Below, in pieces: positions 1 to 42,896 of a DNA stretch of 42,896 nt. The notes beneath the pieces were generated by a model. The model did no database searches and had not been told where the DNA came from. It saw only the letters and a list, made by a program, of their open reading frames with translations. Within the stretch, counting starts at the first letter, position 1. Each line of letters starts with the position of its first letter. Source of the DNA: a virus; the IMG/VR virus record IMGVR_UViG_3300023171_000317, positions 1 to 42,896 of that record; one strand, 5' to 3'. The translations under genes and the position numbers were made by a program.

Positions 1-270
1 GATGGCGGCAACGTCAAGCCGTACGTGCAGGTCACCTACGACCACGAGTTCGAGGACAGCAAGCAGGCCAGCGCCTGGCTGCAGACCATGCCGGACGTGG
101 GCATGTACAAGGTGCCGGGCCTGGAGTTCGACCGTGACTACGCCACCGCCGTGCTGGGTGCGCGCCTGAACCTGTGGGGCCTGAGCAGCAATATCGGCAT
201 GAGCACCACCACGATGCAGAAGCGCGCGCGTGACGTGTCGCTGTTCGCCAGCTTCGGCGCCAGCTTCTGA
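1..270 (+). CDS. Autotransporter beta-barrel C-terminus (partial, host gene)
   Basis: Open from the first base of the window in frame 1 to a TGA at 268-270, so only the last 89 codons are present. The fragment has alternating polar/hydrophobic strands (KPYVQVTYDHEF, ATAVLGARLNL, DVSLFASFGASF) and ends in a terminal Phe, the usual outer-membrane barrel signal. This fits the C-terminal translocator domain of a type V autotransporter, possibly the GDSL-esterase (EstA-like) kind found in Stenotrophomonas. The passenger is outside the window, so the activity cannot be read. The gene is followed by a hairpin terminator and then the tRNA, and belongs to the host chromosome. Confidence 0.75.
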   Translation, partial: DGGNVKPYVQVTYDHEFEDSKQASAWLQTMPDVGMYKVPGLEFDRDYATAVLGARLNLWGLSSNIGMSTTTMQKRARDVSLFASFGASF

Positions 271-328
271 CCCGACGTGCGCAGCGCCCGTTCGCGGGCG
301 CCGTGCACGGCAGCGGAAAGCGAGAAAC

Positions 329-360
329 AACGGGCGGCCCAGTGCCGCCCGTTGCCTTTC
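329..360 (+). terminator. Hairpin terminator of the autotransporter gene
   Basis: A perfect 10-bp inverted repeat, AACGGGCGGC / GCCGCCCGTT, with a 5-nt loop is followed by a modest T-containing tail (gcctttcat). It lies 58 bases after the stop codon of the upstream gene. Confidence 0.65.
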
Positions 361-394
361 ATACCCCCGCCCGAATAGACTTACGCCGCGCCTT

Positions 395-468
395 GCGGGT
401 GTAGCTCAATGGTAGAGCTGTAGCTTCCCAAGCTACTGACGAGGGTTCGATTCCCTTCACCCGCTCCA
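395..468 (+). tRNA. tRNA-Gly (anticodon CCC)
   Basis: A 74-nt cloverleaf with encoded CCA. The acceptor strands GCGGGTG and CACCCGC pair, the D-arm carries AGCTCAATGGTAGAGC, the anticodon stem GTAGC/GCTAC holds the loop TTCCCAA (anticodon CCC, reading GGG), and the T-arm carries GGTTCGATTCC. The integrase gene lies just downstream on the opposite strand, so this tRNA is the probable integration site; its 3' half would be restored by phage DNA after integration. Confidence 0.96.
421..468. other. Probable attL core in the tRNA-Gly 3' half
   Basis: Inferred from the tRNA followed directly by a leftward integrase operon, the standard arrangement for phages that integrate at tRNA 3' ends. The exact core cannot be set because no second copy of the tRNA 3' end (for example ending ttcacccgctcca) was found elsewhere in the window. 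attR therefore probably lies to the right of 42896. Confidence 0.55.
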
Positions 469-469
469 T

Positions 470-494
470 ATCTCCCAAGGCTTCGGGGGATTTT
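470..494 (+). terminator. Weak hairpin after the tRNA
   Basis: ATCTCCC and GGGGGAT can pair (one G-T wobble) around an 8-nt loop, followed by a short T run. It could terminate the tRNA transcript. It would lie on the phage side of the attachment core. Confidence 0.4.
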
Positions 495-496
495 GG

Positions 497-527
497 CCGC
501 TCCGCAATATCCGCACCGCTCCGCAAT
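497..527. repeat. Two 12-bp direct repeats beside attL
   Basis: CCGCTCCGCAAT occurs at 497-508 and again at 516-527, a 19-bp period. The first seven bases match the end of the tRNA (CCGCTCC). Position between the probable attachment core and the integrase operon suggests integrase or excisionase arm sites, but that is inference. Confidence 0.5.
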
Positions 528-540
528 TTCTATGCTCAGG

Positions 541-783
541 TCAGGCGTGGGTGTCGATCCAAGCCTTCAGCTGAGCTGCTTGCGAGGCCGTTTCGGCGTG
601 AAACGTCCACTCGTCCGGGTGAGGGTCGCAATCCCTGTACGTGCTGATTCCGGAAGGGGACGATCTTGGCTCTCCTGCCATGGACAGTGCCTCTAGAGCA
701 GCTTCGATCCGAGCCCGCATCGACTCGGGGCCGCGAATCACTGCGCCGTCCACAGTGATTGTGTTGTCGGGTTTGATCTGCAT
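541..783 (-). CDS. Hypothetical phage protein at the operon end
   Basis: Not recognised. About 80 residues, mixed alpha/beta: an N-terminal strand pair (MQIKPDNTITVDGAVIRG) then a helix (SMRARIEAALEAL). I chose the ATG at 783, which has a GGGGT about 8 bases upstream; an in-frame GTG at 843 would add 20 residues. It is the last gene of the leftward operon, between integrase and attL. A longer frame (536-1000) on the same strand overlaps the integrase end and has a composition typical of a shadow frame. Confidence 0.6.
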   Translation of the reverse strand: MQIKPDNTITVDGAVIRGPESMRARIEAALEALSMAGEPRSSPSGISTYRDCDPHPDEWTFHAETASQAAQLKAWIDTHA

Positions 784-896
784 TCGAATGACCCCATTTG
801 GCGAACCCTGATGGTCGCGCAGCTCCTGGCCCCTGTCGATCACGCTTGCCTGACGTTACCGTAACGCCTCGGCCAGCCGCTTTGCTGCCATTAAGG

Positions 897-1937
897 TCAG
901 CGTGTAGGCGTGGCTTTTGAGCCCCTCTTCTTTCGCACGTAGATCTCGGTTGTCGTGACCGATGAGTGGCCCAGCTGGGCCTGCGCTTCGCGAATGTCAT
1001 TTGCCGAATCGGCCTTGTCCGTTCCTGCCTTCGCGCGCAGGTCCCGGAACTGAAACTCCCCCTTTACAATGCCGGCGTCATCGCGCGCCTTGTCAAACCG
1101 GTAGCGCAGCGCTGCGCGGCCGAGCGCCAGGCCGCTGTCGTCCACGATCAAGCGGGTGCTGTATGGCTTGGATCTGCCGTCGGGTAGCTTCTCGCTTTTC
1201 CGCTTTGCGATCCGCTCCAGCAATGCCGCGAGCTCGCCTGTGATCTCCATGATCACCTTGTTGGTGGACTTGGCCTGCGTGATGGCCAAGCCGCGAGGGG
1301 TGATCTGGCGCATATCCATGGACCAGACGTCGCCGACGCGCTGGCCGGTCAGGTATGCAAGGTCCATGGCGTCGCGCAGTGAGGCGTCGGCGTGGCGGTA
1401 GACCGCCTGGAACACCTCGTCCTCCACGTACACGCCGCGGCCAGATTCCTTGTTCCGCCGGATGCCCTCGCACGGATTGGGGAGGTCGGTGACGCCTTTG
1501 CCGCGCGCCCAGTTCCACATGTGCGAGAACAGGGAGACCTCCCGGTTGGCGATCACCTTGGAAGGGCGCCAGTCCAGGTACTGCCGGATGTTGATCGGTC
1601 GGATCGCCTCGAACGGCGCCGGCGGCGCGTCGAAGAAGCTCAGCAGTGCAGTGATGCAGCGGTTGTTGAGGCGTTGGGTTGTCACTGCCTTGGTCGGCAC
1701 GACCTCGGCCTGGTAGCGCTGGGCCACATGGCGGAAGGTGACGACCGCGGCGGCTGGGATCGTGTTGGCATGTTCGAACTCGGCCCACTTCTTGATCGCC
1801 ACACCGTAGTCGCTGCCCAGCGGCGTCTCCTTCCGGGGCCTCCCGCCGTGATCGTAGTAGTAGTGCACCACGCCGGACTTCTGCCGGCGTGCGCGGAACC
1901 GGGGGATGGCCCCCGGCTTGCTCGGCTTCCTTCCCAT
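897..1937 (-). CDS. int: Tyrosine-family site-specific integrase
   Basis: 346 residues, typical for a phage integrase. It would catalyse attP x attB recombination, here at the adjacent tRNA-Gly. An N-terminal basic, aromatic arm-binding part (1-60) precedes a core-binding domain (about 65-160) and the catalytic domain (165-340). Visible catalytic residues are Arg200 (LTGQRVGD), Lys223 (QAKSTNK), Arg301 (FRDLR), His324 (LGHSS) and Tyr333 (EIYVRK). The first residue of the usual His-x-x-Arg box is Arg298 instead of His. The ATG directly abuts the TAA of the upstream DUF4224 gene, so the two are probably co-translated. Transcription runs toward the tRNA. Confidence 0.95.
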   Translation of the reverse strand: MGRKPSKPGAIPRFRARRQKSGVVHYYYDHGGRPRKETPLGSDYGVAIKKWAEFEHANTIPAAAVVTFRHVAQRYQAEVVPTKAVTTQRLNNRCITALLSFFDAPPAPFEAIRPINIRQYLDWRPSKVIANREVSLFSHMWNWARGKGVTDLPNPCEGIRRNKESGRGVYVEDEVFQAVYRHADASLRDAMDLAYLTGQRVGDVWSMDMRQITPRGLAITQAKSTNKVIMEITGELAALLERIAKRKSEKLPDGRSKPYSTRLIVDDSGLALGRAALRYRFDKARDDAGIVKGEFQFRDLRAKAGTDKADSANDIREAQAQLGHSSVTTTEIYVRKKRGSKATPTR

Positions 1938-2144
1938 TTATGCAACCTTGCTCGGGGTCCATGTCAGCGCCTGCTTGGCGCTCGCGCTCGTTCCTTCAAC
2001 GCTGGAGCGCAGCACGACAGGCCAGTCGTGCGCGTCCAGGTAGTGCTTGATCCCGTTCTTGCGAAGAAAGGCAGCTTGGCGCGCGCGCTGTGGCGTGCGG
2101 CACAGGGTGACGATCTCATCGCGCGATAGGAACATGTCAGCCAC
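1938..2144 (-). CDS. DUF4224 domain protein, possible excisionase
   Basis: 68 residues from a GTG start (VADMFLSRDEIVTLC...). The pattern LSRDEIVTLCRTPQRARQAAFLRKNGIKHYLDAHDWPVV matches DUF4224, a small family commonly found directly beside phage integrases. The start overlaps the upstream stop by 8 bases (GTGGCTGA) and GGGTGG lies just upstream. Function is not established. The helix-turn-helix-like N-terminus and constant partnership with integrase suggest a recombination directionality role, which is inference. Confidence 0.75.
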   Translation of the reverse strand: MADMFLSRDEIVTLCRTPQRARQAAFLRKNGIKHYLDAHDWPVVLRSSVEGTSASAKQALTWTPSKVA

Positions 2145-2433
2145 TGGCCACCCGTCCTTCGCCCGGCATCGGTAGGCGCATCTGGATAACGTTGTCCGCC
2201 GGCGCCGCGATCGTGGGGAGCACCTTTCGTGCGCAGCGGGCGGGGCGGTTGATGCGGCGCCACTCAGAGAGGGCCGCATCCGGCTCGGCGTGCTTGCTGG
2301 TCATCCGGCATTTGCACTCGACGAAGTGGCCGCCGCCGGCGGCGATGCTGCGCAGGTCGTGGATGTGGCGCGCGCGGTGCCCGGCGGCGCAGTCCGGTAG
2401 CCCTTCGGGGTGGCTGATATGTCGCTGGGTCAT
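2137..2433 (-). CDS. Hypothetical phage protein
   Basis: 98 residues, not recognised. It is rich in His and Cys in the first half (DCAAGHRARHIHD, HFVECKCR), which could bind a metal. The ATG overlaps the methyltransferase stop (ATGA), and its own stop overlaps the DUF4224 start, so it is an ordinary member of the leftward operon. Confidence 0.7.
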   Translation of the reverse strand: MTQRHISHPEGLPDCAAGHRARHIHDLRSIAAGGGHFVECKCRMTSKHAEPDAALSEWRRINRPARCARKVLPTIAAPADNVIQMRLPMPGEGRVASG

Positions 2434-3863
2434 GCTGCCTTCTCCAGAGCGGCCTGAGTGGCCGCGTCAATACGGGTTCCAATCCACCTGATAACGGGCA
2501 CGGCGAAGCTGTTGCCGAGGATCTTGTAGCGAGGGCCGTCGGCCATCGGCTTGCCCTTTGGGTTCAACACCAGAGTCCAATTGTCCGGCGCGCCTTGCAG
2601 GCGCTCGCACTCGATCGGCGTAAGTCGTCGAACTTGAGTGGGGGTCAGGAGGGCAGGGGCTGGGCTGTTGGCGTCCAGGCATGTCGTGCGCTCTTCAAAC
2701 ACCTTTCCGGCGTTGTTGCTGGATGTGTTGTGGAGCTTGGTGGTGTACGCAACTGCGACCTGGCCGCCGGCATTCGCGTGGCTGCCGACGTGGCCCATTG
2801 CGCGAAGTGTCGGGGACACGTCTTCGCTTACGCTCCTGGTTGGATCGCTGTCCTTGCAGCCAAACGCCAGGTAGGTCGTTTGCTTCATTCCAGGCTGCGC
2901 GGCGAGAGCTCCCGCTACGGTCACCTCGCGCACTTCGTCACGCTGGTTCTGGGCAAATGCGACCACTGGAACCAGTGGGGTTCCTCGACCGGTTCCGTCC
3001 TCGCTGGCGTCAACCCCATCGGCCCGCAGGGTGTGAGCTACGGCGGGGATCAGGAGACCGGCGTGCGCGTCCTGTTGCGTGGCGCTGCCGGCCGCTTTAG
3101 GGTTTGCCGAGAGCGTGCCGGCGACTTGCTGGATGAGGCCCGTCCCGCCATCGACTTCGGCGCGGATGCCAGGCCCGTGACTGCTTCCAGCGCCTGCCGT
3201 AAGGGTTGGGGCAGGTCTTTCCCCCTGCCGTCGGCGCGGCGCAGAATCCCCGCGCATGCGGTCGGGCTCAAGAAGTACCGGGGGTCGATCGGACCAGTTT
3301 CCAGTATCGAGGACAGCGAACACGCGACGGCGCCGCTGCGCCACTCCGAACCACTGCGCGTCAAGCACGGCCCATTCGACGAGGCCGTTGTCACCCAGCG
3401 CAACGCCTTCGGATCCCCACCCACCTGCGGGGACAGGGAGCTCGGATCCTGCCATTGCACCAACCACGACAGCAAAGTCTCGCCCCTGGTTGCTGCTGAA
3501 GGCGCCTGGGACGTTCTCCCAGACGAGCCAGCGTGCCCCGCAAAAATGTCGAGCTGCATTGAAGATCCTCATTTGCTGATGGAACAGGCTGGACCGCGCG
3601 CCGCCGAGGCCAGCGCGGCGTCCAGCGACGGACAGGTCCTGGCAGGGGCTGCCGCCGATCACGACGTCGATGGCGCCGAGTGCCTTGATCTGTTCGTCGG
3701 TGATATCGGAGACGCTGCCGAGATTCGGCGCTTCGGGGAGGCGGTGACGGAGCAAGGCGCACGCGGCGGGATCGATCTCGGCCACGGCAACGCATTCCCA
3801 GCCGAGCGGTGCCCAGGACAGGTGCGCGGCTTCCATGCCCGAGAAGAGGGATAGGTATCGCAT
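2430..3863 (-). CDS. dcm: DNA cytosine-5 methyltransferase (Dcm type)
   Basis: 477 residues. It transfers a methyl group from S-adenosylmethionine to C5 of cytosine in phage and host DNA. Motifs in order: motif I LSLFSGMEAAHL (4-15), motif IV GGSPCQDLS with the catalytic Cys74, motif VI ENVPG (116-120), motif VIII QRRRRVF (176-182), motif IX RRLTPIECERLQG (412-424) and motif X YKILGNSF (446-453). The target-recognition part (about 190-405) is long and carries a recurring short motif (APTLTAG, VAGTLSA, VAHTLRA, VSPTLRA). No restriction enzyme gene is adjacent, so this is probably an orphan enzyme protecting phage DNA. It overlaps the genes on both sides by 4 bases (ATGA). Confidence 0.93.
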   Translation of the reverse strand: MRYLSLFSGMEAAHLSWAPLGWECVAVAEIDPAACALLRHRLPEAPNLGSVSDITDEQIKALGAIDVVIGGSPCQDLSVAGRRAGLGGARSSLFHQQMRIFNAARHFCGARWLVWENVPGAFSSNQGRDFAVVVGAMAGSELPVPAGGWGSEGVALGDNGLVEWAVLDAQWFGVAQRRRRVFAVLDTGNWSDRPPVLLEPDRMRGDSAPRRRQGERPAPTLTAGAGSSHGPGIRAEVDGGTGLIQQVAGTLSANPKAAGSATQQDAHAGLLIPAVAHTLRADGVDASEDGTGRGTPLVPVVAFAQNQRDEVREVTVAGALAAQPGMKQTTYLAFGCKDSDPTRSVSEDVSPTLRAMGHVGSHANAGGQVAVAYTTKLHNTSSNNAGKVFEERTTCLDANSPAPALLTPTQVRRLTPIECERLQGAPDNWTLVLNPKGKPMADGPRYKILGNSFAVPVIRWIGTRIDAATQAALEKAA

Positions 3864-4273
3864 CAGACGTCCTCCCGCAGCCTGGTGCGCCGGTCACGCG
3901 GCGGCTTGACGGTGGCCAGGGTGGTGGGCGGGCTGCTCGCCCGGTCGACCGTGCTGTCTTCCAAGCGGCGGGGCGAGCGGGTAAAGTGCTGCCGCCAATT
4001 CATCAAATCGTCTCGATGACAGACACCCCCTCGCGCCGTACCCTTCGCGGAACTCTTTCCGGGCACAATTTCGTCGTGCTGGTTACGGAGGTCGGAGCAG
4101 GGCTCTTCGATTACAGCGTCACGGTCGATGGGGAACCGGTTCCCTTGAAGAAGGCCGGTCGAATTCTGAGTAAGGGTGACGCGCTCCAGCTCGGCGTTGC
4201 CGCTGCCGAAATCCACATTGGTGCGTTGCCTCGCGGCTAGGGATAGCGCTGCGGACTGGCTGGTGTCAGCCAT
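3863..4273 (-). CDS. Hypothetical protein, doubtful (competes with an antisense frame)
   Basis: 136 codons. Its position fits the operon: the ATG overlaps the upstream stop by 8 bases (ATGGCTGA) and its TGA overlaps the methyltransferase ATG. Against it, the protein looks low in structure and resembles no family I know, and a well-formed frame lies antisense inside it (4016-4240). An internal ATG at 4003 would leave a 46-residue protein. At most one of the two antisense frames may be real. Confidence 0.45.
   Translation of the reverse strand: MADTSQSAALSLAARQRTNVDFGSGNAELERVTLTQNSTGLLQGNRFPIDRDAVIEEPCSDLRNQHDEIVPGKSSAKGTARGGVCHRDDLMNWRQHFTRSPRRLEDSTVDRASSPPTTLATVKPPRDRRTRLREDV
4016..4240 (+). 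CDS. Small hypothetical protein antisense to the early operon
   Basis: 74 residues starting MTDTPSRRTLRG. It has a protein-like pattern of beta strands (HNFVVLVTEVG, FDYSVTVDGEPV) and a balanced composition. No Shine-Dalgarno sequence and no clear promoter were seen upstream. It would be the only rightward gene inside the leftward operon. Not recognised. Confidence 0.4.
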   Translation: MTDTPSRRTLRGTLSGHNFVVLVTEVGAGLFDYSVTVDGEPVPLKKAGRILSKGDALQLGVAAAEIHIGALPRG

Positions 4274-4937
4274 TGCCCACCCCCGGCGCTGCATCGCGCT
4301 GGCGCAACAGGTTGCGCGGCTCAATCAGGTTCACGTCGGTGCGCTCCATTACATCCACCGGGTCGCAGGTTCCACCGAAGTCGAGGATGCGGTCGCGGCC
4401 CGATTCCAGTAGCCGCACGTATGCCTGGTACAGGCGCCGCAACGGGCCCAGGTCGATGCCCTGCGCGGGCGAGTAGCATTCAGCCGCTTCCATCGCGTTC
4501 TGCCACGGGCAGTTGTCGCTGCTGTGCTCCCCGATCTCCACGCCGGTGATGCGCTCGATGTGGGACGCCAAGTCGTCAGCCACTTCGTGGTAGCGGTCGC
4601 GCTGATCGATCGTTTCGCCAAGGGCACGGTCGAGCTGTTCGGCATTCCACCCCGGCTGGCGGGCGGCAAGAGAGTCGCGCAACAGACGTTCTAGAACCTC
4701 CACACCTTTCGTCCACCCGTTGAGGCCCACCGTCGGCAAGGCATCCTGGATCCGCTGAAGTACCGCGCGGTCTTCGCCGCTGATGTGCAAGCCATCCCCC
4801 TGCACCTCGCCAACCTGCTGCTCGCCAGTTGCGGCGAGGTGCTGGGCCAGCGCGCAACGCGACACGGATGTCGCGTTACCTCCGGAACTGAGGGCTTTGT
4901 GCGCCACAGATGGCGCTTTGTGCTTGTCGGTCATCAT
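4266..4937 (-). CDS. Hypothetical early phage protein (EAD/Ea22-like)
   Basis: 223 residues from tandem ATG codons (4937 and 4934) preceded by GAAGGGAAG. The C-terminal half carries the stretch EIGEHSSDNCPWQNAMEAAE, which I associate with lambda-like early-left proteins of unknown role. A central acidic helical region (about 90-140) could be a coiled coil. It overlaps the upstream stop at ATGATGA. No enzymatic motif was seen. Confidence 0.7.
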   Translation of the reverse strand: MMTDKHKAPSVAHKALSSGGNATSVSRCALAQHLAATGEQQVGEVQGDGLHISGEDRAVLQRIQDALPTVGLNGWTKGVEVLERLLRDSLAARQPGWNAEQLDRALGETIDQRDRYHEVADDLASHIERITGVEIGEHSSDNCPWQNAMEAAECYSPAQGIDLGPLRRLYQAYVRLLESGRDRILDFGGTCDPVDVMERTDVNLIEPRNLLRQRDAAPGVGNG

Positions 4938-5473
4938 GGCTGGCTTCCCTTCTCGTGGTCTTTGATGCGGTCGATGAGGTAGGTGGTTTCGTTGCGCCAC
5001 TTGGCGCGTTCGAGCGGGCTGAGGAACTTGGTCAGGTACTGGAGCTTTTCGAGCGGCTCGATCAGCCAGGTGATGCGGAAGGGCATGGAGGAGCGGTGGT
5101 CGCGGAGCGGGGCGTGCGGCCGGCAGTCCGGCCCTGCGAGCCACTCGGCTTCGTCGCAGTCCAGACACCTGCCGTCACCGTTACTTCCGGGCGGCCAGCG
5201 GTGCTGCTGCTTTCCGACCGGCGGGTGCAGGTAGAGCGCGCGGATCACCAGGTTGCGGCGGCTCGGGTGCGTCACGTCGCCCGGCTCGGCCTCTTCCCAT
5301 GGATCGTTGGTGCCGCGGCGCCGACACTCGTAGCGAACTGGCTTCTGCATGCCATACAGCTGCTCCATGAGGGCCTTCGCCCAGGCAGCGGCAACCTCGG
5401 CGGGCACTGGCTCGCCGGCGGCGCCGGCGCGGCGCATGGCGCGCACGGTGGAGGCCACGGTCGGGTCAGCCAT
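4934..5473 (-). CDS. Hypothetical phage protein with a Cys-rich centre
   Basis: 179 residues (MADPTVASTVRAMRRAG...). Residues around 105-125 contain CLDCDEAEWLAGPDC, a possible zinc-binding cluster, and the C-terminus is helical (PLEKLQYLTKFLSPLERAKW). The start overlaps the preceding gene by 8 bases. Not recognised beyond being a conserved-looking member of the operon. Confidence 0.65.
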   Translation of the reverse strand: MADPTVASTVRAMRRAGAAGEPVPAEVAAAWAKALMEQLYGMQKPVRYECRRRGTNDPWEEAEPGDVTHPSRRNLVIRALYLHPPVGKQQHRWPPGSNGDGRCLDCDEAEWLAGPDCRPHAPLRDHRSSMPFRITWLIEPLEKLQYLTKFLSPLERAKWRNETTYLIDRIKDHEKGSQP

Positions 5474-5648
5474 CGCGGCCGCGCCTCCACGCGTCGGGCA
5501 CCTGGGTGGCGCAGAGCAGGGCGCCCATGAGCAGGTAGACGCCGGTGTCCTGGATGCCTTGCCAGGCCATGGCGAAGGCGATGGTCGCGAGCAGGGCGCC
5601 GAGCAGCACCAGGCCACCGGCACGCCAGTGGCGGATCAGCCTGCGCAT
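5466..5648 (-). CDS. Small two-helix membrane protein
   Basis: 60 residues from an ATG at 5648. Two hydrophobic segments (LVLLGALLATIAFAMAW and VYLLMGALLCATQV) are separated by a short polar turn, with a basic start (MRRLIRHWR) and end. It probably sits in the inner membrane. It overlaps both neighbours, so it is translated with the operon. Function unknown. Confidence 0.65.
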   Translation of the reverse strand: MRRLIRHWRAGGLVLLGALLATIAFAMAWQGIQDTGVYLLMGALLCATQVPDAWRRGRDG

Positions 5649-5770
5649 CGGATCTGCTCCATCAGGGCAGCGAAGTGCTCTTCCTCGCGGCGCTGCAGCC
5701 AGGCGGTGGCCACGAGGGCACCGGCGACGAAGCCGACGATCAGGCCGAAGGCGAAGTCGATCGCACTCAT
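5636..5770 (-). CDS. Very small single-pass membrane protein
   Basis: 44 residues: MSAIDFAFGLIVGFVAGALVATAW forms one transmembrane helix with glycine spacing, followed by a charged tail (LQRREEEHFAALMEQ). The ATG overlaps the upstream stop (ATGA-type junction), and the end overlaps the next gene by 13 bases. Function unknown. Confidence 0.6.
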   Translation of the reverse strand: MSAIDFAFGLIVGFVAGALVATAWLQRREEEHFAALMEQIRCAG

Positions 5771-5955
5771 GCCGCGTCGCCTCCCGGCGCAGGACGGGCA
5801 GCGAGGGCGCGCGCTGCCAGGCGGTTCTGGACATCCTTCGAGTACCCGGCGCGGACCAGCTGGCCGACGGCGGCGCGGGAATCCCAGCCGCAGGCGATGG
5901 CCTGCCGGCGGACGGACTGGGCGCGGTAGAACTGCTCGGTGGTCGTGACGCTCAT
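5767..5955 (-). CDS. Hypothetical phage protein
   Basis: 62 residues (MSVTTTEQFYRAQSVRR...), helical and basic, not recognised. It shares short overlaps with the genes on both sides, as expected for the tightly packed leftward operon. Confidence 0.6.
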   Translation of the reverse strand: MSVTTTEQFYRAQSVRRQAIACGWDSRAAVGQLVRAGYSKDVQNRLAARALAARPAPGGDAA

Positions 5956-6191
5956 TCGGCACCGCCTTCGAGTCGAGCCAGCGTGTTGCGCAGCTCTTCG
6001 ATACGGCGCCGGTCCTTTGCTGCATCGATTTGGTAGCCAGCCGCCACGCGCGCCGAGGCGGCGCGGTTCGGGTTTGCTGGGTTGTTCGCGCGGCGCTCGA
6101 AGTGGCGCGCCCGGCGTGATGCGCCTCGCTCCAGGCGAATCCACCATGCGAGGTTGCTGCGCAGTTGCTGGATCGCAGGGGACGCGCTCAT
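5952..6191 (-). CDS. Hypothetical helical phage protein
   Basis: 79 residues, strongly basic and helical (RSNLAWWIRLERGASRRARHF; IDAAKDRRRIEELRNTLARLE). The C-terminal heptads could form a coiled coil. It overlaps both neighbours by 4 bases. Not recognised. Confidence 0.6.
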   Translation of the reverse strand: MSASPAIQQLRSNLAWWIRLERGASRRARHFERRANNPANPNRAASARVAAGYQIDAAKDRRRIEELRNTLARLEGGAE

Positions 6192-6427
6192 GCCTGCACC
6201 TCCACCAGGTCGGCGTTGCCGAGCTGCAGGGCGCCGATGCGCATGCCGGTGCGGATGTGGTTGGCGCGCAGTTCGAGCGCGGCGCTGGAGCCCTTCATGG
6301 CGAGCTCGGCCCATTCGGCGGGCGAGAGGTTGATCTCGACGGTGCCGAAGGAGATGGCGACGGTATCGGTGGCGTGCACGGCTTTGACCGTGACGGGACC
6401 GGAAGCGGTGAAGGCAGCGAAAGCCAT
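6188..6427 (-). CDS. First gene of the leftward early operon, hypothetical
   Basis: 79 residues (MAFAAFTASGPVTVKAV...), mostly beta strands then a helix (SPAEWAELAMKGSSAALELR). A GGAG lies about 8 bases before the ATG. The leader from the predicted leftward promoter is about 44 nt. Position corresponds to the first gene after pL in lambdoid phages, but no similarity to an N-type antiterminator is visible. Confidence 0.65.
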   Translation of the reverse strand: MAFAAFTASGPVTVKAVHATDTVAISFGTVEINLSPAEWAELAMKGSSAALELRANHIRTGMRIGALQLGNADLVEVQA

Positions 6428-6478
6428 GGAGGACTCCGAGCCCCGGCCCGGATGGGCTGTTACTGGGGCGACGGAGTT

Positions 6479-6507
6479 AGGTTAGGAGAAGCTAATCAGC
6501 CAGTCAA
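6479..6507 (-). promoter_or_regulatory. Leftward early promoter (pL-like)
   Basis: On the minus strand, -35 TTGACT (plus-strand 6502-6507), a 17-bp spacer and -10 TAACCT (6479-6484). The -35 box lies in the gap between two repressor operators and the downstream operator overlaps the spacer and -10, as at the rightward promoter. Confidence 0.75.
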
Positions 6508-6520
6508 TAGGAGTGGCTAA
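6482..6520. promoter_or_regulatory. Left operator pair (25-bp spacing)
   Basis: Two palindromic 14-mers, TTAGGAGAAGCTAA (6482-6495) and ATAGGAGTGGCTAA (6507-6520), start 25 bp apart. They match the TTAG-N6-CTAA sites beside the repressor gene, so CI and/or Cro probably bind both clusters. Confidence 0.8.
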
Positions 6521-6536
6521 CTTTAACCGGCTTTGG

Positions 6537-6575
6537 ATGAACGAAAATGATTTCGTTCATTGATTCGTTCATTGA
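6537..6575. repeat. Inverted repeat plus 12-bp tandem repeat
   Basis: ATGAACGAAA (6537-6546) and TTTCGTTCAT (6551-6560) form a perfect 10-bp inverted repeat with a 4-nt spacer. TTCGTTCATTGA is repeated exactly in tandem at 6552-6563 and 6564-6575. The sequence is AT-rich, differs from the CI operators, and lies upstream of the rightward two-gene unit. It looks like a separate operator. Confidence 0.7.
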
Positions 6576-6691
6576 ATCGTTAGGCGATTTGGAGGTGGGA
6601 CACACAGTTCGTATTTCTACTAATGACTCTGAAGCCGGCTGCGCCGTATCATGCGTTCGGCCCAGGATGGGCGTAACAGGGGATAGCTTGT

Positions 6692-7024
6692 ATGAGCAAT
6701 GAAAACGTAGTGCCGACCATTTCGGTACGGCATGAGCGTGTCCGCGATTACCGGACTGAATTCGTCAACGGCGTTGCCACCACAGGCCCACTCGCCGACG
6801 GTTTTTTTCGACTTACCTTTTTCAGGGACGCGATTCCCGCCCTCACTGAAGTCTACGACTCGGTGCCTGGCGATCCGAGCACGGCAGACATGACCAAAGC
6901 TCACCCCATAAATGTCCAAATCTTCCGCGAAGACCTGCTGACGCTCGTAGTGACGCCAGAGATCGCCTTTAAAATGGGGCAGGATCTGATCGGCATGGCG
7001 GCTCCCCACATCGACCCGGTCTGA
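6692..7024 (+). CDS. Hypothetical protein 1 of a low-GC two-gene unit
   Basis: 110 residues (MSNENVVPTISVRHERV...). It has alternating beta strands and a C-terminal helix (TPEIAFKMGQDLIGMAAPHI). The layout loosely recalls DUF3467-like proteins, but that is a weak impression. AGGGGA precedes the ATG. A weak promoter, ATGACT-18-TATCAT at 6623-6652, is possible. The gene is poorer in GC than its neighbours and lies between the leftward promoter and the convergent repressor gene, so it is an accessory insertion. Function unknown. Confidence 0.75.
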   Translation: MSNENVVPTISVRHERVRDYRTEFVNGVATTGPLADGFFRLTFFRDAIPALTEVYDSVPGDPSTADMTKAHPINVQIFREDLLTLVVTPEIAFKMGQDLIGMAAPHIDPV

Positions 7025-7028
7025 TCCA

Positions 7029-7496
7029 ATGGATCTAGACCACGGAGCGTTGGTATCGGTTGACTCTTACTCGTCGTTCACGCTGAACGCTGTAGTAGGG
7101 GTTACCGTAGCAGGTGTTCGGAAAGTCAGAGTCACCCATGGCATTGGTGGGCAGCCGACAGAGCTCACTAGCATTGTGGTAGGTGGCCGACCGCCGGAGA
7201 TGGATATGGATAAATTGAATGAAATTGATGGTCGCCTGCGCACGGTCGAAATTGATCTCGCAGGTATCAAAGAGCGCCTCTCCCACATGCCCACTACCAA
7301 CAACATGCTGGTCACTATGGGGAGCACTGCAGTTCTCATTGTTCTTGCAAGTTGGGCGGTGCTCACCTTTGCTGGTCCGGGCATCATGAAAGGCGCAGTG
7401 AAGGAGCTGGTTGCCGAGCACGTTACTGCCTCGGCTGCCGCGGCCGCGGCCGCCCAAGAGGCTGAATCCGTCAAGACGAAAGGCAGAAGCCGATAA
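7029..7496 (+). CDS. Hypothetical membrane protein 2 of the two-gene unit
   Basis: 155 residues. Residues 1-57 are beta-rich, 58-90 form a likely coiled coil (MDMDKLNEIDGRLRTVEID), 92-115 a transmembrane helix (STAVLIVLASWAVLTFAGPG), and the tail is Ala-rich and basic. It begins 4 bases after the preceding stop without a Shine-Dalgarno sequence, so translation is probably coupled. An internal ATG near 7200 would give the coil plus membrane part alone. A superinfection-exclusion or defence role is possible but unproven. Confidence 0.7.
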   Translation: MDLDHGALVSVDSYSSFTLNAVVGVTVAGVRKVRVTHGIGGQPTELTSIVVGGRPPEMDMDKLNEIDGRLRTVEIDLAGIKERLSHMPTTNNMLVTMGSTAVLIVLASWAVLTFAGPGIMKGAVKELVAEHVTASAAAAAAAQEAESVKTKGRSR

Positions 7497-7500
7497 CAAA

Positions 7501-7525
7501 AACCCCGCTTCGGCGGGGTTTTTTT
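7501..7525. terminator. Bidirectional terminator between the two-gene unit and the repressor
   Basis: Stem AACCCCGC / GCGGGGTT around a TTCG tetraloop, with seven T on the plus side and an A-rich run on the other. It lies between the convergent ends of the rightward gene (7496) and the repressor gene (7554). Confidence 0.9.
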
Positions 7526-7553
7526 ATGTCTTCCCGAAGATGGGGCGCCGCTG

Positions 7554-8258
7554 TTAGAAGCGGCGCAGTCCCGCATGGATCAATGCTTTGCCCATGATGT
7601 TCACTTCGCCTTCGTCAGACTTGTAGGTCGGGAAGTCCGGGTTGATGCTCACTACGTATAGGCCGTCACCTCGCTTCTGCAGCATTTTGATCTGGGTCTC
7701 TCCACCTATGTTGATCAGGTAGTAGTCGTCGCCGTCAAAGTAGTTGCAGCTTGTGTCGATCCAAATGATATCGCCATCTTCGAGCTTGGGTTTCATCGAC
7801 GGGCCACGGCCCGTGATCAGTTGGATCCGGCCCGGCTTTGGCAGGTATCCTAGCTTCCGGCGAACCTCCCACTCGGCCACCTCGATCGTCTGCACCACCT
7901 CGGGGTAGTCCTGGTTCACCAATCCTGCACCCATCCCTGCGCCCCCTTCGAAAACGTCGAAGCGAACATAGCCCGGGCGGGTCTCAGTCTCTAAGATTGG
8001 TGAGACCTGATAGTCGGCAGCTTGTTCGGCCACATGGAAGCCCCGAACGGAAGAGCCTTTGCCTGTGGCCAACCAGTCCTCGTCTACTGACAGGGCTCGG
8101 GCTGCCGCGAGAAGGTTTTCGCCCCGAAGGAATTTTGCTTTCCCAGTGAACCATCCGTTCACGCTGGGCGCGCTGATCCCAACGCGTCGGGCCAATTCGG
8201 CCTTGGTAATTCCAGCGTTCGCGATCGCGACGGTCAATCTTTCGGCGAGTGTGCTCAT
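7554..8258 (-). CDS. CI-like repressor with S24 peptidase domain
   Basis: 234 residues. The N-terminal helix-turn-helix (about 18-40, KAELARRVGISAPSVNGWF) binds operators. The C-terminal LexA/CI-type domain (about 95-230) has the Ser154 nucleophile (GRGPSMKP) and Lys191 general base (TQIKMLQ). The linker DVFEGGAGMGAG contains an Ala-Gly pair that could be the self-cleavage site, so RecA-triggered induction is plausible. The ATG is the first base-triplet of operator 8258-8271 and has no Shine-Dalgarno sequence. It diverges from the Cro-like gene and should maintain lysogeny. Confidence 0.92.
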   Translation of the reverse strand: MSTLAERLTVAIANAGITKAELARRVGISAPSVNGWFTGKAKFLRGENLLAAARALSVDEDWLATGKGSSVRGFHVAEQAADYQVSPILETETRPGYVRFDVFEGGAGMGAGLVNQDYPEVVQTIEVAEWEVRRKLGYLPKPGRIQLITGRGPSMKPKLEDGDIIWIDTSCNYFDGDDYYLINIGGETQIKMLQKRGDGLYVVSINPDFPTYKSDEGEVNIMGKALIHAGLRRF

Positions 8259-8321
8259 TAGGCAAGGCTAACGATAGTTGGGTTAGGACTGGCTATTGAC
8301 TTGACCATTAGCTAGTCCTAA
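8258..8321. promoter_or_regulatory. Right operator cluster, three sites at 25-bp spacing
   Basis: TTAGGCAAGGCTAA (8258-8271), TTAGGACTGGCTAT (8283-8296) and TTAGCTAGTCCTAA (8308-8321) start exactly 25 bp apart. The last two also form a larger inverted repeat. The first overlaps the repressor start codon and the last overlaps the rightward -10 box, so occupancy would control both divergent genes. Confidence 0.88.
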
Positions 8322-8324
8322 TCT
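8296..8324 (+). promoter_or_regulatory. Rightward early promoter (pR-like)
   Basis: -35 TTGACT (8296-8301), a 17-bp spacer and -10 TAATCT (8319-8324). The predicted start of transcription (8331-8332) coincides with the ATG of the Cro-like gene, so that message is probably leaderless. Confidence 0.8.
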
Positions 8325-8331
8325 TTGTTGC

Positions 8332-8781
8332 ATGGACAAGCCCACCGACTCCGAGATCATCGACCGCCTTGGCGGAACTACAGAAGTTGCGCGCATCTGC
8401 CAGATCAAGCCTCCCTCCGTCAGCGAATGGCGCTCCAGCGGCATTCCGTCGGCTCGCCGGCAGTTTTTGGCCTTGCTGCGTCCGGAGGCCTTCGAAGCCA
8501 TGCCGATCAAGTCTGTTCGGCAGGCCGTCGCGTCCCTCGTCGATACCCGAATGAGCAAGCGCGCGCTGAGGGCGAAGCTGGGCCTCAAGACCGACGCGCA
8601 TCTGGCCAAAGTGTTGAAGCTGCCGACGGCTGAGGTTGAAGCCTGGCCAGAAGATGACCGCGTTCCGGCCTTGCCGCAGGTGCTGCAGCTGCTCGGTGTG
8701 CAGGAACAGCCGCCGCCGTCCGCCTCGGTGCCGGACGACCCGGACGCTGACCGTATCGACCTCGGCGTCCACGCCGCCTGA
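8332..8781 (+). CDS. Cro-like regulator (YdaS-type helix-turn-helix)
   Basis: 149 residues. The N-terminus (SEIIDRLGGTTEVARICQI, then KPPSVSEWRSSGIPSARR) is a typical Cro/YdaS helix-turn-helix, expected to oppose the repressor and turn down early transcription. The rest is helical and then Pro/Asp-rich. No ribosome-binding site precedes the ATG, which sits at the predicted transcription start. First gene of the rightward operon. Confidence 0.85.
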   Translation: MDKPTDSEIIDRLGGTTEVARICQIKPPSVSEWRSSGIPSARRQFLALLRPEAFEAMPIKSVRQAVASLVDTRMSKRALRAKLGLKTDAHLAKVLKLPTAEVEAWPEDDRVPALPQVLQLLGVQEQPPPSASVPDDPDADRIDLGVHAA

Positions 8782-8890
8782 TTGGCCTTCCCTGGCCATC
8801 GTCCCTGAATTGAATTCGTCCATGACGCAGATCGTGCGCCATGACGGGCCAGCTCGAAACCTTGAAACACCCGTCATCCCAAGGTGAACC

Positions 8891-9421
8891 ATGACCTGCC
8901 GTACTTCCTCGATTAACTGGCTCGACTGCCTCTACAACGCCGTGCGCAAGACGCCGGGCGGTGTGATCGAGGCTGCCAAGTGGCTGACCGACCGCCGCGG
9001 CAAGTCCATGCACCCGGAGACGCTGCGAGCGAAGCTCAACGGCACGGAGGGTGAGTCGGTGACCATCGAAATTGCCGAGCTGCTGACCGAGTGGATGCAG
9101 CAGAAGGCCGGCGGCAGTGAGTACGCACTTGAGTGGATGCAGGCACTGGCCGGGCAGTTCGGCATGGCTGTTGACCTGGTGCCGCCGGCGCCGGAAGGCG
9201 GCTGGCCCGACGAGATCGCCGCGGTGCAGCTGAAGCTGTTGGAGATCACCACGCGAGTCGGCCGCCTCACCGGAACCGCCGTTGATGCGATTGGCGATCG
9301 GCATATCGACAGCAACGAAGCCGCGCTGATGGTGAGCGAGGCTCGCGCGCTGCGCACGATGGCCCACCGCCTGGAGCGCAATGTGGCGCGCGCTGCCGGC
9401 AAGGGGAGGGCGTCCCGATGA
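8891..9421 (+). CDS. Phage regulatory protein CII (CP76 family)
   Basis: 176 residues. The segment MHPETLRAKLNGTEGESVTI followed by EIAELLTEW matches the core of the P2/186-type CII regulators, which activate repressor synthesis during establishment of lysogeny. The C-terminal half is helical and may oligomerise. AAGGTG precedes the ATG by 4 bases. It follows a 109-base gap after the Cro-like gene and overlaps the next gene by 4 bases. Confidence 0.8.
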   Translation: MTCRTSSINWLDCLYNAVRKTPGGVIEAAKWLTDRRGKSMHPETLRAKLNGTEGESVTIEIAELLTEWMQQKAGGSEYALEWMQALAGQFGMAVDLVPPAPEGGWPDEIAAVQLKLLEITTRVGRLTGTAVDAIGDRHIDSNEAALMVSEARALRTMAHRLERNVARAAGKGRASR

Positions 9422-9729
9422 ATCATCCGGCACGTGCATGCGACCCCGGCACCAGCCACGAGGCTGCTCGCCACATTGTTGCGAGCGGTGTGCAGCTCGA
9501 TCAGCAGGCTGTTGCCCTCACCGCGGTCAAGCAAGCGCCTGGCCTCACCAGTAACGAGCTGGCCCAGCGGACCGTGCTCGATCGCTACATGCTCGCCCGC
9601 CGCCTGCCGGAGCTGGAAGAAGCCGGGCTGGTGTGGCGCGGCCCGAAGAAGCCGTGCGAGGTAAGTGGCCGCAGCGCATGCACCTGGTGGCCGGTAGCCC
9701 TCGGCCAGAACTTCGTGCTGGCGGTCTGA
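9418..9729 (+). CDS. Winged-helix DNA-binding protein
   Basis: 103 residues. It starts with the phage-typical DPGTSHEAARHI motif, then a winged helix (LTSNELAQRTVLDRYMLARR, then LPELEEAGLVWRG). This fold is common upstream of phage initiators and may regulate replication or transcription. Overlaps the CII-like gene by 4 bases (ATGA) and leaves 1 base before the initiator gene. Confidence 0.7.
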   Translation: MNHPARACDPGTSHEAARHIVASGVQLDQQAVALTAVKQAPGLTSNELAQRTVLDRYMLARRLPELEEAGLVWRGPKKPCEVSGRSACTWWPVALGQNFVLAV

Positions 9730-9730
9730 C

Positions 9731-10588
9731 ATGAGCTTTGAAGCCTTCGCATGGGCTGCTCGCCAGCGCGTCACCAGCACACAGAAGCTGGTGCTGCTGA
9801 TGTTGGCCGAGCGCCACAACAAGGACACCGGGCAGTGCAGGCCGAGCCACGACACGCTGGCAGACGATTGCGGCCTGACCCGCCGTTCGGTGATCGACCA
9901 GATCAGCAAGCTCGCCGAGGCCGGTTACATCAGCGTCCTGCCGCGCGCAAAAGACAACCGTCGGCTGCCGAATCAGTACCGGCTGAACTTCCACTTTGGC
10001 ATCCAGGCTGAGCCGAAGGTTCCCGAGCACGATCCGTATCTGGTGGTGAATGACGTTCACCACCCGGTAGTGAACGAGGTGCACGGGGTAGTGAATGACG
10101 TTCACGGGGGTGGTGAACGACGTGCACAGGAACCAGGAAGAGAACCAGGAAGAGAACCTAAGAGCAGAAAGAAGCGCGCAAGCGCGCCGACCGCCCACCC
10201 GGCGGATCTGGATTTCTCGACCTGGCCCACCCCGCCGTCCCCCCAAGTCCTGGCCGACTGGCTGCAGCTTCGCCGCAACCGCCGCGCCCCAGTCACACCG
10301 ACCGTGCTGGAGAGCTTCGGCGCCGAGCTTCACCAGGCCGCTGCCTTGGGCTTCGGCGTCGATGACTGCCTCCGCAAGTGCTGCAACCGCAACTGGCAGG
10401 GCTTTGAAGCTGCCTGGCTCGAACGCGAGCTGACCACCACCAACCGTCCCACTGGAGGCCCCCATGCAATCCGTCGCGAATCTCCTGCCGAACGCGTCAT
10501 GCGCCTTGCTCTCGACGGCGAGCGCGCCGATGCCGAGCGCGGCCCTTTCATCGACGGTGACGCGCACCCTCTGGGTCCGCATGGCTGA
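9731..10588 (+). CDS. Replication initiator, O-like, with HTH_36 domain
   Basis: 285 residues. The first 90 form a helix-turn-helix domain (TSTQKLVLLMLAERHN, CGLTRRSVIDQISKLAEAGY) typical of phage replication proteins. Residues about 106-132 are low-complexity repeats (VVNDVHHPVVNEVHGVVNDV) encoded by DNA iterons, followed by a basic linker and a C-terminal domain (about 155-240). As in lambda O, the gene appears to contain the origin that its product binds. The P-like gene starts inside it. Confidence 0.85.
   Translation: MSFEAFAWAARQRVTSTQKLVLLMLAERHNKDTGQCRPSHDTLADDCGLTRRSVIDQISKLAEAGYISVLPRAKDNRRLPNQYRLNFHFGIQAEPKVPEHDPYLVVNDVHHPVVNEVHGVVNDVHGGGERRAQEPGREPGREPKSRKKRASAPTAHPADLDFSTWPTPPSPQVLADWLQLRRNRRAPVTPTVLESFGAELHQAAALGFGVDDCLRKCCNRNWQGFEAAWLERELTTTNRPTGGPHAIRRESPAERVMRLALDGERADAERGPFIDGDAHPLGPHG
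10046..10127. other. Probable phage replication origin: four iterons
   Basis: Four near-palindromic 15-mers of pattern GTGAAnGAsGTkCAC begin at 10046, 10070, 10091 and 10113 (24, 21 and 22 bp apart, about two helical turns). They are followed by a purine-rich, lower-GC stretch with direct repeats (ggaaccaggaagaga) to about 10175. The layout parallels lambda ori inside gene O. Confidence 0.75.
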
Positions 10589-11081
10589 GATCTACGGCCC
10601 GAAGTGGACGGCCGGCTATGGCGACAACCCCAATACGGGCGCGGCGCTGACTTGGGCAAAGGGCTTGGCTGGGCTAACCGGCGAGCAGCTGGCCGCTGGC
10701 ATCGGTGGTTGCATCACCTGCGCGGATCCCTGGCCCCCTACGCTCCCTGAATTTCGCCTGCGTTGCCTGGGCGTGCCGGCCTTCGCTGCGGTGCGTGCCG
10801 ATGCTGGCAAGCGGGACGGCTTCACCCGGCTGGTCTGGCAGTACCTCGATGGCCATCGCTACCGGCTGGCGAGCTCGGACATGGCCGACCGCCTGTTGCG
10901 GGAAGCGTACGACCAAGCCCGCGAGCACGTGATGCGAGGCGGGGCACTGCCGGAGGCGCCGGCGGCCGAGATTGAGCACGAGGTCCGCGTGCAGGTCCCG
11001 GCCAGCCGTGAGCAGGTGCAGCAGCACATGGCCGAGATCGCCCGCGAGCTGAACATGGCTGCCGCTGCGGAGGCTGCTTGA
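10464..11081 (+). CDS. Helicase-loader-like replication protein (P-like)
   Basis: 205 residues. The part LWVRMAEIYGPKW, then GAALTWAKGLAGLTGEQLAAG and WPPTLPEFRLRC resembles the lambda P family, which recruits the host DnaB helicase to the initiator at the origin. I chose the ATG at 10464 because GGAGG stands 5 bases before it, although this overlaps the O-like gene by 125 bases. An alternative ATG at 10581 overlaps the O-like stop (ATGGCTGA) but would cut into the conserved start. Confidence 0.75.
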   Translation: MQSVANLLPNASCALLSTASAPMPSAALSSTVTRTLWVRMAEIYGPKWTAGYGDNPNTGAALTWAKGLAGLTGEQLAAGIGGCITCADPWPPTLPEFRLRCLGVPAFAAVRADAGKRDGFTRLVWQYLDGHRYRLASSDMADRLLREAYDQAREHVMRGGALPEAPAAEIEHEVRVQVPASREQVQQHMAEIARELNMAAAAEAA

Positions 11082-11323
11082 TGCGCGCGCTGCGGACCCA
11101 GCTGGACATCTTCGAACACGACCCCGCGCGGCTGGCCGAGGCCAACCGTGTTGCGGCCGCGACGGCGCTGATCGACGTGCAGTTCACCGCGACCGAGCGC
11201 CAAGAGCGCCACGACTACTACCTGGGAGAGGCGCTGCGGCTTGAAGCGCTGGCCCGCCAATGCCGATCCGCGCCGGCGAGCCGCCGCCGCAACACCACAC
11301 ATACAGGAGCAACAGCCCGATGA
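11081..11323 (+). CDS. Small hypothetical phage protein
   Basis: 80 residues (MRALRTQLDIFEHDPARL...), helical in the middle with a basic, Ser/Thr-rich tail. ATG overlaps the preceding stop (TGATG), and its stop overlaps the next start. Not recognised. Confidence 0.65.
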   Translation: MRALRTQLDIFEHDPARLAEANRVAAATALIDVQFTATERQERHDYYLGEALRLEALARQCRSAPASRRRNTTHTGATAR

Positions 11324-12234
11324 AACCACTGGTCATCTACCACGCCAACTGCGCCGACGGTTTCACCGCGGCATGGGCCGTGCGCCAGGCGATGGAATGC
11401 GACTTCCACGCGGCCGTCCACGGTGCCCCGCCGCCGCCGGTCGAAGGCCGCGACCTTGTGTTGGTGGACTTCTGCTACCCGCCGCACGTGATGCTGGACC
11501 TGCAACTGGTAGCCCGGTCGATCCTGGTACTGGATCACCACAAAAGCGCCGAGGCGGACCTGCCAACCAATCCGCTGACCGCCGACGATCAGCTGACGGT
11601 CGTTCGCGTCTATGGCTGCGCGACCTGGAGCCTGTTCCAAGGCTGGGTCGAGCAGGACAAGTGCGAGGGCATCCGCAAGGCAATGATCTACGCGCTGTTC
11701 GACATGGATCGCAGCGGCGCGGGCATCGCGTGGGACTTCTTCCACCCCGGCGCACCACGGCCTGAGCTGATCGACCACGTGGAAGACCGGGACCTGTGGC
11801 GCTTCGCGCTGCCGGGCACGCGCGAGATCCAGGCGGCGGTCTTCAGCTACCCCTACGAGTTCGACGTGTGGGACCTGCTGATGGAGACGCCGATGGAGAC
11901 GCTGCGTGCCCAGGGCGTGGCGATCGAGCGCAAGCACCACAAGGACGTGGCCGAGCTGGTGAAGGTGGCGAAGCGCCAGATGGTGATCGGGCACTACGAG
12001 GTGCCGGTGGCCAGCCTGCCGTACACCCTGGCCAGCGACGCCGGCCATCTGATGGCGAAGGGCAAGCCGTTCGCGGCCTGCTACTACGACAAGGACGCCG
12101 GCCGGGTCTTCAGCCTGCGCTCGACCGATCAGGGCGTGGACGTGAGCGAGGTCGCCAAGCTGTATGGCGGTGGCGGGCATGCGCGCGCTGCAGGGTTCAC
12201 GGTCCCGCGAGACCATGAGTTGGCGCGCGCATGA
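11320..12234 (+). CDS. DHH-family phosphoesterase
   Basis: 304 residues. Motifs of the DHH superfamily are clear: YHANCADGFTAAW near the N-terminus, LVLVDFCYPP, VLDHHKSAE (the DHH box) and a C-terminal DHHA1 box YGGGGHARAAGF. These enzymes use Mn ions to hydrolyse phosphodiesters in short RNA or DNA oligomers or cyclic dinucleotides; the substrate here is unknown. AGGAGC precedes the ATG, which overlaps the upstream stop (ATGA). Encoded in the replication operon, so a role in nucleotide recycling or in removing signalling nucleotides is possible. Confidence 0.9.
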   Translation: MKPLVIYHANCADGFTAAWAVRQAMECDFHAAVHGAPPPPVEGRDLVLVDFCYPPHVMLDLQLVARSILVLDHHKSAEADLPTNPLTADDQLTVVRVYGCATWSLFQGWVEQDKCEGIRKAMIYALFDMDRSGAGIAWDFFHPGAPRPELIDHVEDRDLWRFALPGTREIQAAVFSYPYEFDVWDLLMETPMETLRAQGVAIERKHHKDVAELVKVAKRQMVIGHYEVPVASLPYTLASDAGHLMAKGKPFAACYYDKDAGRVFSLRSTDQGVDVSEVAKLYGGGGHARAAGFTVPRDHELARA

Positions 12235-12257
12235 TGTGCACTATTAAGGCTCTTGGC

Positions 12258-12830
12258 TCACCAAGTGCCAAATCTCAAGCGAAACTTCCGCGACAGTTTT
12301 GCAGGCAGCGACTGGTGTTTTCGCATCAACTGCGCGATTTCGCGGAGGCTGGTTCGAAGGAGGTCCTGGAGTCGAAGAACCTCTTCGTGCGCGGTTTCGG
12401 GCAATTCAGAGAACCCCACGGAGCTGTGATGCCAGCGGTCTGCGTGGGTCATGAACTCAACGCAGCGGATTTCCAGATATATACGAACCTGCATGACCTC
12501 CCACTCCAAGAGCTCGTGTGTCGGTATCAGGCGAATCGCTTGGAGCATGTCCGTGCCTGCATCTCGGAAGTACTTGTAGTACAGCGGATCCGACATCCTG
12601 CGTATGGCTGCGTCAGAGGCTTGCAGGAACTGAAAATTCGTTATCGAGCAGAGCGTGAGGATCGAGGAGATCCGCCGCCTTGCTTGATTTCGGCTCATCT
12701 GCCAAGGGACGTAGATCGCTGCGAAACCGATAGCGACGGCAACCGAAACTTGCGCCCAGGCCGCCCATTCGCTCGTCTGGAGACATGGCCACTTGAGAAA
12801 AATGGGGCAGTAGCTACTTGCCTTATCCAT
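12258..12830 (-). CDS. Membrane-anchored moron protein, opposite strand
   Basis: 190 residues. One N-terminal transmembrane helix (AQVSVAVAIGFAAIYVPW, about 26-43) is followed by a basic border and a long helical soluble domain rich in aromatic and acidic residues. It has its own promoter, runs against the rightward early operon and has lower GC than the flanking genes, the signs of a moron expressed from the prophage. Not recognised; superinfection exclusion or another lysogen trait is a guess. Confidence 0.75.
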   Translation of the reverse strand: MDKASSYCPIFLKWPCLQTSEWAAWAQVSVAVAIGFAAIYVPWQMSRNQARRRISSILTLCSITNFQFLQASDAAIRRMSDPLYYKYFRDAGTDMLQAIRLIPTHELLEWEVMQVRIYLEIRCVEFMTHADRWHHSSVGFSELPETAHEEVLRLQDLLRTSLREIAQLMRKHQSLPAKLSRKFRLRFGTW

Positions 12831-12851
12831 GGCGGCTCATCTGTTGTCGAG

Positions 12852-12886
12852 ACTCCGATATTAGGCGTTGTTCGCGTCGGAGTGAA
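12852..12886 (-). promoter_or_regulatory. Moron promoter within an inverted repeat
   Basis: On the minus strand, -35 TTCACT (plus 12881-12886), a 17-bp spacer and -10 TAATAT (12858-12863). ACTCCGA (12852-12858) and TCGGAGT (12877-12883) form a perfect inverted repeat touching both boxes, so a regulator may bind over the promoter. Confidence 0.65.
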
Positions 12887-12892
12887 TTCCTG

Positions 12893-13261
12893 ATGTGGTC
12901 TAAGGCGCCGCCGCCGACCGCCGCAGAGGGAGCGCGCATTGAGGCCGCCAAGGTAGGCCCGTGCATGGCATGCCTGTCGCTGGTAGCGCGGGGTCTGCTC
13001 GCCGCCGCACAGGTGGTCTACGGCTGCGACTACAACCACGCCAAGAGCGGGAACAAGCGCCGGGGGCACGCCTTCGGGTACGCCCTGTGCGTGTGGCACC
13101 ACCGCCGCCATCCGATGCAGGGCAAGACCTTCGCCGAGATGCGGGAGACGTGGGGCCCGAGCCTGATGGACGGCTCGCGGACCTTCCACGAGACGTATGG
13201 CAGCGACGACGAACTGATTGAACAACAGACATACATCATCGAGCTGAGGGCAGCCGCGTGA
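12893..13261 (+). CDS. Ref-like RecA-dependent nuclease
   Basis: 122 residues. Cys24-x2-Cys27, Cys45, His49 and Cys66-x2-His69-His70 (ALCVWHHRRHP) with the C-terminal FHETYGSDDELIEQ match the P1 Ref family (recombination enhancement, an HNH-like nuclease that cuts at RecA-made D-loops). It probably acts with host RecA in phage recombination. The start ATG lies 63 bases after the divergent moron start; no clear Shine-Dalgarno sequence. Confidence 0.75.
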   Translation: MWSKAPPPTAAEGARIEAAKVGPCMACLSLVARGLLAAAQVVYGCDYNHAKSGNKRRGHAFGYALCVWHHRRHPMQGKTFAEMRETWGPSLMDGSRTFHETYGSDDELIEQQTYIIELRAAA

Positions 13262-13728
13262 GTGAGAGCAAGAAGACATGCGCCGAACAGGTTCGCGCGG
13301 CGTTCGAGCAGGCCCCGACCGAAGGGCTGAGCTATACGGGGCTGTACGAGAAGTTGGCAGCCGATGGCATGGACACGGACAAAGCCAAGGACGGGATCAA
13401 CAGCACGCTGCGCTACCTGGTCGCGCGGGGCTACCTGCTTAGGACTGGCGAGCGTGAAGACGCGAGGTTCCGCAGGAGCGGCACGGCGATGACTCGGCCC
13501 CGGCTGACCGACTCGCAGAGGGCAGAGCGCACCAAGGCAAAGAACCGCCGTCGCGTGGAGAGGGCAAGGGCTGCGCGCGGTGCGACGGTTGGGCTGCGGG
13601 CCGCAATGATCCCCAAGCCTGTCCGGGCGGCTCCAACGGCCAAGCCGGTCTTCGAGACATATGAGGAGTACCGGAAGCGGGGCGGACGGGTTGAGTACCT
13701 GCCTGCTTCCTGGGATTGGGGCCAATAG
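13258..13728 (+). CDS. Hypothetical phage protein with possible winged helix
   Basis: 156 residues from a GTG that overlaps the preceding stop (GTGA). The first 60 residues (TCAEQVRAAFEQAPTEGLSY, INSTLRYLVARGYLLRTG) look like a winged helix. The middle is very basic (AKNRRRVERARAARGA) and may bind nucleic acid. Not assigned to a family. Confidence 0.65.
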   Translation: MSESKKTCAEQVRAAFEQAPTEGLSYTGLYEKLAADGMDTDKAKDGINSTLRYLVARGYLLRTGEREDARFRRSGTAMTRPRLTDSQRAERTKAKNRRRVERARAARGATVGLRAAMIPKPVRAAPTAKPVFETYEEYRKRGGRVEYLPASWDWGQ

Positions 13729-13775
13729 GTAAGCGCGTCGCGATCAGTGCGACGCACTGGGAAGAAGCTGGACGG

Positions 13776-13979
13776 ATGGACCTGACCCGCTACGACGACA
13801 AGGCGCTGGCGCTGCTGAGCAGCATCCAGCAAGACATAGCCGCGATGCGATGGACGAGGGCGTGGACCGCCCCAGCCGTACGCCGCGAGGCACAGCAGGC
13901 ACTGCGGCGGGCACGCGCGCTGCGCCGTGAAATCAATCGACGAGAGCGCAAGGGGAAAGGCCATGGGGAATGTACGTGA
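13776..13979 (+). CDS. Small hypothetical phage protein
   Basis: 67 residues (MDLTRYDDKALALLSSI...), helical with an Arg-rich C-terminus (RRARALRREINRRERKGKG). The upstream TTG at 13716 is a less likely start. Overlaps the Q-like gene start by 17 bases. Confidence 0.55.
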   Translation: MDLTRYDDKALALLSSIQQDIAAMRWTRAWTAPAVRREAQQALRRARALRREINRRERKGKGHGECT

Positions 13980-14670
13980 GCTGCTGTCCAGCCGGATGGG
14001 GCCAACAACCGTGAAATTTGACACCGGCCGTGGCGGCACGCCGGACCTGACAACGCAGGATATTGCCGCGGCGCTGGGAATGGTGCCCGCCGGCCTCGGT
14101 CGTGAGCTGCTGGAGGCCCTGTGGTGGCCAGAGAGTGCGGCGCGGCGCATCGACCATCTGCGGAAGGCCGTCATCGCGCTGGTTGCTCCGGAATACAACC
14201 GACACCAGCAGGTGCTGAGCCTGGCGCGGACGGAATACGGCATCGCCAAAACCTGTATGGGCTGGGCGGGCAATGCGGTTACGGACATGCAGCGCCGGGA
14301 GTTCGCGCGCGCTGAGGCAAAGCTGGAGGCCACGCGCGCGCTGTGTTGGCCCATCAGCACCATGGAGCAGCTTGGCGGACTGGCGGTGGCGGTGATCGGT
14401 GAAATGGCCGCTGCCGGCTGCTGCAAGCGATGCGAGGGATTGCGCACACAGGCTGCACCGGAGGGCACCGGCGTCGTGGAGTGCGAAGCATGCGACGGGA
14501 GTGGCCTGGAGCAACTGAGCGGCCGAAAGCGCGCAACAGCCATCGGGGCCGACTGCTCGGCATACAGCAGGTTCTGGCAGCCAGTCTATGAGTGGATGCT
14601 CATCCAGATGCGAGCCGCAGAGAACGAAGCTGCGCGGCAGTTCGGTCAGGCGCTTTCGCGCGCTGCATAG
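13963..14670 (+). CDS. Q-like late antiterminator
   Basis: 235 residues from an ATG preceded by AAGGGGAAAGG. A four-Cys zinc site (Cys154/157, CKRCEG; Cys174/177, CEACDGSG) is followed by SRFWQPVYEWMLIQMRAAE, which resembles the end of lambda Q (zinc ribbon, then a conserved helix). Such proteins load on RNA polymerase near the late promoter and let it read through terminators. Position is right: last early gene, just before a strong terminator and the lysis genes. Confidence 0.75.
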   Translation: MGNVRELLSSRMGPTTVKFDTGRGGTPDLTTQDIAAALGMVPAGLGRELLEALWWPESAARRIDHLRKAVIALVAPEYNRHQQVLSLARTEYGIAKTCMGWAGNAVTDMQRREFARAEAKLEATRALCWPISTMEQLGGLAVAVIGEMAAAGCCKRCEGLRTQAAPEGTGVVECEACDGSGLEQLSGRKRATAIGADCSAYSRFWQPVYEWMLIQMRAAENEAARQFGQALSRAA

Positions 14671-14724
14671 CGATGACTTGAAGGGTCATCGGAAACGCGG
14701 GCATTCTTGCCACTATCCAGACGC

Positions 14725-14751
14725 AAGCCCCGGCCACAGCCGGGGCTTTTT
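14725..14751 (+). terminator. Strong terminator after Q (tR'-like)
   Basis: Perfect 10-bp stem AAGCCCCGGC / GCCGGGGCTT with a 4-nt loop and a T-rich tail. It lies between the Q-like gene and the holin, the place of lambda tR', where antitermination switches on the late operon. No convincing pR' promoter was identified in 14671-14724. Confidence 0.88.
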
Positions 14752-14836
14752 CTTTGCCCGCTTCCCAGGCCGGATTAACCCTCGCGCCAAGCCGGCAGTG
14801 GGGCGGGCACCTATTGACCAAACCGGGAGGGGCGAT

Positions 14837-15073
14837 ATGCCGAACCGGACAATCCACGGGGCAACCATGCGGGACGAAATCATCAGCACCGCGGCGAGTG
14901 CTGCGGCAAAGGTCACGCCGCCGGTCGCGGTGGCCGGGGCCGTCGCCGGCGGCGTCAACCTCGACCGTCTGGTCGTGATCCTGACGGTCGTCTACCTGGT
15001 CGGCCAGATCACCTATCTGGTTTGGCGCTGGGTCCGCGAGTGGCGGCAGGCTGCCAAGGCGACCAAGGCATGA
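14837..15073 (+). CDS. Holin
   Basis: 78 residues. A weakly hydrophobic Ala/Gly/Val segment (about 27-40) is followed by a strong membrane helix (LVVILTVVYLVGQITYLVW, about 48-66) and a charged tail (RWVREWRQAAKATKA). Size, topology and place directly before the endolysin fit a phage holin, which times lysis. GGGAGGGG stands before the ATG. The stop overlaps the endolysin start. Confidence 0.82.
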   Translation: MPNRTIHGATMRDEIISTAASAAAKVTPPVAVAGAVAGGVNLDRLVVILTVVYLVGQITYLVWRWVREWRQAAKATKA

Positions 15074-15609
15074 GCCGGTCCGGTGGCGCACCAGGTCGGT
15101 CGCTCGTGGCGCTTCTGGTCCTGAGCGCTGCCGGCTTGGTCGCGATCGTATCCAGGGAGGGCTATACCGATACGGCCGTCATCCCCACCAAGAACGACCG
15201 CCCCACGGTCGGCTTCGGATCGACCTTCCACGCCGATGGGACGCCGGTGCGGCTCGGTGATCGAATCACCCCGGATCGCGCCCTGCACACCGCTCAGGCG
15301 CACATCGCCGGCGAGGAAAAGCGATTCCGTGCCTCGCTCCCTGGCGTTTACCTCACGCAGGGTGAGTACGACCTCTATCTGGACTTCACTTACCAGTACG
15401 GGACAGGCAGCTGGCAGACATCGTCCATGCGGCGCCAGCTGCTGGCGGGCAACTACCGTGCCGCCTGTGACGCCTTGCTGCTGTGGAAGCGTGCCGGTGG
15501 CTACGACTGCTCGACGTTGATCAACGGCAAGCCCAACAAGGTGTGTTGGGGCGTGTGGGATCGGCAGCTGGAGCGGCATGCCAAGTGCGTTGCCGAGCTT
15601 GCCCCATGA
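15070..15609 (+). CDS. Endolysin, lysozyme family GH24, SAR type
   Basis: 179 residues. An N-terminal Ala/Leu/Gly-rich helix (LVALLVLSAAGLVAIV) with weak hydrophobicity suggests a signal-anchor-release domain. The catalytic region follows at once: Glu30 (REGYTD), Asp43 and Thr46 (NDRPTVGFGST), the E-D-T triad of phage lysozymes with a longer loop. It cleaves the glycan strands of peptidoglycan. Cys residues near 140-175 could form disulfides. Overlaps holin and spanin genes by 4 bases each. Confidence 0.9.
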   Translation: MSRSGGAPGRSLVALLVLSAAGLVAIVSREGYTDTAVIPTKNDRPTVGFGSTFHADGTPVRLGDRITPDRALHTAQAHIAGEEKRFRASLPGVYLTQGEYDLYLDFTYQYGTGSWQTSSMRRQLLAGNYRAACDALLLWKRAGGYDCSTLINGKPNKVCWGVWDRQLERHAKCVAELAP

Positions 15610-16115
15610 GCCGGGGCCACTTGGTCGCTGGGCTGCTGATCGCATGGGTCGTGTGCTGTGGGCTGTCGTTCGCTGCAGGCTGGTCATGGCGCGGCGATCG
15701 CGCGGCTCTCAGTACCGCCAAGGCCGAGGTGGCCGACGGTCGGGAAGCCTTGGCCGGAGAGCAGGTGGCGCGGTCGGTCGATCACGAACAGGTAGCAGGC
15801 GTCCAGCTGGCGGGAGATACCGCCGACGAGCGAGAGGAAAAGATCAATGCTGACTATCAAGAGCGCATCGCGGCTGCTGTTGCTGGCCGTGATGGTGAGC
15901 TTGGCCGGCTGCGGGGCCACTGGGCCAATTGCGAAACCGGCCGCCTGGCCGATGGTGCCGCCGCTGCCGCAGCGGCTGCAGAACAAGACCGACTACGCCG
16001 GCTCGGTGCGGCTGGAATTGTACGGGCCTGCGAACTCGCCCAGTCCGAGCGAGACGAAACCGTAGACCGATACCGGGCCGTCGAGACGGCCATCAACGGC
16101 GCCAAGCGCCCCTGA
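15606..16115 (+). CDS. Inner-membrane spanin (Rz-like)
   Basis: 169 residues: one N-terminal membrane helix (LVAGLLIAWVVCCGLSFAAGW), then a long charged periplasmic helix rich in Ala, Glu and Arg (coiled coil). It would link to the lipoprotein spanin to fuse inner and outer membranes at lysis. ATGA overlap with the endolysin; contains the o-spanin gene in another frame. Confidence 0.85.
   Translation: MSRGHLVAGLLIAWVVCCGLSFAAGWSWRGDRAALSTAKAEVADGREALAGEQVARSVDHEQVAGVQLAGDTADEREEKINADYQERIAAAVAGRDGELGRLRGHWANCETGRLADGAAAAAAAAEQDRLRRLGAAGIVRACELAQSERDETVDRYRAVETAINGAKRP
15847..16065 (+). CDS. Outer-membrane lipoprotein spanin (Rz1-like), nested
   Basis: 72 residues encoded wholly inside the i-spanin gene in a different frame. 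Signal peptide with lipobox LAGC (Cys22) and a Pro-rich mature part (PAAWPMVPPLPQ), the hallmarks of Rz1. Preceded by GAGAGGAAAAG. Confidence 0.88.
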   Translation: MLTIKSASRLLLLAVMVSLAGCGATGPIAKPAAWPMVPPLPQRLQNKTDYAGSVRLELYGPANSPSPSETKP

Positions 16116-16130
16116 TCCTTGGAGATCACC

Positions 16131-16421
16131 ATGTCCAGAACCATCAAAGTACTCGGCGTCACCCTGTGGCCGACTCTCTCCCAGCGGCTTGCACAGCGCC
16201 TGCGCGCCCTCGAGGTGGAAGGTGAGGCCGTGCGCAGCGAGCTCGCCGCGGTCAAAGCGCACGGCGAGGATGTCGATTCCGCTGCCGGCTCGCAGATCAG
16301 TTCGCTCACCAGCCAGCTGGCCGCGATCAATGGGGTTCTGATTGAAGTGCAGGACCGCCTGCCTCCGCTGCCCAAGAGCAAGAAGGCCAAAGCCCAGGTC
16401 CGCCGCCGCAGCCCGCGCTGA
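16131..16421 (+). CDS. Hypothetical coiled-coil protein
   Basis: 96 residues from an ATG with GGAG 7 bases upstream. Long amphipathic helix (about 15-80: LAQRLRALEVEGEAVRSELA and SQISSLTSQLAAINGVLIEV) and a basic Pro-rich end. Located between the spanins and the nuclease genes. Not recognised. Confidence 0.7.
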   Translation: MSRTIKVLGVTLWPTLSQRLAQRLRALEVEGEAVRSELAAVKAHGEDVDSAAGSQISSLTSQLAAINGVLIEVQDRLPPLPKSKKAKAQVRRRSPR

Positions 16422-16774
16422 TGGCGGGGCAGGGCGAGGCTATGTTGGCGCTTGGCCGGCTCAAGGTCGGCCAGATGAACAAGACCGAGGCGGCCTACGC
16501 GGAGCGGTTGCGCCAGCTAGAGGCCGTCGGTGAGATCCAGTGGCACAAGTTCGAGGGCATCAAGCTGCGCCTGGCCGACGGCATGTTCTACACGCCTGAC
16601 TTTGCGGTGCTAGCCGCTGATGGCGTGATGGAGCTGCACGAGGTCAAGGGCTTCTGGATGGACGATGCCAGGGTCAAGATCAGGATGGCTGCCGCGCTGT
16701 ACCCGATGCGCTTCATTGCGGTCCGGGTGAAGCCCAAGCGGGACGGAGGCGGCTGGGCCGTCGAGGAGTTCTGA
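16421..16774 (+). CDS. DUF1064 nuclease-fold protein
   Basis: 117 residues. Glu23, Asp60 (YTPDF) and Glu74-x-Lys76 (LHEVKG) form the PD-(D/E)xK arrangement of the DUF1064 family, related to small Holliday-junction or T7-endonuclease-I-like nucleases. Probably resolves branched DNA before packaging. ATG overlaps the preceding stop (TGATG). Confidence 0.8.
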   Translation: MAGQGEAMLALGRLKVGQMNKTEAAYAERLRQLEAVGEIQWHKFEGIKLRLADGMFYTPDFAVLAADGVMELHEVKGFWMDDARVKIRMAAALYPMRFIAVRVKPKRDGGGWAVEEF

Positions 16775-17031
16775 TGGACGAGCGCATAGATCGCCTGCTG
16801 TCGTTGGCCGAGCAGCAGCACGCCACGATCGTGGAGCAGGGACGCCAGAACGCTCAGCAGCAGGCGACTATCGTGGAGCAAGGCCGCCAGATCGCTCAGC
16901 AGGCTGAACATATCGGCCTGCTCGCGCAGTCGGTCGTGCTGTTGCTGGGCGAAGAGGTGGGCGTGCCAGTGCCGGACGGCGAAGCCGCGGCAGAGCCGCC
17001 GCGCACCGACATGGACGGGAACCCGTACTGA
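16774..17031 (+). CDS. Hypothetical repeat-containing coiled-coil protein
   Basis: 85 residues. A heptad-like repeat ATIVEQGRQxAQQ occurs twice (about 17-45), followed by a hydrophobic helix (IGLLAQSVVLLLGEEV) and an acidic Pro-rich tail. The DNA repeat (atcgtggagca, approximately 16828 and 16870) suggests recent internal duplication. Function unknown. Confidence 0.65.
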   Translation: MDERIDRLLSLAEQQHATIVEQGRQNAQQQATIVEQGRQIAQQAEHIGLLAQSVVLLLGEEVGVPVPDGEAAAEPPRTDMDGNPY

Positions 17032-17411
17032 TGCCGACCAGGCCCGCGCAGCACCGGCCGACCGGCTGGAAGCCCTACAAGGAAGACGCTCGGCAGGTGA
17101 GGCGGCGACAGGCCCGCCGGGCGTTGCCGACCAATTCAGCCGCATGGCGAAAGATGCGGGCCGCCCACCTGGCGCGTGAGCCGCTGTGCCGACGCTGCGC
17201 TGCATTGGGCAGGGTCAAGGCGGCAACGGATGTAGACCACATCGACGGCGACGACGCCAACAACGACCCGGGCAACCACCAGTCCCTCTGCAGGCCCTGC
17301 CACAGCGCGAAGACCGCGCGCGAGAACGGCGGATTCGGGCGGCCGGCGTGGAACCCCAACGGCCGTGACGCGTTCCACGGCGGAGGTCGCCAAGGTAGGG
17401 GGGGAGGGTGA
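17031..17411 (+). CDS. HNH endonuclease
   Basis: 126 residues. Zinc Cys53-x2-Cys56 and Cys87-x2-Cys90, with the HNH residues Asp69-His70, Asn82 and His91 (DVDHIDGDDANN; NHQSLCRPCHSAK). In HK97-type phages such an HNH protein acts with the terminase in cutting at cos. Direct upstream neighbour of the terminase small subunit supports that role. Confidence 0.9.
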   Translation: MPTRPAQHRPTGWKPYKEDARQVRRRQARRALPTNSAAWRKMRAAHLAREPLCRRCAALGRVKAATDVDHIDGDDANNDPGNHQSLCRPCHSAKTARENGGFGRPAWNPNGRDAFHGGGRQGRGGG

Positions 17412-17493
17412 AAGTTGAGGCTGAACGCCTCGCGATACGCGCCCCCTCTTTTGGTCGCATTTCCACAGAATTTGAATTTCGAGGTTGGCGCCG
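17412..17493. other. Intergenic region, candidate cos area
   Basis: 82 bases between HNH and the small terminase gene. They hold a GAGGC/GCCTC inverted repeat (17417-17431) and an AT-rich patch around 17458-17482. cos lies near the terminase genes in many HNH-encoding phages, so it may be here; the cut site cannot be read from sequence alone. Confidence 0.35.
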
Positions 17494-17874
17494 ATGGCGA
17501 GGCACAAGCAGCCGGCCGAGCTGGCCAAGCTCAAAGGGGCCGAGAAAAAGAACCCCCAGCGCTACAAGAAGGTCGCCCCGACCACGGGCAAGGCACTCGG
17601 CAAGCCGCCGGGGCACCTGCCCGATGACGTGGTTGAAGTCTGGAAGGAACTGGACAAGTGCTCGTTGCCGGGGGTGTTGACCAGCGCCGACCGCTTCGTC
17701 ATGGAGGTAGCCGCGTCGCTGCTCGCCGAGTTCCGCGCGAACCGCGCTGACTTCAAGGCGGCCAAGTACTCGCACCTGATCGGCTGCCTGGCGCGGCTCG
17801 GCCTCACGCCGGCGGATCGCCAGAAGCTCGGGACCGAGAAGCCCCAGGAGGGCAATCCATTCGACGAGTTCTGA
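17494..17874 (+). CDS. terS: Terminase small subunit (P27 family)
   Basis: 126 residues (MARHKQPAELAKLKG...). Basic N-terminus, then the P27-type core (PPGHLPDDVVEVWKELDKC, LTSADRFVMEVAASLLAEF) and the ending GLTPADRQKL. It recognises phage DNA and starts packaging with the large subunit. ATG at 17494 has GAGG about 10 bases upstream; TTG at 17485 is an alternative. Confidence 0.9.
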   Translation: MARHKQPAELAKLKGAEKKNPQRYKKVAPTTGKALGKPPGHLPDDVVEVWKELDKCSLPGVLTSADRFVMEVAASLLAEFRANRADFKAAKYSHLIGCLARLGLTPADRQKLGTEKPQEGNPFDEF

Positions 17875-17877
17875 TGC

Positions 17878-19548
17878 ATGACCCCGAGCGAATCTGCCAA
17901 GGCCTACGCACGCAGCGTGGTGGCCGGGAAGATTCCGGCCGGACGGTACATCATCCTTGCTTGCCAGCGGTTTCTGGATGACCTGAAGCGCACTGGCCCT
18001 GACTGGCCGTACAAGTACGACGCGGCCAAGGCCGATCGCGCGGTCAAGTTCCAAGAGCTGATGCCCCACACCAAGGGCAAGTGGGCGGCGAAAAAGCAGC
18101 GCCTGGTGTATGAGCCCTGGCAGCACTTCATTGAGTGCAATCTCTTCGGCTGGGTCCGCAAGTCCACCGGCATGCGCCGGTTCCGCGAGTCCTACGAAGA
18201 GATCCCCCGAAAGAACGGCAAGTCGCTGCGCCTTGCGGCACGAGGCCTCTACCTGTTTGCCGCCGACGGCGAGGCCGGTGCGGAGATCTACTCGGGCGCC
18301 ACCAGCGAGAAGCAGGCCTTCGAGGTGTACCGGCCGGCCTGGCAGATGGTCCAGAGGATGCCCGCGCTGCGTGCGCGCTTCGGCATCGAGCAGTCGGGCA
18401 ACCCGAAGAACCCCGGCTCCATGTTTGTCATGGAGGACATGTCGAAGTTCGAGCCGATGATCGGCAAGCCGGGTGACGGCTCCAGCCCACACGCGGCGCT
18501 GGTGGACGAATACCACGAGCACGACACCGACCACATGGTCGATGCCATGCAGACGGGCATGGGCGCGCGTGAGCAGCCCTTGCTGGGGATCATTACCACC
18601 GCCGGGACCAACCTGGGCGGGCCGTGTTACGAGAAGCGGCGCGATGTGATCCGAATTCTGGAAGGCGAGGTCACCGACGAAACCATCTTCGGGATGATCT
18701 TCGGCATCGACGAGGGCGACCGGTGGGACGATCCGGCGAGCCTGCGCAAGGCCAACCCCAATTACGGTGTTTCGGTCTTCGAAGAGTTCCTGTTGGCGCA
18801 GCTGGCTCAGGCCAAACGGTCTGCCAGCAAGCAAAGCGCCTTCCGCACCAAGCACCTGAACGACTGGGTGGGCGCCAAGCTCGCCTGGATGAACATGCTG
18901 GCGTGGCAGCGGCAGAAGCGGTCGTTCGACCTCGACGACTTCGACGGCTGCCGCTGCTGGGTCGGCGTCGATCTCGCATCGAAGCTGGACGTTGCCGCGG
19001 TGGTGATGCTGTTCGAGAAGGACGGCTCCTTCTACGTTGTCCCGCGCTTCTACGTGCCGGAAGCGGCGGTAGAGGAAAACGAGCGCTACCAGCTGTATGT
19101 GCTGGAAGGGCTGATGGTGGCCACGCCAGGGAACATGACCGACTACGCCTTCATCGAGGAAGAGCTGAAAGAGCTGGCCGCGCGCGGGATCGACATTCAG
19201 GACATCGCCTTCGATCCGACCCAGGCGACCTACGTCATGACGCGGCTTGGCCAAGAAGGCTTGCCGGTCGTGGAGATGGCCCAATCGGTACGCAACCTGT
19301 CCGAGCCGATGAAGGAAGTGGAGGCGCTGATCCTGTCCCATCAGCTTTGGCACGACGGCAACGCCGCGCTGACTTGGATGATGGGCAACGTGGTGGCGCG
19401 GGTAGATGCGAAGGAGCATGTGTACCCCCGTAAGGAATCGAACGACAACAAGATCGACGGCGCGGTCGCGCTGATCATGGCTATGGCCCGCGCGATGCAA
19501 GCGCAGGACACCGGTCAAATTCAACAGGGCTTCGTGGTGATGGACTGA
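17878..19548 (+). CDS. terL: Terminase large subunit
   Basis: 556 residues. ATPase part: Walker A-like RKNGKS (111-116) and Walker B LVDEYHEH with Asp210-Glu211. Nuclease part: Asp365 (VGVDLAS) and an Asp near 527 (NKIDGAVAL). This is the HK97-type (Terminase_1) motor that packages DNA into the prohead and cuts it. Begins 3 bases after the small-subunit stop, and its stop overlaps the portal start. Confidence 0.95.
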   Translation: MTPSESAKAYARSVVAGKIPAGRYIILACQRFLDDLKRTGPDWPYKYDAAKADRAVKFQELMPHTKGKWAAKKQRLVYEPWQHFIECNLFGWVRKSTGMRRFRESYEEIPRKNGKSLRLAARGLYLFAADGEAGAEIYSGATSEKQAFEVYRPAWQMVQRMPALRARFGIEQSGNPKNPGSMFVMEDMSKFEPMIGKPGDGSSPHAALVDEYHEHDTDHMVDAMQTGMGAREQPLLGIITTAGTNLGGPCYEKRRDVIRILEGEVTDETIFGMIFGIDEGDRWDDPASLRKANPNYGVSVFEEFLLAQLAQAKRSASKQSAFRTKHLNDWVGAKLAWMNMLAWQRQKRSFDLDDFDGCRCWVGVDLASKLDVAAVVMLFEKDGSFYVVPRFYVPEAAVEENERYQLYVLEGLMVATPGNMTDYAFIEEELKELAARGIDIQDIAFDPTQATYVMTRLGQEGLPVVEMAQSVRNLSEPMKEVEALILSHQLWHDGNAALTWMMGNVVARVDAKEHVYPRKESNDNKIDGAVALIMAMARAMQAQDTGQIQQGFVVMD

Positions 19549-20888
19549 TGAGCGCACAAATTGCACGCAACCGCTTGGACGTTGCCATCGGCGTAGACCG
19601 TGCCGTCCGGGCTATGGCTCGAACCGCAAACGCGCTGACTGAGGGGGACACCGTAGCCTCATCCGATCTTCGGATGTTTGAGGTCTTCGGCAACCCCGCG
19701 ACTGCATCTGGCGCTGTCGTGACCGACAAGACCGCGATGCGGGTGTCAGCCGTCTACAGTTGCGTGAGCCTGATCGCTGGCTCGATCGCACAGCTGCCGT
19801 TGCCGGTGTTCGAGCGGATGGAAGACGGTCGCCAGCGCGCCAAGCACGACTACTGGTGGATCCTGAACGAGCAATTCGGCCCGGCATGGTCCGCATCCAC
19901 CGCTTGGGAGTTCCTGATCTCCCAGATGCTGTTGCGCGGAGACGGCATCGCCTACGCCACCCGCAACCGCAGCGGCACGGTAACAGGACTGATCCCTTGG
20001 CCGCGCGATCGGGTGACGATCTTGGAGCAGGAGCGATCCAGCCCCAAGGAACCACGCCGGCTGCAGTACACGTTCTACGACACCCTCGGCTATTTCACGG
20101 TGGACCAGGACGACGTGCTGCACATCCCGGGCTTCGGCTTCAACGGCGTGTCTTCAATGTCGGTGATTCAGTGGGGTGCCCGCAACGGAATCGGCATCGC
20201 CATTCAAGGCGACGAACACGCCGGCAAGTTCTTCAGCGAGGGCGGCAAGCCGGAGGTGGCAATCACGGCCACCAACAAAATGACGCCGGATATGCAGGAG
20301 AGCTTCCGCGACGCCTGGGTGAAAAAGTACGGAGGCATCCAAGGGAACCGCCGCATTCCCCTGATCCTGACGGAAGGCCTGGACGTCAAGGAGCTGACCA
20401 TGTCGGCCGTGGACCAGCAGTTGCTGGAATCGCGGCAGTGGCAGGTGATCGACATCGCCCGTGCCTTCGGCGTTCCGCCGCACATGATCGGTGAAACCAC
20501 GAAGGCCAGCAGCTTCGGCACTGGCATCGAATCCATGGGCATCGGATTCGTGAAGTACACCCTGGGTTCCCACCTGAAGCGGGTCAAGGACGAGTTGAAC
20601 CGCAAACTGTTCAGGACCGAGCGCTTCTACGTTGAACACAACGTCGACGGCTTCATGGCCGGTGATTCCAAGGCCCAGGCGGAGTACTTCAGCAAGGCGC
20701 TCGGCGGGCCAGGCGCCCAAGGCTGGATGTACGTCAACGAGGTTCGCCGCCTGAAGAACCTGCCGCCGATCCCCGGCGGAGACACGCTGTACCTGCCCAC
20801 CGAGGCGGCCAAGCCGCCCGGTAACAAGAACGATCCCGATAGGACTGATGACGATGCCGATCCCGAAGCTACTGCAGCTCGCGCGTAA
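19548..20888 (+). CDS. Portal protein (HK97 family)
   Basis: 446 residues. Recognised by VSAVYSCVSLIAGSIAQLPL, the WSASTAWEFLISQMLLRGDG segment, and RQWQVIDIARAFGVPPHMIG in the clip/crown region. It forms the dodecameric ring through which DNA enters and leaves. TGATG junction with terL; the protease gene starts 41 bases before its end. Confidence 0.93.
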   Translation: MSAQIARNRLDVAIGVDRAVRAMARTANALTEGDTVASSDLRMFEVFGNPATASGAVVTDKTAMRVSAVYSCVSLIAGSIAQLPLPVFERMEDGRQRAKHDYWWILNEQFGPAWSASTAWEFLISQMLLRGDGIAYATRNRSGTVTGLIPWPRDRVTILEQERSSPKEPRRLQYTFYDTLGYFTVDQDDVLHIPGFGFNGVSSMSVIQWGARNGIGIAIQGDEHAGKFFSEGGKPEVAITATNKMTPDMQESFRDAWVKKYGGIQGNRRIPLILTEGLDVKELTMSAVDQQLLESRQWQVIDIARAFGVPPHMIGETTKASSFGTGIESMGIGFVKYTLGSHLKRVKDELNRKLFRTERFYVEHNVDGFMAGDSKAQAEYFSKALGGPGAQGWMYVNEVRRLKNLPPIPGGDTLYLPTEAAKPPGNKNDPDRTDDDADPEATAARA

Positions 20889-21594
20889 CAACGCGAACGC
20901 CTCCAAGCCGCTGCGCGCCGAAGCTGGCGACGGCGTGGCCACCATCTACCTGCACGGCGTGATCGGTGGCTGGTGGGGCGATATCGACGAAACCACCTTT
21001 GTGCGTGAGCTTGCCGCGCTGGATGTGGAGACGATCCATCTTCGGATCGACTCCCCAGGCGGTGATGTGTTCGCGTCTCGCTCGATGATGACGGCCATCG
21101 CCCAGCACAAGGCGAAGGTGGTTGCCCACGTCGATGGCATTGCTGCCTCTGCCGCGACCGGCCTTTGCATGGCTTGCGATGAGGTGGAAATCAGCCAAGG
21201 CGCGCAGTTCATGATCCACAACGCCTGGACGATCGCGATCGGCAACAAAGCCGAGATGTCGAAAACAGGGGAGCTGCTGACCAAGATCGACGCAGGACTC
21301 GCCGGCGACTACACCCGCCGCTCCGGTCTGAGCGCAGAGCAGGTTGTGCAGTGGATGGACGAAGAGACCTGGTTCACCGCTGATGAGGCGGTGCAGCACG
21401 GCTTCGCTGACCGGGTGGTGGAGGTGGTAGGCAAGAAGGGCGCCAGCAACAGCTGGGATCTCTCGGCCTACAACAACGCCCCGTCCGCGCTCGGGAAGCC
21501 CAAGAACACTGCGAGCGATGACGATGCCGCCATCGCCGCCCATCGAACCGGGCTTGATCGGCGCCTTGCGCTGCTCGAGCGCGCGCCTGCGTAA
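20848..21594 (+). CDS. Prohead protease (ClpP-like, S14)
   Basis: 248 residues. The ClpP fold is shown by IHLRIDSPGGDVFASRSM, the nucleophile Ser101 (DGIAASAAT) and His124 (MIHNAW). It cleaves the capsid N-terminal arm during maturation. Overlaps the portal gene by 41 bases. A terminator follows. Confidence 0.92.
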   Translation: MTMPIPKLLQLARNNANASKPLRAEAGDGVATIYLHGVIGGWWGDIDETTFVRELAALDVETIHLRIDSPGGDVFASRSMMTAIAQHKAKVVAHVDGIAASAATGLCMACDEVEISQGAQFMIHNAWTIAIGNKAEMSKTGELLTKIDAGLAGDYTRRSGLSAEQVVQWMDEETWFTADEAVQHGFADRVVEVVGKKGASNSWDLSAYNNAPSALGKPKNTASDDDAAIAAHRTGLDRRLALLERAPA

Positions 21595-21619
21595 GCGACT
21601 CCCGCCCGCAGTTCATCAG

Positions 21620-21641
21620 CCGCCGCAAGGCGGTTTTTTTT
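21620..21641 (+). terminator. Terminator between protease and capsid genes
   Basis: CCGCC-GCAA-GGCGG hairpin followed by eight T. Strong intrinsic terminator inside the late operon, 20 bases before the capsid start. Confidence 0.85.
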
Positions 21642-21661
21642 CGCCCAAAGGAAACTGACAC

Positions 21662-22900
21662 ATGCCCCTTAACATTCAGGCCGAGCGGGAGCGCCGCACC
21701 GCGCTGGCAAAGGAAACCCGCAACCTGCTGGACACCAGCACCGGTGACGGCAATACCTGGACCGCCGAGAACCAGGCCAAGTACGACACCAATATCGCCG
21801 AGATCGAGCGTATCGACGCTTCCATCGAGCGCCATCAGAAGATCATGGACCTGACCGCGGACAACCATATGCGCGATGCCGGCGTGCGCGAACACCAAGC
21901 GCCCGGCAACAACGAGCGCCCGCAGGACCGCAAGCTCTTCGACAAGTGGGCTCGCGGTGGCGACAAGGCCCTGAGTGCGGAAGACTGGACCCAGGTCAAT
22001 GCCGCGATGAGCGGAAACCCGAATGTGAACCCGGAACAGGGCGGCTATACCGTCCCGACGACGCTCGCAGCTCAGATCCTCGAAGCCCTGAAGGACTTCG
22101 GCGGCATGCGGCGTGTTGCGGACGTCTTCAGCACTGCCGGCGGCGAGCCGATGCAGTACCCGACCAGCGACGGCACCTCGGAAGAGGGTGAGGTCGTGGC
22201 GGAGAACCAGTCGGCGACCGACGATGACGTTGAGTTCGGCACCAAGGGCCTGGGCGTGCACAAGTACAGCTCCAAGGTCGTAACGGTGCCCTGGGAGCTG
22301 CTGCAGGACACGACCTCGGACATCGAGGGCTTCATTACCGGCCGCCTGCAGACCCGGCTGGGACGCGTCACCAACCGTCATTACACCGTGGGCACCGGCG
22401 TCGGCCAGCCGATGGGTCTCATCACTGCCGCCAGCAACGGTAAGATCGGCGCGGCTTCGGCCGTCCCGCTCATCCTGTATGACGACCTGATCGACCTCGA
22501 GCACAGCATCGACCCCGCATACCGTGCCAACGGGAAGTGGATGTTCCACGACGACATGCTGAAGATGGTCCGCAAGGTCAAGGACGAAAGCGGCCGCCCG
22601 ATCTTCGTGCCGGGCTACGAACAGGGCAACCCGGGCGGCGCTCCGGATCGTCTGCTGAACCGTGATATCGAGATCAACCAGCACATGGCCAGCCCGGCCG
22701 CTGGTGCCAAGTCGATCGTCTTCGGTGACTTCAGCTACTACAAGATCCGCGATGTGATGGCGGTGACGCTGTTCCGCTTCAACGATTCGGCCTACATCAA
22801 GAAGGGGCAGGTGGGCTTCCTTGCCTGGATGCGGACCGGCGGCAACTTGATCGACGTGGGCGGCGCGGTCAAGACCTTCCAGCACGGCGCCGCGGCGTAA
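21662..22900 (+). CDS. Major capsid protein (HK97 fold)
   Basis: 412 residues. The N-terminal 100 or so residues are helical and charged (delta/scaffold arm removed by the protease). The HK97 core includes GGYTVPTTLAAQILEALKDF, YPTSDGTSEEGEVVAENQ, KVVTVPWELLQDT and the C-terminal ISLxRxxDxxxI-like stretch ending MRTGGNLIDVGGAVKTFQ. AAGGAAA precedes the ATG. Terminator-like hairpins stand on both sides of the gene. Confidence 0.95.
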   Translation: MPLNIQAERERRTALAKETRNLLDTSTGDGNTWTAENQAKYDTNIAEIERIDASIERHQKIMDLTADNHMRDAGVREHQAPGNNERPQDRKLFDKWARGGDKALSAEDWTQVNAAMSGNPNVNPEQGGYTVPTTLAAQILEALKDFGGMRRVADVFSTAGGEPMQYPTSDGTSEEGEVVAENQSATDDDVEFGTKGLGVHKYSSKVVTVPWELLQDTTSDIEGFITGRLQTRLGRVTNRHYTVGTGVGQPMGLITAASNGKIGAASAVPLILYDDLIDLEHSIDPAYRANGKWMFHDDMLKMVRKVKDESGRPIFVPGYEQGNPGGAPDRLLNRDIEINQHMASPAAGAKSIVFGDFSYYKIRDVMAVTLFRFNDSAYIKKGQVGFLAWMRTGGNLIDVGGAVKTFQHGAAA

Positions 22901-22917
22901 GCCGGCACCCTTGAATA

Positions 22918-22943
22918 GCCGAGCGGTCTTCGGACCGCTCGGC
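22918..22943 (+). terminator. Hairpin after the capsid gene
   Basis: Perfect 11-bp stem GCCGAGCGGTC / GACCGCTCGGC closed by a TTCG loop. The tail is poor in T (cttcacc), so it may act as an RNA stability or processing element more than a full terminator. Confidence 0.65.
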
Positions 22944-22962
22944 CTTCACCAGGAGCAGGACC

Positions 22963-23376
22963 ATGGCAAAACAGAAACCCCAAGCCCCGCCGGCCAGTGA
23001 AGCTGCGGTGGGTGAGGATCCAGCCGCAGTTGCGTCCGTCGCTGAAGTGCCCAGTGCGGGTGGCGTTGCTGTCGCCCCCACGTCCGGTGGCGACCCTATC
23101 GGAGGGCCTGACGATGTCGCCGCCCAGCCGGCTACCGAGAGCGTCGCCACCAGGGCGGCTGACGAACCCGGTCAGCAACAGCCCCGCGATGAACAGTCTC
23201 CACCGGCGCAGACGACCCTGCCGGGCGCGAAGGTGCGCGCCTTGGTGCTGAGCGACAACGCTTTCGGGCGTTGCGGCCAGGTCCGGGAGTTCGAAGCCGC
23301 ACATGCCGCCGCGATCGAGGCGGGCGGCTTCATCGACACCCATCCCAATGCCGTAGCTTCCGCTGAAGGGGATTGA
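22963..23376 (+). CDS. Hypothetical head-associated protein, largely disordered
   Basis: 137 residues. The first 90 are Ala/Pro/Gly-rich and probably unstructured. The end (VRALVLSDNAFGRCGQVREF, then DTHPNAVASAEGD) looks folded and recurs in this position of HK97-like head modules. AGGAGCAGG precedes the ATG. Function unknown. Confidence 0.75.
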   Translation: MAKQKPQAPPASEAAVGEDPAAVASVAEVPSAGGVAVAPTSGGDPIGGPDDVAAQPATESVATRAADEPGQQQPRDEQSPPAQTTLPGAKVRALVLSDNAFGRCGQVREFEAAHAAAIEAGGFIDTHPNAVASAEGD

Positions 23377-23379
23377 TCC

Positions 23380-23802
23380 ATGCTGCGTACGCGAACCCCA
23401 GCCACGGAAGAGCCGGTGAGCTTGGAGGAAGCGAAAGCGCACCTGGCTGTGATCCACGCCGCCGACGACACTCTCATCGGTGCCCTGATCGTGGCCGCCC
23501 GCGAGGTGGTTGAGCGCGCGACTGCCTACGCGCTAGTGGTGGCCAGCTACGAATGGAGCCCCGTGGGCGAGCGACGCGCGCCTCTTCCCATCGAGCCGGG
23601 CAGTGTCACAAGTGCTCCCGGTGAGTACCCCGTGCTGTTCGATACGGTGCCCGGGCCGGTGCCAGCGCCACTGCGGGCGGCGATTCTCCTGCTCGTCGGC
23701 GACCTCTACGCGAACCGTGAAGCGGGCATCACCGGCACCATCCACGTGGAGAACCCAACCGTGGACCGGTTGATGTTCCCCTACCGTCGGGTGTTCCCAT
23801 GA
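23380..23802 (+). CDS. Head-tail connector (gp6-like)
   Basis: 140 residues. VSLEEAKAHLAVIHAADDTL, the helical IGALIVAAREVVERAT and the C-terminal LRAAILLLVGDLYANREA and DRLMFPYR follow the HK97 gp6 adaptor family. It forms a ring below the portal. Starts 3 bases after the previous stop and overlaps the next gene by 4 bases. Confidence 0.88.
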   Translation: MLRTRTPATEEPVSLEEAKAHLAVIHAADDTLIGALIVAAREVVERATAYALVVASYEWSPVGERRAPLPIEPGSVTSAPGEYPVLFDTVPGPVPAPLRAAILLLVGDLYANREAGITGTIHVENPTVDRLMFPYRRVFP

Positions 23803-24131
23803 GGCGGGCGGGAAAGTACCGGCATCGCGTCACGCTGCAGGCCTTCACCTTGGTGCGTGACCAGCTCGGTGGAGACAGGAAGGCTTGGTCGGACTGGCAT
23901 AAGGACGTGCCAGCGGAAGTGGTGCCGCTCTCCGGACGGGAGTTCACGGCGGCAAGTGCCGAGCATGGCCAGGTGACGGCACGCATGGAGATCCCGTATC
24001 TGCCGGGTGTCCTCAACACCATGCGGGTGATGTTCGACGGCCAGGTGTACGCAGTTCGCGCGGTGCTGCCGGATCCGACTGCACGCAGCCACATCAACCT
24101 CATGGTGGATGCCGGGGTGTCGGATGGCTGA
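23799..24131 (+). CDS. Head closure protein (SPP1 gp16/HK97 gp7-like)
   Basis: 110 residues. Opens with the typical RRAGKYRHRVTLQAF and has the beta-rich stopper fold (VPLSGREFTAASAEH, INLMVDAGV). It caps the filled head. Overlaps both neighbours. Confidence 0.87.
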   Translation: MRRAGKYRHRVTLQAFTLVRDQLGGDRKAWSDWHKDVPAEVVPLSGREFTAASAEHGQVTARMEIPYLPGVLNTMRVMFDGQVYAVRAVLPDPTARSHINLMVDAGVSDG

Positions 24132-24630
24132 GGAACTAAAGCTTCATGGCCTGAAGGGCTTGTTGACTACCCTGCGCGGCTTGCCGGACGAGGTCCGCGG
24201 CAAGCCACTGCGCACCGGCATGCGCAAGGGCGGCAACATCATCCGTGATGAGGCGCGCAACCGCGTCGTGAAGCACTCCGGCTTCCTTGCCAGCGAGATC
24301 GTGGTCCGCAGGGCCAACGCGAGAAACCGGCGCCGAGCAGGCGTAGGCAAGGACGGGGAATACTTCACCGTCGGTGTCCGGGTCGGCCGAAAGGCCAAGT
24401 ACTCGAACACGAAGCGCAACCAGCGCCTGCGCCGCGTCGGCAAGGTCTATGAGACTACGGGGTGGGCACACTACTGGCGGCACGTCGAATTCGGGACCAA
24501 GAAAATGGCGGCAAAGCCGTTCCTGACGCCTTCGGCTGAGGCTCGCGGGCCGCAAGCTGCCCAGGCGATCATCAATGAAACGTGGATCGCGATCACTCGC
24601 GCGCTGAAACGACAAGGCTGGGTGCTGTGA
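24124..24630 (+). CDS. HK97 gp10-type tail completion protein
   Basis: 168 residues. Matches the HK97-gp10 family by GLKGLLTTLRGLPDEVRGK, the basic middle and YWRHVEFGTKKMAAKPFLTP. Probably a tail terminator or joining factor. ATG at 24124 overlaps the previous stop (ATGGCTGA). Confidence 0.88.
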   Translation: MAEELKLHGLKGLLTTLRGLPDEVRGKPLRTGMRKGGNIIRDEARNRVVKHSGFLASEIVVRRANARNRRRAGVGKDGEYFTVGVRVGRKAKYSNTKRNQRLRRVGKVYETTGWAHYWRHVEFGTKKMAAKPFLTPSAEARGPQAAQAIINETWIAITRALKRQGWVL

Positions 24631-24989
24631 TGGTTCCTTTGATCCAATCGATATTGCAGGCCAGCGGCCCTGTGCGCGCGCTGTTGGGCGACCCGATTCG
24701 CGTGTGGCCCGGGGTGGCGCCCGAGGGTGCGGCGCTGCCCTACGCGACGTGGGGCGTCGTGGGTGGGTTACCAATGGCGCAGCTTTCCGATCCGCCGCCG
24801 GCGGATGGTTGGCGCGTGCGCCTGACGGTGTGGGGCGACGGCGCGAGCCAAGCGAACGCCGCTGCCGTGTCCATCCGCGACGAGGTGGAGCGACACGGCA
24901 GTATCGAGTCCTACAACCCCACGCCCGATGACGACGACACCGGCGCCTTCGGCATTTCCTTCGACGTGCGGCTGCTGGCCATCCGGTAG
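24630..24989 (+). CDS. DUF3168 tail completion protein
   Basis: 119 residues (MVPLIQSILQASGPVRALLG...). The DUF3168 pattern is seen in RVWPGVAPEGAALPYATW and VRLTVWGDGASQANAAAVSI. The start is GTGATG, overlapping the preceding stop; either codon could be used. Probably the tail terminator subunit. A strong terminator follows. Confidence 0.87.
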   Translation: MVPLIQSILQASGPVRALLGDPIRVWPGVAPEGAALPYATWGVVGGLPMAQLSDPPPADGWRVRLTVWGDGASQANAAAVSIRDEVERHGSIESYNPTPDDDDTGAFGISFDVRLLAIR

Positions 24990-25014
24990 CCGGCCAACTT
25001 CGCAATCCCAACCG

Positions 25015-25035
25015 CCGGCGCAAGCCGGTTTTTTT
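25015..25035 (+). terminator. Terminator before the major tail protein gene
   Basis: CCGGC-GCAA-GCCGG hairpin with seven T, 38 bases before the tail tube gene start. Same GCAA-loop design as the one before the capsid gene. Confidence 0.83.
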
Positions 25036-25073
25036 GTGCCCGGCGACCGGGCTTCTACAAGAGGTAAACCGCA

Positions 25074-25544
25074 ATGGGCGTTTTGAAGTCCAAGCACACC
25101 CAGCTGTTCATCGCTACCGCGCTCGCCGAGGTCACCAAGGTGACCCGTCTGCGTTCGGTTGGCTTCCCCGATGGCCAGGCATCGGAAATCGACGTTTCCG
25201 ATTTCGACGATGACTGGGATCAGTTCGTTGCCGGCCGCAAGGCCACCGGCAGCACCACCATCGAGATCAACTACGACGCCGTGGACCACGAGAAGATCGA
25301 GGCCCTGCACACGAGCGGCGCTGTCGTGGACTTCCTGGTCACCGCACCGAAGTCTGAGACCGAGGGCGTCGAGAAGCCCGTCGCAGTCAATGGCGTCATC
25401 ACGCCGCCCGACGATGTGGTTTCCAAGCAGTTCAAAGGCTTCGTGCAGAACTTCGCCGTCCAGGTGGCGGACAACGATATCTGGAAGGCCACCATCACCA
25501 TTCGCGGTTCCGGCGCGGTCACTACCCACCGTCCGGCGCCCTGA
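25074..25544 (+). CDS. Major tail tube protein
   Basis: 156 residues. The pattern VTRLRSVGFPDGQASEIDVS then FDDDWDQFVAGRKATGSTTI and EINYD matches the TP901-1-type tube proteins of siphoviruses. It polymerises around the tape measure to form the tail tube. AGAGG precedes the ATG. Terminator hairpins on both sides. Confidence 0.92.
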   Translation: MGVLKSKHTQLFIATALAEVTKVTRLRSVGFPDGQASEIDVSDFDDDWDQFVAGRKATGSTTIEINYDAVDHEKIEALHTSGAVVDFLVTAPKSETEGVEKPVAVNGVITPPDDVVSKQFKGFVQNFAVQVADNDIWKATITIRGSGAVTTHRPAP

Positions 25545-25569
25545 CCGGCGCAACGGCGCTCTCTCTTTC

Positions 25570-25595
25570 GGCCCGCTTCGGCGGGCCTTCTCTTT
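25570..25595 (+). terminator. Terminator after the tail tube gene
   Basis: GGCCCGC-TTCG-GCGGGCC hairpin followed by a pyrimidine-rich tail (TTCTCTTT). Confidence 0.78.
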
Positions 25596-25670
25596 GGCCG
25601 GGCGCGCGGGAACCCCGCGTCTTAGCCGTGCGCGGCCTGCGCGCCCAGCCACCATTTCAGGAAACGGCCC

Positions 25671-26048
25671 ATGAGCAAGACCAACGACACCGCGGCGACC
25701 GATACGCTTGCCACCTCCCAGACCGTGCTGCAGGCCTTCACCAGCCTGGGCATGTTCGCGTCCAAGGACGTGCATGCAGACACCATCACCCTGCCCAGCG
25801 GCGACAAGGCGCAGTTCCACGTGCGCGAGCTGCCGGACGCGGAGTTCCGCAAGCTGTTCCAGGACGGCGATCGTGCCAAGCTGATCGCGGCGACCATCTG
25901 CGATGAGGATGGCAAGCCGGTGATGACGGCCGCCCAGGCCTCGCAGCTCAAGCCGCTGGTGGCCGCCGAGCTGCAGCAGGTGGCCATGAAGCACTCGGGA
26001 TTCGGCGACAAGGCCGCTGACGCCCAGGCCGAGGCGGGAAACGGCTAA
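25671..26048 (+). CDS. Tail assembly chaperone (G-like)
   Basis: 125 residues. A tail assembly chaperone by position (between tube and tape measure genes), by the alpha/beta make-up (FHVRELPDAEFRKLFQDG, KLIAATICDEDGKPVM), and because it ends just after a slippery heptamer that joins it to the next frame. AGGAAA precedes the ATG. Confidence 0.88.
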   Translation: MSKTNDTAATDTLATSQTVLQAFTSLGMFASKDVHADTITLPSGDKAQFHVRELPDAEFRKLFQDGDRAKLIAATICDEDGKPVMTAAQASQLKPLVAAELQQVAMKHSGFGDKAADAQAEAGNG

Positions 26049-26341
26049 GGCAGCGGGGCGAGGACTGGTTCTGGCACGTGCTGGCCGGTCATCTTCATCG
26101 CACGGTGGCCGAGCTGCGCGGGACCATGTCGCGCAAGGAGTTCCTGCGGTGGTGGGAGTTCCACAAGCGGAACCCCATCGATCCGGTGGGGCTGCACATC
26201 AAGCCGGCCGCATTCGCTGCCTTCACCTTCGCCGCGCACAGCCAGGCAGGCACGAAGCGCGGCATGCAGGACTTCATCGATGTGCTGGTGCCCCGGTCGG
26301 ACGACGACGAGGCCCAGGACTGGTTCGATTCACTGGGATGA
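25671..26341 (+). CDS. Tail assembly chaperone frameshift product (G-T-like)
   Basis: A -1 slip at 26036-26042 gives about 223 residues: the first 124 codons of the G-like gene, then the T-like extension (WFWHVLAGHLHRTVAEL, MSRKEFLRWWEFHKR, then AAFAAFTFAAHSQAG). The T part has no independent start with a good ribosome-binding site (only a GTG at 26078). As in lambda, the ratio of short to fused protein would guide tube assembly on the tape measure. Confidence 0.88.
26036..26042 (+). promoter_or_regulatory. Programmed -1 frameshift site GGGAAAC
   Basis: Heptamer G|GGA|AAC in the correct phase of the G-like frame (X XXY YYZ). The zero-frame stop TAA follows at 26046. After slipping, the -1 frame is open to the TGA at 26339-26341. 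Confidence 0.9.
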
Positions 26342-26344
26342 CCA

Positions 26345-28312
26345 ATGGCTGACAACTTCGGACGCTTCGCGGCGGTTCCCATTGGCCCGCTGCTGGCCGC
26401 GCGAGACGGCGGCCTGACGCTCGCCACCACGGCCGAGGCCAACCTCAACCGTATGGCGCGATCGGACGTGGCGCAGAGCGCTGGCACGGTGGGCGTAGAG
26501 TTCGCCGTCTGGGGCGATGACGACGTGTCGGCTGTGATCGGCCTCGCTACTGCAGCGGCGCCGCTCAACAGCTACCCGGGTGCTGCCGCCGGCGGCGTGG
26601 GCTGGGAGCTGGGCACCGGCCGGGTGCTGCTGGATGGCGCGATCGTCGCAAGCGGGCTGCCGACCGTCAAACACGGCGCTATCGTTGGGCTGCGGGTCGT
26701 GTTCGGCACTCCTTCACGCCTGCAGCTCTACTTGGGTGCCACCCAGGTGCATCAGCGGGACATCAACCTGACCGGTCCTTTGCACTTTGCCGCCGCGCTC
26801 GCGTCGAGCAAGGCCGGGGGCCTGTGCATGGCAGTCAACGCTGGGCAATGGAACGCGCGAGGGCCGGCCGCGCTTGCCGGCTGGAAGGTCGCTACGGCCT
26901 CCCGCCCTGTCACTCGCCTGGCGGACGCGGACTGGCTGACCGCGCCGGGCGACCTCCCGGCCAATGCCCGTTACGAGGGGCTGATCGCCGAAGGCGTGAA
27001 CCTGATCAGCGAGATCAACTTCTGGCCATGGGGCGGCGACCCCGTCACCCAGACCAGCGCCGCCGAGTGCGTGTTGCTCGACGCCGACGGGCTGCTCGAC
27101 AACCTGGCGCTGTCGGGGGCCTCAGGGATGCCAGTCCAGATCCGGGCGGGCAGCTCCGCCGGCATGCTCGCCGACACCTCGGCCGTGTTCCGCTTCACCG
27201 TGGACCGCATCGAGATCAACGACGACGGCAGCAAGACGGTTCACTTCCGCGATGCCCACGACGATCTGGACGAGACGATCAACCGCGGCGTGTTCATGCC
27301 AAACATCGCCGCCCTGGCATGGAAGCCGCAGCCGGTCGTGATCGGGGCGGTGGCCAGCGTGCCGGCGATGGGCGCCAATTCTGATGCGACCGCGATGTTT
27401 GTGGCCGACGGCTTGGTCTATGCCGATGCGGTGATGGACCGCGGCGATCTGATGGAGCCGGGCACGTTCGATCTGTCGCCCGACGGGCAGCAGCTGCTCA
27501 TGAAGTCACCGCCGGTCACGCCGGTGGTGGCGGACCTGTCCAGCGTTGGACCCGGCCAGCGACCTGCCACCCTGCAGCAGGCGATCGCCGACATCATGGG
27601 CCGCTTGGGTAAGACCTCATGGTCCGGTGGCGACTGCGCCGCGGTTGATGCCGCAACGGGCTATGCGGGCGTGGGTTACTACGCCGGCAATGCGATCACC
27701 GGGCGGGATGCCATGAACGCCATCCTCCCCAGCTATGGGGCGGCCTGCTACCAGGACGCAACCGGGGTGCTGCGCTTCACCCGCGTGGTGGCGCCCGAAA
27801 CGTTCGGCGGTGCTCCGGCTTTCGAGCTCACGGCCAACGACCTGGCCGAGGATCTGCTGGCAGTGCCAGACGACGCGCCGAACCTGACACGCCGCATGGC
27901 CTACCGCCCGAACGCCCAAGCGTTGGCCGCCTCGGATCTGGTCACCGATGTGGTGGACGTGCCGCAGGCGCGCCGCGACGAGCTGACCGGCCTGTTCCGC
28001 GCGCAGGTTTACGGGGGCGGGGTGCTGCACCAGCACTATCGACGCGCGGACGCGGCAGACCCGGTGATCTCGCTCTTCTGGCACGCAGCTGACGCGCAGT
28101 CGGAGATCGATCGGGTGATGGGCATGTACCGGGAGCAGCGGTTCTTCTACCAGGTGACGGTGCGCGGCGATCAAAGCCTTGCCCCACAGCCCGGGCAGAT
28201 CGGCCGGCTGACATACCCACGCTATGGCTTGGACGAGGGCAAGGCCGTGCTGGTGCGGCGCGTTGAGCGCAACCCGGCCACGGGTGACGTGGTCCTGACG
28301 ATGTGGGGTTGA
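26345..28312 (+). CDS. Tail protein with N-terminal SPRY-like domain
   Basis: 655 residues. Residues about 25-168 resemble a SPRY/B30.2 beta-sandwich (VGVEFAVWGDD, GVGWELGTGRVLLDG, GAIVGLRVVF, LQLYLGATQVH). The rest (about 200-655) looks like a tail hub or baseplate part with repeated beta strands and ends NPATGDVVLTMWG. The position between tail chaperone and tape measure is unusual for a hub. It could contribute to host surface contact. Starts 3 bases after the T-like stop. Confidence 0.7.
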   Translation: MADNFGRFAAVPIGPLLAARDGGLTLATTAEANLNRMARSDVAQSAGTVGVEFAVWGDDDVSAVIGLATAAAPLNSYPGAAAGGVGWELGTGRVLLDGAIVASGLPTVKHGAIVGLRVVFGTPSRLQLYLGATQVHQRDINLTGPLHFAAALASSKAGGLCMAVNAGQWNARGPAALAGWKVATASRPVTRLADADWLTAPGDLPANARYEGLIAEGVNLISEINFWPWGGDPVTQTSAAECVLLDADGLLDNLALSGASGMPVQIRAGSSAGMLADTSAVFRFTVDRIEINDDGSKTVHFRDAHDDLDETINRGVFMPNIAALAWKPQPVVIGAVASVPAMGANSDATAMFVADGLVYADAVMDRGDLMEPGTFDLSPDGQQLLMKSPPVTPVVADLSSVGPGQRPATLQQAIADIMGRLGKTSWSGGDCAAVDAATGYAGVGYYAGNAITGRDAMNAILPSYGAACYQDATGVLRFTRVVAPETFGGAPAFELTANDLAEDLLAVPDDAPNLTRRMAYRPNAQALAASDLVTDVVDVPQARRDELTGLFRAQVYGGGVLHQHYRRADAADPVISLFWHAADAQSEIDRVMGMYREQRFFYQVTVRGDQSLAPQPGQIGRLTYPRYGLDEGKAVLVRRVERNPATGDVVLTMWG

Positions 28313-28316
28313 TCGG

Positions 28317-29078
28317 ATGCTGATCGGATATGGAATGCCAGCCCCTCAATCGGTGGCGCTGGTGGGTGGGACCTGGCTGACGGCAGATGGCGGCGCCGCG
28401 CTGTTCGACGGCAAGCCCGCGCGCCAGGCGCGCATCGCCCGCACCGGCGCACTGTCTATCAACATCACCCTCGCCGAGGCTGTGGTGCCGGGCATCGTGG
28501 CCGTGCTCGGCCTCAACGTGCCGGCCGGCGTCACCATCCGCGCAGCTGGCGCCACCGGCCAGACCGTACGCCTGCCGACCGGGACCGTATGTGCATGGCT
28601 GTTCCCAACCGGTAGCGCGGCGGTGAGCAGCGTGGCAGTTGAGATCGACACCACTATGGCCAACGTTGAGGTCGGGGAGATCGCGATCTTCCGTACGGTG
28701 GACGTCGGGATCACGGATGGATGGGCCGTGGCGCCGGTTGACGCCAGCACCCACACGCGCACCAAGGGCGGGCAGGTGAACACGGTGGCAGGTGCCGTGT
28801 ACCGCCGCCTGACCGCCACGCTGTCCGGCCGCGCGACTGAGGTGGTCCGCAAGGGCGGCCTGAGCGGTACAGACTGGGAGACGGTCGCGATGGCGATGGC
28901 TGGGCGCCAACGCTCATGCGTGGTGCCGCAATACCGCGACATTCAGACCAAGGCGTTCGATCCGGTTCTGGCTGCGCGCGCTGCCATGTATGGCCACGCC
29001 ACCCAGCTGCCCTCTGCCGAGAACATCAGCCGACAGTACTTCAGCGGATACATGGAGTTTGAAGAAATTCCCCCCTAA
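28317..29078 (+). CDS. Hypothetical tail protein
   Basis: 253 residues, beta-rich: a sandwich-like first 130 residues (ARIARTGALSINITLAEAVV, VTIRAAGATGQTVRLPTG) and a second domain (ATLSGRATEVVRKGGLSG, then DWETVAMAMAGRQRSCVVPQ). Co-transcribed with the preceding tail gene (4-base gap). Probably a minor tail or tip component; no firm family. Confidence 0.65.
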   Translation: MLIGYGMPAPQSVALVGGTWLTADGGAALFDGKPARQARIARTGALSINITLAEAVVPGIVAVLGLNVPAGVTIRAAGATGQTVRLPTGTVCAWLFPTGSAAVSSVAVEIDTTMANVEVGEIAIFRTVDVGITDGWAVAPVDASTHTRTKGGQVNTVAGAVYRRLTATLSGRATEVVRKGGLSGTDWETVAMAMAGRQRSCVVPQYRDIQTKAFDPVLAARAAMYGHATQLPSAENISRQYFSGYMEFEEIPP

Positions 29079-29133
29079 TTTGGCCGCGTTCGACGGTGAT
29101 GCCAAACTCCCATTTCAACAAAGGAGGTTGCAA

Positions 29134-29499
29134 ATGAGGAAGTTGGTAGTGCTGGCTCTGCTCTCAGCGCTGGTCGCTTGCGGGGGATCGGAGCCAAAGG
29201 TTTGGCGTGTAGTGGCGAAGCAGGGGGACTTTCACTTCGTGGAGATCGATGAGCGCTTTGCTGGGAATGCTGACGTCATCGGTCGTGCGGTAGCGGATGT
29301 GTGTAAGGAGAAGCGCTTCTGCTTTGTGGGTGTTTGGTCGTCCAAAGATCGGACTCCGTCTGCACTGCCAATGAGTGACGATGCGGTGGCTACTCAGCTG
29401 GCGTCGTATCGGCAGAACATTTCGACCGGACTGCAGAAGCTGATGCTGAAGTGCGGGAGATTTGCCGGTCAGGACGAGAGCACGTGTTTCTCGGACTGA
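29134..29499 (+). CDS. Small lipoprotein, possible moron
   Basis: 121 residues with a perfect AAGGAGG 7 bases before the ATG. Signal peptide with lipobox LVAC (Cys16) then a small domain with four Cys. A secreted lipoprotein is out of place in a tail operon. GC content is lower than that of the neighbours and a strong terminator follows, so it is probably a moron (receptor masking or superinfection exclusion are possibilities). Unrecognised family. Confidence 0.8.
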   Translation: MRKLVVLALLSALVACGGSEPKVWRVVAKQGDFHFVEIDERFAGNADVIGRAVADVCKEKRFCFVGVWSSKDRTPSALPMSDDAVATQLASYRQNISTGLQKLMLKCGRFAGQDESTCFSD

Positions 29500-29556
29500 C
29501 GCTACATCCCAAAATCTGATAGCTGCCCGGGCCTGTGTCTGGGGGATTATTCAAAC

Positions 29557-29584
29557 AAGGCCCGCCATGTGCGGGCCTTTTTTT
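29557..29584 (+). terminator. Terminator before the tape measure gene
   Basis: Stem AAGGCCCGC / GCGGGCCTT with loop CATGT and seven T (29578-29584). It lies 58 bases after the lipoprotein stop and 11 before the tape measure ATG. Confidence 0.88.
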
Positions 29585-29595
29585 ATGGACGGACC

Positions 29596-32500
29596 ATGGC
29601 CCTCTACACCCTTACCGTTGACCTGCTCGCCGAAACCGGCAGTTTCGAACGTGACTTGGGAAAAGCTGCGCGCGCGTCGGATCGCTCTGCACGAGCCATG
29701 CGGCAGATGCAGCGAGAGATGTCTGATAGCTTCGCTCAGGCTGCACGCGACGCCAAGGTGTCCGTCACCAGCATCGAAGTAAGCATGGCCACGCTGGCAA
29801 AGGGATTCGGTGCGATCGGTGGCGGCGCGCTTCTGGGTAAGTTCATCACCGAAACCGTGAACGCCCAGAACGAGCTGGCGCAGTTGAATGCGGCCCTGAA
29901 GTCAACGGGGCAGGCTGCTGGATTCAACAGCAAACAGCTGATCGACATGGCTGACAAGATGGCCAAGGCGACGGTCCATTCGTCGGGCGAGATTGTCAAT
30001 GCGCAGACTCGGTTGCTCTCCTACACCGGCATCGTGGGGGAGAACTTCCCGCGCGCGCTGCAGTTGGCGATTGATCAGTCCGTACGATTGGGTGAAAACA
30101 TCACTCAATCTGCCGAGACTATTGGCAAGGCACTGGAGTACCCCGCAGAGGGTGTTTCGGCGCTGACGAAGCAAGGCTTCAAGTTCACTGCCCAGCAGAA
30201 GGACATGCTGGCGTCGCTGGAGGCCGCCGGTCGCCTCGGTGAGGCTCAGGCCATCGTGATGGGGGTAATGGAAGAGTCCTACGCGGGCGCCGGCAAGGCC
30301 GCGCGTGAGACGCTGGGCGGCGCCCTCAACGGCTTGAAAGAGTCATTCAATGATCTGCTCGGCAGCCAGGCGCAGAGCGGAGGCATCGCCGCGGCCACGG
30401 CAGCGGTCAACTCGTTTGCACAGAACCTAAACGTCGTGGCAGCGGCCGCGGTGCCGCTCGGCGTCGGTTTGGGCGTGTTCTACGCCGGTGGGAAGCTGAC
30501 GAAGGGAATAGCAGCCCTTAACGCGCTCTGGGCGACCAATGCAGTCGTGGCCAATCGGGCTTCGGTCGGAATGATGGGAATGGTTCCGGCGACAGTGCGC
30601 CTCACAGCAGCGCAAACCGCCGCGCGCGTTGCCGCACAAGGCTTGGCATCTGCCTACGCGGCTCTGGGAGGCCCGGTGGGGATCGCCGCCGCCCTTGCCA
30701 CGGCAGCAGCGGGATGGTGGGTGATTCGCGACAGCACCAAGGATGCGGACAGCGCGCTTCTCGATTTCAACGGCACGCTCGACGACACGATTGCAAAGTA
30801 CCGTGAACTGAACAAGCAGGAGCAGGCGGGTGAGCTGTTGAAGCTCGATGCCCGTATCAGCGAGTCGTATGAGGAGGTTGCGGCTTCAATTGGTCGGATG
30901 ACCTCGGCTGCAGCTACCTTTGCTGACGTTTCGAAGGCTGACGCATTCATCAAAGAGACGGACCAGCTGAAGGTCTCTCTGCGTGCTGGAAAGATCACTG
31001 CGGACGAGTTCTCCGAAGGACTTGAGGCCGCTTGGAAGGTGATGGCGGATGGCTCGCCAGCGGCCGCTGCGATTTCCAAGGCGCTTACTCAGCAGACCGC
31101 AGCTGCTGCAACCAGTAGCCGGGAGCTTGAGAGACAGCGCGGGTTGATGGAGTCTCTCACTGGCGTCAGCGGTGAAGCCGAGAAGCAGACGGACGCAACC
31201 ACCGCTGCGTTGAATCGCCAGGCTGTAGCATCCAAGGCCGCTTCCGACGGGATCGACCAGCACCTGAAGTCCCTACAGTCCAGCATCGACGGCCAACTCG
31301 TGAACCTCGTGCGCCTGAAGCAGGGCGCCGAGGCAGCCTTCATGGTTGACGTCGGGCAGAAGATCAACGCAGCCGGCGGCGCCGACAAGCTCAGCGCGGA
31401 GCAACGCGCTGAGTACAACAAGCAGATCGCGCTGGGGCTGAGCCTGATTCGTCAGACCGAGGTGGCCCAGAAAGCCGTGCAGTCTGCGAAGGCGGGTGAC
31501 AAGGCGGTGATCAAGGAGCAGAAGGCCGCGACGGACGCGCTTGAGCGCTACCGCCAGCAGGCGGAGCTGGCCGCAGCGGCGATGAATGGCCCTCTCGACG
31601 AGGCGATGGCCAAGCACCTGCAGAACATGGCCGAGTACAACGCCGCGCTGGCCAAGGGCAACATCGCCCAGGCTGATGCCAACGTGCTGATGGCCCAGAG
31701 CGCAATGGAATACGCCAAAGTGGCGGCGGAGGTGGATCGGGCCATTGCGAGTCCGGAGGCCTTGCTTGCGACCATGGACGGCGAGCTGGCGATGCTGGGC
31801 AAGATCGGCCGCGCACGCGAGCTGTATCGCCGGCAGCTGCTCAACGAGCGCGACATGCGCCAAGAGCTGCAGAAGGCGGTGGAGGCAGCCGGTGGCAAGG
31901 AAGCGCTGGCGCTGTCCAAGGGCGCGGCGAGCTACGAAGAGTACGAGCGTTCGATGCTAGCTGCGGCTGACGCGTCCGCGGCGCTGTCGCTGCGCGTGGA
32001 AGAGGCGGCGGCCAACGTCGAAGCATGGGCCAATGTGGTGATCTACGGTGTCGGCGATGCAGCCGATGCGATGGCGGACTTCGTTGCCGGCGGACTGCGC
32101 GACTTCAACGGCCTGTGGGATGACCTGAAGGACGTTGCAAAGCAGGGACTGCGCGACCTCGCGCGCCAGCTGCTGCAGCAGAAGCTCGTCATTCCGATCC
32201 AGACCCGCATCATGGAAGGCTTCAGCAACTGGGGCAGCCAGGGCGGCGGCTTCAGCATGCAGAGCATCATGGGCATGTTCGGCGGCAACGGATCCGCCGC
32301 CGGTGGCCAGAACGTTGGGACGATCGCCGGGCTGTTGTCCAAGGGGCAGGGCCTTTTCAGCGCCGGATCCGCCGCGTCGAGTGGCGCCAGCGCGGGCAGC
32401 CTCATGGGATTCGGCAACAACGTAGCAGCGCTCACTGGTGGCGGCGCCGCGGGTGGCTCCGCAGCAGCTGGCGCCGGTGCTGCCGGCTCCTCCGCGGCGG

Positions 32501-34035
32501 CGGCGGTGCCGATCATCGGCTGGATCATCGCCGGCATGATGAAGAACGCCGAGCTATTCGATCAGGGCTGGGACATCGCCAATGGCGAAAGCTGGGCGGG
32601 CAAGATCGCGACGGCCGGCGCTGTAGGCCTTGCGGACAAGAGCTTCCGTGGGCTGGGCCTCAACGACAAGACCGCCTCGATCTTGTCGGGGTCCAGCATC
32701 CACGCAAAGCTGTTCGGCCGCAGCGCGCCCAAGATCACCGGGCAGGGCATCACCGGCAGCTACGGCTTTGACGGCTTCGCTGGCCAGAGCTACGCGGACG
32801 TCAAGGCGAAGGGCGGTCTGTTCCGCAGCGACAAGAAGTGGACGCAGTACACCGGCCTCGATCCCAACATTGACCGCACCTTCGATATGGCTGCACGCCA
32901 AGTGCGCGGCGCAACCACCGATCTGGCCAAGCAGCTGGGTGTGGATCTGACCCAACAGCTGGCCGGTGTGCGCGTGAACCTTGGCAAGCTGTCGCTGTCC
33001 GCCGACTCGGCCGAGGCCAAGGCCCAGTTGGAAGCCTACTTGGGCGACATGACCGACCGCCTGTTCACCGAGGCGGTGCGGGCATCAGGCTTCGGCAACC
33101 AGCTGGACGGGTACTACGAGTCCGCCGACGTTTTCTCCGCGCTGAGCGCATCGATCGCGCTGGCCGTCGGCAATGCCGACGAGCTGGGCCGGGCACTGAA
33201 CAGCATGGAGATCGAGAAGGTCAACAAGGCGGTGGACTACTTCCAAGACCTGGCCGGCGTCGCCGGCACGGATCTGGCCACCCAGATCGAGAAGGTCACC
33301 GGGCTGCTGGGCAACTACGCCACGTTGATGGCCGACGTGTCCACGCAGCTGCTCACTGGCAACCTGACGCAGTACCAGTCCCAGGCGCTCACGATCGAGC
33401 GCACGTACCGCCAACAGGTGAAGGCGGCCAACGACTACGCAAAGGCGCTCGGCTTGTCCGGCGCCCGGGCGGAAGACCTGGCCAAGATCGAAGCGCTTCG
33501 CGCGACCAACATGGGCAAGCTGCAGGCCCAGATCGACGCCGACAAGAAGACCATGAAGTACGGGCTTTCGATCAGCGACCTGTCTCCGCTGACCGATCAG
33601 GAGAAGCTGCAGGAGACGATGCGGGAGCTGGAGCGCGCCGTGTCCGGCGGCGACAGCAGCGCGGCGCAGGCGGCCGCACAGGCGGCCCTGGGCTTCGGTC
33701 GGAACCTCTACGCCAGTGGCCAGGACTACAACAGCCTCTACGGGCAGGTCACCGGCCTGATCGACAGCATGAAGGTGGGCAACCTCGACCTCGAGGACGG
33801 CACCAGCGTGGGCAAGCTGGCTGACGTGATCGAGGCGCTGCCGGACAACTTCAGCCGGGCGGTGTTCGACCTGGTTGTCGATGGGAAGGGCCAGGCCGAG
33901 ACGACCTCGGCCGTGCAGCAGGGCAACACCCTGCTGGCAGAACAGAACCAAGTGCTCCGCGAGCTGCTGCGCGTGACCACGTCCGGCGTGCGCACCAGCA
34001 ACAACTCCGCCATCCGCGAAACCCTCAACAGGTAA
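29596..34035 (+). CDS. Tail length tape measure protein
   Basis: 1479 residues, the longest helical protein in the tail module. N-terminus (MALYTLTVDLLAETGSFERD) is typical for siphophage tape measures; then heptad-rich helices, hydrophobic segments (VVAAAAVPLGVGLGVFYAGG; VGIAAALATAAAGWWVI) and a conserved C-terminal part (DVAKQGLRDLARQLLQQKLV). It sets tail length and probably helps DNA cross the inner membrane. GGACGG precedes the ATG. Confidence 0.93.
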   Translation: MALYTLTVDLLAETGSFERDLGKAARASDRSARAMRQMQREMSDSFAQAARDAKVSVTSIEVSMATLAKGFGAIGGGALLGKFITETVNAQNELAQLNAALKSTGQAAGFNSKQLIDMADKMAKATVHSSGEIVNAQTRLLSYTGIVGENFPRALQLAIDQSVRLGENITQSAETIGKALEYPAEGVSALTKQGFKFTAQQKDMLASLEAAGRLGEAQAIVMGVMEESYAGAGKAARETLGGALNGLKESFNDLLGSQAQSGGIAAATAAVNSFAQNLNVVAAAAVPLGVGLGVFYAGGKLTKGIAALNALWATNAVVANRASVGMMGMVPATVRLTAAQTAARVAAQGLASAYAALGGPVGIAAALATAAAGWWVIRDSTKDADSALLDFNGTLDDTIAKYRELNKQEQAGELLKLDARISESYEEVAASIGRMTSAAATFADVSKADAFIKETDQLKVSLRAGKITADEFSEGLEAAWKVMADGSPAAAAISKALTQQTAAAATSSRELERQRGLMESLTGVSGEAEKQTDATTAALNRQAVASKAASDGIDQHLKSLQSSIDGQLVNLVRLKQGAEAAFMVDVGQKINAAGGADKLSAEQRAEYNKQIALGLSLIRQTEVAQKAVQSAKAGDKAVIKEQKAATDALERYRQQAELAAAAMNGPLDEAMAKHLQNMAEYNAALAKGNIAQADANVLMAQSAMEYAKVAAEVDRAIASPEALLATMDGELAMLGKIGRARELYRRQLLNERDMRQELQKAVEAAGGKEALALSKGAASYEEYERSMLAAADASAALSLRVEEAAANVEAWANVVIYGVGDAADAMADFVAGGLRDFNGLWDDLKDVAKQGLRDLARQLLQQKLVIPIQTRIMEGFSNWGSQGGGFSMQSIMGMFGGNGSAAGGQNVGTIAGLLSKGQGLFSAGSAASSGASAGSLMGFGNNVAALTGGGAAGGSAAAGAGAAGSSAAAAVPIIGWIIAGMMKNAELFDQGWDIANGESWAGKIATAGAVGLADKSFRGLGLNDKTASILSGSSIHAKLFGRSAPKITGQGITGSYGFDGFAGQSYADVKAKGGLFRSDKKWTQYTGLDPNIDRTFDMAARQVRGATTDLAKQLGVDLTQQLAGVRVNLGKLSLSADSAEAKAQLEAYLGDMTDRLFTEAVRASGFGNQLDGYYESADVFSALSASIALAVGNADELGRALNSMEIEKVNKAVDYFQDLAGVAGTDLATQIEKVTGLLGNYATLMADVSTQLLTGNLTQYQSQALTIERTYRQQVKAANDYAKALGLSGARAEDLAKIEALRATNMGKLQAQIDADKKTMKYGLSISDLSPLTDQEKLQETMRELERAVSGGDSSAAQAAAQAALGFGRNLYASGQDYNSLYGQVTGLIDSMKVGNLDLEDGTSVGKLADVIEALPDNFSRAVFDLVVDGKGQAETTSAVQQGNTLLAEQNQVLRELLRVTTSGVRTSNNSAIRETLNR

Positions 34036-34039
34036 CCCC

Positions 34040-37000
34040 ATGCAAGAACGGAAACTCACCCTGATCGATATCGGGGCGGGCGCGCTGCCGTCTGTCACTC
34101 CGGTCACGGCGCAGAACTCGTCCTGGTTCCCGACGGTGTACGTGTCACCGGAGACGCCCCCGGTGGATGGGGTGACGCCAGAGCCGGTCGCCGACGGCGT
34201 CCTGATCGAATGGGACGCCGTTGACCAGGCCGGGGTGGTCTACATCATCGAGCGCGGCCCCGCCCATGATGGACCGTGGACGGAGATCCACCGGACCACC
34301 GAAACCCGCTACCTCTACAGCGATGGCAGCGGGCAGAAGTGGTACTTCCGCATCACCGCTTCGGTGCGCGGCAAGCCGGGGCAGGGCACGGTGGTGGAAG
34401 CCACGCCGGCGCCGACCACCGCGGAGCTCATCTCCGCACAGCAAAAGTTGGACAAAGAGATCGTGGACCGCGCGCTGGCAGATGCCAACGAGGCGGCTGC
34501 GCGTGCGCGGGATATCGGTCTGGTCAACGCCAGCCTGGTGCTGGAGACGCAGACCCGCGTCACCCAGATTGGGCTGGCGATGGACGCGATCGCGGCCGAG
34601 GGGCAGACCCGCGCCACCGATCTGCTGAACGAGAAACTGGAACGCGAGGCTGCAATCACCGCGGTCAGCGAGACGCAGCAGAATGGCTTTGACTCCCTGT
34701 CCCGCGCGCTGTCAGAGGTCGCCGCCGGCAGCGGCACGCAGTTCGACAGCAAGCGCATCTGGGACTTCAACCTGACCACGGAGAGCTGGTCAGGCAACGG
34801 TGCGCCCGCGCTGGTGGACGGCTGGCTGCGCCCGGCCAATGCCGCGGCAAACCCCTACGTGCAGTCGCCCGCCGCGCTGGCGATCGACGGCAACGCCTAC
34901 CGCTTCGTGAAGATGCGGATCAAGAAGGTGGGCAACCCGACTTGGTCGGGCGCGTTGCAGTGGATCACCACCACGGACGCCGCTTGGAACACCACCAAGC
35001 GGGTTGAGGTGGGCGAGCCGGCGTGGGACAGCGCAGGCGTGGCCACCATTGACGTCGCCGATATCGCATGGCGCCCCGCGACGATAGCCGCCATCAGGCT
35101 GCAGCTTGGGGCCGCGCAGGGGGTGTCCGACTACTACCTGATCGACTGGCTGGCGATCGGCCGGCCCATGCCGGGCGCCAGCGTGGCGCTGGTGCAGGAA
35201 GAGACCCAAGCGCGGGTGACCGCGATCGCGGCCGAGGCCAGCCAGCGCAACACGCTGGCCGTGCAGATGCGCGGCGATTATGCCGGTAGCGATCTCAGCC
35301 AGGCGCAGGGTTTCGTCGGCGATGAGCGCACTGCGCGCGTGGCTGCCGATACGGCGCAGGTGCAGCGCATCACCACGATGGAAGCTCGCATGCCCGCCGG
35401 CAGTGGCGGCCTGGCCACCAGCGCATCGGTGACGACGCTACAGGACGCGATGGTCGCGGCGGACCAGGCCAATGCCCAGGCCACGACGAAGGTGTCGTCG
35501 GATCTGCGTGCGGCGATGGGCCGAGGCGTGAACCTGATCATCAACGGCGATCTGGTGAACGACCTCGCCGGCTGGGCAGTGACCGGTGCGCCCAGCAGCT
35601 GGTCCATCAGCAATGAAGGGCGCAATGGCGGCAAGTGCCTCCGTGGCGCGATTGTTGCCCCGCCTGGCGTCGCCAGCTCCGCGCAGGCGAACCTCAATGA
35701 AGGAATCGAGGTCAAAGCGGGGCGCCGGTACAGGCTTCGCGCATGGGTAAAGGTGAGTGGCGACTACGTCGGCGACACCGCCAGCTCGAAGATCCGCGTG
35801 GGTGCGGTTCGGACCGACGGCGTGGAACTGCTGTTGTGGTCCCAGTGGTACATCGCCGCATGGACCGATTGGCGCCTGGTTGAGCAGACCTTCACGATCG
35901 GCGCTGACATTCTGCGATTCCGGATCTCGGCGGGCATCTATAACAGCGCCGGCTACGTACTGGTGGATGACTTCGAATTCGTCGATGTCACCGACGAAGA
36001 GCAGATCGCCTCCAATGCCTCTGGACTGTCTTCAATCACCACGCGGGTGGGCGTCGTGGAAGGGACGCTTGTCACCCAGGGAAGTGCGCTGACGCAGGTG
36101 CAGGCGGACGTAGCCGGCAAGGCCAGCAACGCGGCCCTGACCTCGCTGGACAGCAAGGTCACTCAGCTTGGCAACACCGTCACCAGCCAAGGCACCGCGC
36201 TGACCAACGTCACTGCGAGCCTGCAGAACATCGGTGGTGACAACCTGCTGGGCAATAGCGGCTTTGAGCAGAATAGTGCCGGCTGGAATGCGAACAGCAT
36301 CAGCCCTGGGGCGGCAACCATCGCGCGGACGTTTGTCGACTCTGCCCTGCCAGGAAGCAGTAAGGCCGCGCGCTGGGAAATTTCCAATCTGCTCCCCAGT
36401 AGCTCCTACGAGTACGTCAGTACTAGCAGCATCAAAACGATGAAGGTGGAGCCAGGGAAGCAGCACACCATATCGGCCTACGTGCGCGGGAACTATGGCG
36501 CACGGGTGTTTATGCAGTTCCAGTGGCGTGATGCGGCCGGAGCCATCATCACCTACAGCGGTACACCAGCAGCAGCCGACCGTGTGACCGCGCCGGAATG
36601 GGCGCGCCATCAATGGACCGCTACCGCGCCTGGCGCCGCAGCGACGTGCAATCTCTACATCCGTGTGTACGGTGCCAATGCTCCCGACCAGTGGGTGGAA
36701 TGGGACAACGTGCAGGTCCAGGTCGGAGCTGTTGCAACCGGCTACGCCCCGTCACTCGATGAGATCGCCAGCGCAAACGCAGCAAATGCGGCCGCCACAA
36801 GCACGCTGACCGGGAAGGTCACTGCGCTGGAGGGCACCACGACCGCTCAGGGCCAAGCGATCACCTCGGTGAACGCACAGCTCGCGGCCACTCAGCAGGC
36901 AGGCCCGAATATCCTGATCGACGGGGGCTTTGAGGCCTACGCCGCCGACGCGCTGATTTATCAGGCCGGCACGGGCACGCTGCGGGCAATCGCCGGTGCC

Positions 37001-38968
37001 GCTGGCGCCCGTGCGTACGTCGGTGCTCGCGCTGCGCGCCTGCTTCGCACCGGGGCGCCCAGCAATACCAACACGGACAGCTACTTCGGTCCTGAGATCC
37101 TGACCAACGAAGGGCGCGTGTACCTCGTGGAGGCGTGGCTCAAGAACGATCCGGACGCTGTCGCGCCGGGTGGATCGACGTACTCGATCGGTGTGACTGG
37201 CATCAACTCGGCAGGTGTGCGCGCATGGTATTCCGCGCCGACAACTGGTTCGCAGCGAATGGATGCCTTGGCAAATTGGACGAAGATCTCGGGCTACGTC
37301 ACGATCAGCAACCCCACGGTGAAAGCCCAGCTCTGGGCGACCATCCAAGGCCGCAACGGGCAGACGCCGCAGAATGTCGCACTGCTGATCGACAACGTGA
37401 TGTGGCAGGACGTGACCGACGCCTATGGGGCAAAGGCGACCGCCGACGCAGCAGCCAGCGGGCTACAAGCCACCAACGCGACCGTCGCCCAGCAGGGTGG
37501 CCAGATCACTGCCCAGTCGACGCAGTTGAACCAAGTGCAGGCTGCGGTAGCGGGCAAGGCTGACGCCTCTGCGTATCTCCAGCTTGAGGCGAAGGTAAAC
37601 GCCAACCTCAGCGGAGCAGGCAACATGCTCGCCGCCACGACATTCGCGGATGCAGTGCCGGCTGTAACCACGCCGGGTTGGGTATTTGAGGCCAACACCT
37701 CGAACTCACAGAACGTATCCGGCTATGTCCAGACGGACGTAGACGCCGGTGTTCCGACCGGTATGCGCGCCCTGATTCTGACGAAGAGCGGCACGGCAAA
37801 TGGAAACGGCCATGTCATCTGGCGCAGCACGGCGTCCATTCCCGTAACTCCTGGGAAAACCTACATCGCGTCCGTGTACGCCAGCGGCTATTGGGGTGTG
37901 CCGTTCCTGTGGGTGACTGGCGCAGGCATGGAGGTTATCTCGCCGCCATCGACAGCCGGAGGCGGCAATACGCTGGCTGCGTATGACCGCATCTTCGTGA
38001 AGTTCAAGCCGCCAGCTGGGTGCAGGGCTGTCGGCTTTCGCTTGGCCTTGGCGCCCGCAGCAGGGAATGGCACCGACTTTGGCCGCTTTGTTCGCCCGAT
38101 GCTGGAAGAGGTGCAGCCCGGTCAGGACGCACCGTCGCCTTGGTCTGCGGGTGGTCAGGAATCCTTCGCCAGCGTGGGGTTGTACACCGACGTAAACGGC
38201 AATATCGCGGGCATCCAGAACAAGAACAATGGCACGACCAGCGAGATCAACATGCTGGCCAACGTGCTGAACATTCTCAGCCCGGGTGCTGCGGACGGGC
38301 TGGAGATCCAGAAGGGTTATCTGCGGGTGTGGCGTGGCAACTCCCAGCGGATCATCGGCAACGGCTTCGGTGTCGGCGGTGAAGGGTTGATCGACTACTT
38401 CGGCCCCAACGTCGGTGCGGCGGCGGCCAGCAAGGCCAACGCCACGGTCTGGATGGACGTCAATGGCAATGCCTACTGGGGTGGTGCGCTGGCCGCGGGC
38501 ATCAGGCGCAACGCCGCGCAGTCGACCAGCATTGTCACCATCGGAAACTTCGTCACTGTCGGCCCTTTCGATACCAATGGGCGGAACAAGCAGGTGGTGA
38601 TCAGCTACAGCCGAACGGTACGAGCCACGAAAAACGCACTCGGCCCCGGAGGATTTCAGCCGGGCGGCGGTACGAACTCGGCCACGGTCAATGTCTATCG
38701 TCGCATCGGGGCGGCAGGCGAGGTGCTTTGGGGCCAGGTCCAAGCCGGGGGCAATCTGGACATCCGCAACGAGCCGGATTCGCCCGACGTGCTGATCTCC
38801 CGATGGGCCGGGTCACTCACGCTGAACGACAGCGCCGACGGCACAGCACAGAGAACCTATCGCGCCGAGATCGTCGCGTTTTCAAGTCAGAGCTACAGCC
38901 ACGATTCTGGCAACTGGGACGCTTCAACCACGTCGCAGAGCCTATCGATCGTGTCGGTTGAAGATTGA
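34040..38968 (+). CDS. Modular tail tip / fibre protein
   Basis: 1642 residues. An N-terminal part with a fibronectin-III-like domain (about 45-120; ADGVLIEWDAVDQAGVVYII, WYFRITASVRGKPG) is followed by coiled coils alternating with five jelly-roll, carbohydrate-binding-like modules starting near 240, 497 (NLIINGDLV), 734 (NLLGNSGFE), 956 (NILIDGGFE) and 1194 (NMLAATTF). The end (about 1376-1642) carries DUF1983-like strands (SVGLYTDVNGNIAGIQN) and a distal beta domain. Probably the host-recognition protein of the tail tip. Confidence 0.87.
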   Translation: MQERKLTLIDIGAGALPSVTPVTAQNSSWFPTVYVSPETPPVDGVTPEPVADGVLIEWDAVDQAGVVYIIERGPAHDGPWTEIHRTTETRYLYSDGSGQKWYFRITASVRGKPGQGTVVEATPAPTTAELISAQQKLDKEIVDRALADANEAAARARDIGLVNASLVLETQTRVTQIGLAMDAIAAEGQTRATDLLNEKLEREAAITAVSETQQNGFDSLSRALSEVAAGSGTQFDSKRIWDFNLTTESWSGNGAPALVDGWLRPANAAANPYVQSPAALAIDGNAYRFVKMRIKKVGNPTWSGALQWITTTDAAWNTTKRVEVGEPAWDSAGVATIDVADIAWRPATIAAIRLQLGAAQGVSDYYLIDWLAIGRPMPGASVALVQEETQARVTAIAAEASQRNTLAVQMRGDYAGSDLSQAQGFVGDERTARVAADTAQVQRITTMEARMPAGSGGLATSASVTTLQDAMVAADQANAQATTKVSSDLRAAMGRGVNLIINGDLVNDLAGWAVTGAPSSWSISNEGRNGGKCLRGAIVAPPGVASSAQANLNEGIEVKAGRRYRLRAWVKVSGDYVGDTASSKIRVGAVRTDGVELLLWSQWYIAAWTDWRLVEQTFTIGADILRFRISAGIYNSAGYVLVDDFEFVDVTDEEQIASNASGLSSITTRVGVVEGTLVTQGSALTQVQADVAGKASNAALTSLDSKVTQLGNTVTSQGTALTNVTASLQNIGGDNLLGNSGFEQNSAGWNANSISPGAATIARTFVDSALPGSSKAARWEISNLLPSSSYEYVSTSSIKTMKVEPGKQHTISAYVRGNYGARVFMQFQWRDAAGAIITYSGTPAAADRVTAPEWARHQWTATAPGAAATCNLYIRVYGANAPDQWVEWDNVQVQVGAVATGYAPSLDEIASANAANAAATSTLTGKVTALEGTTTAQGQAITSVNAQLAATQQAGPNILIDGGFEAYAADALIYQAGTGTLRAIAGAAGARAYVGARAARLLRTGAPSNTNTDSYFGPEILTNEGRVYLVEAWLKNDPDAVAPGGSTYSIGVTGINSAGVRAWYSAPTTGSQRMDALANWTKISGYVTISNPTVKAQLWATIQGRNGQTPQNVALLIDNVMWQDVTDAYGAKATADAAASGLQATNATVAQQGGQITAQSTQLNQVQAAVAGKADASAYLQLEAKVNANLSGAGNMLAATTFADAVPAVTTPGWVFEANTSNSQNVSGYVQTDVDAGVPTGMRALILTKSGTANGNGHVIWRSTASIPVTPGKTYIASVYASGYWGVPFLWVTGAGMEVISPPSTAGGGNTLAAYDRIFVKFKPPAGCRAVGFRLALAPAAGNGTDFGRFVRPMLEEVQPGQDAPSPWSAGGQESFASVGLYTDVNGNIAGIQNKNNGTTSEINMLANVLNILSPGAADGLEIQKGYLRVWRGNSQRIIGNGFGVGGEGLIDYFGPNVGAAAASKANATVWMDVNGNAYWGGALAAGIRRNAAQSTSIVTIGNFVTVGPFDTNGRNKQVVISYSRTVRATKNALGPGGFQPGGGTNSATVNVYRRIGAAGEVLWGQVQAGGNLDIRNEPDSPDVLISRWAGSLTLNDSADGTAQRTYRAEIVAFSSQSYSHDSGNWDASTTSQSLSIVSVED

Positions 38969-39021
38969 CCGCTGAAGCGGTGGCCAGCGTATCCATGCCA
39001 CCGCACAACCTGGAGAGATAT

Positions 39022-39219
39022 ATGCAATTTCGCGCAAAGCTGCAGATGAAGATGGAAATGGCCGATCAGCCTGGTGTTGTGACGCTGAACTTCGTCCCGA
39101 TCGAGGCCGGGGTGCCCCAGCTCACCCTGACGGTGGCACCAGCGGCAGCTGCAGGGTTGGTTACCGGACGCAGCTACAAGTTCACCGCGGAGGAAGATCA
39201 GGACGAGAGCGCTGCCTGA
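39022..39219 (+). CDS. Small hypothetical protein after the tail fibre
   Basis: 65 residues (MQFRAKLQMKMEMADQPG...), beta-rich with an acidic end (EEDQDESAA). GGAGAG precedes the ATG. Its stop touches the end of the convergent SRAP gene. May be a fibre-associated protein; not recognised. Confidence 0.65.
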   Translation: MQFRAKLQMKMEMADQPGVVTLNFVPIEAGVPQLTLTVAPAAAAGLVTGRSYKFTAEEDQDESAA

Positions 39220-39885
39220 TCACGCCACTTGGTCGAGCAGGGCGGGCTGGTTGTTCCGCGGCGTGTTCACCGCGCGACTGACGCGATAGGCCTCCATTGC
39301 CGGCGGCTCGCTGGCCAGCAGCATTGCCATCGCTTCGTCGGGCTCGGCCGCCAGCCACTCATCGGCCTGGCCAGCCGTCAGCCAAACCGGCATCCGGTCG
39401 TGGATATCGGCAGACACGCCACTGCTGTCACCGGTGATCACGGTGAAGGTGCCCAGATTGTCTGGGTCGAGCAGGGGACTGGTGTCTTCCCAGAGGCCGG
39501 CGGCCAGCAGCGGCCCGGTCGCGTGGATGAACCATGGATCCTTCTTGCCGTCCTCGGCGTTGACCGACCACTCATAGTAGCCGGCCATGGGGATCAGGCA
39601 GCGCCGCTTCTTGAACGCGGACCGGAAGGCAGGCTTGGTGGCCACCGTCTCGATGCGGGCATTGATCGTGGAGCCCTGCAGCTTCTTGGCCTTGGCCCAG
39701 AAGGGGAGCAGGCCCCACGAAAGGCGGGTGACCTGCAGGCCGGTGCCGCGATCGAGGATCACCGAGGCGCGCTGCGCCGGCGCCAGGTTGTAGCTTTCGG
39801 GGATCGACATCAGGTCGCCGACCAGCTGGGGGAAGCCCAGGGTGTCAGCGTTTCGGATCGGGGTCTGGACGAATCGGCCGCACAT
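39220..39885 (-). CDS. SOS response-associated peptidase (SRAP/HMCES/YedK)
   Basis: 221 residues. The catalytic Cys2 (MCGRFVQ), Asn75 and Arg77 (INARIET), Glu105 (GYYEWS) and His162 (IHDRMPVWL) are all present. The family crosslinks to abasic sites in single-stranded DNA, protecting them. In a phage it may guard the genome against uracil or abasic damage. Runs leftward, convergent with the tail operon. Confidence 0.93.
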   Translation of the reverse strand: MCGRFVQTPIRNADTLGFPQLVGDLMSIPESYNLAPAQRASVILDRGTGLQVTRLSWGLLPFWAKAKKLQGSTINARIETVATKPAFRSAFKKRRCLIPMAGYYEWSVNAEDGKKDPWFIHATGPLLAAGLWEDTSPLLDPDNLGTFTVITGDSSGVSADIHDRMPVWLTAGQADEWLAAEPDEAMAMLLASEPPAMEAYRVSRAVNTPRNNQPALLDQVA

Positions 39886-39981
39886 TGTGTGATCCCGTGC
39901 CCCAGTCAGGGACGCTTCTTTCGCATCACTTTGACCGGTCCCGCGTGATTATCCAATGCCCGGCCAGTGAAGGACATCGCC

Positions 39982-40335
39982 ATGACCCCCGGCGCCGAGA
40001 GAATTCTCGACCATTGGGCGGCCGCCCCGGATTTTCGCCAGATTACCGTCCGAGAGGCCGCGCGGCAGTTGCAGGAGTTGGTGCCCAGCTATCCCCATCC
40101 CTCCGATCACCCCGTGGCGATCTGCGTCAATGGCTACCGGTGGTTCGGCTCCGAAATGGAAGCGGTTGCCGACGCCATCTATTGCACGGCGCGAAGGCCT
40201 CATCGGCTGGATGAGACGTTGGCCGGCCCGCATTGGGACGTGGAACGCGATGATGAAGGCCGCTGGTCGGTGCCGGGCATGTGCTTGGCCCGTGTCCATG
40301 CCGAACGAGCCTCCGACCGCCTCCACACGGCCTGA
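39982..40335 (+). CDS. Hypothetical protein
   Basis: 117 residues from an ATG with AAGGA upstream (GTG at 39967 is an alternative). Contains FRQITVREAARQLQELVPSY and VAICVNGYRWFGSEMEAVAD; mixed alpha/beta. Diverges from the SRAP gene. Not recognised. Confidence 0.65.
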   Translation: MTPGAERILDHWAAAPDFRQITVREAARQLQELVPSYPHPSDHPVAICVNGYRWFGSEMEAVADAIYCTARRPHRLDETLAGPHWDVERDDEGRWSVPGMCLARVHAERASDRLHTA

Positions 40336-40407
40336 TCTCGGCAGCCCAGTTGGACAGTTCTGCCGGCCGCAGGCCATAGTTGCGAGACCTAGTCCTTACG
40401 GCCACCC

Positions 40408-41022
40408 ATGAGCATCCTCAATGTCCTGATGACGCCGGAGCGAGCATTCGTGGCCGTCGATACCCTTGCTCAAGACGCGGTCAGCGGGGAGGTCTCAGAG
40501 GGTGCCAAGCTGCTGCTGATCCCCCAGCACAACATCGTCGTTGCTGGGCGGGGATCCGGGCAGTTCTTCCTCCGCATCTATCAACTGTGTCTTGAGGCCA
40601 GCTTCCGGAAAGCTTTCAGCATTGAACAGATCATGCGGGAGGTCGGGCCTGTCATGGATCAGCTGTGGCCCAACTACGTCCAGGCAGCCCGGGACGCCAA
40701 GTTGGATCTCGATCAGCTGCAGGCTGAAATCGTGATAGTTGGTTGGTCCAAGGCCCAAGGCCGGATCGTCGGCAGCGCCTACGCGAAGTCAGTTGTTGAG
40801 CAGCCAACCCGTGTAGCGGAGCTGGTTGGCGGAATTGCTGCGCCAGGTCAGCCGCTTCGGGATCTCCCCGATAGCTTCCATCCCGACGCGATCGTCGCCG
40901 CTGGGCGCCGGCAAGCCGAGTATGTGAACGCTGAAGAGGGGCGGCACGTAGCCGGCGGGCGGATCATCGCAGCCTTCCTGCAGCGGGGTGAGGCGATCGT
41001 GCGGGATCTTGGCGCCGTCTGA
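40408..41022 (+). CDS. Ntn-hydrolase-fold (proteasome-beta-like) protein
   Basis: 204 residues. The strand order resembles proteasome beta subunits: SILNVLMTPERAFVAVDTLA, KLLLIPQHNIVVAGRGSG, a two-helix middle (FSIEQIMREVGPVMDQLW), then AEIVIVGWSKAQGRIVGSAY. After loss of Met the first residue would be Ser2, a possible N-terminal nucleophile. The fold call is from pattern only. No other proteasome-type genes are nearby. Function unknown. Confidence 0.6.
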   Translation: MSILNVLMTPERAFVAVDTLAQDAVSGEVSEGAKLLLIPQHNIVVAGRGSGQFFLRIYQLCLEASFRKAFSIEQIMREVGPVMDQLWPNYVQAARDAKLDLDQLQAEIVIVGWSKAQGRIVGSAYAKSVVEQPTRVAELVGGIAAPGQPLRDLPDSFHPDAIVAAGRRQAEYVNAEEGRHVAGGRIIAAFLQRGEAIVRDLGAV

Positions 41023-41098
41023 CTGGCTTGGCCAACGCCTTTGCATGGCCCTGACGTGCCGTCGCGGAATCTGAGACCCCGGTCCGTATCCTGCGCCC

Positions 41099-41467
41099 AT
41101 GCTCCCGCCCTGCAACTCCACCGGCTTTGTGACCGCACCTCGCCCCACGGGCTGGGTGCAGCATGGCGAGCACTGGGGGCTGTGGTGGGGGAACCGTCAA
41201 ATCGCCTGTGTGCAGCCGAGTGCCAAGGGCGTCCGGGTCGTCTTGTCCTGCAGGAAGCTGTGGCAGGACAAGGAGGTCGGAGCGGCCACCATCGCCCAGG
41301 GCAAACGCTTTGCCGAGCGGTGGTGCGCGGCACGAGTACTGGAAGGTGTGCCGCTGAAGGATGCCGTGGCGCAGCTGCTGGCGAAGGATGAGCCGGCCCG
41401 CAAGCTCTCCCGCACCGAGATGCAACAACAGAGACGGCTGAACGCCATCCCCAACCCGATACTGTAG
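41099..41467 (+). CDS. Hypothetical protein
   Basis: 122 residues (TGWVQHGEHWGLWWGNRQIA..., Trp-rich start, helical basic end). No Shine-Dalgarno sequence before the ATG, so it may be leaderless. Not recognised. Confidence 0.6.
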   Translation: MLPPCNSTGFVTAPRPTGWVQHGEHWGLWWGNRQIACVQPSAKGVRVVLSCRKLWQDKEVGAATIAQGKRFAERWCAARVLEGVPLKDAVAQLLAKDEPARKLSRTEMQQQRRLNAIPNPIL

Positions 41468-41533
41468 CGGTGGCAGTCAGCCGGCGTTGCCTCCGTATCG
41501 GCGCGTGCGACCGCCTGCGGCGACAGTAGCTGC

Positions 41534-41749
41534 ATGGATCAGAAGAGCATCGGCAAGGCGCGCTGGGCGCGCGCGAGGGCGGCTTCGCTATGGCAGCAGG
41601 CCGACGATCTGGACAGCAATCACAGCGGCGACTGGCGGGAGAGGACGACTCGCCGGCGCGGCGCCGACCGGCTACGCGCCGAGGCAGCGCGGTTCGACGG
41701 CATTGCCAACCGCCTGGACCCTTGTTGGGACGATCTGGCCGCAGCCTGA
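41534..41749 (+). CDS. Small hypothetical protein
   Basis: 71 residues, helical, Arg/Trp/Asp-rich (KARWARARAASLWQQADDLD). No Shine-Dalgarno sequence. Not recognised. Confidence 0.5.
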   Translation: MDQKSIGKARWARARAASLWQQADDLDSNHSGDWRERTTRRRGADRLRAEAARFDGIANRLDPCWDDLAAA

Positions 41750-41805
41750 TCAGGCGGCAGGCGCATGTGGGCCTTATCCGGGTCCGCTTTCGTCCCGGTC
41801 ACGAC

Positions 41806-41839
41806 TTATCCACAGGGGCTCTGGATAGCTTGTGGATAA
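41806..41839. promoter_or_regulatory. Two perfect DnaA boxes in inverted orientation
   Basis: TTATCCACA (41806-41814) and TGTGGATAA (41831-41839) are both exact consensus DnaA boxes, separated by 16 bp. The second ends 3 bases before the -35 box of the Panacea-gene promoter. DnaA may control this promoter, or the pair may serve as an operator for the toxin-antitoxin proteins. Confidence 0.75.
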
Positions 41840-41842
41840 AAG

Positions 41843-41870
41843 TGGACAGGAAGAATTCGCCCGCTATAAT
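41843..41870 (+). promoter_or_regulatory. Strong promoter of the Panacea-toxin operon
   Basis: -35 TGGACA (41843-41848), a 16-bp spacer and a perfect -10 TATAAT (41865-41870), 38 bases before the Panacea-gene ATG. Confidence 0.82.
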
Positions 41871-41907
41871 ATGGGGTTGTATACCGCTCATTCTCATGGA
41901 GAATTCG

Positions 41908-42468
41908 ATGAGCTACCAGTTCAAGCCTGAGAAGACAGTAGCGTCGATCGGCTATCTGGTTCAGCAGACGGAGGCTGATCTGTACTCCGTCATGAAGATG
42001 CTTTACTTGGCCGACAAGGCACATCTGGGCAGCTTCGGGCGAACGATAACGGGTGACGACTACACGGCCATGGAAAAAGGGCCGTTGCCGGAGCGCGCCT
42101 ATAACCTTTGCAAGTTTGTACGGGGCGCCCGCGAGAGCTTCGGCCCCATGCCTGACGCCAAGGACTACTTGGCGATGAAGGGCAACGCTTTCGTTCTGCT
42201 TTCGGCTCCCGATCTAGGTGAATTGAGTCGTTCCGACCTCGATGCGCTGGATCAAGCTGCAGCCATGCACCGTGCAGGCGGCTGGAAGGCGTTGTTTGAT
42301 GCTTCCCACGACGACGCATGGAAGTCCGCATGGGACGAAGCCCGCAATTGCGGCGTTGGCTCGATAGGCATGGACATCGTCGATATCGCAAGAAGCGCTG
42401 GTGATGAGACGTTAGCCGACTTTGTGCGCGATCCCCATCCAGGTGCCGCACCCGCCTACCGCGACTGA
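41908..42468 (+). CDS. Panacea-domain protein (probable antitoxin, PanA)
   Basis: 186 residues. The core VMKMLYLADKAHLGSFGRTI then TGDDYTAMEKGPLPERAYNL is typical of the Panacea/DUF4065 (SocA-like) domain, shown to neutralise many unrelated toxins. GGAG precedes this ATG; an in-frame ATG at 41896 is an alternative. The next gene starts 11 bases after the stop. Low GC against the prophage average. Confidence 0.85.
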   Translation: MSYQFKPEKTVASIGYLVQQTEADLYSVMKMLYLADKAHLGSFGRTITGDDYTAMEKGPLPERAYNLCKFVRGARESFGPMPDAKDYLAMKGNAFVLLSAPDLGELSRSDLDALDQAAAMHRAGGWKALFDASHDDAWKSAWDEARNCGVGSIGMDIVDIARSAGDETLADFVRDPHPGAAPAYRD

Positions 42469-42479
42469 GCTGAGAGCCA

Positions 42480-42896
42480 ATGACAGGGACTGTTTTTTTT
42501 GCCCATCCGGGCGAGGTGTATCACCTCTGGTGTGGCCAGTGTTGTGAGGCGAAGTACAAATTCTTTGTTGTGGCCTACACAGAGCCACGGCTCCGTTACT
42601 TCTTGATCAATTCGGCGCCGGCGAAATTTCAGCGTGACAACGCAGAGCTAATGAGCCATCAAGTCCTGTTGTCAGCAGCTGATCACTCGGGTTTTCTGAA
42701 ACACGATTCGGTCCTCGACTGCAGCACCATCCTTGGGGGCGACACGATCGATGAGCTGGCCGCAAAGTACCAGGCCAACCAAAACGTGTACCTCGGGCAG
42801 ATTGCTCCGGGTCCGCGCGGTGTGCTCAAGACTATCGTGGCCGACAGCCGCGTCCTAAGTGAGAAAGAGAAGCAGGCGATCCAAGCCGCTTGGTAG
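42480..42896 (+). CDS. MazF/PemK-like protein, probable toxin
   Basis: 138 residues, complete up to a TAG at the window end. The pattern HPGEVYHLW, KYKFFVVAYTEPRLRYFLIN, FLKHDSVLDCSTI and GQIAP... then LSEKEKQAI recalls the SH3-like PemK/MazF fold, in a variant of unknown activity. Gene order (Panacea first, toxin second, 11-base gap) fits a PanAT system. A run of eight T lies near the start (42493-42500). If it follows the family, it would be an RNA-cleaving or growth-inhibiting protein. Confidence 0.65.
   Translation: MTGTVFFAHPGEVYHLWCGQCCEAKYKFFVVAYTEPRLRYFLINSAPAKFQRDNAELMSHQVLLSAADHSGFLKHDSVLDCSTILGGDTIDELAAKYQANQNVYLGQIAPGPRGVLKTIVADSRVLSEKEKQAIQAAW

Follow-up and report, generated by a model that had tools for sequence, protein, structure and literature searches.

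Which protein reads the five related 14-bp sites that lie in two clusters on either side of the repressor gene of a phage, and do these clusters form a bipartite genetic switch? The question is raised by the viral record IMGVR_UViG_3300023171_000317 of IMG/VR, which was analysed as a whole (42,896 bp, hereafter the window). Scanning the window for TTAG-N6-CTAA with at most one mismatch returns exactly five matches, at 6482, 6507, 8258, 8283 and 8308, and none beyond these. An earlier note on this DNA had described the five sites and a 25-bp spacing within each cluster, and the scan bears out both, all three pairs of neighbours being 25 bp apart. The number of sites is by itself unremarkable, with 1.92 expected and five or more occurring in 7 of 100 shuffles. 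What is unusual is their clustering, as two sites 14-40 bp apart are seen in 1 of 300 Markov-resampled windows and two pairs with equal spacing in none of the 300. A full two-site array occurs in only 2 of 91 Stenotrophomonas genomes, there as a three-site cluster with 25-bp spacing, and therefore the array is not scattered across host chromosomes.

It is proposed that the phage's own CI, and probably also its Cro, uses the five sites as operators of a bipartite switch of the lambda type, a reading to which we give a probability of about 0.93 on sequence grounds. Its basis is the position of the sites, their embedding in promoters, their conservation, the gene context and the way in which the site sequence follows the N-terminal domain of CI. 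The sites and the two promoters that carry them are as follows.

6479 to 6507, minus strand: PL promoter, TTGACT (6507-6502), 17 bp, TAACCT (6484-6479), directed leftwards into the gene block from 6427 to 897
6482 to 6495, minus strand: OL1 operator, TTAGCTTCTCCTAA in the PL direction, overlapping the PL -10 box
6507 to 6520, minus strand: OL2 operator, TTAGCCACTCCTAT in the PL direction, its last base being the first T of the PL -35 box
8258 to 8271, plus strand: OR3 operator, TTAGGCAAGGCTAA, abutting the cI start codon
8283 to 8296, plus strand: OR2 operator, TTAGGACTGGCTAT, its last base being the first T of the PR -35 box
8296 to 8324, plus strand: PR promoter, TTGACT (8296-8301), 17 bp, TAATCT (8319-8324), directed into cro
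8308 to 8321, plus strand: OR1 operator, TTAGCTAGTCCTAA, overlapping the PR -10 box

The genes around them are arranged as follows.

6188 to 6427, minus strand: first PL operon gene, with a start region that follows the leader conserved across immunity types
6692 to 7496, plus strand: two-gene cargo (110 aa; 155 aa, putative membrane protein) between OL and cI, convergent with cI
7554 to 8258, minus strand: cI repressor gene, 234 aa, XRE helix-turn-helix (HTH) and Peptidase_S24, with a conserved Ser154 and the Lys of ETQIK
8332 to 8781, plus strand: cro-like gene (149 aa) with an HTH of the P22-Cro/YdaS type at the N-terminus and a further, weaker HTH-like domain
8891 to 9421, plus strand: cII-like activator gene, PHROG 101
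9731 to 10588, plus strand: O-like replication initiation gene of the right operon, PHROG 678
10464 to 11081, plus strand: P-like helicase loader gene, PHROG 109

The leftward cI followed by rightward cro, cII, O and P, together with leftward genes beyond OL, identifies this as a lambda-type immunity and early region. The divergent repressor and cro genes enclose three of the sites, a CII-type activator and O/P genes follow in the right operon, and the second cluster lies over the promoter of the left operon beyond cI. CI combines an HTH with an S24 autoprotease domain, with Peptidase_S24 recognised at 58.7 bits (cut-off 23.3) and HTH_3 also above its cut-off. Ser154 is invariant, and the fold matches are to P22 c2 for the N-terminus and to lambda CI, LexA and UmuD for the C-terminus. 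The Cro-like protein scores 28.9 bits against PF14549 (P22-type Cro) over residues 7-42, short of the cut-off of 30.2, and its top fold matches are the Cro proteins of Xfaso 1, N15 and P22, but with E values of 0.25-1. The AlphaFold models are of modest quality (pLDDT 65 for Cro and 68 for CI) and are used for the fold class only. The second HTH-like domain of Cro forms the C-terminal half of the protein and is missing in the relatives L012 and L127; the two-domain Cro is possibly a single-chain pseudo-dimer.

Both promoters have the same form, TTGACT-17-TAAyCT. The -10 box, which begins with the TAA of OR1 or OL1, is overlapped by one site of each cluster (8308, 6482), and the site 25 bp away from it (8283, 6507) adjoins the -35 box; the TTGACT box and the site over the -10 region claimed for each cluster are thereby confirmed at PL and PR. 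The only sites with a mismatch are 6507 and 8283, which deviate solely at the outermost base, CTAT replacing CTAA because the last operator base is also the first T of the -35 hexamer. In a wider search, the pattern of which fixed neither the base before TGAC nor the sixth base of the -10 box, these are T in 91 of 91 and in 89 of 91 distinct arrays, respectively. A sigma-70 consensus scan of the window missed both PL and PR because their -10 boxes are weak.

The seating of the sites on a promoter with a 17-bp spacer also accounts for the 25 bp between OR1 and OR2 and between OL1 and OL2: the first bases of the two hexamers are 23 bp apart, and a further 2 bp gives 25 bp from centre to centre. 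Being set by this arithmetic, the spacing is not independent evidence of cooperativity. The distance from OR2 to OR3 is also 25 bp, in the window and in Acinetobacter relatives, and as it is free of the promoter constraint it gives a better hint of contact between adjacent dimers. We infer that TTAG/CTAA ends have been favoured repeatedly, as CTAA suits a -10 box and CTAT a -35 box. The same overlap could be taken to mean that the sites are promoter artefacts, their CTAA or CTAT ends stemming from the hexamers and the palindromes being by-products, and indeed the site ends coincide with hexamers in every array. This is most improbable, as the TTAG left halves and OR3 lie outside the hexamers and are invariant in 15 phages in which the adjacent spacers have drifted, and as other immunity types retain the promoters and change the palindromes.

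The reading of the sites as CI operators is consistent with their conservation. The OR region aligns without gaps in 15 relatives, where the outer eight bases of all three sites have an identity of 1.00 and the cores 0.93, compared with 0.61 for the spacers, a value that includes the fully invariant -35 box, most other spacer positions reaching about 0.25-0.55. At OL (13 relatives) the outer bases score 1.00 and the core 0.85, and the 25 bp upstream of the OL sites 0.28, which is random; the outer-base values of OR1/OR2 and OL1/OL2 are partly built in for loci found by pattern, which were preselected on these bases, and L005-L012 and OR3 are free of this effect, several loci having been retrieved through protein similarity without any DNA pattern. 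The OR sites stand at -63, -38 and -13 of the cI ATG in all close relatives, also in those that protein similarity alone had retrieved, and OR3 keeps the -13 position in 15 of 15 aligned relatives. The sequence TTCGTTCATCCAAA, located 25 bp upstream of OL2, was considered as a third OL site and rejected, as it has two mismatches and is not kept in relatives, so that OL comprises two operators rather than the three per cluster of lambda.

In a lysogen, CI dimers would occupy OR1/OR2 and OL1/OL2, possibly binding cooperatively, and from the sites that cover the -10 and abut the -35 boxes would keep RNA polymerase off the cro-cII-O-P operon and the left operon. OR3 at the cI start codon would most likely serve in negative autoregulation and/or as the target to which Cro binds. 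Upon DNA damage the SOS response would inactivate CI through its S24 domain, presumably by RecA-triggered cleavage, and both operons would be released. No convincing location for PRM was found in the window, and since OR2 is 25 bp from OR3 and OR3 touches the ATG, it is not evident how OR2 would activate PRM in the manner of lambda. The cI ATG at 8258, which OR3 touches, is not preceded by a Shine-Dalgarno sequence, and cI may be leaderless as in lambda.

Which protein reads the sites is indicated by a natural exchange of CI domains among the relatives. When the C-terminal domain diverges and the N-terminal domain is retained, TTAG-N6-CTAA is kept at OR, and at OL where the contig reaches it. 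This is the case in L127 (N-domain 84%, C-domain 41% identical), in L135, L088 and L031 (60-68% and 26-30%) and in L036, where an N-domain of 66% identity stands without an S24 domain. Conversely, L014 has a C-domain of 97% and an N-domain of 30% identity and carries the operators TTACC-N4-GGTAA at OR and OL. L013 and L016 (C-domain 87-89%, N-domain 33%) carry ACGGAATnCCGT at OR and OL, as do L017 and L018, which resemble them, and L157 (N-domain 33%, C-domain 84%) has ACAGAATnCTGT at OR. Operator specificity therefore follows the N-terminal domain of CI in both directions, which points to this domain as the predicted reader of the sites.

Furthermore, the specificity of OR and OL is switched together wherever both clusters are readable, so that the same specificity stands at both clusters and follows the DNA-binding domain of CI. 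L010 and L014 share a homologous block of C-domain and cargo (77% over 1.46 kb), and their PL leaders are 96% identical, yet they differ in OR with the N-domain on one side of this block and in OL on its other side, the changed OL lying in a short unrelated patch between the cargo block and the PL leader. With the gene content and the phylogenetic footprinting, this domain-swap comparison supports the proposal of the earlier note that the locus is a lambda-like OL/OR layout with a different repressor and operator. The CI of L036 is 174 aa long (8335-8859 of that locus), with the same N-domain and operators and no S24 domain, and is probably not cleavable in the SOS response.

The LexA box of the Xanthomonadaceae has the form TTAG-N6-TACTA. 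This shared TTAG-N6 half, and the link of CI-type prophages to the SOS response, would fit a scheme in which host LexA or a different SOS regulator is the main reader of the sites and CI binds elsewhere. Such a scheme is very unlikely, as the sites change with the CI N-domain inside one phage group of similar host background and their right half is CTAA at an exact length of 14 bp; Acinetobacter phages, which have other hosts, combine a related CI N-domain with identical outer sites.

If the sites are bound by CI, as is preferred here, it may be asked whether the two clusters act together. Looping between OL and OR over 1.8 kb, which the layout makes conceivable, is judged to have about even odds. 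The competing view, nearly as well placed, is that CI binds and represses both promoters purely locally. OL3 is absent here, as it is in 933W, the repressor of which is non-cooperative at OR1-OR2 (PMC5977221), and the loop length varies from about 0.9 to more than 4 kb among the relatives without a conserved phase. In lambda, a loop held by the octamer only is not strongly favoured, yet an octamer at OR12/OL12 is enough to loop 2.3 kb (PMC3708714), and both clusters are kept as pairs in those relatives whose contigs span both, which speaks against local action alone. As there is no conserved third OL site, the OR3-OL3 tetramer that stabilises the lambda loop cannot form in the usual way, and the sole loop that is anatomically possible would be a four-dimer complex of OR1-OR2 and OL1-OL2.

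The window belongs to the group with the SVNGW helix, the operators of which are asymmetric: across 13 phages, 62 of 63 sites (17 of 18 when only distinct sequences are counted) join a TTAGG half to a TTAGC half. Related SV[SN]DW-helix repressors are associated with symmetric TTAGG-N4-CCTAA in 71 of 72 sites. These counts are not independent, since the sites are orthologous within groups. The distant L135 and L031 show the same asymmetry trend, and L088 has exceptions. A two-domain Cro was rejected as the cause, as L012, L127, L135 and L031 combine a one-domain Cro with asymmetric sites. A functional role of the asymmetry is a tentative suggestion, whereby a CI dimer or the choice between CI and Cro would read the operators directionally, or the unlike halves would avoid cross-immunity; in the latter case the phages avoided would be users of either symmetric version.

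The cargo between OL and cI is followed by a terminator (7498-7523) and is not part of the switch. Its genes have no significant match in Pfam, PHROG or PADLOC, and the 155-aa protein has no match in phages. In the window and in L005, L007-L014, L016, L066, L108, L111, L113 and L125, the DNA separating cI from OL is a cargo slot of 0.1-1.8 kb that mostly holds different low-GC genes in each relative. The pair found in the window (110 aa and 155 aa, membrane type) has a counterpart in L009 and a distant one in L016 and is a candidate exclusion module. Upstream of it, at about 6538-6575, lies a palindrome, ATGAACGAAAATGATTTCGTTCAT, followed by the repeat TTCGTTCATTGA; similar TGAAC...GTTCA elements near OL in L007, L008, L009 and L014 are perhaps the site of a second regulator. 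Differing immunity types share a PL leader, GTCGCCCCAGTAACAGCCCATCCGGGCCGGGGC, that is 96-98% conserved (window about 6427-6475; L010 6915-6970; L014 6860-6915) and is a candidate antitermination or leader-RNA element. The left operon includes a C5 methyltransferase gene (2430-3863). A tRNA-Gly(CCC) gene (395-468) adjoins a leftward tyrosine-type integrase gene (897-1937), called from reading its sequence rather than by a family search, and this pairing marks a likely attachment site.

A DNA pattern search that used no protein information recovered phages of several groups, many of which encode, no more than a few kb away, a CI of homologous N-domain that is preceded by a second TTAG cluster. 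A named example with a matching OR cluster and a related CI N-domain is Acinetobacter phage Ab1656-2. At least one unrelated HTH family, the MDINKLRVDALKAVMAG / RRINLRKAID repressors, uses the same outer half-sites with the cores TTAGCA...TGCTAA and TTAGTA...TACTAA, and TTAG-N6-CTAA alone was therefore rejected as a marker of the present CI family. The result is a predicted, uncharacterised operator code for many phages of Xanthomonadaceae, Acinetobacter and others, and a natural experiment in which nearly the same CI C-domain is joined to at least four DNA-binding domains, for each of which a separate operator can be read (TTAG-N6-CTAA, ACGGAATnCCGT, ACAGAATnCTGT and TTACC-N4-GGTAA). Immunity groups would thus be predictable from sequence, and it becomes possible to test a recognition code of XRE repressors. 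The switch of OR and OL around a conserved block in L010 and L014 likewise offers a direct test of how a two-site regulatory element evolves.

Among known systems, lambda shares with the present locus the divergent cI and cro, operators over PL and PR, an S24-type CI, CII and O/P-like genes. It differs in its 17-bp operators (14 bp and another sequence here), in having three rather than two OL sites and in rexAB, which is co-transcribed with cI, whereas the cargo here is convergent with it. The clusters are separated by about 1.8 kb here and by 2.3 kb in lambda (PMC3708714).

The closest solved N-domains, by sequence and by fold, are those of P22 c2 and 434 CI. The operators of 434 are likewise 14 bp long in a 4-6-4 layout, but their half-sites are ACAA/TTGT as opposed to TTAG/CTAA. 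The C repressor of Rhizobium phage 16-3 has a homologous HTH (45% identity), and its annotated 14-bp OR1 and OR2, 26 bp apart, flank the Pr -35 box with OR2 over the -10 box, in addition to a separate OL pair. Unlike the present locus, 16-3 has other half-sites, two OR sites and an OL directly behind the repressor gene, the sites of which are just 12 bp long and stand 17 bp apart.

In the immB region of N15/phiKO2, three OR operators lie between repressor and cro and two more form OL, all five being short palindromes with a TA-N10-TA motif as here (PMC4997575); N15 Cro is also among the best fold matches of the present Cro. In contrast to the present locus, OL of N15/phiKO2 controls repA, phiKO2 Cro binds OR3 only, the repressor lacks self-cleavage residues and the operators are 16 bp long with a different consensus (PMC4997575). 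Shiga phage 933W is also without OL3 (PMC5977221) and has a different repressor and operator family. As N15/phiKO2 and 933W both lack OL3, a third OL site is not required of lambdoid phages (PMC4997575, PMC5977221). Correlations between Cro helix and half-site were the subject of earlier work by Hall, Lefevre and Cordes (2005), as cited in PMC4997575. The three-OR/two-OL arrangement is known from N15/phiKO2, whereas a literature search for the operator string in phages gave no match. Overall, the layout is of the classic lambda type, and it is joined to an uncharacterised recognition sequence that is common to many phages.
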